From contig DXJO01000044.1 in the NCBI GenBank assembly GCA_019057475.1, positions 1-52,191 of the forward strand: a DNA stretch of 52,191 bases. Reading direction: 5' to 3'. The position numbers and the translations under genes were made by a program. Below the pieces are notes generated by a model. The model had not been told where the DNA came from. It saw only the letters and a list, made by a program, of their open reading frames with translations, and did not search any database. Source of the stretch: Candidatus Thorarchaeota archaeon (GTDB lineage: Archaea > Asgardarchaeota > Thorarchaeia > Thorarchaeales > Thorarchaeaceae). Positions 1-52,191 of the stretch are shown here, piece by piece (within the stretch, counting starts at the first letter, position 1; the number at the start of each line of letters is the position of its first letter).

Positions 1-187
1 GTGGACGAGCTTGGCGATTGTTTCGGGGTTCCGCATGAGATTGGCATTGGACGTGTATTCGGACGGATTGTGAATGAGAAGGTTAAGATCATACATAGGC
101 ATGCCAACACGAGTGTACAGTATGCGCTCCTTCTCAGGTCCCAGTTCCGCGAAACGCAGATACATGGGGCATTAAACAAACGAGATA

Positions 188-775
188 ATGAGGAAACGCA
201 GGACTGCCCATCTGCTCATCGCATTACTAGTCACAACCACTCCAGGACTTCTGTTATTGGCTTATAGTCAGACACTCACATTCGTTGGAATCGGGGCCAC
301 TGATTTCTGGTGGAAAAGTGCCGGTTGTGGCCGAACCACCCTAAACGTGAGCTCGGTCAATTCTGTCGCAATTAAGACCATTGTCGCGGAGCGGCTCAGC
401 ATCTACTGCTTCAACACAAGTGGAAACATCGTGCCCATAGTGGTCACTTCCAATCTAGGTGGCACCATACTAAACCATTCAAGGATTTCAGGGACGGAAG
501 TGCCAAGAATCACATACCCACTTGAGAGTCCAACGGGCTGAGCGGAATCCTAGGAATTCAATGTGATAGTTCGTTGGGAAGGAGTCAATGCATCAATCCA
601 CTTCATGTATTGTACCTCTTATGTGGGGCACGCTGATGGTTCAGTGCCTTACACACTTCCATGATTTGAGGAGGCTCAATCTCTGGGATTCCTCGCTCTC
701 GGAAGCGGCCTGACTCTCTTCACGGTCTTTGTGACATTATACGTTAAGCGCGTTGGATTCCAGAATAGCACATAG
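188..775 (+). pseudogene. Decayed membrane-anchored surface protein
   Basis: One reading frame stays protein-like for 195 codons but is cut by three in-frame stops: TGA at 539-541, TAG at 551-553 and TGA at 662-664. The first part opens with a signal-peptide-like hydrophobic segment (residues about 8-27). The part after the last internal stop contains a C-terminal hydrophobic helix followed by a basic tail and its own TAG at 773-775. That gives the architecture signal peptide, outer domain, membrane anchor, as in the neighbouring surface proteins. I do not recognise the outer domain. Continuity of the frame on both sides of the stops argues for a recently dead gene. Recoding is unlikely because TAG and TGA are both ordinary terminators elsewhere in this window. 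Confidence 0.6.
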
Positions 776-790
776 GGCGGCCCTGAATAG

Positions 791-830
791 CTAGGAATTG
801 CAGAAGAAGTGGTAGTGGGTGGTCGATTCG
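791..830 (-). repeat. tRNA 3'-end-like fragment, copy A
   Basis: Read on the minus strand this is a degenerate tRNA 3' end: a T-loop-like stretch, a T-stem half, an acceptor half, then ACCA. It is about 40 bp long and, allowing a small gap, matches 3095-3137. Both copies share the same flank on the CCA side (a CTTCTTC-type tract) and beyond it. Short tRNA 3' fragments are classic att-site remnants of integrative elements, so these probably mark past insertions. No complete tRNA surrounds it. Confidence 0.5.
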
Positions 831-892
831 TAGGGCTCCATCAAGTAGAGTCAGTTCAATTCACTGCGTAGTGCCCATTCTGGCCTCTTAGA

Positions 893-957
893 GAAGAAAT
901 GGTCGCGGGTGAATGATTCGAATAACCACATTCAGGGTCATGAGCCCTGCAGGATGC
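893..957 (-). pseudogene. Initiator-like tRNA-Met (CAT) remnant
   Basis: On the minus strand, 933-949 forms a perfect anticodon arm: a 5-bp CAGGG/CCCTG stem around a 7-nt loop with anticodon CAT. The three consecutive G-C pairs next to the loop are typical of initiator tRNA. It is followed by a 5-nt variable loop, a TTCGAAT T-loop (916-922), an acceptor half and an encoded CCA (900-902). The T-stem no longer pairs well, and I could not find a matching 5' acceptor half or D-arm upstream. I therefore call it a truncated, non-functional tRNA copy rather than a working gene. Its 3' edge resembles the fragments at 791-830 and 3095-3137. Confidence 0.55.
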
Positions 958-985
958 CGGTTCGTCAGTCTAACGGACAGAGGAG

Positions 986-2917
986 TCAGCTACCTCTTCT
1001 GCGTCTTCGCCTGAGCTGATCCAGTGCCACAAAGATGACCACAAATGAAACAGCAGCGACAAGCCTTAAGTCTATGATATTAGGCCAATAGATGAAACCG
1101 GGGTCGGTATACACCAAGAAGCCAATGTCGCGCCTGCCGTTAGCACCTTCGATGCTACTTGCTATGTATATCAGATTATTCTCGCCAGCCGCAATGAGCC
1201 AACGAAACCAGTATTCCGATTCGCTACAGAACTCTGACATACTCCGACTCCAGAGTTGTCTACCCGTTTCATCGTATCTTGCCAGTCTGTACAACTGGGA
1301 ATCCATTGGCGAGTATAGGACCATGTACAATGAATCGTCTGGGGCCACGCAACAAGTCTCAATCAGTAGAGGATCGCTGAAATCCTCGGTGTACACTATC
1401 TCCATGCTCTGATTCCACGTAACAGAACCTTCTGCGCTTATCCGGATAAGGCTGGAAGCACTGACCATGGGATAATTGAAGGTCGAATAGGCGGCATATA
1501 CATCTCCTTCAGTAGTTAACTGCATTCTGTCGAATTTGCCGGTGACATTCCAAAGCAAATTGCCGTCCCTATCACACTTTGTGATTGCCTGTCCAGTCTG
1601 AACATACACATCTCCATCATGCGTGACTCCTAAGCTTGTCCCAGCACCTAAGTACTTCCAGAATGTTGCATTCCACAAATGCGCTCCATCTTGGTCAAGT
1701 TTCATGAGGACAGGTGTGTAACGATAGGGTTCCAGCGATTCCACCACGCTGGCTATCACGTAGATTTCCCCATCCGGTCCTACTGCAACATCACGCCCCA
1801 GGCTACCGTTCGGGAAGTCCCATCTATGAGTCCAGGCATGAGTTCCATTTGTCTTGTACTTCGCAAGAAGCGTGTTGTAAATTGGATAGGGGACTGGGTC
1901 ATAGGGTCCGAGCCAATCTGACGCCACAACATAGATGAAATCACCGTAGAGATCCAGACTGGGCCAGTATGAGCTCTCGTTGAAAGACGCCCACCAGACG
2001 ACTTCGCTGTTGGACCCCCATTTCACGAGGCAGGGCGTGTGGTTTTCAAAAGGATATCCGCCAAGCGACATAATTGCACCATAGACTGAGCCTTCTGAGT
2101 CGACATGTAGGTCAGACCACAACTCACTGCCCTCATGGTCCCAAAATCCTTGGGCAATTGAGCTAATCTCCTCCACCGGAGTGTGTTCTCCAACTAATGC
2201 CAGGGCACTTATTCTTTGAAGACTCATTGTCACAGAGCCGTTGCAGTATCGCCATGGCTCTGTGCCATTGTACAGCCTGTGAAATGACTCGCTTGGAGAG
2301 AGCCCGACCACGAGAGCGAGGGAATAGGCACCAAGTGGTGTTTCGGCGGTCTGTGTTTCCCACACTTCATCTATCCTGTTCTCTAATAGGTCCACACTCG
2401 CCGAATTCATACCATTCAATGTAGGGAGCGTGGTGTCCACGGAAACCCACCGTCCCATTGAAGTGATCATCCTGACAAATGGCTGGAAGTAGATCGAACC
2501 AGCTAGCTCAAATTCATAGTCGATGGATATTTTCACACGAAGCGGAGGGCAATCACGCTCCCATACGAACGGCTTTCTACAGACTATGAACTCGTTACAC
2601 TCTGGTGTTTCATTATATCTGTAATCTGTTGGTATTGGGTAGTCCAGTCGTGTACCCGCGGTGTGATTCCAAGTCATGCTCAAGTCGCCGTCAACACCGT
2701 CAGACTCGTAATCAAATGAGAACTCCCCAGAGTCACCTGCAATGATTACCTCTGGCATATCAGATAGCTCTGGGTCAGACAGGAGCTCCCACGAGGTGTA
2801 GTCTGAGGGTCTAGCGGGCTGAAGCGTGTTCTCAGTAGCAGAAACTGGGGCACTGACCAACAATCCAACAGATAGTATTAGGAGGAGGACATAGGACCCT
2901 TTCCTTCTAGCACTCAT
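986..2917 (-). CDS. Surface-anchored beta-propeller protein
   Basis: A 643-residue protein predicted to sit on the outer face of the cell. Residues 1-27 form a signal peptide. The central part carries six or so propeller-type repeats, each with a pattern like 'DGxxLWN' followed by 'GDVY' or 'GEIYV', as in PQQ/SBBP-type beta-propellers (about residues 260-590). Near residues 610-634 a single membrane helix is followed by a run of arginines, anchoring the protein with a short cytoplasmic tail. Many N-x-S/T sequons suggest glycosylation. The N-terminal 230 residues are not recognised. It lies alone between decayed sequences on both sides. Ligand and role are unknown; cell-surface recognition or adhesion is plausible. 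Confidence 0.8.
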   Translation of the reverse strand: MSARRKGSYVLLLILSVGLLVSAPVSATENTLQPARPSDYTSWELLSDPELSDMPEVIIAGDSGEFSFDYESDGVDGDLSMTWNHTAGTRLDYPIPTDYRYNETPECNEFIVCRKPFVWERDCPPLRVKISIDYEFELAGSIYFQPFVRMITSMGRWVSVDTTLPTLNGMNSASVDLLENRIDEVWETQTAETPLGAYSLALVVGLSPSESFHRLYNGTEPWRYCNGSVTMSLQRISALALVGEHTPVEEISSIAQGFWDHEGSELWSDLHVDSEGSVYGAIMSLGGYPFENHTPCLVKWGSNSEVVWWASFNESSYWPSLDLYGDFIYVVASDWLGPYDPVPYPIYNTLLAKYKTNGTHAWTHRWDFPNGSLGRDVAVGPDGEIYVIASVVESLEPYRYTPVLMKLDQDGAHLWNATFWKYLGAGTSLGVTHDGDVYVQTGQAITKCDRDGNLLWNVTGKFDRMQLTTEGDVYAAYSTFNYPMVSASSLIRISAEGSVTWNQSMEIVYTEDFSDPLLIETCCVAPDDSLYMVLYSPMDSQLYRLARYDETGRQLWSRSMSEFCSESEYWFRWLIAAGENNLIYIASSIEGANGRRDIGFLVYTDPGFIYWPNIIDLRLVAAVSFVVIFVALDQLRRRRRRGS

Positions 2918-3634
2918 ACCTCATCGCACACCATAGACCCTGTTCACTGTGACCCACCCTCATCTGGCTGCAGATAAGAGAATTCGATTTCCGTCTGCAT
3001 GTGGCATTATTGCAGGATGAAGATATGAATCATACCTAAAGAAGACCTTGGACTCTCTCGTGGGGACCATTGATCACCAGAACGATTACCAACACTAGGA
3101 TTCGAATGCGAAGAAATGGTAGCGGGTGGTCGATTCGAGAGAAATCAAGGCTCTAGGCACCTCATCTTCATGTTTAAGCAAAAGACATAAGGAATCTTAT
3201 AGTTGGGCGGCGTTCTGTCGAACTGGAGTCAGGGTGCTCCTTGATTTGGAGTTGGAGCGCTCTCGGAAGAAAGGGAAGTGAGTGTTCAAACACTCGCGCC
3301 ACCCCTTGCGAAACCCCTATTCTGATTCACAGAGATGGTGGTTACTCATACAGACAGTATGTAAAACTAACAGGCACTCTAGCAGTTTTACAACAACACT
3401 CGTGTAAAACTCTCCTGACGCTGTTAGGTTGAGTTTTATTGAGAAGTAAATCGGTTCTGGCCACTCTTCTTTACAGAAGAGGTCTGAAATCTCCCAGATG
3501 TAGTAGAATGAGCCATCGGATCGTCTAGTCACTATATATGGCCTCCCGAAACCCTCTATGGCAGTTGTTGATGGCCGTACTCCCTCAGAAAAGTTGAGGG
3601 ATAAGAGAGCGCAATCCAAAAGGACGGACCTACT
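2918..3634. other. Gene-poor stretch with remnants
   Basis: No convincing intact gene. It contains the tRNA-like fragment at 3095-3137 and a possible minus-strand remnant ORF at 3317-3619 (100 codons). That ORF's middle part has natural-looking composition (aromatic and acidic residues, an IWEISDLF stretch), but it has no recognisable family and no clear ribosome binding site. The area fits the decayed mobile-element scenery of the left end of the window. Confidence 0.4.
3095..3137 (-). repeat. tRNA 3'-end-like fragment, copy B
   Basis: Minus-strand reading gives T-loop TCGAAT, T-stem half CGACC, acceptor half ACCCGCT, discriminator A and CCA at 3118-3120. An acceptor ending CCCGCTACCA is typical of archaeal initiator tRNA-Met. 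About 43 bp match 791-830 apart from a few substitutions and a gap. Most likely an att-site remnant left by an element that integrated into the initiator tRNA gene. Confidence 0.5.
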
Positions 3635-3793
3635 ATGAAACTAGTTGAGGTATCTGACCTGTTCTCGCAGAGGCGACTTGCGTTCCAAGAGAGAATTAAG
3701 ATGTGGCGAGTCATGTTTCAAGAGCGAGTCAACGTGTGGCAAGTCAGGTTATTCCAACGACAACTCGGGAAAATCATCAGGAGGACTCGTTAA
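3635..3793 (+). CDS. Small basic protein, remnant operon gene 1
   Basis: A 52-residue ORF rich in Arg, Gln and Phe (motifs such as RLAFQERI and FQRQLGKIIRR), predicted helical. Its TAA overlaps the ATG of the next frame (TAATG at 3791-3795), the first of a chain of start/stop overlaps that reaches 4588. The family is not recognised. Short, basic, tightly overlapping genes are typical of virus or plasmid structural or DNA-binding blocks. The downstream members are broken, so this gene may be a surviving relic. Confidence 0.45.
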   Translation: MKLVEVSDLFSQRRLAFQERIKMWRVMFQERVNVWQVRLFQRQLGKIIRRTR

Positions 3794-4346
3794 TGTCTCG
3801 TGAATCGAACTTAAGTCACCTGACTCTGCTTAAGTCACGACACGAATCATTGAAATTACGTGAAAACGTGTCCAAGGACAACCTATCAAGAATTTGCACG
3901 AGAACGACTCGAGTGCAACTCGTGTCACTCAAGAACCACAAGTCGGGTCAAACGAGTATAGTTCTCGTATTGGCCATCTTGCAGACGTGCTTTTGCCTGT
4001 GTTTGCTTCAAGTGGGGCACTGAACTCGCTAAACTCACAACAACATGACGCTTCCCTCCCATCTGAACACAGCATGACATCACAACCGCCGATGAGTCAA
4101 AATCCCCAAGGTTCACGACAAAGGCAGAGGCTCATCGGCACCATTTTTAGATCACTGTTCGGACAGCAACAAGGAATCGCAGAACGACAACCTGTCCAAG
4201 GAACAAAGCAGGATGTGTGAGAGCGGCTTGGGCAACGAGAGGTTGCTGAATTACCTATTGACCTGCAGGACGCTCAGGCAAAACGTGATGAACGATTTCG
4301 CAGGATGCAGCGCATGGGAGTCAACATAGGGGATGACCGATTATGA
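3793..4346 (+). pseudogene. Broken Gln-rich gene, remnant operon gene 2
   Basis: The start at 3793 overlaps the preceding stop, but the protein-like frame shifts near 3880-3930. The second frame then runs to 4346 through an in-frame TGA at 4218-4220. Composition is continuous across that TGA: Gln/Arg-rich and low in hydrophobics, ending in RRMQRMG. The final TGA (4344-4346) overlaps the ATG of the next gene as ATGA. One frameshift plus one nonsense codon in an otherwise operon-like layout indicates decay. No family is recognised. Confidence 0.5.
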
Positions 4347-4591
4347 CTAAGAAACTCTCGGCGTACAATAAACACGTCCAGAAAGAAATGCTCAAGGGCA
4401 GGTCAATGTCCTAGGCAGCTGCGAGTTGGAACAAGGGAACCTCAAAGCCCCGAAAGAGATCCAAACGCAAGCCGACCACGCGAAGGAGAACGACCAGAAG
4501 GCAGACAGCCAAGCAAGGGCCGCGTCTGTTTCCTCTTTTGGATGGACTCAGAACACGAATTCAAAACAGGATCCGAATCATTAGGAGATGA
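4343..4591 (+). pseudogene. HMG/YABBY-like basic protein with in-frame TAG
   Basis: Starts at an ATGA overlap with the preceding frame and ends at an ATGA overlap with 4588. The first 22 codons read as an HMG/YABBY-like DNA-binding helix (pattern LSAYNKHVQKEM..G.SM) and are followed directly by TAG (4412-4414). The same frame continues as AAASWNKG and a strongly Arg/Lys-rich tail to TGA at 4589-4591. The pattern 'GxSMxxAAxxW' spans the stop, so TAG most likely replaced a CAG (Gln). Such small chromatin-like basic proteins are common in archaeal and large DNA viruses. Family assignment is by eye only. Confidence 0.5.
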
Positions 4592-4917
4592 TTAAGACAA
4601 TGACAGTCCAAGTAAAAGGACGGAACTGTCCAGGGTCTGACAGAGAAAGAGCAGAACGAGATCGAGCGCGGAACATAAGGACACGATATCACGATAGACA
4701 CAACGTGCCACCGGATCCCAGAGGACCACGGACTTTCACAAGGCACCTGACACGTCCGGTGTCATCCATGCCTTCGGTCATATCTAGTGGATCGCCAACA
4801 GGACCGACCAAAGGAATGCACCCATTGGCGAGGAGAAACCCTGCAAAATACAGCCGCAAAATGTCAATTTCTGATGTTGTCCCTCATTCTCCTTATCCCA
4901 GACAAGATATCATCTAA
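4588..4917 (+). CDS. Arg/Pro-rich hypothetical, remnant operon gene 4
   Basis: A 109-residue ORF beginning with an ATGA overlap on the preceding frame; AGGAG lies just upstream (4583-4587). It is rich in Arg, Pro and Ser and has no recognisable domain. The overlap supports it as a genuine, once co-translated gene of the remnant operon. The C-terminal third is low in hydrophobics and may be disordered. Whether it is still functional is uncertain, given the broken genes before it. Confidence 0.4.
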   Translation: MIKTMTVQVKGRNCPGSDRERAERDRARNIRTRYHDRHNVPPDPRGPRTFTRHLTRPVSSMPSVISSGSPTGPTKGMHPLARRNPAKYSRKMSISDVVPHSPYPRQDII

Positions 4918-4926
4918 AGACATCAT

Positions 4927-5724
4927 CTAACCCCCCCGTTCATTGCTCTCTTGGGAGAATCCCTTTGATTTCACCCCTTTCTTGGGGGAAGCCTCGGGGG
5001 GTAGCCCCCTCTCTTGAGCCTTAGTCTTGGGACGCCCCTTTGTTCTTGGGTCAGATCTTGGGTTGGATATTGGGATATTTGGGTTCGACCTTGAGATGCT
5101 AGGGTCGGACTTGGGTTTAATCTTGGGTTCGACTTTCATCTTGGGACGGTCCTTAATACTTGGGTCAGGTCTTGGATTTGACCTTGGAAAACTTGGGTCG
5201 GATCTTGGGTTCGACCTTGGAATACTTGGGTTGGTCTTGGGACTCTTGGATTGGGTCTTGGGTCCGACCTTTTTCTTGGGACTCTCCTTAATATCCTTAA
5301 CTTTGGGTTCGAGCTTGGGTTGAACTTGAGATACTTGGGTTGGATCTTGGGTTGAACTTGGGATACTTGAGTCGGATCTTGGGTTCGACCTTAAGAGTGA
5401 TGGAAGTGGTCTATCAATCATTACATCGAGTCTTCGAAGTGTCCTTCGTGCCCTCGCTGTGATTCTATATCCTTTGACCCTTTTCCGGGGGTTCACAATA
5501 TCTGGCACTGGTTCTACAAGTTCCGCGTGGAAAAGATCCCCAAGTCCGCCGTCGAAACGCAGAGTGGATGGGGAAAACCCACAGATGGTGGCAATGTCTT
5601 CAAGGGTCATATAGGGTTCACCACTCATAGCCAATGCTGTGAAAGCACGACTGGAAACCCCTTTCTTCAATACTTTGCCAATATCAGCAAGTCGGATCAC
5701 TGAACGATCCTTAGATTCCGTCAT
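4927..5724 (-). CDS. Winged-helix protein with repetitive Pro/Ser/Lys tail
   Basis: A 265-residue protein. Residues about 10-95 look like a winged helix-turn-helix: an ALAMSGEPYMTLEDIATICGF-type helix-turn-helix followed by a recognition helix and an Arg/Lys-rich wing. Residues 105-265 are low-complexity and presumably disordered, built from degenerate 10-12-residue repeats such as SIPRSNPRSDP interspersed with KPK-type basic blocks. It is transcribed divergently from the replication operon that starts near 5802, so it may be that operon's regulator. The tail is encoded by a minisatellite. The ORF in the opposite frame over this repeat is a shadow. Confidence 0.7.
   Translation of the reverse strand: MTESKDRSVIRLADIGKVLKKGVSSRAFTALAMSGEPYMTLEDIATICGFSPSTLRFDGGLGDLFHAELVEPVPDIVNPRKRVKGYRITARARRTLRRLDVMIDRPLPSLLRSNPRSDSSIPSSTQDPTQVSQVQPKLEPKVKDIKESPKKKVGPKTQSKSPKTNPSIPRSNPRSDPSFPRSNPRPDPSIKDRPKMKVEPKIKPKSDPSISRSNPNIPISNPRSDPRTKGRPKTKAQERGLPPEASPKKGVKSKGFSQESNERGG
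5030..5400 (-). repeat. Coding minisatellite in the winged-helix gene tail
   Basis: Degenerate direct repeats built around CTTGGGTC.GATCTTGGGTTCGACC-type units (plus-strand view) occur roughly every 30-36 bp. They encode the SNPRSDPS-like repeats of the 4927-5724 protein. Unit number and spacing are irregular, which suggests repeat expansion by slippage or unequal recombination. Confidence 0.7.
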
Positions 5725-5792
5725 AGATCTTCCCTACAAATAGGTAGATTCCTAAAGTTGATAAGATTCCGACGCTAACGGGGTTAAGACGC

Positions 5793-5811
5793 CTTCTTTC
5801 AGTGAAAGAAG
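5793..5811. promoter_or_regulatory. Perfect 8-bp inverted repeat at operon start
   Basis: CTTCTTTC, a 3-bp spacer, then GAAAGAAG, placed between the divergent winged-helix gene and the replication operon. It overlaps the GTG at 5802 and ends 2 bp before the ATG at 5814. It could be an operator for the divergent winged-helix protein or an RNA hairpin hiding the start. Its position favours the ATG at 5814 as the start of the next gene. Confidence 0.4.
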
Positions 5812-5813
5812 AT

Positions 5814-6101
5814 ATGAAAACATATGAAAACATATATTGGGGCTTTGATTGGTCCGATATGTTGTGCCTTGGAAATAAGAAAATGAAAGAAGTCAAAAGA
5901 CCCCCCAGCGTGCTTCTGAGCAGATTCATTGGACCAGAAGATGAGATACTACAATTCTTGAGGGAGATTGAGGAACGCTTTAACATTAAGTTGTATCCAG
6001 ACACACCAAGGATTGATAGACAATATCCTGATTGCGTCAGGATCTACGTTAAGATACCACTTGACAGGCCGCCCGTCAAGAAAGAGGTGTCTGAAGAATG
6101 A
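5814..6101 (+). CDS. Small hypothetical protein, first gene of replication operon
   Basis: About 95 residues from ATG 5814; a GTG four codons upstream at 5802 is the alternative. It has an aromatic N-terminus (YWGFDW) and then an alpha/beta-looking segment with an acidic/basic helix (FLREIEERF) and a strand (VRIYVKIPL). No family is recognised. Its TGA overlaps the ATG of the SF3 helicase (ATGA at 6098-6101), implying coupled translation, so a replication accessory role is a reasonable guess but no more. Confidence 0.6.
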   Translation: MKTYENIYWGFDWSDMLCLGNKKMKEVKRPPSVLLSRFIGPEDEILQFLREIEERFNIKLYPDTPRIDRQYPDCVRIYVKIPLDRPPVKKEVSEE

Positions 6102-7630
6102 GTGAGGACATCTTTGTGTCTGATGAAGATGTTGTGAAATCCACCTCTAGCTCTTCCTTAACTAAACGGGGTAGTAGGATTAAGGATTCACCTACCTACA
6201 CCCTAGCCCACATAATTATGAAGAACCGAAGATTCTACACCGATGGTGGGGCTGAATTGTGGATATTCGATGAAACTAAGGGGTTGTGGACACCAAAAGC
6301 AAGGCCTTTCATTCGTAAACAAGCCGTGGCGATGTTGGCTGAAAAGTGGACCAAACACAAGGAGAATGAAATCATAGGGTTCATTCATAGCTCGCGTTTC
6401 GATCCCGATGTGGAACTAGGAAAGCTAAGACATAGGATTGTGTTGTTAAACGGAACCTACGACCTAGATGAGATGGTGTTCCACAATGAGTTCTTTCCTG
6501 AAGAATATCAGACCATACAAATACCAGTCGACTACGACCCCAAGGCCAAATGTCCAAAATTCAAGAAGTTCATGAAAGAGATAATTCCAGACGAATGGGA
6601 TAGATTGTGTATAATGGAATGGTTTGGATATCATCTGTACAAGTCATACAAGTTTGCGATCTTTCTCATTTGTCTGGGAGATGGAGCGAACGGAAAGTCC
6701 ACAATGTTGGCGGTATTGGAGAGGTTCATAGGGAAAGAGAATAGCAGCTCCTGTACGCTGAAACAAATCCTTCAGGACAAGTTCAAGACTGCTCAACTCT
6801 ACATGAAGCTAGGAAACGTTTGTGGGGATGTTTCAAAGACCGGCCTAGCAAAGACTGGCACCATCAAACAATTGACAGGCGGGGATAAATTGACCGCCGA
6901 ACACAAACATCTTCCAGAGTTCAGTTTCTACAACTTTGGTAAGTTGACATTCGCTGCCAATGAACTACCATACAGCTATGACAAGACTTCGGCCTTTCAT
7001 CGAAGGGTAAGGATAATTGAGTTTCTTCGAGTATTCCTAGCTGATGACCCCAACACTAGGGACCAAGATGAATTGATAGATGAGATGACTACCCCCAAAG
7101 AGTTGAGTGGGATCTTTAACGCCGCTCTTGAAGGATGGGAACGACTTAGATCGAAAAGACAATTGACCGGAACAAAGCCAATTGAGGACAATACACTCTA
7201 TTGGACATTGAAGAGTGATCCTGCTGCTTATTTTTGTATGCAATACCTAGTGCATGATACTAAATACCCCGATATCAAAAAGGCGTGGCTCTATGATGTC
7301 TATATCAAATGGAGTCACACCATAGACAAGACCCCTATTAGTAGCAGTTGGCTCTCACGCAAGTTGAAGATAATGGTGCCATTCGCAGAGGACGCGTCCA
7401 GTTCAGGAGGAGCTAGGTATTGGAAAGGATTTCGAGTGGATGAAGAGAAGATGAGGGCAGATCTAAGGGAGTTAGAGGAATCAGGCACCATAACGATAGA
7501 AACGACATATTTTGATCTATTATTCTCATTTATCGAAGGAAAAAAAGAAAATAATATATCAGAAAATGGCGTTCTTGGCGTTTCTAAGAAATTGGATAAA
7601 GTCTTTGATGATGAGGGGGTTGAGTCATGA
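6098..7630 (+). CDS. D5_N/SF3 replicative helicase
   Basis: A 510-residue superfamily 3 helicase of the poxvirus D5/phage P4 type. Residues about 35-185 correspond to the D5_N region. Walker A is GDGANGKST (194-202), a Walker B-like strand is GNVCGDVS (239-246), motif C ends in the diagnostic Asn at KLTFAANELP (282-291), and the Arg-finger region is AFHRRVRI (299-306). A winged-helix-like C-terminal part follows. No primase (AEP/PrimPol) domain precedes D5_N, so priming must come from elsewhere, such as the host. The last residues contain SKKLDKVF, a weak PIP-like motif. It overlaps both neighbours by ATGA. Role: unwinding the element's origin or fork, by homology. Confidence 0.9.
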   Translation: MSEDIFVSDEDVVKSTSSSSLTKRGSRIKDSPTYTLAHIIMKNRRFYTDGGAELWIFDETKGLWTPKARPFIRKQAVAMLAEKWTKHKENEIIGFIHSSRFDPDVELGKLRHRIVLLNGTYDLDEMVFHNEFFPEEYQTIQIPVDYDPKAKCPKFKKFMKEIIPDEWDRLCIMEWFGYHLYKSYKFAIFLICLGDGANGKSTMLAVLERFIGKENSSSCTLKQILQDKFKTAQLYMKLGNVCGDVSKTGLAKTGTIKQLTGGDKLTAEHKHLPEFSFYNFGKLTFAANELPYSYDKTSAFHRRVRIIEFLRVFLADDPNTRDQDELIDEMTTPKELSGIFNAALEGWERLRSKRQLTGTKPIEDNTLYWTLKSDPAAYFCMQYLVHDTKYPDIKKAWLYDVYIKWSHTIDKTPISSSWLSRKLKIMVPFAEDASSSGGARYWKGFRVDEEKMRADLRELEESGTITIETTYFDLLFSFIEGKKENNISENGVLGVSKKLDKVFDDEGVES

Positions 7631-7851
7631 GCATCAGCCATTATCGAGGATTCTCAACTGAAATCCTGCTCAGGTGGAAAAGGGATCTAGAATATGAGGC
7701 ATCGAACTGGAATCGCAGAATCAAGGAACAACATACAAGAAAATTCGATCCCATATTTCAAACTGTGACTGAGTACAAGAACAGAATCCGTGATTGCCGA
7801 AGGTCCATCAAACAGATTGACAAGGTTCTTGCCGAGAGGGGGATGGTGTGA
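7627..7851 (+). CDS. Small helical hypothetical protein
   Basis: A 74-residue basic protein with two likely long helices (residues 8-35 and 45-70) and charged heptad-like spacing; no family is recognised. It starts at an ATGA overlap with the helicase stop, and its TGA is directly followed by the ATG of the TopoVIA-like gene. It is therefore certainly part of the operon and may be an adaptor between helicase and topoisomerase-like protein, which is inference only. Confidence 0.65.
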   Translation: MSISHYRGFSTEILLRWKRDLEYEASNWNRRIKEQHTRKFDPIFQTVTEYKNRIRDCRRSIKQIDKVLAERGMV

Positions 7852-9675
7852 ATGGGTAAGCGAACCAAATTCAATGATGTCACGAAGAGGCTACTGGCTG
7901 AGCGTTTGGCGCATGTCAAGAAAGGATTCTTGCCCCCGTTCTCCGATATGAGGCACTTCTTCTATGAGTGTAGAAATGTGTTGCTCCGAGAGAACCCCGA
8001 TATGTTGGGGCCTGATGGCGGTGGTAAGGAACCATATAGCAATTGGTTGGGCATGGTAGCTAGATGGTGTGACAAATACACCGAGGACTTTGGCATTTCT
8101 GAAGGGCTTTGGTGGCGTGTCAGAGAGAGATTGAACCTTTTTGCTAAGGCTAGGGCAACCTGTGAAGGGGTTGAAGAGAAGTTTCTAGTGGACAAGAAGA
8201 CCAGACACAAAATAGCTAAGGGTTGTAGTTTCATTCTAGTCTGTGAGAAAGAAACCGTGACTAACGAATTAATGGCGAAGTTGCAGAATGAAGATTATTT
8301 ACTCAATGTTGTAGCGACTGGTGGAAAGACTACATCTGATGTCCAAGAGGCTGTATTGTCTATAGCTGAAGACCTAGGTGAGGCTCAAAATTTCTATGTT
8401 CTGGTTTTGCATGACTATGACCTAGATGGTGTGGGGATATATTACAAACTGAAGGAGCGATACAAAAATGCCATTGATGTTGGGGTCGGCCCCTCTTTTA
8501 TCAAGTTCTTGAAGAAGAGAAAAAGCATAGATCTTAGATTGGTCGAGGAACAGAAGCTGAATATGATTAATAGAGATTGGGTCAAGGAACATATGTTGTC
8601 GCACGATGAATACTCATTGTCTGATTTTGAGTATCTTTATGGTGAACCATACCAAGTTATTGTTAAAGGAAAGGAGAAGACTTACCACAAAGGCCGAAGA
8701 ATCGAGATCGATGCCATTCACGTACAATATGGCATAAAGCCGTTCATTGATTACATTCTGAAGCAAATCAAAAAGCGTTGCACGGTCTGGGATCTGACGA
8801 GGATTGGAGTGAACAAAGACGGTTATGTTTTTCAACTTCACAATCCTGATTGCAGATTCGAGGAGAGAATGGATGGACATGAAGATCCCGACTACATCAC
8901 ACCCATAGAGAAGATAGAAGAATGTGAGCTGCCGTTTAACTACGCCTATGCAGTGAGGAGTGTATGGAGGTATTTGGATCGGATATTAAAGCCCCCCTTT
9001 GATAGTGCTAAAGAGAAGCTTCAAGACCTAGTTGATTCAGTGAGTTCGGTGGTTCAAGACGATGTCATACATGAGAATTATGAAGAGTTTCAATCTGTGT
9101 TGGACGAGTATAAGGAGCTGGAGAATCAATCAGAATCCATCATAAAGCAGGCAACAGATCTTGAAGGAGAAACCAAGGGCGATCTTGTGCAATTGAAGGA
9201 AGAGATTGAGAAGGATATCTCAGCCCTGAAGGATGTGGTGGATACAGACATTTCAACCCTGCGGAATGACTTCGAGAACGATTTCGACATGGATTGGATT
9301 GAATCTCATCGTGAAGAACACCAAGACATTATTGACCAGATCGAAAACTATGAAGGAGATGTCCGAAAAGGGAAAAAGGATTTGATAGGTCGAGTTGAGA
9401 AGATACAAGAGAAGATGGAAAACGGGTCAAAAAACAATCCCCGATATGATGAGTTCCATACCAAGTTAGAAGAACTAGAGCAGAAACACTCAGAAGAACA
9501 AAAACAGGTCGATGCTAAGGTTGATGAGGGGATAGAACAAATGGACTCCAAGTGGGAGGACTTCGACTCCAAAGAAGAACTGATTGAAGACTTTCAGGGG
9601 CTAGATGAGAAACGCATTCTGGAGTTGATAGTTGAGGTGCTACAAGATCGATTGAAGGAGTTGGTTGAAGAATGA
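7852..9675 (+). CDS. Spo11/TopoVI-A-like (Mini-A type) protein with coiled-coil tail
   Basis: 607 residues. The N-terminal part has an MRHFFYECR segment (tyrosine at 38), resembling the catalytic-tyrosine helix of Spo11/TopoVI-A. Then comes a Toprim-like core: CEKE with Glu132 after a hydrophobic strand, a T/G-rich loop at about 155-161 (ATGGKTT), and LHDYDLDG with Asp188/Asp190 in the metal-binding DxD position, continuing GVGIYYKL as in TopoVI-A. Residues about 390-600 form a long acidic coiled coil. No TopoVI-B (GHKL) gene is nearby, as in the Mini-A proteins of archaeal plasmids and viruses. Expected role: DNA nicking or cleavage in replication or recombination. JetD-type nucleases share this fold, but no JetABC is present. 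Tyrosine assignment is by eye. Confidence 0.65.
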   Translation: MGKRTKFNDVTKRLLAERLAHVKKGFLPPFSDMRHFFYECRNVLLRENPDMLGPDGGGKEPYSNWLGMVARWCDKYTEDFGISEGLWWRVRERLNLFAKARATCEGVEEKFLVDKKTRHKIAKGCSFILVCEKETVTNELMAKLQNEDYLLNVVATGGKTTSDVQEAVLSIAEDLGEAQNFYVLVLHDYDLDGVGIYYKLKERYKNAIDVGVGPSFIKFLKKRKSIDLRLVEEQKLNMINRDWVKEHMLSHDEYSLSDFEYLYGEPYQVIVKGKEKTYHKGRRIEIDAIHVQYGIKPFIDYILKQIKKRCTVWDLTRIGVNKDGYVFQLHNPDCRFEERMDGHEDPDYITPIEKIEECELPFNYAYAVRSVWRYLDRILKPPFDSAKEKLQDLVDSVSSVVQDDVIHENYEEFQSVLDEYKELENQSESIIKQATDLEGETKGDLVQLKEEIEKDISALKDVVDTDISTLRNDFENDFDMDWIESHREEHQDIIDQIENYEGDVRKGKKDLIGRVEKIQEKMENGSKNNPRYDEFHTKLEELEQKHSEEQKQVDAKVDEGIEQMDSKWEDFDSKEELIEDFQGLDEKRILELIVEVLQDRLKELVEE

Positions 9676-9854
9676 GTTACTACAGCAGCCGAAAGCTGAC
9701 TGAAGAAGAGAAGGCCGAACAGAGCAAAAGGTTTGACGCCATCATAGATTCCTTCATCGATGAGACAACATCTTCTGAAGAGGTCAAACCGAAGATCCCT
9801 GTCAAGAAGCCATCACTGAAGAAACAAAAGAGTCTGGATGATATCTTCTCATGA
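9672..9854 (+). CDS. 60-residue peptide ending in a PIP-box-like motif
   Basis: A short charged, probably disordered protein beginning at an ATGA overlap with the TopoVIA-like gene. Its last nine residues read QKSLDDIFS. Gln52, Leu55, Ile58 and Phe59 fit the PCNA-interacting pattern Q-x-x-h-x-x-a-a, located at the extreme C-terminus as in many archaeal clamp clients. Its stop codon abuts, with no gap, the stop of the convergent PCNA-like gene. This suggests a clamp-binding or clamp-controlling peptide dedicated to the element's own clamp. The motif is real; binding is inference. Confidence 0.6.
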   Translation: MSYYSSRKLTEEEKAEQSKRFDAIIDSFIDETTSSEEVKPKIPVKKPSLKKQKSLDDIFS

Positions 9855-10607
9855 CTAAAAACTGCCGAGACTGCTGAGCATGTAGGTCAACATGTAGTCC
9901 TTTGAACGCTGTGATAGTATCATTGCATCCTTTCTTAGTGTCAACCAGACTTCGGTTTTGGGTCCGAATTGGTTTATGATTTTGTCGAAGAGATATTTTT
10001 CAAAAAGCATCTCTGTGTCACCCAGCATCTCACGTAGCACCTTAGTCCTGCTGGGAGTGATAACCTTTCTGAACTTTCCTACATCCTCGGCGAATACAGA
10101 CAGTTGTTTACCATCGCAGGTAAATAACAGACGGTCCACTTTCGGCAAGCCAATCAGGATGTCTGCTTTGACCAATATCTGAACCACGGGGTCTAGATCC
10201 TTCGGCAACAATCCCATAGTCATGTGAGCTACGAAGGGGAAGGGGATCTCACAGAGTTCAGCCTCAACAAACGGCTCTTCGTAGTCTTGCCATTTGCCCT
10301 GCAAATAGATCTTGTCCTTCTTGGTTCTTATCTCGACCTTCTCTTCTTTTTTGAAGCTATCCTTCATGATGTCAAGTAATGACTTTGAGAACGGGACCTG
10401 TTCCCCCTCCTTAGCCTCAAACTCCAAAAAGTATTCGGACGAGAAGACGGCATTGACAGCAAGAGCCTCAAGGGTAATGTCTTTGAAGACTACTCCTTTG
10501 GCACTGAACACGCCAACGTGAGCGTCTAGCAGCGCAGGTTTCCCGTGGCACACTAACACGTTCACCAGCAAGCGCTGAAGTCGCTCTGGTTCAACAATTG
10601 CTTTCAT
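9855..10607 (-). CDS. PCNA-like sliding clamp of the element
   Basis: 250 residues, the normal PCNA length. Secondary-structure-like layout matches two clamp domains: an N-terminal helix, a GVVFKDITLEALAV strand-helix element, FFS-like SSEYFLEFEA followed by a connecting loop and L..I.K helix (residues about 85-105), and a second half (about 145-250) ending in strands and a TYMLSSL tail. The canonical C-terminal 'APR' is missing. Archaeal viruses and plasmids occasionally encode PCNA homologues. It is co-transcribed with the ParB-like gene (ATGA overlap at 10604-10607) and convergent with the PIP-box peptide gene. A structural match would settle the call, since sequence similarity is faint. 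Confidence 0.6.
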   Translation of the reverse strand: MKAIVEPERLQRLLVNVLVCHGKPALLDAHVGVFSAKGVVFKDITLEALAVNAVFSSEYFLEFEAKEGEQVPFSKSLLDIMKDSFKKEEKVEIRTKKDKIYLQGKWQDYEEPFVEAELCEIPFPFVAHMTMGLLPKDLDPVVQILVKADILIGLPKVDRLLFTCDGKQLSVFAEDVGKFRKVITPSRTKVLREMLGDTEMLFEKYLFDKIINQFGPKTEVWLTLRKDAMILSQRSKDYMLTYMLSSLGSF

Positions 10608-11392
10608 GATTTGTCCTTCTTTGTTTCTTTAGCTTCGATATCTCTAACGACTATGTGAGATTTGTTCAATATTGGGCTCTGAATTGGTCTGATGGTGACT
10701 TTCACTCCTCGATACCAGTCCTCGGGAATGGTCGTTGTTATTGTCCATTCGCCATTCTCATTCTTCACAGGATCGAGAACCTTTGACTCACTCAATCTGG
10801 GAGGACTGAAAGATTTGACGGGACTCCCGCCGAATTCCCACTCCCTCAATTCAAGAAAGGCTCTCTCGACAGAGATATCCCCCCTCCTCGCCCTCAGCCT
10901 CAGATCTTCGGAGCCATTCTCTTCAATACGTTTCACTCTTCGCAGGGTTGTGTGACTGATTCCCACTCTCTTAGCAGCTTTCACATCGGCCCGACCCTTG
11001 ACCTTCGTAAAGTCCTTTACGGAGGTCTTGTCCATCAGATCGGTTCTGATTCCCTTTCTCTTCTTGGCGATCTTGCTCTCAACTTCCAGAAACTTCAGAG
11101 CTACTAGCCCCTTGGAATAGGTATTCAGCTGCCGTCGCAGAACATTGTCCTTGATGGCATACTCAATCATCTTCGACCTGTCTTTGAACTTCTTGACAAC
11201 ATAGGGCGGCGCAATTCCCAGCTCAAGTGCTATCTTGTACCTCTGATGACCGCAGACGATTGTCCCATCCTTAGCCACAATCAAGGGATCGCGGATGCCG
11301 TTCTTCTTGATGTCCCTCCTCAGTTCCTCATAGGTCCATTCCTCTAGACCCTCGAACAGAGCAGCTATCTTCTTGTCAATCCTAAGCTTCAT
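10604..11392 (-). CDS. ParB-like nuclease/partition-domain protein
   Basis: 262 residues. Residues 20-95 form a ParB/sulfiredoxin-type N-terminal domain: 'YEELRRDIKKNGIRDPLIV', then CGHQRYKIA (47-55) in the place of the ParB CTP-binding box GHRR. A helix-turn-helix region follows (about 130-160, AAKRVGISHTTLRRV) and a C-terminal beta-rich domain of about 70 residues. It heads a two-gene operon with the clamp gene. The 21-bp repeats at 11505-11584 lie just upstream and are candidate binding sites. Plausible roles are segregation or copy control of the element; a ParB-fold regulator is the alternative. Confidence 0.7.
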   Translation of the reverse strand: MKLRIDKKIAALFEGLEEWTYEELRRDIKKNGIRDPLIVAKDGTIVCGHQRYKIALELGIAPPYVVKKFKDRSKMIEYAIKDNVLRRQLNTYSKGLVALKFLEVESKIAKKRKGIRTDLMDKTSVKDFTKVKGRADVKAAKRVGISHTTLRRVKRIEENGSEDLRLRARRGDISVERAFLELREWEFGGSPVKSFSPPRLSESKVLDPVKNENGEWTITTTIPEDWYRGVKVTIRPIQSPILNKSHIVVRDIEAKETKKDKS

Positions 11393-11490
11393 TCGGCATT
11401 ACTCATAGTATCGTTATTTCGGAGTAATATTAGATTGTTGATACAGGGGTTCACGGCCCAGTGAATCCGCTTAGCGCTAAATTATATGGC

Positions 11491-11584
11491 TCTAAGTATA
11501 GATAGTAACGTACTTACTAAAGTAACTAAGTGTAGGGTTATATTGCCCTTAGGTATAGATGTTGTAACGTACTTACTAAAGTAA
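11491..11584. repeat. Two 21-bp iterons between divergent genes
   Basis: GTAACGTACTTACTAAAGTAA occurs perfectly at 11505-11525 and 11564-11584, with a 38-bp gap between copies. Each is preceded by a diverged TAGGTATAGAT/TAAGTATAGAT block. The unit contains the palindrome TTACTAAAGTAA. The pair sits between the ParB-like/clamp operon and the ribbon-helix-helix gene, so it may be a parS-like centromere, an operator, or part of a replication origin. Confidence 0.7.
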
Positions 11585-11608
11585 GGCAAAAAAGGAAAGA
11601 AGAAAGTA

Positions 11609-11746
11609 GTGAACTTGAAACGATTAAATATTGTGTTCGAAGACGATGATTTTGATATCCTCCGACGGGCCAAGGGCGAAGATACTTGGGCAGAGGCCCT
11701 AGTCAAGTGGGCCAAAATTGTACTGAAGGAAGCGAAGTCCAAATGA
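11609..11746 (+). CDS. 45-residue ribbon-helix-helix-like protein
   Basis: A GTG-initiated ORF with a purine-rich ribosome binding site (GGAAAGAAG, 11594-11602). The product has a short beta-strand (LNIVFEDDDF), then a helix (ILRRAKG), a turn and a second helix (TWAEALVKWAKIVLKEA). This is the layout of Arc/CopG/MetJ ribbon-helix-helix proteins, which bind short palindromic repeats. The palindromic iterons lie directly upstream, suggesting autoregulation or a partition role. The stop overlaps the next ATG (ATGA at 11743-11746). Similarity is by pattern only. Confidence 0.55.
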   Translation: MNLKRLNIVFEDDDFDILRRAKGEDTWAEALVKWAKIVLKEAKSK

Positions 11747-11961
11747 TTATGGTCGATGTAAGTGAGATTCAATACCATGAGAGTATCATCAGAATACACC
11801 TCACTGAGGAACAAGCTATCATGTTGGTAGCAGCGATCGAATTGAACATGAAGAAGGTTAAGGGAGATTGCAAAGGTATCGAACTGATGACGATTCTCAA
11901 ACTTGTTGAAAATAAGATCCGCGTGGGTCTATGGAAAGAGGGGGATGAGTCCAGTGATTGA
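11743..11961 (+). CDS. Small acidic hypothetical protein
   Basis: 72 residues starting at ATG 11743, which overlaps the preceding stop by ATGA. A longer upstream extension of the frame only shadows the RHH gene, so this start is preferred. The product has an N-terminal strand region (IIRIHLTEEQA) and helices (MLVAAIELNMKKV, ELMTILKLVENKI). No family is recognised. It may partner the ribbon-helix-helix protein, as antitoxin/toxin or regulator/co-regulator pairs do, but no toxin motif is visible. Confidence 0.6.
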   Translation: MIMVDVSEIQYHESIIRIHLTEEQAIMLVAAIELNMKKVKGDCKGIELMTILKLVENKIRVGLWKEGDESSD

Positions 11962-12148
11962 AGATGAAGCTGATGGCCTCCTAGATCTTCGACGAACATC
12001 TTGGACCCTACGAAGTGGAATGACAATGAGAAGAAGAGGGGTTGGTGATGGTCCCCCCCTTTACGACTATACATTTTTCCGAATTCTTCATTTGTCCCAC
12101 ATATTCGCGGGCCCGAGTTCGTTCCCTGCAATAGGTGAACAGAAATGA
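11945..12148 (+). CDS. Possible 67-residue protein
   Basis: An ORF from ATG 11945, preceded by GAGGGGG, that ends in an ATGA overlap with the membrane protein gene at 12145. Its start lies inside the previous gene's end. Composition is Arg-rich and not obviously domain-like. The overlap arrangement is the main support. Otherwise this would be a 180-bp untranslated gap. Confidence 0.35.
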   Translation: MSPVIEDEADGLLDLRRTSWTLRSGMTMRRRGVGDGPPLYDYTFFRILHLSHIFAGPSSFPAIGEQK

Positions 12149-13158
12149 ACAGAAAGAAACTGAGGATGGCTTTACTATTCGGGATCCTTTTGTTGGCGGT
12201 TTTTGTTATGCCGGTAGAAGCAACGACTTTTGAGTTGGCCGAGGATGGCCACTGGCATTTTGAGTTTAATGTAAATGCATATGGATATCAGTATGTTTAT
12301 GGCACTAAAGTGGAGGGTCATGGTGCATATGGAACCTTCACTGTGCATTATGACGATATCACATTCTTCATTGTTGACCAAGAGAACTTTGACAAATACA
12401 AAAACGGCCAAAGCTACAGTAGATATTGTGTGCTCTTAGATGTTGTTGATGGCGACTACAAGTTCCGTTTTCCTTATGCTGATACTTGGTATAGTGTATT
12501 CTGTAATAAGGATAGCATCTGGCCAAAAGATATTACTTTTGACTTGTATCATGACTCAACTCCACCCGATGTCACGTTGAATCTCGATACTGGCGCAACC
12601 TATAGCGGCATCAAAGAGATTAGGGCGACTGCTAGTGATGTCAGTTTTTCTGTGTGGAAGCTTAGTCTGCAATACTATCTCAACGGCTGGCGAGCAGTAA
12701 AGACAGAATACAATACTGAAAGCATCAGCTACAATTGGGACACAAAGGATTGGAGCAACGGCGACTTAAGATGGAGGGTAGTGGCTGAGGATACTGTCAA
12801 CAATGAGGCAATCAAAGAAGTTATGGTGACTGTCTATAATTATGTGGCACCGACTACAACAGAAGTAACAACTACAGATGGAATTACGACTACAGACGGA
12901 CAGGCGACTACTAATGGGCCATCCACATATACTGACCCGACTGCGCTGTTGATGTTGCTTGGGATTGTGGGCACTGTTATCATTGGTATAGTAGCTGTGT
13001 CACGTCGGAGTAAGGAAATCTCTCCAGAAATGCCTAAACCAGATTTAACCTTAAAGGAGAAAGAGATTACAACTAAAGTTTTGATTATATGTCCCTTCTG
13101 CGGGGCAAAGACAGAACAGGGGCTCACCAAGTGCCAAAACTGCGGTGCTGACCTCTAA
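12145..13158 (+). CDS. Signal-peptide membrane protein with Ig-like domain and C-terminal zinc ribbon
   Basis: 337 residues. A signal peptide (residues about 5-27) is followed by an extracellular beta-rich region of some 120 residues. Next is an Ig-like domain starting at STPPDVTLNL and containing AEDTVNNEA, as in bacterial surface Big-type domains. A Thr-rich stalk (TTTEVTTTDGITTTDG), one membrane helix (about 270-290), a basic linker and a cytoplasmic zinc ribbon complete it (CPFCGAKTEQGLTKCQNCGADL region, two CxxC pairs). Outside binding coupled to an inside ribbon is typical of Asgard surface proteins. In this element it could serve attachment or surface remodelling. It is followed at 32 bp by the stalked transglutaminase gene. 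Confidence 0.75.
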   Translation: MNRKKLRMALLFGILLLAVFVMPVEATTFELAEDGHWHFEFNVNAYGYQYVYGTKVEGHGAYGTFTVHYDDITFFIVDQENFDKYKNGQSYSRYCVLLDVVDGDYKFRFPYADTWYSVFCNKDSIWPKDITFDLYHDSTPPDVTLNLDTGATYSGIKEIRATASDVSFSVWKLSLQYYLNGWRAVKTEYNTESISYNWDTKDWSNGDLRWRVVAEDTVNNEAIKEVMVTVYNYVAPTTTEVTTTDGITTTDGQATTNGPSTYTDPTALLMLLGIVGTVIIGIVAVSRRSKEISPEMPKPDLTLKEKEITTKVLIICPFCGAKTEQGLTKCQNCGADL

Positions 13159-13189
13159 CACGATCCTAAAGAAATAGGAGAGAATAGAA

Positions 13190-14752
13190 ATGGAACAAAA
13201 ACATCTAAACATCTTTTTGGTGGTACTCTTGGTGGGTATCATAGGAGTCAGTAGCGTTGCTGTTGTTCAGCAGATGAGCTACCAGAGCCTAGATTCCGAA
13301 TACCAAGATCTACTCACAGACTATGAAACACTGTCCTCTGACTGGAACCAAACTTCAGATGACTTGAATGACCTACAATCAGAGTTCGAGACGATGCAAA
13401 CATCTTATCTTACGTTGATAGATGATTATGCTAGTCTTAGTGAGATACATCTGATTGTGCTGTCGAACAACACGAATCTTCAGCAGTCTCTTGATGACCT
13501 TCAGGTGCTGTATGACCAATTGCTTGAAGACTTTGCTTTGTTGAATGCGTCTTTTGTGGAGCTCGAACAGAACCATGCCGACCTTCAAGCAGACTATGCT
13601 CAGCTTCAGTCGGATTACGATGAGCTTCAGGTGAACTATAATCAGCTGTTGCTTGACTACAACGACCTCATGGCACAGTATCAGGTTCTTCAGGACTCGT
13701 ACAATGCTCTGGTGTTGGCTTATGATACTCTGGAGCTACAGTATGATGCCTTAGTACTTGACTACGATGCACTCTTGAGTGACTACAACGCGCTTGCCAA
13801 TGACTTTTCAGCATTACAGAACGACTACGATGCGCTTGAGCTAGCTTATAACACACTCTCAACTTGGATACGGCAGCAGATTCTACCTGTTCAACACATG
13901 GTATTCGCTGAGGCAGTTCGACAATATTACCTTCAGGACTACCTTGACCAGTCTTCAGACACGAAGGGTTGGTATAGACAATACACAAGGTTCTGTCGCG
14001 ACTTGGTGCTTCATGCTTCAGGTCAATGGGACCCATTTCAGACCGTTTCAGAGGCGTTTAGTGATGCCCTGCTTTATGGTTCAGACACGATGAGTCTGAC
14101 ATATTGGGCCATGTATAGCATGGCCATGTACGATGGATCTTCTTGGCAGACGTTCCCATATCGTTGGGGATGGAGCTTTAGTCCTGAGAACTGGGGCATT
14201 GATATCGTCGTTCAAGACTGTATTGACAACATCGACTATGAATATGACACCGACATCACCTATGGACAGTCGGGTGCCACATGGGACTATCCAAAACATC
14301 CTGTCGAAACGGCCTTCAGGACAATGGGGGATTGTGAGGACCAAGCAATATTGACAGCAGCATATCTTGAGAGAACTAGTTTCTACAATGCTACTGACAA
14401 CTACAGGTTTGAAACAGCAATGGCAATATTCCACGACCCTGCCCATCCTACGTTGGGGTCTTTCTATCATGCAACCCTTTTGGTCCATATTGAGGACACT
14501 GCCGACTTCTACAGTAGGTATCCATTAGGTGTTTTATGGAACCTAGGAGGAGGCATCGACCCTTACAGTGGATTTACTTGGTGCTGGTTAGACCCGACAT
14601 GGAATGTTCCCTTTGGGGCTGTTCCGTCTTGGTTGACAGCCTACAGGATTCATGGTGGGCTTGGTTATGACGTGATGTCAATAGCCATCAATGACTACAA
14701 CGGGGGCATTGCTCAGACAGGGAATGGACCCCTTGGGGCATATGTGCCCTAG
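13190..14752 (+). CDS. Membrane-anchored coiled-coil stalk with transglutaminase-like enzyme head
   Basis: 520 residues. An N-terminal membrane anchor (7-26) is followed by a long coiled coil (about 30-225) made of near-repeats such as YDALVLDYDALLSDYNAL, probably a trimeric or tetrameric rigid stalk. The head (about 230-520) carries a transglutaminase-like triad: Cys382 in GDCEDQA, His427 in FYHATLL and Asp468 in WLDPTW. Such folds act as proteases, amidases or crosslinkers. Anchor topology puts the head outside the cell. This resembles a spike, but an enzymatic one, so it may cleave or crosslink S-layer or surface proteins of host, competitor or target cell. Catalytic class is inferred from motif spacing. 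Confidence 0.75.
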   Translation: MEQKHLNIFLVVLLVGIIGVSSVAVVQQMSYQSLDSEYQDLLTDYETLSSDWNQTSDDLNDLQSEFETMQTSYLTLIDDYASLSEIHLIVLSNNTNLQQSLDDLQVLYDQLLEDFALLNASFVELEQNHADLQADYAQLQSDYDELQVNYNQLLLDYNDLMAQYQVLQDSYNALVLAYDTLELQYDALVLDYDALLSDYNALANDFSALQNDYDALELAYNTLSTWIRQQILPVQHMVFAEAVRQYYLQDYLDQSSDTKGWYRQYTRFCRDLVLHASGQWDPFQTVSEAFSDALLYGSDTMSLTYWAMYSMAMYDGSSWQTFPYRWGWSFSPENWGIDIVVQDCIDNIDYEYDTDITYGQSGATWDYPKHPVETAFRTMGDCEDQAILTAAYLERTSFYNATDNYRFETAMAIFHDPAHPTLGSFYHATLLVHIEDTADFYSRYPLGVLWNLGGGIDPYSGFTWCWLDPTWNVPFGAVPSWLTAYRIHGGLGYDVMSIAINDYNGGIAQTGNGPLGAYVP

Positions 14753-14761
14753 GGATCCTAC

Positions 14762-14789
14762 GACATGGGAGCCATCCGGCTCCTGTGTC
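14762..14789 (+). terminator. Strong 12-bp hairpin after the transglutaminase gene
   Basis: GACATGGGAGCC pairs with GGCTCCTGTGTC around an ATCC loop, with two G-T wobble pairs. It starts 10 bp after the stop of the stalked enzyme gene. No T-run follows, so it may be a transcript-end stabiliser, a processing site or a weak terminator rather than a canonical archaeal terminator. Confidence 0.45.
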
Positions 14790-14809
14790 AACTATAAGAG
14801 GTGAATATC

Positions 14810-15223
14810 ATGTCAATGATAGTACCCAAAAGCGCTGTATGTCCTTACTGTGGAAATACCCTACATGAAATCCGAATACCGTTTGGTCTGACAGAGCAGA
14901 AGTGTGGATATACTAAATGTCAAGAAAAGTGGCATGAAGGGGAATTTAGAGTTCTATGCTTCACAGTCGTGAGTCGTGACAAAAGGGGGTTGGGGAGAAA
15001 CAGGGGGGTCATGTGGAACATAAGATACAAGACAAATGGGGATGAAGGGGCCATTGGATTCCACACATACAGAAGAGGCATTCTATTGAAACGCAAGGAC
15101 ATATTGCTTCTCTCATTCAAGAAGCGGTCCAAGGGATTCTTCTGGAAGAAATGGACAGGCGAATGGGATAAAAGACCAAGCAAATTGTTCAACATCAAAA
15201 TAAATACCGTGTGGAATGTCTAG
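14810..15223 (+). CDS. Zinc-ribbon hypothetical protein
   Basis: 137 residues from ATG 14810; the ribosome binding site GAGGTG (14798-14803) sits at proper spacing, so the in-frame GTG at 14801 is disfavoured. The N-terminus has CPYC (13 residues after the GTG) and CGYTKC, a four-Cys zinc ribbon. The rest is basic and aromatic, with paired Lys/Trp segments (FFWKKWTGEW) and no recognised domain. The element has two separate zinc-ribbon proteins, this one and 12145-13158. Role is unknown; a nucleic-acid or protein adaptor is plausible. Confidence 0.6.
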   Translation: MSMIVPKSAVCPYCGNTLHEIRIPFGLTEQKCGYTKCQEKWHEGEFRVLCFTVVSRDKRGLGRNRGVMWNIRYKTNGDEGAIGFHTYRRGILLKRKDILLLSFKKRSKGFFWKKWTGEWDKRPSKLFNIKINTVWNV

Positions 15224-15241
15224 TGCTGTTAGGTGAATGAA

Positions 15242-15505
15242 ATGGCTGAAATTGGAACGCCTACGAAATCCACACCACCGGATATGAACAAGAGAGAACG
15301 CAGGTCCACAGCCTGCGCCCTATGTGTCTGGATCGTCATACTTGCCTACTGTTGGGTATTTTCCACAACGGAAGTTCCATTAGAGAACATGAGTATCGGC
15401 GAATTGACCACTCGATTGATAATGTTGCTCATGTCGTTGTTTGTAATTTTCTTAGCAATCTACAAGATAGGGAGGGCGCTATTGAAACTCTACAAGCACA
15501 GGTGA
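15242..15505 (+). CDS. Small two-helix membrane protein
   Basis: 87 residues from ATG 15242, preceded by AGGTGA at 15231-15236. A GTG start at 15233 would lie inside the ribosome binding site. The protein has two hydrophobic helices (residues about 27-45 and 55-78) and basic ends. No family is recognised. One of three tiny membrane proteins carried by the element, which could be membrane-virion components, holins or membrane anchors. Confidence 0.6.
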   Translation: MAEIGTPTKSTPPDMNKRERRSTACALCVWIVILAYCWVFSTTEVPLENMSIGELTTRLIMLLMSLFVIFLAIYKIGRALLKLYKHR

Positions 15506-15573
15506 TTGAGAATGATAGAAGAGAGAAAATCTCGTGCAAAATCTCTGGTCAATGTTGATCAAATTGTCTTCAA

Positions 15574-16587
15574 TTAGGTCATCCTTTCTTTTCTTGTTTT
15601 CGTTGCCTTTTTCTTGGCCTTCTTTGGCTTTTTCTTGAATTTGGAAATCTCTTGCGAAACAGATTCTACATATTGCTTACGATCAAAAATCAGGTTGCCC
15701 TCGACAGCTGGACGTCTAAAGTTTAGGTCTGCAAGAGCACCGACCTTTACTTTCTCCGGGATTATTGAAGTGACTTTCCTTTCAGGTTTGATTCCACCAA
15801 TAACAAAAGGATGGTCCACATTCACATAGTCAGTAAAGAATTCACCTGATACAAGTCTGCGTACCAATTCATAGACATCAGATGGAGAAGCGCCGCTTGC
15901 GAGTTCAGTTTTCCTATAACGACGCTTAAGACCTTCGATATTGCGCTCTCCTCTCTTTATAGCCATCAGGAGTTTTTGTTGAATTTGAAGGCCCTTTTTC
16001 ACTTCATCAGGTATTGCAGAACCAAAGAAGCGTTCAACTCCAATTCTAACGTTTACATTGACACTGTCAATGTTAAGTTCACTCCAAGCACGCTCTAAAA
16101 TACTGACATCCTTTAGTGCTGAATGAATCCAATATATGTCGCTTCCTTCCTTCCGCTTTGGATTGATTGCAGCTTTTACCGCGACTAGTCTGTTCAGGAA
16201 ATCCTGACCAACGTGACCTTGGACAGTAACCATGAACCTCTCACTTTTTGGAAATTCTCCTAAATTACAAACCCATTTCATACCTTCTTGATCGAAGTCT
16301 ACTTTTACTAACCCTCCAGTATCAAGATCGATAACGTCGTATATCTTGAATCCATACATCACGGGCACTTCGACCTTTCCATGTGTTTTCCTGAGGATTC
16401 CTGAAGAAACTTCAAGCAGGTATTTCATTTCACTACTTAGAGTCAAGTAATTGATTCTAAAACTCTTGATTTCAGGTTTATAGGGTTTGAAATGCTTTGT
16501 AATGGCTTCAATTTTTTCTGCAATCGTTATTCCTGTTTTCATACCTGTCAATGCTTTGGTTAGTTGGTCCAATGGATTTCCACTCAA
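15574..16587 (-). CDS. Unrecognised 337-residue protein, low-GC cassette gene 2
   Basis: It starts with TTG, overlapping the preceding stop (TTGA at 16584-16587). It is a mixed alpha/beta soluble protein. Residues 45-165 look beta-rich, including a stretch with a GHVGQDF turn. A helix-rich middle is followed by a strongly basic C-terminus (KKKPKKAKKKATKTRKER) that probably binds nucleic acid or membranes. No signal peptide and no known motif. The base composition is AT-richer than the flanking element genes, suggesting separate acquisition. With its partner at 16584 it forms a candidate cargo module. A defence or anti-defence role is only a guess. Confidence 0.7.
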   Translation of the reverse strand: MSGNPLDQLTKALTGMKTGITIAEKIEAITKHFKPYKPEIKSFRINYLTLSSEMKYLLEVSSGILRKTHGKVEVPVMYGFKIYDVIDLDTGGLVKVDFDQEGMKWVCNLGEFPKSERFMVTVQGHVGQDFLNRLVAVKAAINPKRKEGSDIYWIHSALKDVSILERAWSELNIDSVNVNVRIGVERFFGSAIPDEVKKGLQIQQKLLMAIKRGERNIEGLKRRYRKTELASGASPSDVYELVRRLVSGEFFTDYVNVDHPFVIGGIKPERKVTSIIPEKVKVGALADLNFRRPAVEGNLIFDRKQYVESVSQEISKFKKKPKKAKKKATKTRKERMT

Positions 16588-17624
16588 TCACAATACCCCT
16601 CCTCAGTTGGTACTATCCTGTCCTTTATCCATTTGATATTAATCGGAATTTTGATTGCTTCTCTTTTGTTTTGACGCTCATCAATAACTCTCACCGCGAA
16701 TTCAATTGGCTCGTAATCATTTTGCAATGAATCTTGATATCGAAAACGCAACCCAACATTTTCAGTTGCTTGTGTGATATGCATCTCAGGACTTCCTTGT
16801 TTCAGCTGAACATCATCTGTAGGAAATCTGTCGAAATAGAATAGCAGTGAATCAATCAGGATATTCTCCATTTGTCTTGAGAGGAGTTCTTTCAACATAT
16901 CTGTATTTTCAGGGTTGCCTATCCATTCTCTGAAATCATCAAGATCGTGCTCATCTAAGTCTAAAGGTAACTCACCCTTATTTAGTCTATCAGCGTAAGT
17001 CTGGACCTCACGTTCCAACCACTTAGGGTCAATCCTGATTGGTCGCTCATTCAGTTCTTCATCCGGCGTTTCTTTGAAGATTGATAACAGCCGACCTATA
17101 AGCTCTCTATAGAGGGATTCGGGATTAGTTTCGAAACCACCTCCGATGTTGAAATCAATTGAGATATTCACCTTCCCAAACCCATAGAGCTTCATAGTTA
17201 TCTGAACTAACCTACTCAGATTTGTGTCATCAGATAGGGTTACGAATTCGGGACACTCTAGAAGTTCTAATTTAGGTCTATAGAAGTGGGCTCTCATTTT
17301 TTGTTCTATCGTCGGTTCCCCTTCCTTGAAAAATGACACCGTGAAGTCATTGATAAGATGTAGATTGGAAAACAAGCTTTTGGTGGCAATTGTGAAACCA
17401 AAGAACCCTTGACTTTTAAGCTTGGTAATTCTTACACCATTTTCTTCTTCAGTATGAGACTCTACATTGTAAAACTGCTTGATTTCAAGGTCTGTTGGTA
17501 GATTAACGACAATGTGGTCATAGATATGCTTGGAGTCCCAAATTAGATGAACAGGTACTTCTTCAAGGGGAAGGGCCCATGGAGCAACATAGCATGAGAG
17601 ATCCATCTCGATAATCCTCCACAT
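16584..17624 (-). CDS. Unrecognised 346-residue protein, low-GC cassette gene 1
   Basis: A soluble protein with a beta-sandwich-like N-terminal half. Alternating strands end near residue 160, resembling arrestin- or CARDB-like sandwiches in pattern only. Then come an acidic helical region (about 170-260) and a further C-terminal beta region (about 280-340). No catalytic motif was spotted. The first ATG at 17624 gives MWRII; a second ATG six codons later (MDLSCYVA) is a possible start. Transcribed as a two-gene unit with 15574, opposite to its neighbours, which is typical of accessory cargo in mobile elements. Confidence 0.65.
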   Translation of the reverse strand: MWRIIEMDLSCYVAPWALPLEEVPVHLIWDSKHIYDHIVVNLPTDLEIKQFYNVESHTEEENGVRITKLKSQGFFGFTIATKSLFSNLHLINDFTVSFFKEGEPTIEQKMRAHFYRPKLELLECPEFVTLSDDTNLSRLVQITMKLYGFGKVNISIDFNIGGGFETNPESLYRELIGRLLSIFKETPDEELNERPIRIDPKWLEREVQTYADRLNKGELPLDLDEHDLDDFREWIGNPENTDMLKELLSRQMENILIDSLLFYFDRFPTDDVQLKQGSPEMHITQATENVGLRFRYQDSLQNDYEPIEFAVRVIDERQNKREAIKIPINIKWIKDRIVPTEEGYCD

Positions 17625-17725
17625 TCGTCAAACCACGATGAAAATGGTTACAATGTACGGTCCTTTTCAACCCTCTTAAACTTCTCGTAGAATGGATAAT
17701 GATGTCTTAGAGGAATTTATTAGGG

Positions 17726-17971
17726 ATGGAAGAGCACTCACTCTTGGTGAAAATTATGAGTGGTAAGGCCATGGGATTGATGATTCAGGTTATCATCCTG
17801 CTGATAATATTCCTTATGATAGGGTCTGTCTTGTCCTGGACAGTCTTGGACCCGAATCTGACTTGGGACCAGAGAATGGTTGGTGCGGGCATCGCAGTGG
17901 TAGCCATTGCCATCCTTCTTGGTGTAACTGTCAAGTGTGTCTTCAAGGGCGGACGAATGACAATCGGCTAG
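17726..17971 (+). CDS. Small membrane protein, two helices
   Basis: 81 residues with two long hydrophobic segments (about 14-38 and 48-72) separated by a short polar loop (DPNLTWDQRM). No family is recognised. It is followed by a second, similar-sized membrane protein gene after 13 bp. Pairs of short two-helix proteins are common in archaeal viruses and in plasmids that make membrane vesicles. Confidence 0.6.
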   Translation: MEEHSLLVKIMSGKAMGLMIQVIILLIIFLMIGSVLSWTVLDPNLTWDQRMVGAGIAVVAIAILLGVTVKCVFKGGRMTIG

Positions 17972-17984
17972 GAGGTACGGTTTC

Positions 17985-18212
17985 ATGGCTCAAGTGTTGC
18001 AAATCATTGGTATAGTAATTGCAAAGACAATCAAGTACTGGGGAATGCCATTACTTGGTGCACTACTAATGCTCGGATTCGGCTGGGTTTCTTATGGTAC
18101 ATTAGTTTGGCTAGAAGCCTTGGTAGTATTCCTTTTGGTCTTCATGGTCAACTATGCATTGTTGTGGCGACGGAAAATTCCTGCAGGAAAGTACAGCCAC
18201 GTAGTGAATTAA
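17985..18212 (+). CDS. Small membrane protein, two helices
   Basis: 75 residues, starting ATG 17985 with AGGAGG at 17970-17975 as ribosome binding site. Two hydrophobic segments (about 18-38 and 42-60) and a basic tail. No family is recognised. Likely translated together with 17726-17971. Confidence 0.6.
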   Translation: MAQVLQIIGIVIAKTIKYWGMPLLGALLMLGFGWVSYGTLVWLEALVVFLLVFMVNYALLWRRKIPAGKYSHVVN

Positions 18213-18316
18213 GCACTTCACTCATCCATAATCCTTCTACTCACTGAACGCATCTCGAATTGCATCAATGATTACAAGTAGTTGTTCCTCGGGATCTAGG
18301 CCCTCTCAATCTTTTT

Positions 18317-19444
18317 CTACTCAGCCAACGCCCGAGTAAGCGCTGTCATAATCATATCAGCATCCCATTCAGCTTTGATAGCCTTGCCACCGCCTACACC
18401 ACGAGTCAGGTCTTTCATCTTTTTGGCAGTGATGTGTCTCGACAACTCTCGTTTGAGAGCATCTATCATGGACTCTTGACGGTCCACTTCCAGATAGCGC
18501 AGAGCACTGCGGTACTTCTCCTTGAGTAATGATATGGCGTCCTCGTCAATGTCGGCCAATCCACTGTATCGAGCAGGCATTTTGTCTAGTCCCGCCTTGT
18601 GTCCCATCAGGTATTCAGCCTCGGCTTCATCGAGTGCTCGGCCAATGTTCTTTCTGAAGTACTTGCGCAGGCCATACACTCGAAATCGCTTGAATGATTC
18701 GCCAGTGGGGTGCTTACCAGTGATGTTATCGACCAGACGGTTGAAGTAGCATCTCAAAGTGTTCGTCAACAAAGGCATCCCCGTTATGCTGACCACGTAG
18801 GACTTGGCTTTGAATCTCTCGCCTTTGGACCGTCTAAGATCTAAAAGCTGTTTCAGATACTTAGTGCCTTCGGGGGACAAGAAGGTGACGTACCAATCTC
18901 CTGTCTTTCGTTGCTTGAGCTTGATTGATAGGATATCATCATTCTGCGACAAAGACCTGCTGATGTTCTCGTATCTAAGGTTACAAACATCGACTGGCCT
19001 CATTCCGCTGTAAGCTATCAATGAGAATGCGACCTTGTATTTGAGCTTGGCCTGTCCGAGAATCATCTTCAGTACATCCTTGTTTGGAATGTAGTCGAAG
19101 TAGACTCTACTCTTTGGGATGTCCCGCGGCTTGATTCGGATATGCTTTCTGTTGTCACCGAACCACCTGCAAAGGGCATTCCAAGCCTGCTTGAGGGTGT
19201 TACCGGATAGGGGATCGAAGTCCCTGCCTAATTTCTTCGACATAACGAAGTGATATTCACTCTGCAAGTACAGCAGAAAGTCTTCCATTCTGTCTTCTGT
19301 CTTCTCTAGGTCCCATTTCAATGTGGCATTGGGGCTGGCTTCGCAATATTCACAGAACCTTTCAACCCAATCGACATAGATACCTTTGGTCTTAGGGTTC
19401 CGGATTCGTTTCTTCCATCTTATCCATTTGTCTTTTGACGACAT
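18317..19444 (-). CDS. Tyrosine recombinase (integrase) of the element
   Basis: 375 residues with an N-terminal SAM-like core-binding region (about 1-115) and a catalytic domain. Visible catalytic residues are Arg149 (SGMRPVDV), a Lys in KQRKTG (about 180), Arg260 in VYGLRKYF (the His of the usual HxxR box is Tyr257), His282 in MGHKAG and nucleophile Tyr293 in PARYSGL. The gene lies at the right edge of the element, the usual place next to an att site. The C-terminal extension past Tyr293 (about 80 residues, basic and helical) is longer than in many integrases. It should catalyse integration and excision. Confidence 0.9.
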   Translation of the reverse strand: MSSKDKWIRWKKRIRNPKTKGIYVDWVERFCEYCEASPNATLKWDLEKTEDRMEDFLLYLQSEYHFVMSKKLGRDFDPLSGNTLKQAWNALCRWFGDNRKHIRIKPRDIPKSRVYFDYIPNKDVLKMILGQAKLKYKVAFSLIAYSGMRPVDVCNLRYENISRSLSQNDDILSIKLKQRKTGDWYVTFLSPEGTKYLKQLLDLRRSKGERFKAKSYVVSITGMPLLTNTLRCYFNRLVDNITGKHPTGESFKRFRVYGLRKYFRKNIGRALDEAEAEYLMGHKAGLDKMPARYSGLADIDEDAISLLKEKYRSALRYLEVDRQESMIDALKRELSRHITAKKMKDLTRGVGGGKAIKAEWDADMIMTALTRALAE

Positions 19445-19663
19445 AGTGTTTCAATTAGTAACTAGACGCAAGGCCATATAGACTTACCTAATAGGGGGAT
19501 ATTTCCGGCTCCTTATTAAATGATAGCGTGACATTGACGTTGCCGAGCTTCATAGCGCCTGACTAATGTTGTTCAGCGCAGTAGATTCGTAGACATCTTA
19601 ATCCAAGTACAGTAGAAATTTTAAGGCATGTTCCCAATGTGGAGATGCTTGCGATGTGAGAGG

Positions 19664-20200
19664 ATGACTACAGCGGCTTATAGATTCAAGATTGTCATGC
19701 TGGGAGATGGTGCAGTAGGCAAGACAGCACTGACCACGCGCTTCACTCAGGACAGCTTCGAAGCCGATTACAAGCGGACAATCGGTGCGGATTTTGCAAT
19801 CAAACGAGTGAATCTTCCTGAGAGGAATGTGATTGTATCGCTTGCAGTTTGGGATCTCGCCGGGCAGCCGCGTTTCGAAGTCGTAAGACAGTCGTTCTAT
19901 CGTGGTGCTCGGGGCGGGCTATTGGTATTTGATGTGACAAGACGCAGAACCTTCCTTAACATAGAACGCTGGAAAGAAGAAGCGTTCAAGGCGCTGGGAA
20001 CTGAAATTCCACTGGTGATTGTAGCCAACAAGGTAGACCTTGTCGATGATCGTGTTGTGACCACCAAGGAGGGGAAGAAGTACGCCAAATCAAAAGGTCA
20101 CGTGTATGTTGAATCAAGCGCTCTCACAGGTGAAAATGTTGAGGAGTCATACTCCACACTCTGCAGAACAATGATGGACTCAACTAAGAAGTCCATGTGA
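19664..20200 (+). CDS. Rab/Ras-like small GTPase
   Basis: 178 residues from ATG 19664; the frame is open back to 19628, but a TATA-like box at 19616-19624 would then leave no leader. All G-motifs are present: GDGAVGKT (14-21), switch I Thr39 in TIGADF, WDLAGQ (63-68), NKVD (122-125) and SSAL (151-154). There is no C-terminal prenylation Cys, as in most archaeal homologues. Asgard genomes are rich in such GTPases, and this is the strongest taxonomic signal here. Role in archaea: probably membrane or cytoskeletal regulation, unproven. It is convergent with the WD40 gene, which ends 10 bp away. Confidence 0.9.
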   Translation: MTTAAYRFKIVMLGDGAVGKTALTTRFTQDSFEADYKRTIGADFAIKRVNLPERNVIVSLAVWDLAGQPRFEVVRQSFYRGARGGLLVFDVTRRRTFLNIERWKEEAFKALGTEIPLVIVANKVDLVDDRVVTTKEGKKYAKSKGHVYVESSALTGENVEESYSTLCRTMMDSTKKSM

Positions 20201-20209
20201 GCAGCATTC

Positions 20210-21340
20210 CTAGCGCATTCTACGAACTGCCGCCTTGAGTAGACCAAGAGCTTTTTTGCATTGCCATTGAGCATAGAAGACACGCTTATCGCGGAGTGTC
20301 CCCTCATCGTATTGAGCTCGAATCTCATTGAATTTGGCTATCATCTCATCTTTACGAGTAAGCTCGGGGTCAGCCTTGATTTCCTCAAGGAGTTCCTCAA
20401 ATGGGCGTAATACAACCGCGAGCTCCTTGATATCCCAGCGGATAATGGCTCCTGAACCGTCAGCAGTTATGAATGAGAGGTCGCCCGGAATGCACTCGAG
20501 TCCATCAATCTCACTCAAGGTCGTTGCTGTACCCTCAATCGAATTGCTCTCCAGAGACCAGACGTAGAGGTCTTTGTCGCCGGAACCCGATGCGAGCAGT
20601 TTGCTATCGCTACTGAAAGTGAGGCATCTCACTTCATCGGAATGGCCCTGAAGCATGCAATCATTCTTGAGGGGGTGGCTCTCAGCATCCCACAGGATTA
20701 TGCTGTGGTCCGAGGACCCTGATGCCAAGAACTGTCCATCTGGTGAGAATACGACATCTAGTACCGCTGCGCGATGATCTATGTGTTCAGCTGTCATCTT
20801 GCCGCTGCTGGGATCCCACTCATGGATTGTGGCATCGACGCCTCCAGAGACTATTCTGTCACCTTGGGGAGACCAATCAGATGATACAACGTAGAGAGAA
20901 TGGCCCTTGAGGTGATGAATCTTGAATTTATCATCAACATCCCATACAATGAGTGTTGTATCGCCGCTCCCGGACACAATCATATCACCGTCTGGAGAGA
21001 AGGACAGTGCAAGTACAGGATACGTATGACCCTCAAATCGAGCAATTACATCTCCGGTCTTTATGTCCCAAAGCTTCACAACGCGATCTACGCCGCCAGA
21101 AGCAACAATATCCCCTCGAGGACTGAATGCCAACGAGGTACATAGACACTCGTCCTGCATTCTCTGAACCTCATCTCCGTTCCGCACGTCGAGTAAACGT
21201 ATGGTCTTATCCTGAAGCGCAGTCGCAAGAAGACGACCAACCTTGTTCATGATTAGTCGTCGAGTTATCTCTGAACCGCGCTTAGCTGGGGGCTTGAGCA
21301 CATTCGGCTGTAGAAAGAGGGAAAGGTCCATGGACTCCAT
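20210..21340 (-). CDS. WD40-repeat beta-propeller protein
   Basis: 376 residues with seven WD-type blades (about 25-310), each with patterns such as LAFSPRGDIVASGGVDRVVKLWD and VVFSPDGQFLASGSSDHSIILWD. A charged helical tail follows (about 320-376, FEELLEEIKADPELT...). No catalytic domain and no signal peptide, so a cytoplasmic scaffold. It lies between two Rab-like GTPase genes. A WD40 propeller next to small GTPases hints at an effector or coat-like assembly, but that is context inference. Confidence 0.9.
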   Translation of the reverse strand: MESMDLSLFLQPNVLKPPAKRGSEITRRLIMNKVGRLLATALQDKTIRLLDVRNGDEVQRMQDECLCTSLAFSPRGDIVASGGVDRVVKLWDIKTGDVIARFEGHTYPVLALSFSPDGDMIVSGSGDTTLIVWDVDDKFKIHHLKGHSLYVVSSDWSPQGDRIVSGGVDATIHEWDPSSGKMTAEHIDHRAAVLDVVFSPDGQFLASGSSDHSIILWDAESHPLKNDCMLQGHSDEVRCLTFSSDSKLLASGSGDKDLYVWSLESNSIEGTATTLSEIDGLECIPGDLSFITADGSGAIIRWDIKELAVVLRPFEELLEEIKADPELTRKDEMIAKFNEIRAQYDEGTLRDKRVFYAQWQCKKALGLLKAAVRRMR

Positions 21341-21388
21341 CTATTTCACTCACAGAACTAGTTCTCGGGCGCTCCACTCTTTGCTAGT

Positions 21389-21398
21389 GCTAAAAAGG
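21389..21398 (+). promoter_or_regulatory. TATA-box-like element for HEAT gene
   Basis: A GCTAAAAAGG stretch lies about 25-30 bp before ATG 21423, the spacing for a leaderless archaeal transcript. It supports that ATG as the start of the HEAT/beta-sandwich gene. Confidence 0.3.
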
Positions 21399-21422
21399 TT
21401 GTGCGAATGCATCGCGATTAGA

Positions 21423-22700
21423 ATGCGCTTCCTGCTAGTAAGGGTTAAATTCGAAGCTGATTCCAACACACTAACAGGGGGGCTCACCGTACCCGAAGAA
21501 AGGTCAAGATCTCTTGGCAGGTCGATAGGCGGCACAGACGCACTACGAAAGCTGAAGAGAGTCGTGAAGAAGATTATGGGGCCAGGTCAGGACAAGTTAG
21601 CCCTAGCTGTTTCTCGACTAGAATCAATACAGGCCTGCAGAAACATGTCCCTCACTGGGGATGATGACCAGAAGATCCTCGCAGTATGTCGTCTTGCTGA
21701 GTACGGCTCTGAAGCTTTTGAATCGCTCGAGCTTGTGCTTCATGACGATAGCGAGAAGGTTCGCGTTACAGCAGTTGGCATGATTGGATACCTGGACGAC
21801 CTACGAGGCATCCAAGCTCTTCAGCCAATGACTAACGACTCAAGTGGCAATGTCCAGTGGATGACTCAGTACTCAATCCAAAAGCTATGGGAATCGCCGG
21901 CTGAGCCCGAAGTTCGTACAATTGCTAGAGAGGTGAAGACAGCCGAGGTCAGGTTCGTGCTCGACGAGCCAATGCCATTGTACTATGCTGACAACGTGAT
22001 AGTTGACCACCAATATTCAATCGCGGCAAACAGCTTTTCCTTCATCCTAGGTGTGCACAACCAGTCAAGCGAACCCCTTCAAGATGTGACTGTGGCCATA
22101 CTGGCATTCCCCTCTGGGAGTCTCAAAGCTCCCAAGAAGCGAATCGTGAAGATTAGGGAAATTCCAATCGCAGATAGGATAACGCTTGAGTTCAACATGC
22201 CGATCTTTAGGGAGTCCATCGAAGGCGAAATTGTAACTGCTGTGCGGTTCACGGATACCAAGGGCGATAGAATCGCGGCAAAGGCAGGACACTGTTTTGT
22301 GCGGTCTTTCTTCGAGCACTTAGAACCCAAGAAGACCACATCAGAAGAATTTCTCAAAGCCAAGAGGGGGATGAAATACTGGAATAGAGAACACGTTGTC
22401 GAGGTAGAACCGCAGAAGTTACTGAATCTCCTGGAGAATGTCATGGAGAACAAGAATCTCTACGTATTCCGATCTGAAACCGCGGAACGCGAAGGAATGC
22501 TCATGGGCCTAATGGCAGGAATGGGACGAGGACAGTTCGGAGGAGCATTGATAGCCATTGCACTCACACTTGTGGGCTATAGGGATGATAACCTCTCAAA
22601 ACTGAGAATTGATATTTACGCAGAAGATGTGGAATTCCTTCACACTGCAGCAAGTCAGCTTTTCGAGAGTATTCAGAAGCGAATCCTCGGAACTGAGTAG
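21423..22700 (+). CDS. HEAT-repeat plus beta-sandwich (ear-like) protein
   Basis: 425 residues from ATG 21423. The frame opens further upstream, but that part overlaps the divergent WD40 start. Residues about 70-165 contain HEAT-like helical repeats (ILAVCRLAEYGSEAFESLELVL, VRVTAVGMIGYL). Residues about 175-290 form an Ig-like sandwich (FSFILGVHNQSSEPLQDVTVAI), reminiscent of the adaptin/COP appendage layout. An alpha/beta end domain of about 130 residues follows, with a Gly/Met-rich hydrophobic stretch (GMLMGLMAGMGRGQFGG). It sits between WD40 and GTPase genes. Similarity to vesicle-coat subunits is architectural only. Confidence 0.6.
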   Translation: MRFLLVRVKFEADSNTLTGGLTVPEERSRSLGRSIGGTDALRKLKRVVKKIMGPGQDKLALAVSRLESIQACRNMSLTGDDDQKILAVCRLAEYGSEAFESLELVLHDDSEKVRVTAVGMIGYLDDLRGIQALQPMTNDSSGNVQWMTQYSIQKLWESPAEPEVRTIAREVKTAEVRFVLDEPMPLYYADNVIVDHQYSIAANSFSFILGVHNQSSEPLQDVTVAILAFPSGSLKAPKKRIVKIREIPIADRITLEFNMPIFRESIEGEIVTAVRFTDTKGDRIAAKAGHCFVRSFFEHLEPKKTTSEEFLKAKRGMKYWNREHVVEVEPQKLLNLLENVMENKNLYVFRSETAEREGMLMGLMAGMGRGQFGGALIAIALTLVGYRDDNLSKLRIDIYAEDVEFLHTAASQLFESIQKRILGTE

Positions 22701-22705
22701 TATCT

Positions 22706-23272
22706 CTATACCAGCCCGCCAGCCTCTAGAATTTTAATTGCTAGCTCTAGAAATGCTGCCTCCACATTTTCGCCGGTTTTTGCAGAGGTTTCCATGAATG
22801 ATGAAGTAGTGCCCTGTGCTGCAATGTAGTCTGACAACGCCTGCCCCTCCTCAGTTGTGACCATCATCGACTTCATCGCGGGATTATCAATGAACTGATC
22901 TCGGAGGTCAATCTTGTTGCCAATCAGCACAACCGGAATCTTCTTGCCTGTATTCTTCCAGCACTCCTCCAGCCAGTTCTTCATGTTGTCGAAGGACGAG
23001 CGCTCCACCGTGGAGTAGACAGCCAGTGCACCCTGGGAGCCTCTGTAGAATGTAGAACGTACACTCTTGAAGTGGTCTTGACCTGCAAGATCCCAGATCT
23101 GTATGCTAACATTGTGCCCACCAGCGAGTTCCATCCGCTTGACTGCAAAATCAGCTCCAATCGTAATCATATAGTTGGCTCTGAATCCTTCACCCATGTA
23201 GGTTAAGCGCAGGCTTGTCTTCCCGACAGAACCATCGCCCATGAGTACAACTTTGAAGAGTGCGGTGACCAT
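22706..23272 (-). CDS. Rab/Ras-like small GTPase
   Basis: 188 residues with complete G-motifs: GDGSVGKT (12-19), switch I Thr37 in TIGADF, WDLAGQ (60-65), NKID (119-122) and ETSAK (161-165). A 15-residue insertion after NKID (about 125-138) distinguishes it from its neighbour at 19664. No prenylation Cys. It ends 6 bp from the convergent HEAT gene. Two differing GTPases around a WD40 and a HEAT protein suggest one functional locus. Confidence 0.9.
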   Translation of the reverse strand: MVTALFKVVLMGDGSVGKTSLRLTYMGEGFRANYMITIGADFAVKRMELAGGHNVSIQIWDLAGQDHFKSVRSTFYRGSQGALAVYSTVERSSFDNMKNWLEECWKNTGKKIPVVLIGNKIDLRDQFIDNPAMKSMMVTTEEGQALSDYIAAQGTTSSFMETSAKTGENVEAAFLELAIKILEAGGLV

Positions 23273-23521
23273 GGTTTAAGCTCCTCTCCTGGGGGTACAG
23301 TGTAGCGCTAGTGAATATTCCGGGCATTTTAATCTATGCCGAGTAGACGATACAGGCACTGGAACAGGGGTTTTTGGGGGTCTCTTACTTTCGGGAACCA
23401 GTCCGCCTCGGTGGTGTTCCCTCAGACGGACTGAAACCGTACGAAAAGACCACAACAAGACGCATCATTGTAGTGATGCCGGACTAGTCCTGAGACCGCA
23501 CGCCAACAATACCGGTGCGAG

Positions 23522-23806
23522 ATGAAGCCAGTGGGAAGAACAGTACGGACATTCAGAAACGCTGTCGACATAGAAGAGGCTCGTTGGAAGCAGTTCAAAC
23601 GCACTCTTAGACCCTCACAGAAGAAGTACTTGGACCGCATCTTCGAGAGTGCAAGGAAGTCAGCAGACGCAGGCACAATGATAGTCACACCGCGCATCGC
23701 AGAGGTGGTCCTCTTCTCGGCAATCATGGAGCTGCTCAAGGAGCTTGATCGCTTGAGAGAGAAGGTCGCAGAGATTGAGCAGCAGATGAAGGAGACTACC
23801 CCCTAA
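23522..23806 (+). CDS. Small helical protein coupled to PolB
   Basis: 94 residues: a basic N-terminus (GRTVRTFRNAVDIEEARWKQFKR), a central helical region and a leucine-rich coiled-coil end (MELLKELDRLREKVAEIEQQM). Its TAA overlaps the polymerase ATG (TAATG at 23804-23808), so the two are translationally coupled. Haloarchaea carry small proteins with a similar 'RTxxTYRD..R..E.RW..YRR.L' start; I recall the pattern but not a function. It is likely a polymerase partner or regulator. A direct test would be co-purification. Confidence 0.7.
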   Translation: MKPVGRTVRTFRNAVDIEEARWKQFKRTLRPSQKKYLDRIFESARKSADAGTMIVTPRIAEVVLFSAIMELLKELDRLREKVAEIEQQMKETTP

Positions 23807-26079
23807 TGAAGATGGAGGGGTGGCTTCTCGATGCCAGTGTGGACAAGGGGAATCGGGCACTCACACTCTGGATAAAGGTAGGAAAAAAGACACGAGGCTA
23901 CACATACCACAAGTTCCACCCCTCTGTATTCGTCCGAACTGACCTACTTGACGACCCGAAGTGGTCTGACATAGGTGCTCTGAAGACAGTACTGGAACAC
24001 CCTGACGTGACAGGGACAGCCATTGTTCGCAAATTTGTCAGCGTCTACGATGAGCAACCTAAACGGGTCTTACAGGTGTTCACGACACCAGATATGCACT
24101 GGAAGGTTGCGAGAGACCTCGAAACACTGCCCGGGGCAACTGTATTCCACTCAGACCTCAATCCGGTACAGCAGTTCTTCATCACTAACGAGATATTTCC
24201 ATTCGGGCGAGTGGAGTTTGAGTTGGAGGGCAGTACAGTCACCGAGATCAAATGCCTTGACAGACGAGAGGATGTCGAGTATGAAACTCCCGAACTGGAA
24301 GAGATGGGGATTGAGGTCTTCATTGATACCCAGAGCATCTTCCCAGCAATGGAGGACCCAATACATCACATCGATGTCTATCACCGAGGCGAATTGACAC
24401 TCATTCAGAACGATGACGAGCGGGAAACTCTCCTAGAACTTCAGAAGGTAGTTGACAGAATTGACCCGGACGTGATAGTCACCCGGGGGGGTGATGAGCA
24501 TCTGTTCGAGTACCTCACGACACGCGCTCATCTGAACAATGTGAAGCTCGCCTTCTCGCGCGATGGTACTATCCTCAACATCGTACGCAAGGAATCTCAA
24601 TCGTTCTGGCAATACAACCAGGTCGTCTACAGAGCAGGCAATCAAGTGATGCTCAATGGCAGAATCCACATCGACCGCAGAGAGAGTCAGTACTACTCGC
24701 CCTCGGGTATGGAGGGAGTGATTGAGGGCTGCAGGTTGGCGTTCGCTCAACCTCAGAGAGTTGCTCGAATGTCAATTGGTAGTGTCAATGCGGCCGTGCA
24801 GTACTATACTGCCCACAAAATGGGAATCCTAATACCACCCGTCAAACGCAACCCTGAGTTCCTCAAGTCTGTGAACGAGCTTGCATCCATAGATCGAGGG
24901 GGGCTGATTCTTCAACCAAGGCCCGGCGTCTACGAGAACGTAGCAGAATGTGATTTTTCATCGATGTACCCCACATTGATGGTCACTAGAAACATCAGTC
25001 CTGAAACAATCTGTACGCGGACACAGTGCCCCTACGATTACGAGTACTGTATCGAAGTTCCAGACCTACGATTTCGACTCTGCAGTCGTAGAAGAGGAAT
25101 TGTTGCAGAGGCATTGGAGATTGTGGTCAAGAAACGCGATGCGTTCAAGAAACTGATTGAGAAAGGCCATGACACACGGAAGTATGAACTGATGCAGAAC
25201 ACACTGAAAGGCGTGCTAGTCTCATGTTTCGGTTACCTTGGTTTCAAGAATGCTAAATTCGGCAGAGTTGAGGCACACACTGCTGTAACTGCTTTTGCGC
25301 GCGATGTCATGCTCAAGACACAAGAGATTGGCGAGGCCATGGGCTTCAAGATAATCCATGGTATTGTGGACTCGCTATGGATTCAATCGGATGAAGAGAT
25401 TGCATATGACAAGGTAGTGGAGTTCTGCAGACGTGTCACAGAAGCGGTCGATATCAAAATGTCCCCGAAAGGGGTCTACAGATGGATGGTCATTCCTTCA
25501 TCAAGAATTCATCCGTCTATAGCACCGTTGAACCGCTACTATGGCGTCTTCAAGAATGGAGGTATCAAGACTCGTGGAATAGAAACTAGACGCCGTGACA
25601 CCTGTCTCTTTGTAGGCGACTGCCAGAAAGTGATGATCAAGACACTTGCCCATGCCCTGAACAAGAAGGAGTTCTTAGAACAAATACCGGCAGCCTATGC
25701 TGTGTGTAGAGAGTATATCGAGAGGTTGTATCGTGGAAACGTCGACCTCAGAGACCTCGTCTTGCATGCCCGACTCACTAGAGAACCCGGTGAATATCGT
25801 ACCACATCAAGGGCATCGGTGGTGGCTCAACAGCTCATCAAATCAGGTAGAGAGCTGCATGCGGGACAGAAAGTGCATTACGTCTTGGTAGATGAGGATG
25901 CCAAAAGCCCCATTCGAAGAGTCAAGGCGTTGGAACTCTTTGATGAAACAACGAGATATGATCCTGAAGCGTATGCTCAGCTTTGCATCAGAGCATTTGA
26001 GAATCTAATACCTGCTCAGCATCTTCAAGAATCGCACCTCGAGGATGTAGACCAGCTCACACCATACCTATCTCAATAG
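23806..26079 (+). CDS. Family B DNA polymerase with eroded motifs
   Basis: 757 residues. Motif A is CDFSSMYPT with Asp383. Motif B is KGVLVSCFGY with Lys468 where K..x.NSxYG is usual. Motif C is HGIVDSLW with Asp522: the first Asp of the canonical DTDS box is replaced by Ile, the second is kept. The N-terminal exonuclease region has 'EVFIDTQSI' where the DxE box should be, and no clear ExoII or ExoIII box, so proofreading is probably absent. Such a divergent PolB is found alongside replicative polymerases in several archaeal lineages. Function: DNA synthesis, perhaps translesion or repair. It needs biochemical proof. Confidence 0.85.
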   Translation: MKMEGWLLDASVDKGNRALTLWIKVGKKTRGYTYHKFHPSVFVRTDLLDDPKWSDIGALKTVLEHPDVTGTAIVRKFVSVYDEQPKRVLQVFTTPDMHWKVARDLETLPGATVFHSDLNPVQQFFITNEIFPFGRVEFELEGSTVTEIKCLDRREDVEYETPELEEMGIEVFIDTQSIFPAMEDPIHHIDVYHRGELTLIQNDDERETLLELQKVVDRIDPDVIVTRGGDEHLFEYLTTRAHLNNVKLAFSRDGTILNIVRKESQSFWQYNQVVYRAGNQVMLNGRIHIDRRESQYYSPSGMEGVIEGCRLAFAQPQRVARMSIGSVNAAVQYYTAHKMGILIPPVKRNPEFLKSVNELASIDRGGLILQPRPGVYENVAECDFSSMYPTLMVTRNISPETICTRTQCPYDYEYCIEVPDLRFRLCSRRRGIVAEALEIVVKKRDAFKKLIEKGHDTRKYELMQNTLKGVLVSCFGYLGFKNAKFGRVEAHTAVTAFARDVMLKTQEIGEAMGFKIIHGIVDSLWIQSDEEIAYDKVVEFCRRVTEAVDIKMSPKGVYRWMVIPSSRIHPSIAPLNRYYGVFKNGGIKTRGIETRRRDTCLFVGDCQKVMIKTLAHALNKKEFLEQIPAAYAVCREYIERLYRGNVDLRDLVLHARLTREPGEYRTTSRASVVAQQLIKSGRELHAGQKVHYVLVDEDAKSPIRRVKALELFDETTRYDPEAYAQLCIRAFENLIPAQHLQESHLEDVDQLTPYLSQ

Positions 26080-26094
26080 GGGCGCAAGCAAATC

Positions 26095-27414
26095 TCATTC
26101 ATTGACTGCTTGTGCCTGCATGGCGATTCTGGGCTTCAGTTCTCGAACAGGTATACCAGTGGCTTTTGAAACAGTCAGGACGTCATCTGCTTCGGGTTTG
26201 ATTGCGATTATGCTCCCATCAGCAGCACGGGAAACCTTGACACGGACCATAAACTCGCGCCCGTCAATATTCATCTTGCACACGATAGTTTCTCTTGACG
26301 CCTTGAGCCGTTCCCAAGTAGTATAGCGAACACCCAGTGTTCCAAGATGCTTCATCATGACCTCAGCGATTCCTTTGAGCCCGGCTTTTGCAGCAATGAC
26401 TTTTATAATGAAACAAGGGCGGTTCTTCTTTCCGAAAGCGGGGATCATGACAACATCATAAGCTAATCCCTCTGACAGAAGAATGTCGAAAAGGCTACCC
26501 ATTGTTTCACCATCAACGTCATCTACAGTTGTTTCAACAACAACAACTTCATCCGAGCTCCAGTTGTCGAGCACCTCAATTCGCTCCTGTTTCGCGGGCT
26601 TTCCCTTCTTTGGCTTCTCTTTGGCAGGCTTAGGCGGCTTCTTCTTTGTAGGACTAATATCGCCAATCATGATTCTCATCATATTTGGAATGTCACCCAG
26701 ATCGCGGGAACCGAATCCTACCCCTTGGCGCATAGGGAAAAATTCCCCTGGAGGATCCCCGAACTTATCGATGAGAGTAGCAAGTATTGCGGCGCCTGTT
26801 GGGGTAAGAACCTCGGTATTCGCAGGCCCATTCACATAGGGAATATCATTGGCAACCAAGATCTCTGCAACTGCCGGTACAGGAACCTCAAGCTTGCCAT
26901 GTTCAGTCTGTATTGTTCCGGTGCCAACAGCAACCTTAGTACAGAAGAATTTCGCTGTTCCAAATAGACCCGCTTTCTCCAACAAATAGGCAGTACCGGC
27001 GATATCCAAGATTGTGTCCACGGAACCAAGCTCGTGAAGGTGGAGGTCCTTGAGTGGTTGATCGTGTGCCCTGCTCTCCGCCTGAAATAGCTCATTCAAC
27101 ACCTTATCGCAGAAATCCCTTGCAAGCTTCGATAGCTCGCACTCTTCTGCGATTGCGTTTAGCACTTCACGAAGTGAGCTGGGGGTTAATCGGATTCCTC
27201 TATCAAGTGTGACTTCTAGGTATTTTCCAGTGCGACCTTCGCGTGTCTTGCTTTGAATCTTGACTCGAAGAGTTGGATCATAAATGAGTAAACTTGCCGC
27301 CATTGGTAACAGGGAATCGTCCTCACCAATCAGATCTATCAACGCAGAGAGAAACATATCACCAGAGGCACCAGCAGTTGCGACATCAATGAGAACATTT
27401 GACTTACTCATCAA
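26095..27414 (-). CDS. larC: LarC-type nickel insertion protein
   Basis: 439 residues, full length. The start matches the family (DVATAGASGDMFLSALIDL), with the HLHELGSVDTILDI box at about 130, PVPAVAEIL, a NTEVLTPTGAAIL segment, and a C-terminal part with ETTVDDVDGE...LFDILLSEG. LarC inserts nickel into the pyridinium dithiocarboxylate (NPN) cofactor of lactate-racemase-like enzymes. The internal Lys/Pro-rich linker (about 255-285) is longer than usual. It is the last gene of the minus-strand methyl-transfer run. A LarA/LarB/LarE partner is not in this window. Confidence 0.9.
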   Translation of the reverse strand: MMSKSNVLIDVATAGASGDMFLSALIDLIGEDDSLLPMAASLLIYDPTLRVKIQSKTREGRTGKYLEVTLDRGIRLTPSSLREVLNAIAEECELSKLARDFCDKVLNELFQAESRAHDQPLKDLHLHELGSVDTILDIAGTAYLLEKAGLFGTAKFFCTKVAVGTGTIQTEHGKLEVPVPAVAEILVANDIPYVNGPANTEVLTPTGAAILATLIDKFGDPPGEFFPMRQGVGFGSRDLGDIPNMMRIMIGDISPTKKKPPKPAKEKPKKGKPAKQERIEVLDNWSSDEVVVVETTVDDVDGETMGSLFDILLSEGLAYDVVMIPAFGKKNRPCFIIKVIAAKAGLKGIAEVMMKHLGTLGVRYTTWERLKASRETIVCKMNIDGREFMVRVKVSRAADGSIIAIKPEADDVLTVSKATGIPVRELKPRIAMQAQAVNE

Positions 27415-27531
27415 TTATTACTCCATCTCAGGATTATCTCGCGAGTCATCGAGTCCAAGACGACTGAACACTAAATAACGTTACTCAAATGTATGATGTT
27501 TTCGGTTGCTGTGACACCTATTGAAGTGGTT

Positions 27532-28323
27532 TCAAACTTGTGTTTTCCCACTTCGCCATTGCTCGAAGATAGCCATGTACATGCACTCATCGGGACCAAT
27601 CCACATTTCACCAGAGTCAAAGGATGCATCCACAAACTCCACAGGAGCATCGCGAATCAGAGCTGCAGGAATGGACTCATCAGATTCCCCCATAACAGCA
27701 GTGCACGCGGATGAGAGATTATCCGCAACCGCTCGTCTCGTTATCCTCATCGTATTGCCAAACAAGTCATTCCGTCCGCGATCATCCGCCACGGGTTTGA
27801 AGCCAGCAACGCCAAGCGCCATGCCAATGTTGCCAAGACGTAAAGGCTGCGTGCGGCTATCTATTATCAGTACTCCCACGGTCTTTCCCAATCGCTTCTT
27901 GATTTCGCTTCGAATGCGCATTGCGCTCACCTTTGGATTAACAGGTAGTAGAGAGGCGTAGCCCGGAGGGACGTTAGATTTGTCAACTCCTGCGTTGGCC
28001 ATCAGAGTGTTGTTCTTGATGGTCAGGAGCACGTGGGAAATTCCGCCTAGTATCTCATCAGCCTCCTGGATGACTAGCTCTGCCACCGCGGGTAGTAGAT
28101 CATATCTGTCTGCAAGGCTTTGAGCCATCGGAGAAACTTCGACCTCTGATAGCTTCACCACCTGCCCCTCGGTTGTCCCCAAAGGGGTTTCAGCCATAGC
28201 TAAGATATCATTGTCCTGAATCTCCTCTCCAGTGTTCGAAATTGCCTCTATGAGAATATCCAGCATATCATCCTCTGCTGTGATGATTCGTGTCTTGATT
28301 GGTATAACTAGCAAGTCCGTCAT
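27532..28323 (-). CDS. cofE: CofE-like F420-0:gamma-glutamyl ligase
   Basis: 263 residues resembling coenzyme F420:gamma-glutamyl ligase: PIKTRIITAEDDM near the start, EIQDNDILAMAETPLGTTEGQVV, and an IDSRTQPLRLGNIGMALGVAGF stretch followed by a Gly/Arg-rich DRGRNDLFG box. The enzyme adds glutamates to F420-0 using GTP. Its stop overlaps the end of the mmp14 gene by one base, indicating co-translation. An F420 role would fit reduced-pterin redox chemistry near MetF. Confidence 0.85.
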   Translation of the reverse strand: MTDLLVIPIKTRIITAEDDMLDILIEAISNTGEEIQDNDILAMAETPLGTTEGQVVKLSEVEVSPMAQSLADRYDLLPAVAELVIQEADEILGGISHVLLTIKNNTLMANAGVDKSNVPPGYASLLPVNPKVSAMRIRSEIKKRLGKTVGVLIIDSRTQPLRLGNIGMALGVAGFKPVADDRGRNDLFGNTMRITRRAVADNLSSACTAVMGESDESIPAALIRDAPVEFVDASFDSGEMWIGPDECMYMAIFEQWRSGKTQV

Positions 28324-29690
28324 TACTCCCGGTGTGGTTTCTTAGCTCTCTGAAGTTTCATGCGGGCGCCCATTATGCACTTGTCCCCCTTTCTCCCGCC
28401 CATGGGATTGTGCCTTGTTCCCATCGAGTTCATGCATCTTGCTGCAACTGCAGCACCCATGGCAAGGCCATCTTCTACAAACATCAATTGATGCGAGTCT
28501 GTCCAGAAGGAGCCATCAATCTTCGTCAGATGTTCGGCAATGAGCCTGGGTTTGTTTCCAGTAGTTGCAGCTCGCCCTGTGATGCCCAAGGATGTATCGT
28601 CCAACACAATGCCCTCCGCCTCAGCAAGAGTCACAATGCGCTGAACTATGTCAGCTTGGATTATGTCGATTGCATTCATCAGAAGACCGATACCGCCTGA
28701 ACTTGCAATCTCACTTCCAAGATTCTCAAGCTTGCTCAGATCAGAACCATTGTCACCCGCGTCAACACCTATCAGAACTACTCCGGACTTGTCAGCAGCA
28801 TCAGCGCTAACTGGGACTGTGCCGAATCTCTTTGCTTCGCGTGGCACCCGTTTGACTATCACAATCTGACGTGCGCGCTCAATCCAGTTCTGATCGATTT
28901 CCTTATCTGATGCATTCCAGTTGTCTTGCAGATCTAAAACACACCCGGTGGAACCATCCACATGCCCTGTTCCTCGAACTAGGGCGTCAGGTATCGCTCC
29001 TGCAAGCCCAGCAAAGGAGCCGATTGTATTGGCATAGGGAATTCCATCATTGGTTACTCTGCCCGCAAGAGTTGTGCCAAAGTCCAATGTCATCACGGGA
29101 TTCCGGAAATCAACCTCAGTGCTCTTGGCAGCTCCCTTTAACCCAGCTGTAACAAGTTCCCCTTCCATCTCATTAGCGACGATTTCTGCGTTTGCCGGAG
29201 GCAGGGAGCTTGCGACAGCCCCGTCAAAGTACACTTTCTTTAGCCAAGTGAAGTCCCTAATGCCAGGAGGAAGATTCTCCGGTGATAGTGATGCAGTCAT
29301 CTTCCGCGGAGGAACGCCTGCGGCGAGACATCCGTCCGCTAACGCTTGGACCACGGCACCAACCTCAGCGGGCTCAGCAAAACTTGCAGTTACTCCTGTA
29401 GACCGCACTACAAAGTGAAGGTCTCGTTCGATGTCAACCCTGGCTCGAGAGAGCACCGTGGTGAGAACGTCAGCAATCATCTCTGAAACCGCTTCACGCG
29501 TGAGGTCTATTCCAACTAGCGTGGACCCAAAGACAGTCTCATCAGGTCGGGGGGGTCTCACTTCTCTTGTGAGCCGGACCTCTTTCTCAATCTCGTAAAT
29601 CTCTGCAGTCTTTAGGTTGGTCGATACAAGAATGCATTTCGTTGTGGTATTACCCAGCTCAACTGATGCTACCGTATAGAATGGGGCCAT
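28323..29690 (-). CDS. mmp14: Methanogenesis marker protein 14-like ASKHA protein
   Basis: 455 residues from ATG 29690. The upstream continuation of the frame overlaps mtrH and lacks similarity, so it is rejected. N-terminal VASVELGNTTTKCILV is the ASKHA phosphate-1-like motif. Characteristic segments are RSTGVTASFAEPAEVGAVVQALADGCLAAG, ENLPPGIRD, VANEMEGELVTAGLK and LDFGTTLAGRVTNDG, with a C-terminal Gly-rich GAAVAARCM region. They match methanogenesis marker 14 as I recall it. Function is unproven; the ASKHA fold is shared with corrinoid activators (RamA/RACo), so activation of the MtrA corrinoid is a fair hypothesis. No ferredoxin-type Cys cluster is visible. Confidence 0.8.
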   Translation of the reverse strand: MAPFYTVASVELGNTTTKCILVSTNLKTAEIYEIEKEVRLTREVRPPRPDETVFGSTLVGIDLTREAVSEMIADVLTTVLSRARVDIERDLHFVVRSTGVTASFAEPAEVGAVVQALADGCLAAGVPPRKMTASLSPENLPPGIRDFTWLKKVYFDGAVASSLPPANAEIVANEMEGELVTAGLKGAAKSTEVDFRNPVMTLDFGTTLAGRVTNDGIPYANTIGSFAGLAGAIPDALVRGTGHVDGSTGCVLDLQDNWNASDKEIDQNWIERARQIVIVKRVPREAKRFGTVPVSADAADKSGVVLIGVDAGDNGSDLSKLENLGSEIASSGGIGLLMNAIDIIQADIVQRIVTLAEAEGIVLDDTSLGITGRAATTGNKPRLIAEHLTKIDGSFWTDSHQLMFVEDGLAMGAAVAARCMNSMGTRHNPMGGRKGDKCIMGARMKLQRAKKPHRE

Positions 29691-29763
29691 CCGAAGGGAC
29701 GACACCCCGATTCTTCGGGGTCGCACTATCAACGGTTTCTTTGTCAATCTCAACACCGCCAGT

Positions 29764-30699
29764 TCAAAGAAGTCGTTTGAATGGATGATCAGCAGATGGC
29801 TCCGTTCCAAACTCCAAGCTCGCTGCCTCAGCGGCAAAGATATCCGCCATGGCGACCGCTGGAAAAACCCGTTCTGCATTGCCTATTGGCCCGTAGAGTA
29901 TGAAGTCCGCTCCCATCATCTGCACGATGAGATTCGATGCCGCATCGCACACTCGGTATGCCTCTTTGTTGGCTTTCTTTCGATTTCGAAGCCAAGTCCA
30001 TGATGATGGAGCATTGTGAGCACCAGAACCGGTAGGTAGACCATAGACTGTCTTTGATACAAAAGTGAATGCGGCGGCAGAGCCGGCTCCTGCACCCATT
30101 GCAGTTGTTGCTGTGTCGATGAGAGGCTTGGTCACGCCTAGTTCTCGGCTCAGCGGCAGAAGCCCTTTCTTAAGCTCCAGAGCCCCTTCATCCAAGATCA
30201 GTCTACGTCCTGCGATTGATGGGTCCTGTGGATTGAATGCAAGGATTATGGCACACTCGTGTTGAATCTCAGCAAGTGCTTGTATCTCCTCATCAGATGC
30301 AGATACGTTAATTGAATTGTATACTGCTCTATCTAGTAGCCCAACTTCCTCAGCATAACGAAGTCCTGCAATTCGGACCATTGGTTCTGTGGAGTCAATT
30401 AGGAATGGAGAATCTGTCACGTCAACTATGAGATCAATATACTTCTGCATGGCGGCCTCCGATTCCGAGAAAATCTGCACCATTGAGGGATTCCCGGTGA
30501 TCCCGGCAAGCTCATCCTGTTTTCGAATCAACGCCTCGGCTGCTGCCCTGTCTATGATTCCACGTTTGGCATTCTCAACAATTTTGTGACCGCTGTAGAA
30601 TATCGTACCAATCAGAACAGTAGGGGTTTCTCCTGGAGTTCCGCCAATATTCACTCCACCTACATTGTGGATGACCTGTTCCTTCTCAAACATGAACAT
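29764..30699 (-). CDS. mtrH: MtrH-type methyltetrahydropterin methyltransferase (copy 1)
   Basis: 311 residues, full-length TIM-barrel: GGVNIGGTPGETPTVLIGTIFY at the start, FLIDSTEP, YNSINVSASDEEI and GSGAHNAPSSW are MtrH landmarks. MtrH transfers the methyl group between a pterin and a corrinoid protein. The start sits 2 bp after the mtrA stop. This is one of two mtrH paralogues flanking mtrA. Confidence 0.9.
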   Translation of the reverse strand: MFMFEKEQVIHNVGGVNIGGTPGETPTVLIGTIFYSGHKIVENAKRGIIDRAAAEALIRKQDELAGITGNPSMVQIFSESEAAMQKYIDLIVDVTDSPFLIDSTEPMVRIAGLRYAEEVGLLDRAVYNSINVSASDEEIQALAEIQHECAIILAFNPQDPSIAGRRLILDEGALELKKGLLPLSRELGVTKPLIDTATTAMGAGAGSAAAFTFVSKTVYGLPTGSGAHNAPSSWTWLRNRKKANKEAYRVCDAASNLIVQMMGADFILYGPIGNAERVFPAVAMADIFAAEAASLEFGTEPSADHPFKRLL

Positions 30700-30701
30700 C
30701 G

Positions 30702-31400
30702 TTACTGCATCTCCTTTCCAACTAGTATCGTTCCAGATTCAATTGACCGGACTTCCACACCCACACTCGATGGGCCTACGCATAGCACTGCATGTGAGTC
30801 TGATCTTGCAACAAGTGAGCTCCAGGGGTCATACGAAACACCAAATTCGGGAAGCAATGCAACTGACCCGCCAATGCTTGCTGAATGCGTCCCCCCGGAC
30901 CCCACTCTGAACTCCACCCATATAGCCTCCTCTGGATAAGGGCCGGGATTCCTGGCGTTGAGTTCCTCCACACGGCTCGCCATCTCTTGCGGGTTGGAAA
31001 CATTCATCATGTTGATGAACTCAACTTGGTTTCGAAATCGCTCCACACCCTCGAGCGGCACATTTTCTATGTATGGAATTGCTCCTGGAGAATCTACAAT
31101 CTTCCGAGAGTCTTCGTCCACTCCCTTTTCGTGGAGACAAGCTATTGAAGTGCCAGTTCTATGACCAGGTACCTCTGGTCCAGCTAGAATGAAGAAACGA
31201 ATGGATGGGTTAGATATCACATTTGCAATGATACGCTCGATGCCAATATTCTCAGTCTTACACGTGCCAATGATTGCGTAATCAGCAGAGACCTCGATTT
31301 TCTTTCCGAGAGTGCAGATTGCCACGCATGATTTTGGGTCACCGACTTCATAGTCACCGGGGACAGGAGGCCAAGCATGCTCGTTTCTGGACGTTTCCAA
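30702..31400 (-). CDS. mtrA: MtrA-type corrinoid protein, soluble
   Basis: 232 residues. WPPVPGDYEVGDP, TENIGIERIIANVISNP and GPEVPGHRTGTS define MtrA; His80 is in the position of the cobalt-coordinating His. The C-terminal membrane helix of methanogen MtrA is absent, so it is soluble. Without MtrB-G in the window it should act as a free corrinoid carrier between two MtrH partners, not as a sodium pump. Confidence 0.9.
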   Translation of the reverse strand: METSRNEHAWPPVPGDYEVGDPKSCVAICTLGKKIEVSADYAIIGTCKTENIGIERIIANVISNPSIRFFILAGPEVPGHRTGTSIACLHEKGVDEDSRKIVDSPGAIPYIENVPLEGVERFRNQVEFINMMNVSNPQEMASRVEELNARNPGPYPEEAIWVEFRVGSGGTHSASIGGSVALLPEFGVSYDPWSSLVARSDSHAVLCVGPSSVGVEVRSIESGTILVGKEMQ

Positions 31401-31412
31401 GTGTTAGTCCCC

Positions 31413-32330
31413 CTACTCGAATGTGGGCGGTGCAAACAATTGCCTATCCAATCCAAGAGCCTGGTTCGCTTCCGCAACTGCTGATGCAATGGCATTGGAC
31501 ATCAGAGCGACGGATGTGAATACCTCCTTCGTTCGAGACATCGATCCGTACATGATGCAGTCGGTTGCGAATAGTTGAGCAGCCACTGTCGAGGATACTA
31601 CAGTGGCCGTGTGTGTCACCTCATCATCGAAACCAGGTTGTTTGATGAATTTCCAAGCTGATGGCGCGTTGTGAGGGGCTAGACATGTGGGAAGGCCCAG
31701 CTCCGACTTAATGGCCAGTATGGTTCGGTAATCTAGGCCGTAACCCGCGCCCACAGGCATTGTCGCAGGATCTATTACCATCTTCTCGATACCCATATTC
31801 TCTGCCTCAGAAATCATCTTCTTGATGGTTTCCATGCGGTCCGGAAGAGATGTTGCCCTTGGTGACCAACCCAAGACAACGGCCATGTTCAGATTGCTAT
31901 TCCGCAGGAGTTCGCTCTCTTCATCCTTCATTGAGAGATTGATAGAGTTGTAGATTGCTCGGTCTGCAAGGCCTGAATCACTGCAATACTCAATCGCTCG
32001 CCGTCTAGCCTTTGAGCCAGTTGACTCAAACATGAATGGGCCATCGTAATTCTCTGCAAGCCATGAGAGGTGCCGCTCCATGGCCACACTGGTTCTCCCA
32101 AAGGCTTGTATGACAAGTGGATGACCCGTCCTCTCAGCCATAGCGATTCCAGTGTCAATCCACTCCTTGGTCATCTTCTTGTCGAAGAGACCTTCTTTCG
32201 TACTCTCAACAAGAGGCTGGCCCTTGAAGAAGAGACCTCCAATCAGCACTGTGGGATTCTCTCCCGGATGGCCGCCTATCTTTACGCCTCCAAAATCAAA
32301 TGTCTGCTGCTCTTTCTTGAACACGAACAC
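31413..32330 (-). CDS. mtrH: MtrH-type methyltransferase (copy 2)
   Basis: 305 residues: GGVKIGGHPGENPTVLIGGLFF, MFESTGSKARRRAIEY, YNSINLSMKDEE and CLAPHNAPSAW segments mark MtrH, diverged from copy 1. It lies 12 bp upstream of mtrA. Two MtrHs around one corrinoid protein suggest different methyl donors or acceptors, for example a pterin on one side and an exogenous methyl compound on the other. Confidence 0.9.
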   Translation of the reverse strand: MFVFKKEQQTFDFGGVKIGGHPGENPTVLIGGLFFKGQPLVESTKEGLFDKKMTKEWIDTGIAMAERTGHPLVIQAFGRTSVAMERHLSWLAENYDGPFMFESTGSKARRRAIEYCSDSGLADRAIYNSINLSMKDEESELLRNSNLNMAVVLGWSPRATSLPDRMETIKKMISEAENMGIEKMVIDPATMPVGAGYGLDYRTILAIKSELGLPTCLAPHNAPSAWKFIKQPGFDDEVTHTATVVSSTVAAQLFATDCIMYGSMSRTKEVFTSVALMSNAIASAVAEANQALGLDRQLFAPPTFE

Positions 32331-32340
32331 CTAGCACACC

Positions 32341-33354
32341 TCACTTCGGTCGAGGATGCAAACCAGTTCCTTTGACAAGCTCTGGAATGCTCTCTTCCCA
32401 GCCTACGCCCATGATGTGGACGCCGTTTACCCCAGCAATTTTCTTCACTGCCTCAATTGTTTCCATTGCTATTCGGAGTCCTTCTCCTCGTACCTCACTT
32501 CTCTTCTCTGCGCCCTTCAGACTAGCTCCTGCCTTTTCGAGCCGCTCTATGAATTCCTCAGGTATCTTGATGCCAGGAATCTGTCGATTCATGAATGCTG
32601 CCATCTTGGGACCCTTCAGGGGGATGATTCCAGCGAGTACCTTTACATTGTAGCCACGGATACCTTTCATGAATTCTTCAAGTCTAGAAGTATCGTAAAT
32701 CGCTTGAGTCTGGAAGAACTGTGCACCCGCATCCAGTTTCTTCTCAACACGCCACACATGCATTTCCATTGGGTCGGCGTAGGGGTTGAATGTAGCGCCA
32801 AGGTAGTAGTCAGGAGTTCCCTCAAGCTTGTCCCCAGCGAGGTCGGTTCCGCCCATCAAATGACTTGCCAGACCCAGTGCCTGAATGGAGTCGAGATCAT
32901 AGACCATCTTAGTCTGGGGGTGAGAACCCAGTAGTGTGTGGTCTCCAGTCATGAAGAGGATATTCCTAATTCCCATGGCATACGCACCATAAAGCTCACT
33001 CTCAAACAGAATCCTGTTCCGGTCACGAGCTGACATCTGCATGATTGGCTCTGCTCCGGTTTCAAGCACGTAATGTGCACAAGTCATGCTGCTCATTGTG
33101 GGAATGCCGCGAACATTGTCTGTGATATTTATGGCATCGCAGTAATCCTTGACGAGGCGCGTGCGCTCAACCACAAGCTGGTGATTCGCTCCGTGAGGGG
33201 GACCTACCTCCCCTGTTACAACGAATTCCCCGCGTTCAAGCAGGCTCTTCAAACGAGTATCTACCAGGGTTCTATTCTCCTCTAGATTGACCAGAAGGAC
33301 AATCAACCAGCAGCACATAATCTCTTTGGTAGCCATGGCCGGTTTTTGAATCAA
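32341..33354 (-). CDS. metF: MetF-type methylene-tetrahydropterin reductase
   Basis: 337 codons at most; the first 30 or so are hydrophobic and unusual, and a start nearer RLKSLLERGEFV (a TTG at about 33252) is possible. A GAGGAG sequence lies upstream of that point but at a long distance. Family signatures: GEFVVTGEVGPPHG, DAINITDNV, RDRNRILFESELYGAYAMGI and FMTGDH, then a QTQAIYD box. MetF reduces methylene- to methyl-pterin with FAD. It is adjacent to mtrH copy 2. MetV, its usual zinc/iron-sulfur partner, is encoded upstream beyond the solute-binding protein gene. Confidence 0.85.
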   Translation of the reverse strand: MIQKPAMATKEIMCCWLIVLLVNLEENRTLVDTRLKSLLERGEFVVTGEVGPPHGANHQLVVERTRLVKDYCDAINITDNVRGIPTMSSMTCAHYVLETGAEPIMQMSARDRNRILFESELYGAYAMGIRNILFMTGDHTLLGSHPQTKMVYDLDSIQALGLASHLMGGTDLAGDKLEGTPDYYLGATFNPYADPMEMHVWRVEKKLDAGAQFFQTQAIYDTSRLEEFMKGIRGYNVKVLAGIIPLKGPKMAAFMNRQIPGIKIPEEFIERLEKAGASLKGAEKRSEVRGEGLRIAMETIEAVKKIAGVNGVHIMGVGWEESIPELVKGTGLHPRPK

Positions 33355-33378
33355 CTAGATGGGAATGCGTTCGAGCAC

Positions 33379-35451
33379 TCAACGCCGAAACTTGGGATAG
33401 AGGACCGAAACCACTAGAATCACAGCGGCAGACCCGGTTATGATTATGACTACCAGATTCTGAAGGATGAAAGCAGTAATATCGAAACCGCCATTACTCT
33501 CCACATTCACCCATACGGTATCACTGGCAGAATTACCAGCCCCATCGTATACGACCAACGTATAGTTGTAGACTCCTATCTCAAGACTATGGAGATAGAA
33601 GGTCAGGTCAGAACCGTCCCAGTCACCAGAGGATAGCAGAGTGGAGTTGCGATAGAGCTCGTAGCTGTCGGGTGAAGACGATTCTGCCTGCCAAGAAATG
33701 GGGTGACCATAATCCAGATACGTGAAAGTTATGTCAGCTGGGCTTGAGAGCAAGATAGCCATATTGAAGTAACTTGGATTGGAGCTCAATTCAAGGAAAT
33801 GGTCAGGAACGTATATCGAAATTACAAATAGGCCAGATGTGACCATAGGTTCAGCCATTGGGTCCGGATCCCACGAATTCCATCCTGAGGCACCAATCTC
33901 TGAAAAGACGTGTTCAGGCAGTATCGGCTTGAGGAATATGGAATTCATCTCCCAGTATGAGAGGGACCCAAACTCGATAACCACTGTGGTTGATGTAGTA
34001 CTGTAAGCTGTGAGAAGATCATCCAATCCTTCTCCGTAGGGGTTGCCTGATCCATCCTTATAGAAGTTGAAAGTGAACGCAACGTCCTCAGCTGTTATCG
34101 ATGTGTTGTCAGTCCACTTAGCATTGTCAACCAGCTCGAATGTAAACCGGGTTCTTCCAACGGGAACACCCGGATTGTCATCATTGGTTTCCGTGGTGAA
34201 AGATTCAGCAAGCCAAGGAATAAGTTCGCCAGCGGGACTACGTCGCATCAGGCTGTCGTACATGTTGCTGAGCACGAGCGCAGTGTGCTCTGACGAGGTC
34301 ACCATGAAGTTGAACGTGTCGATACTCTCAGGAATACCAATCTTAAACGTGCCGCCGAATGGACCACCTTGTGAGCTCATCAAACGCGTTTGATAATTCG
34401 TCCACCAGCAAGGAATGCTGTCAACGATGTCATCAACAAACCCCTCAAATTTATCGGTTCTGTAAGCTCCAAACTTGAAATTGTTGTAGCAGACTATGAT
34501 TGGACACTCATAGATCAGAATCTCCTGCATTTGATTCAGGGCGTCCATGACTTCATCATAGTAGGGAGAGTTCAGAAGGTTATCTCGATGTGTGTCAAAA
34601 GTGGCATTTGCGAAGTTCGCGTAGTTGATAAAATTCACATCTGCGTTATCCGACCAGAACTCGTAAGCCATCCATGTGACATCAAAGTCGCCGAAGTCCT
34701 TCCCAATAAACGCCACGTCGTAATCTTGGTGGTTATAGAGCTTGATCAGAATCTCATAACCCTCCATGGGATGGACCACCACATCGACATGAAGAGCTTG
34801 CATCGCTGATTCGAAGGCCGCCCCAATTTCAATCGAAATACTCGAGGAAGCTGCTACATCAATAGAAATGTTGAAGGGATCCCCGTTTGGGGCATGCCGA
34901 TAGGTTTCACCCCCGGGTATCGAGAAGCCTGCATTGTCAAGTAATTGGTTTGCATAGTCGATGTCAGACGCGTAGTAGTTGCAAGATAGATCTCCATCAA
35001 TGCAATACGGGTTGGCCAGTGGAATAGGGGAATCTTGAGGAGTGGCCATACCCTCAAAGAGGTCCGTACAAATTGCCTGCTTGTCATATGCAAAAGCGAT
35101 TGCTCTTCGCAGTGTAGTTATACTTAGCGGGTATTTGGCGGTGTTCAGAATCATGTGACCATACCCATTCCTGTCATACTTGGCGATTTCGATGTTGGCA
35201 GCTGTGTCAAGCGCATGCAACTGCGATGAATCATCCAGTTTTGCCTGAAGAATGTCAATATCATCATCTTGAATCGCTTGTACCAAGTTCGCTGTATTCG
35301 GGATTATGTCGTACCTTATTCTGTCCAAGTACGGACCTTGCTCTAGGGTTGTTTCTCCTTGAGCTATCATAGGAAAAGGCGCAACATCCGAAAGTAGCAG
35401 GAGAACAGTCAGCACCAACAGAAATGTACCCAAAGAATTCTTTGATTTCAT
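33379..35451 (-). CDS. Family 5 solute-binding protein with C-terminal membrane anchor
   Basis: 690 residues: a signal peptide (1-30), then two extracellular lobes of family 5 (peptide/nickel/oligosaccharide-binding) character, with ISTLRRAIAFAYDKQ-like and TAEDVAFTFNFYKDG segments. A WKTN-like C-terminal domain and a membrane anchor near 660-684 complete it. The first lobe appears truncated, so the fold may be two unequal halves. No permease or ATPase genes adjoin it here. It interrupts metV and metF, an odd place for a transporter gene, so it may have inserted there or its transport genes may be elsewhere. Confidence 0.8.
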   Translation of the reverse strand: MKSKNSLGTFLLVLTVLLLLSDVAPFPMIAQGETTLEQGPYLDRIRYDIIPNTANLVQAIQDDDIDILQAKLDDSSQLHALDTAANIEIAKYDRNGYGHMILNTAKYPLSITTLRRAIAFAYDKQAICTDLFEGMATPQDSPIPLANPYCIDGDLSCNYYASDIDYANQLLDNAGFSIPGGETYRHAPNGDPFNISIDVAASSSISIEIGAAFESAMQALHVDVVVHPMEGYEILIKLYNHQDYDVAFIGKDFGDFDVTWMAYEFWSDNADVNFINYANFANATFDTHRDNLLNSPYYDEVMDALNQMQEILIYECPIIVCYNNFKFGAYRTDKFEGFVDDIVDSIPCWWTNYQTRLMSSQGGPFGGTFKIGIPESIDTFNFMVTSSEHTALVLSNMYDSLMRRSPAGELIPWLAESFTTETNDDNPGVPVGRTRFTFELVDNAKWTDNTSITAEDVAFTFNFYKDGSGNPYGEGLDDLLTAYSTTSTTVVIEFGSLSYWEMNSIFLKPILPEHVFSEIGASGWNSWDPDPMAEPMVTSGLFVISIYVPDHFLELSSNPSYFNMAILLSSPADITFTYLDYGHPISWQAESSSPDSYELYRNSTLLSSGDWDGSDLTFYLHSLEIGVYNYTLVVYDGAGNSASDTVWVNVESNGGFDITAFILQNLVVIIITGSAAVILVVSVLYPKFRR

Positions 35452-35550
35452 ATCCGAAACTCACCCTCTAGCTTGTGCTGACTGATGGATGAATCAACAT
35501 AATAGGATTGCGCCGGCCAGAGAGAGTATGAAGGTCAAAAGGGACACGCA

Positions 35551-36207
35551 TCAGATTTCTTCATGAACTATGCTTCGGGGCCCCCTCGCGAGGCTCCAAT
35601 CCTTCATCTCCCATATTTTCTTGATATTGTCCAGCTTGTCCAGCTTCTTCAACCGGTCGTAGATGAGCTGCCACGCACATTCTGTTTCGAGGTCTCTCTC
35701 ACACATTCCGTCCATGGACCCTCCACAAGGCCCATTTAGGAGACCCTTGGCACATCGTGAAACTGGACAGATTCCACCTGTGAGATGAAGAACACACTCA
35801 CCACACATCGAGCATCGTTCGTCGTGGTGATACCGTTCGGGCATCACACCTAGAAACTTCGAATCAACTGCGGGAAACGCCTCCTTCTCGGGAAGCAACT
35901 CGACAACAGCTTGCGTAGCAACTCCACACGCTTGGATAAGAAAGGCATCTGCTTCCTCGATCATCTCGATGTTCGCATCAATCTCTTGCTTCAGTGCATT
36001 TGCATCGCACATGCCGCCCTCTACGAAGATATATCCGAGCACTTTCTTTCCATGTCCGGTGAGAAAGTCATCCATATCCTCGAGCTGGAGTATTCCGCCG
36101 ACATCACACATCTGGGCACAACCGGAGTCGCCAAAAAGGACTACTTTCTCAAATGAGTCCAACATCTCGAGAATATCCTCCGACGATTTGAGATCCATGA
36201 CAATCAT
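35551..36207 (-). CDS. metV: MetV-like zinc/iron-sulfur partner of MetF
   Basis: 218 residues from ATG 36207; a GGTGAG ribosome binding site lies 6 bp upstream on the minus strand. The longer frame to 36288 with a TTG start is an alternative that would overlap hflX. Cys-rich: GDSGCAQMCDVGG near the N-terminus, then a CSMCGECVLHLTGGICPVSRCAKGLLNGPCGG block. That block is the MetV-type C-terminal domain which hosts metal clusters and supplies electrons to MetF. Genes for MetV, a solute-binding protein and MetF are consecutive on the strand. Confidence 0.85.
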   Translation of the reverse strand: MIVMDLKSSEDILEMLDSFEKVVLFGDSGCAQMCDVGGILQLEDMDDFLTGHGKKVLGYIFVEGGMCDANALKQEIDANIEMIEEADAFLIQACGVATQAVVELLPEKEAFPAVDSKFLGVMPERYHHDERCSMCGECVLHLTGGICPVSRCAKGLLNGPCGGSMDGMCERDLETECAWQLIYDRLKKLDKLDNIKKIWEMKDWSLARGPRSIVHEEI

Positions 36208-36280
36208 GTGGCTCACCAAGTAACCTGAAACATTTGTGTTGGCACTGCTAAAAACTGTTTTCTCCCTGCAATTGCTAATC

Positions 36281-37615
36281 TTACTCAATACGATGCAGGC
36301 GTGCCTCAGGGAGCCGCTTTGAGAGCTTCTGGATTGCTACATCGTTTAGAATCGCTTGAACCACTACTCTGCTGCCGGCAAAATCCTGGCTCTCAACGTA
36401 GCCATTCTCATGCAACCAAGAGAGTACCGACATTGTTGAGTCATTGTTTTCGAATTCGATGGAGTAGCGATATATCTTGGGAAGAGATTCATCTATTGCT
36501 AGAAGCAAAGCATCAAGATTTGTTCCCTCCAAGCCCGAAACAGGAATAACTGTGCTATCTTCCTTTTCGAGTAGTTTGATCCTTGCAGCGATTTCATCGG
36601 GGCTCAGCAAGTCCACCTTATTCAATGCGATTATCCGGTGGATATCATTGACTTTGATATCATTGAATGTGTCCAAGCAGGCGTGCAACTTGCGCATCAT
36701 TTCTCGGGGGGTGTCAGACCCATCAACAACTAGAATAATCGTGCTAGCGTTAGAGAGCTCCAACAAGGTCGTATTGAATGCTCGAAGAAGAGGACGGGGC
36801 AAATCGCTGATGAAACCTACTGAGTCTGAAAGAACAACCTGCCGACCAGGGATGCTTAGTTCTCTCGCTTTGGTGGAAAGAGTAGTGAAGAGCTTATCAG
36901 CTATCTCAGCATTGGATCCAGTGAAAGCGTTGTGAAGTGTGCTCTTTCCAGCATTAGTATAGCCTGCTAGTGTCACTTCCAAGAAGCCTCTGTGGACTCT
37001 CCGCTTCCTCTTGAGACTTTGAGCCTCTGTAATCTTCCTCAACTTGGCCTCAATCGCTGCTACACGCCTTCTGATCTCCCTGATTCTCAGATTGAGAAGA
37101 TCTTCACCCGCACCAACCTGTTCAGCAACAGGGCGGTCCCCAGTATGCTCTTTCTGGAGTCTCATCCTGATTTGATGACGCTCAAAAGGAAGCTCATAGC
37201 TCAGTCGCGCCTGTTCGACCATTAATTTTGCCTGCTGAGTTCTCGCGTGCCTGTCGAAAATCTGCAAGATGACCTGTGTTCTGTCACGGACTTCAACACC
37301 CCAGACTTCCATAAGACGAAACACCTGACTGGATTTCAACTGGGGTGAAAACAATACGAAATCGGGTTCGTTGATTTTTATCCAGGTGCCAATCTCCTCT
37401 ACCTTCCCGGATTTGATCCCAAACTTGGCAGATGGAGGGCTGACTACGTCAAACGTACCCACAACGTCATGTCCAGAAGTGGTGGCCAATGCTTCAAACT
37501 CGCTCAGCAGATTGGGGTCAGTATATAGACGCCTTTGCACGAGGAGGGCAGTTCCTGAATCCATTGCCTCTGCAAGAGAGGATAGGGTCTTAAACCGTAC
37601 GATTGAACTCCACAA
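36281..37615 (-). CDS. hflX: HflX-type ribosome-associated GTPase
   Basis: 444 residues: an N-terminal HflX domain, a coiled-coil linker (about 150-200), then a G-domain with GYTNAGKST (P-loop), DSVGF (G3) and NKVD (G4) and a C-terminal domain. The family rescues or splits stalled ribosomes in archaea and bacteria. An alternative start is an ATG 17 codons downstream (MDSGTALLV). Divergent from tgtA with only 47 bp between, so the two may share a promoter region. It may be co-transcribed with metV. Confidence 0.9.
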   Translation of the reverse strand: MWSSIVRFKTLSSLAEAMDSGTALLVQRRLYTDPNLLSEFEALATTSGHDVVGTFDVVSPPSAKFGIKSGKVEEIGTWIKINEPDFVLFSPQLKSSQVFRLMEVWGVEVRDRTQVILQIFDRHARTQQAKLMVEQARLSYELPFERHQIRMRLQKEHTGDRPVAEQVGAGEDLLNLRIREIRRRVAAIEAKLRKITEAQSLKRKRRVHRGFLEVTLAGYTNAGKSTLHNAFTGSNAEIADKLFTTLSTKARELSIPGRQVVLSDSVGFISDLPRPLLRAFNTTLLELSNASTIILVVDGSDTPREMMRKLHACLDTFNDIKVNDIHRIIALNKVDLLSPDEIAARIKLLEKEDSTVIPVSGLEGTNLDALLLAIDESLPKIYRYSIEFENNDSTMSVLSWLHENGYVESQDFAGSRVVVQAILNDVAIQKLSKRLPEARLHRIE

Positions 37616-37662
37616 AGCAAAAGATTCATTGAAGATGCGACGTGAATATCGAGGGAAGGCAC

Positions 37663-39699
37663 ATGAGTAGATTCGAAATTAAGGCGAAGGATGGTCTTTC
37701 TAGGCTAGGCGTCTTCACAACCACTCATGGAAAAGTCACTACGCCACTATTCATGCCTGTTGTACACCCCGCCAAGTCAGTTATTTCACCAAGCTCACTT
37801 GTTGAGGAATTCGGTTTCCAGATGGTCATCACAAACTCCTACATCATCAATTCGAAGGATAAATTCAAAGCGAAGGCGTTGGATGAAGGAGTTCATGGTC
37901 TGCTTGGTTTTGACGGCCCCATCATGACTGACTCAGGGACCTTCCAAATGTACATCCATGAACTCCCAGAAGAGGAGATAGACCCTCTTGAGATTGTGAC
38001 GTTCCAACGGGAAATTGGTTCAGACATTGGAACCATACTAGATGTCTTCTCTGACCCCAAGGTAGGTCGGTTAAAAGTCGAGCAGGATATGGAACTCTCT
38101 CTTGAGCGCGCGCAAATGTCAGTAGGCGAAAAGGGGGAAATGCTTCTTGCGGGTACTGTTCAAGGAGGAGTATACCAGGATCTTCGCGAGAAATCAGCGA
38201 GCGCGCTTGCATCAATGGACTTTGATGTGCACCCCATTGGCGGTGTCGTACCCCTGATGGAACGCTACAGATATGCCGACGTTGTTAGGGCCGTTCTCGC
38301 ATCCAAGAAGCACTTGCCAGTGGACAGACCCGTTCACCTCTTCGGATGCGGACATCCCGTTTTCTTCTCCATCGCAGCCCTCCTTGGCTGTGATTTCTTC
38401 GATTCAGCGTCCTATGCGAAGTTCGCGGAGGCAGGACGAATGCTCTTGCCTTCTGGTACAGTACATCTTGAACAGCTCAGGGAGCTTCCGTGTGAGTGTC
38501 CAGTCTGCAGCACGACTACAGTTGAGAATCTGAAAGGGCTCTCCAAGGACAAGCAAGATCTTGCTCTCATGAAACATAATCTCTACATCACGGCAGCCGA
38601 GATGCGTAGAGTGCGGAATGCGATATCTGAGGGAAAGCTGCTTGAGCTGGCGTCCGCACGGGCAAGAAGCCATCCATCGCTATATGAGGCTCTGCAAGTA
38701 CTGATGGACTCCTATGACCAGATTGAACAAATGGACCCAGTGGCAGATGGCACTTCGATATTCTACACAGGTCCTGAAACGGCTAGACATCCTGCCTTAA
38801 TCAGGTTCCACAAGAAGCTCATGGATCGCTATCCATATAGAAAAACAGAAACACTGGTTATGATACCGAGCCGTGGAAGCCGTCCTTTCTCAGACACAGA
38901 CCCGACAATCATAGACGAGGCTAGGAAGCGAAAACCAGAAGAGCTAATACTGCTGTTCGTAACGCCGATGGGAGCTATTCCATGGGAACTAGAGCATGTT
39001 CATCCAGCCCAGCAATGTCTCTTTCCAGACAGAATAGATGAATTCACAATGCAGAGTGCCCAGAAAAGGCTGCAACAATTCATTGACAGTGTATCATTCA
39101 AGAGCGGCGTGTGGTTGAGTCGAGATGCTCCGACTGACAAGTTGTTTGAGGGAATCAATGCATTGGCTTCAATAGACCGTGTAGCCGGTGCATCTGATGT
39201 TAAGAAAAGACTTCCAGAGCCAAGAAGCGAGATTAAAGACTGGACTGCTAGAAAAATGACAGCTCTTCTCTCTGTTCAATGGGGGATATCTGAGGTCTCG
39301 CGTATGAATCTAGATTCAATGGATTTCACGTTCTCAAGAGCCACTGGGAAGCTACGCCATGTTTCACGAAATGGTGAAATTCTATTCACAGTTGTTCCAT
39401 CCACAGGACTACTGACTCCTACTTACAAAGGCGGTCTTGAGATTCTAAGTGCTGGAGTCCATGAAGACTACATCGTTAAGATGGACGAAGACGCCGCGGA
39501 GTTCGTAGCAAAGGGTAAGTCAGCTTTGGCAAAATTTGTCGCGCATGCTAACTCAGAGCTCCGAGCAGGGGAAGAAGTGCTTGTAGTTGATACGGAGGGT
39601 GAGCTACTCGGTGTGGGGAGAGCTGTTCTCAGCGGGAGTGAGATGATGGCTTTCAACAGGGGTGTTGCTGTCGCCATCAGGCACTCGAAGAGGCCTTAG
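37663..39699 (+). CDS. tgtA: Archaeosine tRNA-guanine transglycosylase
   Basis: 678 residues from ATG 37663; an ATG at 37642 is in frame but lies further upstream with no better signal. Features: FMPVVHPAKSVISP; IMTDSGTFQM with Asp90; GCGHPVFFSIAALLGCDFFDSASY; and a Cys-rich zinc site (CECPVC), with a PUA domain at the C-terminus (EEVLVVDTEGELLGVGRAV). It exchanges guanine 15 of tRNA for preQ0, the first step to archaeosine. The 3' end overlaps the convergent ABC ATPase gene by 23 bp. Confidence 0.95.
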   Translation: MSRFEIKAKDGLSRLGVFTTTHGKVTTPLFMPVVHPAKSVISPSSLVEEFGFQMVITNSYIINSKDKFKAKALDEGVHGLLGFDGPIMTDSGTFQMYIHELPEEEIDPLEIVTFQREIGSDIGTILDVFSDPKVGRLKVEQDMELSLERAQMSVGEKGEMLLAGTVQGGVYQDLREKSASALASMDFDVHPIGGVVPLMERYRYADVVRAVLASKKHLPVDRPVHLFGCGHPVFFSIAALLGCDFFDSASYAKFAEAGRMLLPSGTVHLEQLRELPCECPVCSTTTVENLKGLSKDKQDLALMKHNLYITAAEMRRVRNAISEGKLLELASARARSHPSLYEALQVLMDSYDQIEQMDPVADGTSIFYTGPETARHPALIRFHKKLMDRYPYRKTETLVMIPSRGSRPFSDTDPTIIDEARKRKPEELILLFVTPMGAIPWELEHVHPAQQCLFPDRIDEFTMQSAQKRLQQFIDSVSFKSGVWLSRDAPTDKLFEGINALASIDRVAGASDVKKRLPEPRSEIKDWTARKMTALLSVQWGISEVSRMNLDSMDFTFSRATGKLRHVSRNGEILFTVVPSTGLLTPTYKGGLEILSAGVHEDYIVKMDEDAAEFVAKGKSALAKFVAHANSELRAGEEVLVVDTEGELLGVGRAVLSGSEMMAFNRGVAVAIRHSKRP

Positions 39700-40837
39700 T
39701 TGGCATCTCGGCGCTTGCCATCGGATGTCCTGGAACCTTCCTTAGGTCTTGAACCCCACCTAGCGGTAAGACCATCACCTCTGAACGTGAAGCGTACAGT
39801 TTGATATCATCACCAGATTTTAGACCAATGTCCGCATCCAGACGTGCCTGCGCTTCGGTACCTCCGACATCAAAGAACACTTCAAGCGCAGTGCCCACGT
39901 AGGTGGTCTTTGTGACAGTCCCAGCCAACTCGTTGTCCTTAGAGTCTGCGCTCTTAAGCATCAGGTTCTCGGGGCGGATGGCACATTTCACGTCCTCACC
40001 AGCTTCGAATGGATAATTGTCGATGGTGCTGAAGCCAGAGAGAAACTGACCATCAGGAAGTCGAACTACGATGAATTCACCGATCTTTTCCACCTTGCCC
40101 TGCACGAATGTGCACCTGCCAATGAAGTCGGCAACGAATATCGTTTGGGGGTCAGCATAGATCTTGCGAGGCGTGTCGAACTGCTGTACATATCCGATAT
40201 CCATCACAGCCACTCTGTCTGAGATGCTCAATGCCTCAACCTGGTCGTGTGTGACGTAGATTGTTGTAATCGACATCTCCTTCTGGATTCGAATTATCTC
40301 TTCACGCATTTCAACCCGTAGCTTCGCGTCGAGGTTGGACAGTGGTTCATCTAGCAGGAGAACATCTGGCTCAATGACAAGAGCTCTTGCCAGAGCCACC
40401 CTCTGCTGCTGCCCACCAGAGAGTTGGTGAATGTGTCTTCCACCAAGACCTCCAAGTCGCACTAGTTCAAGGGCTGCGTCCACACGTGTGGCTATCGCGG
40501 GCTTTGTGTATTTCCTCCCCTGAACCCGCTTAATCTTCAATCCGTAAGCCACGTTGTCGAACACAGTCAAATGAGGCCAGAGGGCGTAATTCTGGAAGCA
40601 CATTCCTGTGTTCCTCTTGTGCGGAGGCTCAAACGTGACTTCCCTATCATCAAAAAAGATTCTGCCAGAATCAGGAACATAGAACCCAGCGATCAGACGC
40701 AAGAGTGTGGTCTTTCCACAGCCTGACGGCCCAAGCAGTGTTGTGAGCTCACCCTCCTTAATGGTCATGTTCACCATATCTGTGGCAACAATTTCGCCAA
40801 AGGTCTTGCGCAAATTCTCTAGTCTTATCTCGACCAT
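39677..40837 (-). CDS. ABC transporter ATPase, iron/polyamine type
   Basis: 386 residues: Walker [13 protein letters not shown], signature [15 protein letters not shown], Walker [14 protein letters not shown]-loop VTHDQVEAL, and a TOBE-like C-terminal domain (about 300-370). It belongs to the FbpC/PotA class. It is last in the operon after the permease (10-bp gap). Confidence 0.9.
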
Positions 40838-40846
40838 TGTATCACC

Positions 40847-42895
40847 TCATATGCCTGTCATCGCCGATGACCTAGCACCCAGTATCTTGTTTGTTATTGT
40901 GATGACCGTCATTTGCATAGCCATCATCAGTACACCTAATGTGGCGGCGTTATACGCTCCACCGTAGTCTCCTGTTGCCAGCAAAATTTCCCTGCACCAA
41001 AATGTCATTGGGGCTTGCTGCCGTCCTACACTGCCTAAAATCAGACTCGTACTCACCTCACTCACCGAGTAGACGAACGAGAGCAATGACCCAGCAAGGA
41101 CACTCACGCCAATCAAAGGCATTGTGATTTTCATGAATGTCTGGTTCTTGCTCGCGCCCAGGTTCATGGAGGCCTCTTCCAAGACTACTGGTGTAGACTG
41201 CAGCCCGGCATAGGCTGCTCTCACTGTGAACGGAAACTTTCGCACCGCATAGGACATTGTTATCAAGAACCATGGTCCTTCCGGCGGGAAGATAGCCGTG
41301 TTGTAGTACATTAGGAAGTATCCTGTCGCTATGACGATACCCGGAAGAGCGATTGGCGATGTGACCAGTAGGTCAAGCATCGTCTTTCCAGGAATGTCCC
41401 TTCGAGCAATTATGTAAGCTGCACTCGTACCAAGCGTTACTATGATGGCGGTTGCTATGAGTCCGTAGATCAGAGTGTACTGAATGGACCGACTGACATC
41501 CGGATATGCCCATAGTATACCGTAATTGTCCAAAGTCCAGACATCAGGTAGTATCGCATTCGTAGACCATGACTCTGTAAATGACAGGATTATGACGCTG
41601 ATCTGAGGAATGAGAGCAAGGAAGAGCAGTGGTACCAATAGGATGTAAAGAGCTAGTGATGTCCTAGGCCTAAGCCTCCGCACCCTCGGATTCCACTGGC
41701 CGCCTTTTGTACCACCTTCGTACGACCTAAGGGACGCATACTTACGAATGGCTAGGAAACCAGTCAGAGCGAATACCAACAGAATCAACCCGATTGCAGG
41801 GCCAGCCGGGTCAATCTGACCGGACTGCGTAGCGATGCTGGCAAAGACTTGGTACGCGAGTGTCTTCTGAGCTTGCTGATGCTCGAAGTAGACTATTGGT
41901 GTGCCCAAATCCTCAATGCTCAGGATGAATGTCAGAATGGCTCCCGCCTGGATACCAGGCATCGCAAGGGGCAAGGTCACTGAACGAAAGAGCTTGGAGC
42001 CTGTAGCGCCAAGATTCTCTGCTTGTTCTTCAAGGGAGGGGTCTATGCTCATGAATGAAGAGTAGGCATTCAGGTATACGAGCGAGAAGAATGAGAGTGA
42101 CTGTATGAAGATGATAGCTGCGAGACCGTGAAGCTCTATTCTGTATGGTATCACATGAAGCGTCGTGTACAGCAGATTATTGATGAATCCTGCTCGGCCC
42201 ATGAAGTACTTGATTCCGATAGCACCCACGAATGGCGTGGCCAACATCGGAAAAATCAGCACTGTCCGGATAATGCGTTTCCCAGGGAAATCGTACCTTG
42301 CCACTATGAAGGCAAAGAACACCCCTATCACTACTGAAAATACTGTAACAAAGATTGCCACATAGATTGAGTTGATGACAGCCCCGAAGTCCCATCCCTG
42401 AATAACCACCAAGTCCCCGCCGGTGAGGATAGTTTCCAGCCTCACGTATGAAATCCACGTTTCTGTTGCTTCGTCATACTGCCAAGGCCAGAAGTTGGAG
42501 TCCTCAAACAGAACCACAAAATGGTATGGGAAGTTCTCAAGTGAAACGAGAATCACTAGCATCAGTGGAAGGATAAGGAACGCCGTGAATGTGAATAGCA
42601 CCGCTAGCAACTGAACCGTTGAGAGAGCATCCATCTCTTGTCGGAGCTTGCGGTACGCTGCGAATATCTTGACCTGGGGGTCGGAGAAGAAGTCCACGAA
42701 CCCACGAAATCCACCAATAATCCAGTTGACAAGGCCGGTGATTTTTCCTACGATCCATAGCACAATGGCTGCTGGAAGGCCCAGGAGAGCGCGAGTCAGG
42801 TTGTCTCGAACAGTGTCGGTGATCAACTCTGGCTCAGCACTCACTGGTTCGTCCATCGAATGCGTCTGTTCTTCATCTAGTGACAGAGGGTTCAT
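40847..42895 (-). CDS. Two-domain ABC permease, iron/thiamine type
   Basis: 682 residues and about twelve membrane helices. Two copies of the permease EAA loop are present (EEQAENLGATGSKLFRSVTLPLAMPG and EEASMNLGASKNQTFMKITMPLIG), so both halves of the channel are in one chain, as in FbpB/ThiP. An N-terminal extension of about 65 residues (cytoplasmic and first helix) precedes the core. It lies between substrate-binding and ATPase genes. Confidence 0.9.
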   Translation of the reverse strand: MNPLSLDEEQTHSMDEPVSAEPELITDTVRDNLTRALLGLPAAIVLWIVGKITGLVNWIIGGFRGFVDFFSDPQVKIFAAYRKLRQEMDALSTVQLLAVLFTFTAFLILPLMLVILVSLENFPYHFVVLFEDSNFWPWQYDEATETWISYVRLETILTGGDLVVIQGWDFGAVINSIYVAIFVTVFSVVIGVFFAFIVARYDFPGKRIIRTVLIFPMLATPFVGAIGIKYFMGRAGFINNLLYTTLHVIPYRIELHGLAAIIFIQSLSFFSLVYLNAYSSFMSIDPSLEEQAENLGATGSKLFRSVTLPLAMPGIQAGAILTFILSIEDLGTPIVYFEHQQAQKTLAYQVFASIATQSGQIDPAGPAIGLILLVFALTGFLAIRKYASLRSYEGGTKGGQWNPRVRRLRPRTSLALYILLVPLLFLALIPQISVIILSFTESWSTNAILPDVWTLDNYGILWAYPDVSRSIQYTLIYGLIATAIIVTLGTSAAYIIARRDIPGKTMLDLLVTSPIALPGIVIATGYFLMYYNTAIFPPEGPWFLITMSYAVRKFPFTVRAAYAGLQSTPVVLEEASMNLGASKNQTFMKITMPLIGVSVLAGSLLSFVYSVSEVSTSLILGSVGRQQAPMTFWCREILLATGDYGGAYNAATLGVLMMAMQMTVITITNKILGARSSAMTGI

Positions 42896-42902
42896 CCCCC
42901 CT

Positions 42903-44369
42903 TTATGGTGCTGGTACTGACGCCATGACTGAGAGGTACTGTGCCTTTGCGGCCGCTGTCCAGGCTGTCTTAATCGCGCTCAAGAAGCTCGCGCTACTGT
43001 ACATATCGCCATTTATCTCGGTTGCGTATGCGAGTGTGAACTTCTCCATCACATGTGTATTTGGATCCTCGACTGTCACTGTAGCGCCCATCAGTGTCGC
43101 TAAATCGTTTAGCTCTGTCAGTGTTATGGGATTATTGTCTCTGGTGTATGCCTTCAGAATCGCATCCCAGCAATCCACTAGTTCTGAGTGAGCATCCGTA
43201 AAAACGGCCTCGAAGTAGTGGATGAAGGAAATCTTGCTCCCTAGGGAGATTGTGTCGTTAAAGTAGATGCCCACGTTCGCAATAGTCTGGTTGTAGTTGG
43301 CATACAGCTCCGGAGCTGCTATGCCTAGAGGTTCATCGAAGGCCTCCTTCATGACCGGCATTCTATTGATACTCGTAGATAACCACAGCGACTGACCATA
43401 AGAACTGAGCACAAAGTCAAGGAAACCTTCGGCTAAGTCCTTGTGGGAACTAGTCGATGAAATCGCAATTGGGTCACCGTTGACTATCGATTCACCCTCA
43501 GGCAATATGTACTCACAGTCGGGGTTTCGGTACTGTGTTCCGTAGCCATAGAAGTCGATTGACATGGAAATGCCAACTTGACCCGTTTCAGCCGCGTTCT
43601 GGGTTTCAACTGAGCCACCAAAGATACTTGCGCTTCCTGCCATTCGTGCCATGGTCACCCAGCCTGTATCCCAACCCATGCCCTGAGTTATGATCTCGTA
43701 GATGCGCGTGTTCGATGTGGTGTCTGGCGCATTACCCATCGCGATTGTCGGGGTAGATTTCAACAGGCTGCCATAGATAGGATCAGCCAGATCGGTCCAT
43801 GACATTGGCGTTGGAAGGCCGTAATTGTCCAAGAACTCATGATTCACCGTGAAGCCAAATGAAGATATGGCTGCTGCAATCCAGACAAGGTCGCCTGCGG
43901 AATTGTTACGCTTCATCACGGCTCCGGCTATTGTCGAGTTTATGCGGCTGGCAACCTCGACCATTAGAGGACTGTCAAGCACCTCCAGATAGTCTTCTAC
44001 CATCAGCTGGTCAAAGAGTGTAGGGCCACCGCCCCAGCAAACATCAACCTGTCCCAAGACGATCAAATCGTCCCAGTAATCCTCTGTAGGTGTCTTCCAG
44101 AGGATATCATTGATACCATTAGCTATGGCGAAATCAGACGCCAAGAATGCAGGTTCAAACACATTATGAATCATAACGTCGTGTCGTGTCAGTATTGTCA
44201 AGACGCCTTCCGCCGGCGTCGTGGTAGTTGTTGTTGTAGTGGTTGTTGTTGTCGTGGGGGTAAGCCCGCCCAACATAACAAACGCAATAGCACTGACACC
44301 AACGATTGCAATGACTACAACTGCACAGACAATTGTCTTCATGTTACGTGCGGTTTCAAACTCGCTCAT
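42903..44369 (-). CDS. ABC solute-binding lipoprotein/anchored protein, iron/thiamine type
   Basis: 488 residues: an N-terminal membrane helix (10-32), a poly-Thr linker (13 Thr) as an extracellular stalk, then a two-lobe binding domain of the iron/thiamine/polyamine group (WKTPTEDYWDDLI, GNAPDTTSNTRIYE). The poly-Thr tract is encoded by a trinucleotide-type repeat at about 44215-44265. It heads the operon with permease and ATPase. Confidence 0.85.
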   Translation of the reverse strand: MSEFETARNMKTIVCAVVVIAIVGVSAIAFVMLGGLTPTTTTTTTTTTTTTPAEGVLTILTRHDVMIHNVFEPAFLASDFAIANGINDILWKTPTEDYWDDLIVLGQVDVCWGGGPTLFDQLMVEDYLEVLDSPLMVEVASRINSTIAGAVMKRNNSAGDLVWIAAAISSFGFTVNHEFLDNYGLPTPMSWTDLADPIYGSLLKSTPTIAMGNAPDTTSNTRIYEIITQGMGWDTGWVTMARMAGSASIFGGSVETQNAAETGQVGISMSIDFYGYGTQYRNPDCEYILPEGESIVNGDPIAISSTSSHKDLAEGFLDFVLSSYGQSLWLSTSINRMPVMKEAFDEPLGIAAPELYANYNQTIANVGIYFNDTISLGSKISFIHYFEAVFTDAHSELVDCWDAILKAYTRDNNPITLTELNDLATLMGATVTVEDPNTHVMEKFTLAYATEINGDMYSSASFLSAIKTAWTAAAKAQYLSVMASVPAP

Positions 44370-44670
44370 TTCTCGCTCCTCTATTGACTTCTGAACCCAT
44401 CAGGCACTCTCTCTCTGGGTGGGTTCCACAAATAGGGTCAGGGACATCAGGGATAATTAAGGTTTGTTGCAAGCAAGAATCATTCGTTTTTCTAGGGGGT
44501 TATATTGCGGCATCCAGTCTAACAGACTGCTGGGCAGCAAAGCAACCCAAGAAATAGCGTTGAACTGGCGCTGGAACCGATTATCGTAGTTGAAAAGGTT
44601 TTTAATCGGGTGGGTGTGTCGCCGACCATCCTCTTACGCTTGGAGAACAATACTGGAGGAAATTAATAAA
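44370..44670. other. Divergent intergenic region
   Basis: 301 bp between the ABC operon and the GATase-like gene. A TATA-like TTTTTAAT lies at 44599-44606, with a GGAGG near 44654-44659 before ATG 44671. Otherwise only short repeats are visible. Confidence 0.4.
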
Positions 44671-46548
44671 ATGAGAACTGGAAATATTGTAAAGAGAGGT
44701 GCAACCATCGCCATCATATTGGCGTTGTGTGTCGCATTTCTCCCAGGTCCAGCTCCTGTCCAAGCGGCAGTGGGATCCGGCGACGGATGGACTATTGTCT
44801 TTGACTACACCCATGGCCAGCACAGTGGAAGTGTGGAGTACATGGATGAATGGTTAGAGGGCAATCTATCCGCGCTAGGATTCACTACTGTCGTCTGGGC
44901 ACTAGGTGGCCTTAATGATTCAATACTAGCTGGTGCAGACGCGCTTGTCATAGGTGGGACCTATGGAAACAACGGATTCACAGCCGCTGAAGTCACAGCT
45001 GTTGGCAGCTGGTTCAACGCAGGAAGCAAGTTCCTGTGGGTCGGAGGCGACTCTGACTACGATGGAACCGCGGTCACCAACAACATGACTCTAATCCTTG
45101 AGGAAGTGGGCTCTCATGTCTATCATGAGCCAACATCAGTTGAGGACCCAATCAGCTGCTGCGCTTCTGGCTATCGAGTTGTGGCCAATACAACCAGCGA
45201 TGATGCATTCGTTGCAGGTATCGTTGAGGGTGTCGATGCAGTACTAATGCACGGACCAACCTTGCTCTACGGCAGTGACAGTGACACTCCTGGTGAGGAT
45301 GTGGACCCAGTTGCATTGGAAACCGCAAGCATTGATGATGTGTATCCACTTCTATACTATGGTGGCAATGCCACTATTACAGATGGTGATATCACATATC
45401 CTTACGCACATACTGATGGTGACGTAGGTTCTTTTGTCGCAACAACTATGGAGATTAATGCTGGTGACGCTGATACCGGTGTCATTGTTGTGTCTGGTGC
45501 TTCGCCCTATGGTGACTACAGACCGATGTACAGTGAAAGCTACTACAATGTTACCCTGACTGGCTACTATCTTGTCAACCAAGCAATATACTTTGGTACT
45601 CTGAAAGCAACAACCGTAGCACACACTGGTAACATAGTCTTTGACTACTCCCATGGCCAACACAGCAGCAGCGTCGAATACATGGATGTCAGACTTCAGA
45701 CAATCCTGACCATGATGGGTTACACCGTCACTTGGGCATCTAGCGGCCTTACCACCGCGGTTCTGGCAGATGCTGATGCTCTCATTATTGGTGGAATCTA
45801 TGGAGACAACGGATTTACAGCAGCCGAAATCACAGCTGTTGGCGACTGGTTCAGCGCAGGAAATAGGTTCCTGTGGGTCGGAGGCGACTCTGACTACGAT
45901 GGAGCTAACGTCGGCAACAACATGACCCTGATCCTTGAGGAAGTCGGTTCTCATGTCTATCATGAGCCAACAGCAATCGAGGACCCAATCAGCTGCTGCG
46001 CTTCTGGCTATCGAGTTGTGGCCAATACAACCAGTGACAATGCATTCGTTGCAGGTTTCGTTGAGGGTGTCGATGCAGTACTAATGCACGGACCAACCAT
46101 GCTCTATGGAAGCAATAACGCCACTCCTGGTGAGAATGTGAACCCAGTTGCATTGGAAACCGTTTCCATTCCGAACGTGTACCCCCTGCTCTACTACGGT
46201 GGGAATGCGACCATTACAGACGGTGACATCACATATCCCTACGCCCACACTGATGGTGATGTAGGTAGCTTCGTTGCTACAACCCTAGAGGTTTTGGCAG
46301 GAGAGGCTGGGACCGGTGTCATTATTGTATCCGGTGCTTCGCCATATGGTGACTACAGACCGATGATAACCCATTCGTATTACGATATTCCATTGAACGG
46401 TGAGAATCTCGTCGTTCAAGGAATCGTTACCGGACTCGATTGGGCTGTGAACGGACTCCCATCTGACATGACAATGATCTACATTGCCGCCGCTATAGGT
46501 GTGGTTGTCATCGTAATCGTTGTTATAGTGGTTATGAAGAAGCGATAG
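44671..46548 (+). CDS. Surface protein with tandem GATase-like domains
   Basis: 625 residues from ATG 44671; the reading frame opens at 44590, but GGAGG precedes 44671 and a signal peptide starts there. Two copies of a GATase-1-like (DUF4350/ThuA-like) domain of 279 residues each are followed by a C-terminal membrane helix and a KKR tail. The copies share long identical DNA stretches 837 bp apart, so the duplication is recent. No catalytic Cys triad is seen, so the domains probably bind rather than cleave. Confidence 0.8.
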   Translation: MRTGNIVKRGATIAIILALCVAFLPGPAPVQAAVGSGDGWTIVFDYTHGQHSGSVEYMDEWLEGNLSALGFTTVVWALGGLNDSILAGADALVIGGTYGNNGFTAAEVTAVGSWFNAGSKFLWVGGDSDYDGTAVTNNMTLILEEVGSHVYHEPTSVEDPISCCASGYRVVANTTSDDAFVAGIVEGVDAVLMHGPTLLYGSDSDTPGEDVDPVALETASIDDVYPLLYYGGNATITDGDITYPYAHTDGDVGSFVATTMEINAGDADTGVIVVSGASPYGDYRPMYSESYYNVTLTGYYLVNQAIYFGTLKATTVAHTGNIVFDYSHGQHSSSVEYMDVRLQTILTMMGYTVTWASSGLTTAVLADADALIIGGIYGDNGFTAAEITAVGDWFSAGNRFLWVGGDSDYDGANVGNNMTLILEEVGSHVYHEPTAIEDPISCCASGYRVVANTTSDNAFVAGFVEGVDAVLMHGPTMLYGSNNATPGENVNPVALETVSIPNVYPLLYYGGNATITDGDITYPYAHTDGDVGSFVATTLEVLAGEAGTGVIIVSGASPYGDYRPMITHSYYDIPLNGENLVVQGIVTGLDWAVNGLPSDMTMIYIAAAIGVVVIVIVVIVVMKKR

Positions 46549-46558
46549 AACATTCTGA

Positions 46559-46602
46559 GAAGTAGCGTGGGCAACGCCCATTCTACTTCCTCCCTTTCTT
46601 TT
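46559..46602 (+). terminator. Hairpin plus T-rich tract after the GATase-like gene
   Basis: GAAGTAG pairs with CTACTTC and GGGC with GCCC around an AAC loop, with an internal mismatch, then a T-rich run (CCCTTTCTTTTTT). It looks like an intrinsic terminator. Confidence 0.6.
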
Positions 46603-46627
46603 TTCCAGCCCCCAATCTGCCACACTA

Positions 46628-46635
46628 CTTAATAC
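46628..46635 (+). promoter_or_regulatory. TATA-like box for the phospholipase-like gene
   Basis: CTTAATAC about 20-26 bp before ATG 46654 suggests a leaderless transcript starting at or near that ATG. Confidence 0.35.
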
Positions 46636-46653
46636 GCACATCCATATCGGGTC

Positions 46654-48552
46654 ATGCGAGCAACCATGAAAAAGTCATCAGCTGTTGTGGCGATTCTTCT
46701 TGTAACTATCGTCCCCCTTGCCATTATTCTACCAATGGCAGCTCCGGCGGAAGCCTGGGGACTTCAAACTCATATGTTCATGGTTTCGGAGGCCATGAGT
46801 CAAATTAGCAACGCAAGCTGGTATGAGGCCTACGGGTACTATGCACCAGAGGTGCTGGCAGGATGTACAACACCCGACCAGGTGTTTCAAGACTGGGACA
46901 ACCATCTATACTATCCCGAAACGGGAGAACACAATGCCCCAACAGCCGCAGCCCGTTGGTTCAACTTTACAAGGGATAACTTCACCGCCGGCAATTGGGA
47001 GGCTGGCTTCTTCGCTGCTGGCGTGATGACGCATTACTTCAGTGACCCTTGCATACCTGTTCATACTGACGACTACTGGCCTGGCCATGTCGGATACGAG
47101 AGCGATATCAATGCCCATCTAGCGGATCTTTTCCTAGACACACCCGACGAGGTAATAATATCCAATGTTTCTCAGTTTGTCATCGACTGCGCGACATACT
47201 CACACGAGTACTACGATACTGTCTATGCTGCGTATGCTGATGAGGAATCTGAAGCGCTTGACACAAATGCAGAGATCAAGACGCTAACCGAAGATTGTCT
47301 ATCGTTAGCTATCAACGGTTGTCTTTCGCTGTTCTATACGCTTTCGCAATACTGCGACGCCCCAGAGATCACGATTACGTACGATTATGTTGCTCTGTTT
47401 GACTACGCACATTCAAATGACTACATAGACTATAGCGGTGCAGACTTGCTGACATCTGTCAACATGACGTTGGCCAGAAACCATTTCGAGATGAAAAAGC
47501 AGGTTTCTGCGTTTGATGCCAGTGCATTGGCCGATGTGGATCTGCTGGTGATAACGTGTGCCCTAGATGCCTATGGTACTGCTGAGCTTGCGGCCATATC
47601 TGATTGGGCTTCTGTGGGGGATAAGACAATCCTACTCACTGGGAGAGGAGATTTCTCAGAGTTTCAGGACACCGCCAGACCTAATCAGGTCCTCGAGGCA
47701 ATCGGGTCGCACATCCGTATCAACGATGACAATGTCTACATGCAAGGGACGTATAACCTATGGTACAACGACCTGACCGTGATACCTCCAGCGAATGAAA
47801 CAATGGATCTCACTCTAGCCGTTACAACAATCACAATGTACTCACCATCCAGTCTGTACTTTACGGATGATGATCCGATACTACCAGTCATCTATGCAGA
47901 CACAACTGCGTATCAGACTGATCAAGTATCTCCTGAGCCCAACGTAGTTTATGATGATACGCAGGATGGCAAGAATGGGCAGCAGATTCCACTCATGGCG
48001 GTGGAGGAAATTGGTGATCTGAGAGTGATAGTTGCAGGGACTACATTTTTCAGCGACTACGACTACGGCAAGTCGGCTCAGTTTAACAACATCCTGCTAA
48101 TGGAGAACTTCCTTGACTGGGCAGCTGGTAACAGATTGACTCGCAACATACCGGATGTAGACGAGGTAGGGCCTAGAATCGCCGACGTGATTTGGGACCC
48201 CGCCTCACCGGAATCGGGCGAATTAGTCAATATCGCTTGCACTGTCACCGACCCTGGAGGCGTTCTAAATGTGTCCTTGGTCTATAACAGTGTGTCAATC
48301 AATATGACACATATTGGTGGGGATGTATACGAGGCCCAGATTCCAGATATCACGGATGGTTCTCTTGACATCGGTGTGCTCGCATATGACAACGATGAGA
48401 ACTCTGCAATCAGGGAATCATTCACAATCGCTTGGGAGGAACCCGCAACTACACCACCCCCCGCACCTCTCGATCCAATGATAGTAGCGATAGCCGGTGT
48501 GGCCGCAGTTATCGTTATCCTGCTAGTGGTGATTGTTCTGAAGAAAAGGTAG
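46654..48552 (+). CDS. Surface zinc-phospholipase C/S1-P1-like protein with GATase-like and Ig-like domains
   Basis: 632 residues. A signal peptide (1-34) ends just before WGLQTH (Trp35, His40), the mature N-terminus expected for zinc-dependent phospholipase C or S1/P1 nuclease. GVMTHYFSDPCIPVHTDDYW and ESDINAHLAD supply further metal ligands. Then comes a GATase-like domain (about 245-490), related in pattern to the tandem domains upstream. An Ig-like domain (about 505-590) and a membrane anchor with a KKR tail end it. Exported lipid or nucleic-acid hydrolysis at the cell surface is likely. Confidence 0.75.
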   Translation: MRATMKKSSAVVAILLVTIVPLAIILPMAAPAEAWGLQTHMFMVSEAMSQISNASWYEAYGYYAPEVLAGCTTPDQVFQDWDNHLYYPETGEHNAPTAAARWFNFTRDNFTAGNWEAGFFAAGVMTHYFSDPCIPVHTDDYWPGHVGYESDINAHLADLFLDTPDEVIISNVSQFVIDCATYSHEYYDTVYAAYADEESEALDTNAEIKTLTEDCLSLAINGCLSLFYTLSQYCDAPEITITYDYVALFDYAHSNDYIDYSGADLLTSVNMTLARNHFEMKKQVSAFDASALADVDLLVITCALDAYGTAELAAISDWASVGDKTILLTGRGDFSEFQDTARPNQVLEAIGSHIRINDDNVYMQGTYNLWYNDLTVIPPANETMDLTLAVTTITMYSPSSLYFTDDDPILPVIYADTTAYQTDQVSPEPNVVYDDTQDGKNGQQIPLMAVEEIGDLRVIVAGTTFFSDYDYGKSAQFNNILLMENFLDWAAGNRLTRNIPDVDEVGPRIADVIWDPASPESGELVNIACTVTDPGGVLNVSLVYNSVSINMTHIGGDVYEAQIPDITDGSLDIGVLAYDNDENSAIRESFTIAWEEPATTPPPAPLDPMIVAIAGVAAVIVILLVVIVLKKR

Positions 48553-48919
48553 GCTCTATTTGAGGTCAGACCACAGTTCTGGCCTCCCCCCCTCAAGGGA
48601 CCCAAGGAAGAGCGCCGTATCTGCCGATATTTTGAGAAGGGGCCGCAGCAGATGCCAAGAACTTGTACAATCCCAGACATTTTGTAGGTGGTTATAACGC
48701 GTGCTCAGGATTGAGTGGTGTGGATGTTCAATGCTGATTGCTAGAGCATGCATGCGATTTGGTCGCCGCCAGTTGAACGGAGACAGAAAACGCTTGTGGA
48801 GAGGACGTGAGACTTGTTGCAGATTCAGCCGGATCTGCAGAGCAGACCTCAATGAATCAGGAACCGAACGCCATTAGGAGGAAAGTCCTAATTGGGTATG
48901 TTTTGGGCAACGGTATGTT
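48553..48919. other. Gene-free stretch with one hairpin
   Basis: 367 bp without a credible gene. An ATTAGGA/TCCTAAT 7-bp hairpin with a GGAAAG loop lies at 48873-48892. The long minus-strand frame at 48556-48852 has no supporting signal. Confidence 0.4.
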
Positions 48920-49345
48920 ATGCCAGTTGAGTTTCAGGGAAAGAGGTGCTGGAAGCGGCTAGTCATTGAAGATGACCTTCAAGAATAGATTCCAACCCCA
49001 GAAGAGATACTAGAAATGATTGAAAGAGCCAAACAGAAGGCAAAGGTGGAACCCAGAGCCAGCAAGAAGCCTGTCATAGTGTCCATGACTATGGCTGATG
49101 ACATTCTGCGGACTCTTGAAATCGCTCTCACAGAAGAGGATGACGACAGTGAAATAGCCGAAGCGAGGGTTCGGACCCACGTCAAAAGGATGCGCCGCGC
49201 CCTCAGCTCCTCGGAGAGCGAGCTCATAGACTATATCAGACTGAATGTTCCGAGTTTTCGGAAACCTATGAAGCAGTTTCTGAGCACAAAGGGACCTGAA
49301 CCTGTAATGCTCAGCCTGAGAATCATCGAATCGACTGCTCAATAG
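48920..49345 (+). pseudogene. Hypothetical protein gene with in-frame TAG
   Basis: From ATG 48920 the frame runs 22 codons to TAG at 48986-48988 and then continues as a natural protein to TAA at 49345 (IPTPEEILEMIERAKQKAKVEP..., about 119 more codons). The part after the TAG could also start at ATG 49016. The charged composition is continuous across the TAG. The product is helical and acidic/basic with no known family. It may be one gene split by nonsense mutation, a read-through case, or a shorter gene from 49016. Confidence 0.55.
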
Positions 49346-49375
49346 TTTCTCTTAACCAGAATGATGGAGTGGCTA

Positions 49376-50290
49376 TCAGACGTAGAGCGTGCCCTTCATG
49401 ACTGTGACTCCAATTCCGCTGACCTTCACCTGCTCAATACCCTCAGTATCACCCTTCACTTCAACAAACACCGTTCCCGGACGTTCCATGTAATGACCCT
49501 GTTCGATGACGATGCTTGTCACTGGATATGTAGGAGCCATTAGACCGTGACGTATCATGTAGCTTCCTAGGCATCCTGCAGGAGCACCAGAAACCGGATC
49601 TTCTGGGACGCCAAGAGCAGGGATGAAGACACGCGCCTGTGCATCAGACGTCGGTTCACGCACATCCCTTGTGAAGACACAGAGTCCCACAAAGTTACCT
49701 TTCTCACACAATTCCACTAGTGACTGCCAGTCCGGAGAGATTCTGTCAAGGGACTTCTGTGAGGATAATGGAATCATTAGATAGGGAGTTCCTGTGCTGA
49801 CCGTCTCAACTGGATTCGGTGACATGATATCAGCCAGGGAGAGACCCAGAGCATTGGCGTAATTCTTGGGATCGTAGCTCGCGAGAAACTCCGGCTGCGT
49901 ATGCGTAATCTGAACTTCGTGGACGCCGGTGGCTACGTTCTTGACAATCTCTACCGGTAGCAGCCCGGAGTTCGTTTCCAGATTGAATAGGGTCACTTCG
50001 TTGACTATCTCAACAAGACCCTCCTCGACCAAGACGTGGAAAGCAGCAATGGTGGGGTGCCCAGAGAACTCAATCTCACCTTTGGGTGTCATATACCTTA
50101 ATCGATAGTCACCAACACGAGACTTGGAAACAAACACGGTTTCTCGGACATTCATCTCTCTTGCGATCTTGGTCATCGTTTCTGCACTTATTCGGTCGGC
50201 TCCAAGCACGACTGCTGCAGGGTTTCCTTCGTATCGAACATCTGTGAAGACGTCGACCTGTACAACTTGAAGTTCACGGTGTCGGTTCAT
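49376..50290 (-). CDS. PhzF-family isomerase-like enzyme
   Basis: 304 residues of the PhzF/diaminopimelate-epimerase fold: VDVFTDVRYEGNPAAVV near the start, Glu50 in RETVFV (the catalytic Glu position), EFSGHPTIAA and a C-terminal DPVSGAPAGCLGSYM. Substrate is unknown; PhzF homologues are often orphan isomerases. Confidence 0.85.
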   Translation of the reverse strand: MNRHRELQVVQVDVFTDVRYEGNPAAVVLGADRISAETMTKIAREMNVRETVFVSKSRVGDYRLRYMTPKGEIEFSGHPTIAAFHVLVEEGLVEIVNEVTLFNLETNSGLLPVEIVKNVATGVHEVQITHTQPEFLASYDPKNYANALGLSLADIMSPNPVETVSTGTPYLMIPLSSQKSLDRISPDWQSLVELCEKGNFVGLCVFTRDVREPTSDAQARVFIPALGVPEDPVSGAPAGCLGSYMIRHGLMAPTYPVTSIVIEQGHYMERPGTVFVEVKGDTEGIEQVKVSGIGVTVMKGTLYV

Positions 50291-50693
50291 GTTCTCACGG
50301 CCTGAAGCTATAGTGCTCCCGTATTAATTAACAATCGCATGTGGTAATCACTGAGGAAAGAAGAATGAGAAGGTGGCGGTCATCTAGGTAATCGTGGTAG
50401 GAGGGGGGAGTTTCGTAATTGAGGGCATGTAACGAAAAACTAGCCCAAATGACCGCCTTTGCTTTATCAGTCATAGCAGGATATAACCCTCGAATCCTAC
50501 CATGTCCAGAACATTGTGCAACCTGCCGTCTTATTAAACCTTCCATGCGTTGAACTTCAATTCCTACGTGTATTTGCGTTTAATCCGAGTTTAACAGCAG
50601 GCTCATCTTCGACGCATTTCATGTCGGGAGCAAAGAGAAAGGGAGAAGCCCCCCGTAAGGGAGGCTCATAGTGATTACTGCAGGGATCTCGGA
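50291..50693. other. Intergenic region with possible small gene
   Basis: 403 bp. A minus-strand frame at 50328-50546 (72 codons) has a natural-looking N-terminal half (GHGRIRGLYPAMTDKAKAVIWASF), so a small protein is possible. No family was recognised and no clear ribosome binding site was seen. A terminator hairpin for the rightmost gene lies at 50630-50666. Confidence 0.35.
50630..50666 (-). terminator. Hairpin terminator of the radical SAM gene
   Basis: On the minus strand AGCCTCCC pairs with GGGGGGCT (one mismatch) around a TTAC loop (GTAA on the other strand) at 50647-50666. A pyrimidine-rich TCTCCCTTTCTCTTT tract follows. It lies 28 bp after the stop of the radical SAM gene. Confidence 0.6.
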
Positions 50694-52191
50694 TTACGCA
50701 CCGGTATACGGTTTGGAGAGGCTGTCTTCCTCGACCTGTGTGGGCCTGTGACCAGCTCGCCACTCCTTGACTGGCACCGAGAACTTCTTTTCCACTCGAG
50801 ACCTGTGAATCGTATTCATTGTGCAGAATGGGATTATCCTGCCGTCCGGCACAGCGTAGTTAATGTCACAATGTTGCACACGCTCTAGGTCCAAATTGTA
50901 TGGATCCTGGAAGTGCATCATTCCAATCATGATTATCCGCTTCATGAATTGTGAGAGGGCATCGTAATTGCCGGTCTTCAGGAATGCGTTCACAAGCCCC
51001 TTGAGCATGCTCTTATCCTTGACGTGGCGAAGACCCACCGCAATTTTTGCCTTGGCCCGTTTGCTAGCGCCTTTCTTCTTATCCGCATAGATATTCGAGA
51101 TATCCACGAACAGATCGATAAACTTGTCAATATCAATCACGTCAGTAATTGGTCTGTAGCTCCCGTCATCATCGATGTAGATGAAAGTGGACATTCCACA
51201 AGCGAAGTGTGTACCGAGTTCAAGGTGGGGGCTACCCTTTATGAAACCCAGTCCGCGACCAAGAGGCATCATCGAAGGCACAGTAAACCATTCTGAGGCG
51301 GGGATCCGACCTCCGGTCTGTTCCTCGATTAACTTGATGACATCGGGGATAGTGATTCGCATCTCTTTGCGCGCATCGTGATCAATCCGCCCAGTGATAC
51401 TTACAGGTTGGAAGTTGACGCAGCGAATTACATCTCGGTTCTCCACGGCGAACTCAATGATTCCTCCAACTTGGTCTTCGTTCACGCCGCGAACCACTGT
51501 CGGGACTAGGATGAGAGAATGCATACCAATCTCACGAGCGTTCTGTATGGCCTGCTTCTTCACAGGCAGGATGTTGCTGCCTCTGGCTGCAATGTATGGC
51601 TCCGGTGTAACGCCGTCAAATTGCATATAGATCGTTGAAAGGCCTGCGTCACGAAGCTCTTGCAGGTACGCCTTGCTCTTGCCAATTCTGATGGCATTAC
51701 TGGCAATCTGAACATTCACGAAACCTAGCTGCTTTGCCCATTTGATGTATTGCGGCAGGTGCTTGCTAACGGTTGGCTCTCCGCCCGCAAACTGGAGAGC
51801 GGGCGTAGTAACTGGCAGATTCCTCCGAAGGTTTCTCATCATCTCAAGGACTTCCTCCGGCGAGGGTTCATACACAGTACCTCCTTCCGCAGCCACTGCG
51901 AAACAGATTGGGCACCGCAAGTTGCAGCGATTAGTAACATCTAGCAAAGCGAGAGCTGTATGGGTCTTGTGTTCTGGACACTGACCACAGTCCTCAGGAC
52001 AGCCCTTCACGGTCTTGGTCCTAGGATTATCGAGGCCCACTGTCTTATACCACCGTTTCTGAGCCTTTCTCCACATGTCTGCGTCGCCCCAGTAGACATC
52101 AATGAACTCACCGTGCTTCTCGCAGGTCTTCTTGTACATGACCTTGCCGTCCTCTTCATAGAGGGTAGCATCTATCACATTTACTTCATCA
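50694..52191 (-). CDS. tes: Tes-like radical SAM enzyme, 5' end cut by window
   Basis: At least 499 codons; the frame is still open at the window edge (DEVN precedes the GTG at 52178), so the N-terminus lies outside. The radical SAM motif CNLRCPIC is at residues 85-92 of the visible frame. An extra CPEDCGQC cluster precedes it, and a C-terminal HCDINYAVPDGRIIPFC segment is typical of the tetraether-lipid synthase family. Tes joins two lipid chains to make GDGT tetraether lipids. Homology to Tes is from recalled motifs. Confidence 0.8.
   Translation of the reverse strand, partial: DEVNVIDATLYEEDGKVMYKKTCEKHGEFIDVYWGDADMWRKAQKRWYKTVGLDNPRTKTVKGCPEDCGQCPEHKTHTALALLDVTNRCNLRCPICFAVAAEGGTVYEPSPEEVLEMMRNLRRNLPVTTPALQFAGGEPTVSKHLPQYIKWAKQLGFVNVQIASNAIRIGKSKAYLQELRDAGLSTIYMQFDGVTPEPYIAARGSNILPVKKQAIQNAREIGMHSLILVPTVVRGVNEDQVGGIIEFAVENRDVIRCVNFQPVSITGRIDHDARKEMRITIPDVIKLIEEQTGGRIPASEWFTVPSMMPLGRGLGFIKGSPHLELGTHFACGMSTFIYIDDDGSYRPITDVIDIDKFIDLFVDISNIYADKKKGASKRAKAKIAVGLRHVKDKSMLKGLVNAFLKTGNYDALSQFMKRIIMIGMMHFQDPYNLDLERVQHCDINYAVPDGRIIPFCTMNTIHRSRVEKKFSVPVKEWRAGHRPTQVEEDSLSKPYTGA

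Follow-up and report, generated by a model that had tools for sequence, protein, structure and literature searches.

A diverged PCNA-type clamp and a small protein with a PIP-like C-terminus in convergent operons of a Thorarchaeota mobile element

The window analysed here is a stretch of 52,191 nucleotides, contig DXJO01000044.1 of a Candidatus Thorarchaeota archaeon (assembly GCA_019057475.1), which carries a mobile element. Five plus-strand genes between 5802 and 9854 overlap as ATGA or abut one another and look like one replication operon. They encode a 99-aa protein (5802..6101, +), which is 47% identical in the related element L049, a D5/P4-family primase-helicase (6098..7630, +; TIGR01613, 1.8e-50), a 74-aa protein (7627..7851, +; ATGA overlap at 7627-7630, abutting 7852), a 607-aa protein (7852..9675, +) and, as the last gene, a 60-aa peptide with a PIP-like C-terminus (9672..9854, +). 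The 607-aa protein has a TOPRIM/Spo11-like (DUF2399-like) region, an assignment that is weak (DUF2399, E 0.072), as well as a C-terminal coiled coil and a DYDLDG motif recognised by eye. On the opposite strand, the gene for a PCNA-type clamp (9855..10607, −) is coupled by ATGA (10604-10607) to the upstream gene of a ParB-like protein (10604..11392, −; phrog_12047, 1.6e-17; TIGR00180, 5.5e-9), and this operon is convergent to, and separate from, that of the peptide.

The right end of the element carries a tyrosine recombinase/integrase gene (18317..19444, −; PF00589, 4e-7). Homology to the chromosomes of related genomes begins at a point where two sister genomes have three contigs that either stop or diverge, beside a small-GTPase gene, and positions 19514..19516 are therefore the probable right boundary of the element and probably an integration hotspot. 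As window base 1 is also the first base of the contig, the element may extend to the left past the contig start. A search for an exact direct repeat at the element ends found none. The integrase and the D5 helicase in the same gene cluster place this PCNA-family gene on a mobile element, whose host also possesses a PCNA of its own. Among the ORFs of the element, neither a polymerase nor an RFC gene was found. Further genes encode an HTH-like protein whose long tail consists of degenerate SNPRSDPS repeats (4927-5724, −; 47- and 69-nt direct repeats at 5025-5392) and two likely secreted proteins (12145-14752, +), of which one has a zinc ribbon at its C-terminus, behind a membrane helix, and the other combines a long coiled coil with a domain containing Cys/His.

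The 60-aa ORF (MSYYSSRKLTEEEKAEQSKRFDAIIDSFIDETTSSEEVKPKIPVKKPSLKKQKSLDDIFS) is a real gene, as follows from its codon score, the GAAGGAG before its start and its ATGA overlap. Its coding potential is 0.349 bits per codon, which falls within the 0.16-0.37 of the other genes of the element, whereas 51 spurious ORFs inside genes reach at most 0.105. The GAAGGAG, a Shine-Dalgarno-like site, is located at 9654..9660 (+), and the ATG forms an ATGA (9672-9675) with the stop codon of the gene before it, the same arrangement as at 6098 and 7627. The peptide ends in KKQKSLDDIFS followed by TGA at 9852-9854, which touches the stop of the clamp ORF at 9855-9857 (CTA, read as TAG on the minus strand) with a gap of 0; the abutting stops described in an earlier note on this DNA are thus correct to the base (9854/9855). 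The middle of the peptide looks basic and disordered; its N-terminal two-thirds comprise, as judged by eye, a helix-like stretch at about residues 7-30 and a basic linker after it. That the peptide is the frameshifted-off C-terminus of the 607-aa protein was considered and rejected because the ORF has a start and a ribosome site of its own and overlaps its neighbour as genes do, by ATGA; moreover, a 695-aa protein with a similar TOPRIM-like region in a second element, L005, has no such tail. No homologue of the peptide was found in 196 related genomes, IMG/VR or the phage collection, and a comparison with PDB chains at E<=10 gave no similarity beyond noise. A search of Asgard genomes with the peptide reported matches in 31 genomes, most of which were low-complexity Lys/Glu/Ser stretches in unrelated long proteins, the one informative match being the tail of a uracil-DNA glycosylase (UDG).

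Sequence comparison and modelling support the view that the 250-aa product of the minus-strand neighbour is a strongly diverged PCNA. The PCNA fold is built of two domains with repeated beta-alpha-beta-beta-beta units. A single homologue of the clamp was found (29% identity, E 1.9e-18) on contig 78 of genome G153 (BPTK01000079.1, Candidatus Heimdallarchaeota archaeon 7H_bin4), that is, in L005; no element besides these two was found to carry the clamp family. A profile of the two element clamps reached a genuine Asgard PCNA gene adjoining an RFC small-subunit gene (E 1.1e-7, one genome), hhalign of the element clamps against 12 Asgard PCNAs returned E 1.1e-4 at a probability of 57%, and the sole NCBIfam match was 'DNA polymerase sliding clamp' (E 0.004). 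Structure prediction with AF2 from the two element sequences alone reached a low pLDDT of 44, and the best 40 PDB matches of this model were all PCNA or beta clamps (top E 1.8e-5). With the 12 Asgard PCNAs in the alignment, a result that is not independent evidence, pLDDT rose to 65, the E-value was 9.4e-12, and helices and strands followed one another as expected for a PCNA; the A3 profile search of the PDB was not counted as evidence, since the PCNAs in the alignment dominate it. A predicted PCNA fold and detectable PCNA homology were hence both found for the element clamp, which bears out the earlier note in calling the ORF PCNA-like, and the structure prediction that it had proposed as a check yielded a clamp fold, at the low pLDDT given above.

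As a single sequence, the clamp had no Pfam match, and its searches of the PDB and PHROGs produced only noise. A scan of the genome with Pfam PCNA_N recovered the host PCNA alone and missed the window clamp. Neither the window clamp nor the L005 clamp, whether used singly or as an alignment of both, found a relative in IMG/VR, and the same held for the TOPRIM protein and the peptide; tblastn of both element clamps against phages gave noise. Weak clamp matches in the genomes G041, G048 and G197 were dropped as pieces with E 0.004-0.03 in unrelated or broken frames. The element clamps share 11-17% identity with cellular PCNAs. The canonical pocket for PCNA-interacting (PIP) motifs includes His44, an Ala-Pro after the last strand and the long interdomain connector. 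In the element clamps His44 is lost and the pocket segment LAPR is replaced by LSSL (window) or LSAQ (L005), while an I-P-x-P-containing connector is alignable by eye. The host's own ordinary PCNA, encoded elsewhere in the genome (G000:C18), has the C-terminal LAPR region.

PIP motifs follow the pattern Q-x-x-h-x-x-a-a and mostly lie at the extreme N- or C-terminus of a protein (PMC3504372). The tail Q52-K-S-L55-D-D-I58-F59-S60 (codons at 9825..9851, +) is the extreme C-terminus of the peptide and agrees with this consensus except for Ile58 at the first aromatic site, so the fit to a PCNA-interacting motif that the earlier note had claimed holds with this one deviation. When the peptide was shuffled, the pattern Q..[LIM]..[FYWILV][FYW] occurred within the last 12 residues with P = 4.6e-4. 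It was present in the same position in 3 of 710 called Asgard proteins (the peptide, the host FEN1 and a DNA methyltransferase) and was absent from all 278 annotated proteins in the surroundings of ten PCNA genes of archaeal viruses or plasmids. By chance, about 0.01-0.02 such tails would be expected across the roughly 25 proteins of the element. The motif exceeds chance, but not overwhelmingly. The host FEN1 ends in QSTLSDFF, and an Asgard UDG (L022:1495-2151, −), the match found with the peptide itself, ends in QKSLTDFL (C-terminal sequence KQKSEQKSLTDFL, also given as KIPKQKSEQKSLTDFL). These comparisons support a resemblance of the peptide tail to PIPs of the same host and phylum. A second XPG/FEN1-type protein of the host (L086:1090-2076, +) has the likewise PIP-like C-terminus EQQTTLEQFA. 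A phmmer search with the doubled motif as query gave no matches.

The related element L049 (G031:C105) shares the gene at 5802, the D5 helicase and a 75-aa membrane protein, and has neither the clamp nor the peptide gene. The membrane protein (window:17985-18212, L049:10653-10880) adjoins the integrase and, at 76% identity, is the best conserved of the proteins that both elements share, diverged as they are in other respects. In the genome of the window itself, a fragment (G000:C51:93740-94048, i.e. L025:9741-10049) is 48% identical to residues 92-180 of the TOPRIM/Spo11-like protein, and a second D5 helicase (36% identical; G000:C51:79154-80464) lies about 13 kb from it; the two are apparently the remains of a related element.

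The second element with the clamp, L005 (G153:C78), is a virus-like contig on which positions 1680-6174 encode a phrog_24900-related protein, a P-loop ATPase, a 47-aa protein, the diverged clamp and a primase-like protein, the 695-aa TOPRIM/Spo11-like protein being encoded further along the contig. The ATPase gene belongs to the clamp operon, two genes upstream of the clamp, and its product begins with M-AEEKGLDEIFNEF / MAEEKGLDEIFNEF, which contains EKGLDEIF, a motif in which Glu replaces the Gln of the PIP consensus. Among 761 Asgard proteins (140,303 residues), LD[DE][IVLF]F occurred in two, at the N-terminus of this ATPase and at the C-terminus of the window peptide. A terminal match arose in 0.53% of shuffling trials with all minus-strand proteins of the L005 contig and in 0.01% with the ATPase alone. 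Because the test was devised after the pattern had been seen and rests on one pair, the shared motif is a lead and not a proof. As it sits in the operon of the diverged clamp in L005, it nevertheless favours the element's clamp over the host PCNA as binding partner of the peptide. The earlier note had proposed to look for the clamp and the peptide as a pair in other Asgard elements, and this search returned the clamp homologue together with the EKGLDEIF-bearing ATPase in L005, but no homologue of the peptide, and L049 lacks both genes.

We tentatively suggest, with a confidence somewhat below one half, that the element encodes a divergent PCNA-type clamp together with a small clamp-docking adaptor, the latter being the last gene of the replication operon. 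On this view, the QKSLDDIF at the C-terminus of the peptide would bind the front pocket of a PCNA-type ring, for which the clamp of the element itself is the simplest choice, while the N-terminal two-thirds of the peptide would hold a partner from the same translationally coupled operon, with the TOPRIM/Spo11-like protein or the D5 primase-helicase as candidates. In this way the adaptor would bring the partner enzyme to the ring, presumably for replication of the element. In favour of an adaptor are a real, coupled gene in a five-gene replication operon, a PCNA-family clamp next door that is backed by several profile and structure comparisons, the similar tails of the host FEN1 and the Asgard UDG, and the matching motif in the L005 clamp operon. 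On the other hand, clamp and peptide belong to separate convergent operons, the motif has Ile at the first aromatic position in the window and Glu for Gln in L005, and positions lining the pocket are changed in the element clamps (LAPR to LSSL or LSAQ, with His44 gone). In addition, the related element L049 manages without both genes, the peptide is devoid of homologues, a terminal PIP protein is missing near the PCNA genes of ten other archaeal virus or plasmid loci, and the second element is a single case for which the shared-motif test was post hoc. The interpretation in the earlier note is supported in part, namely for the PCNA-family clamp, the small gene and the tail motif, whereas a peptide dedicated to this clamp is one candidate reading. 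We regard it as rather doubtful that the altered pocket of the diverged element clamps reads its own motif K[SG]LD[DE]IF, distinct from the host PIP, so that the replication proteins of the element would use a ring orthogonal to that of the host; the docking motif of such a private clamp system would be a stand-alone adaptor peptide in one element and the N-terminus of an ATPase in another.

The adaptor must be weighed against a tail that matches the motif by chance or binds another target, in which case the peptide would be a small, ordinary accessory to the operon, for instance a partner or stabiliser of the translationally coupled TOPRIM/Spo11-like protein. This somewhat unlikely but by no means far-fetched explanation would fit the Ile at the first aromatic site, the lack of peptide homologues and the fact that the expectation of 0.01-0.02 tails applies to a window that was read closely for oddities. 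It accounts less well for the extreme C-terminal position after a basic linker, the PCNA gene next door, the likeness to the tails of the host FEN1 and Asgard UDG and the second motif-bearing protein in L005. If the tail does bind a PCNA, this might be that of the host, so that the peptide recruits the host replisome to the element or blocks host PIP clients and thereby shifts resources to the ring of the element. A canonical host PCNA with its LAPR region, a host FEN1 client with a similar tail and an element without polymerase or RFC gene among its ORFs would suit such a target; we nonetheless consider it unlikely, as the matching L005 motif lies in the operon of a diverged clamp and favours the element's ring.

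As a further alternative, the peptide might break the host PCNA trimer in the manner of TIP (Thermococcales inhibitor of PCNA), a small protein that breaks the PCNA ring of T. kodakarensis and in which a non-canonical PIP is followed by a 17-residue amphipathic helix (PMC6204406). The peptide is of the same size class and is likewise a small PIP-bearing protein, but it has one residue after the motif instead of a 17-residue amphipathic helix and showed no PDB similarity beyond noise, which makes an inhibitor of this kind very improbable. It is also quite improbable, albeit to a lesser degree, that the clamp-like protein is a PCNA-fold regulator which no longer serves as a processivity ring, with the peptide acting in a different complex. 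A precedent exists in the vaccinia late transcription factor G8R, for which a PCNA fold is predicted (PMC2674943), and the extreme divergence (11-17% identity to cellular PCNAs), the lost pocket residues and an operon shared with a ParB-like gene instead of replication enzymes would agree with a regulator. The L005 clamp, however, lies within a run of replication- or recombination-like genes (primase-like, P-loop ATPase).

Although element-encoded clamps are known, it is not obvious how an element keeps its own clamp and that of the host apart. A directly testable answer would be a divergent ring whose docking motif is encoded by the same element or in the same operon, and this in the Asgard archaea, the archaeal group closest to eukaryotes. 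Even the more modest reading as a stand-alone PIP adaptor would mean that an enzyme is attached to a clamp without any alteration of the enzyme itself, by a protein that is small and easily assayed. The window clamp was missed by Pfam, and such divergent clamp genes are therefore probably under-annotated.

According to the earlier note, no described system has exactly this form. This stands insofar as the pairing is unusual, but archaeal viruses and plasmids commonly encode PCNAs (22 phage and 31 plasmid records), and TIP, a small PCNA-binding protein, has been described (PMC6204406). Like the element analysed here, phiH, phiCh1, HFTV1, HHTV-1, HATV-3, CGphi46 and haloarchaeal plasmids have their own PCNA-type clamp beside the cellular one, in some cases near MCM or P4-primase genes. 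These PCNAs are recognisable, whereas the window clamp has diverged past Pfam detection, and none of ten virus or plasmid PCNA neighbourhoods contains a terminal PIP protein. T. kodakarensis PCNA2 (TK0582) is a second, dispensable, ring-forming PCNA beside the essential PCNA1 (PMC3984812); it is likewise a second PCNA, but a close PCNA relative for which the literature consulted describes no adjoining PIP peptide. TIP and the peptide are both small stand-alone archaeal proteins with a PIP-type motif, which in the peptide is located at the extreme C-terminus. The archaeal PCNA clients FEN1 and UDG share with the peptide a terminal Q-x-x-L-x-x-a-a after a flexible basic tail; in these enzymes, however, the motif is the tail of the enzyme, whereas in the window it ends a 60-aa protein that stands alone and has no recognisable domain. 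What is new here is the extreme divergence of the ring, a stand-alone PIP-tailed peptide that ends a D5-helicase operon and a matching motif in a second element.
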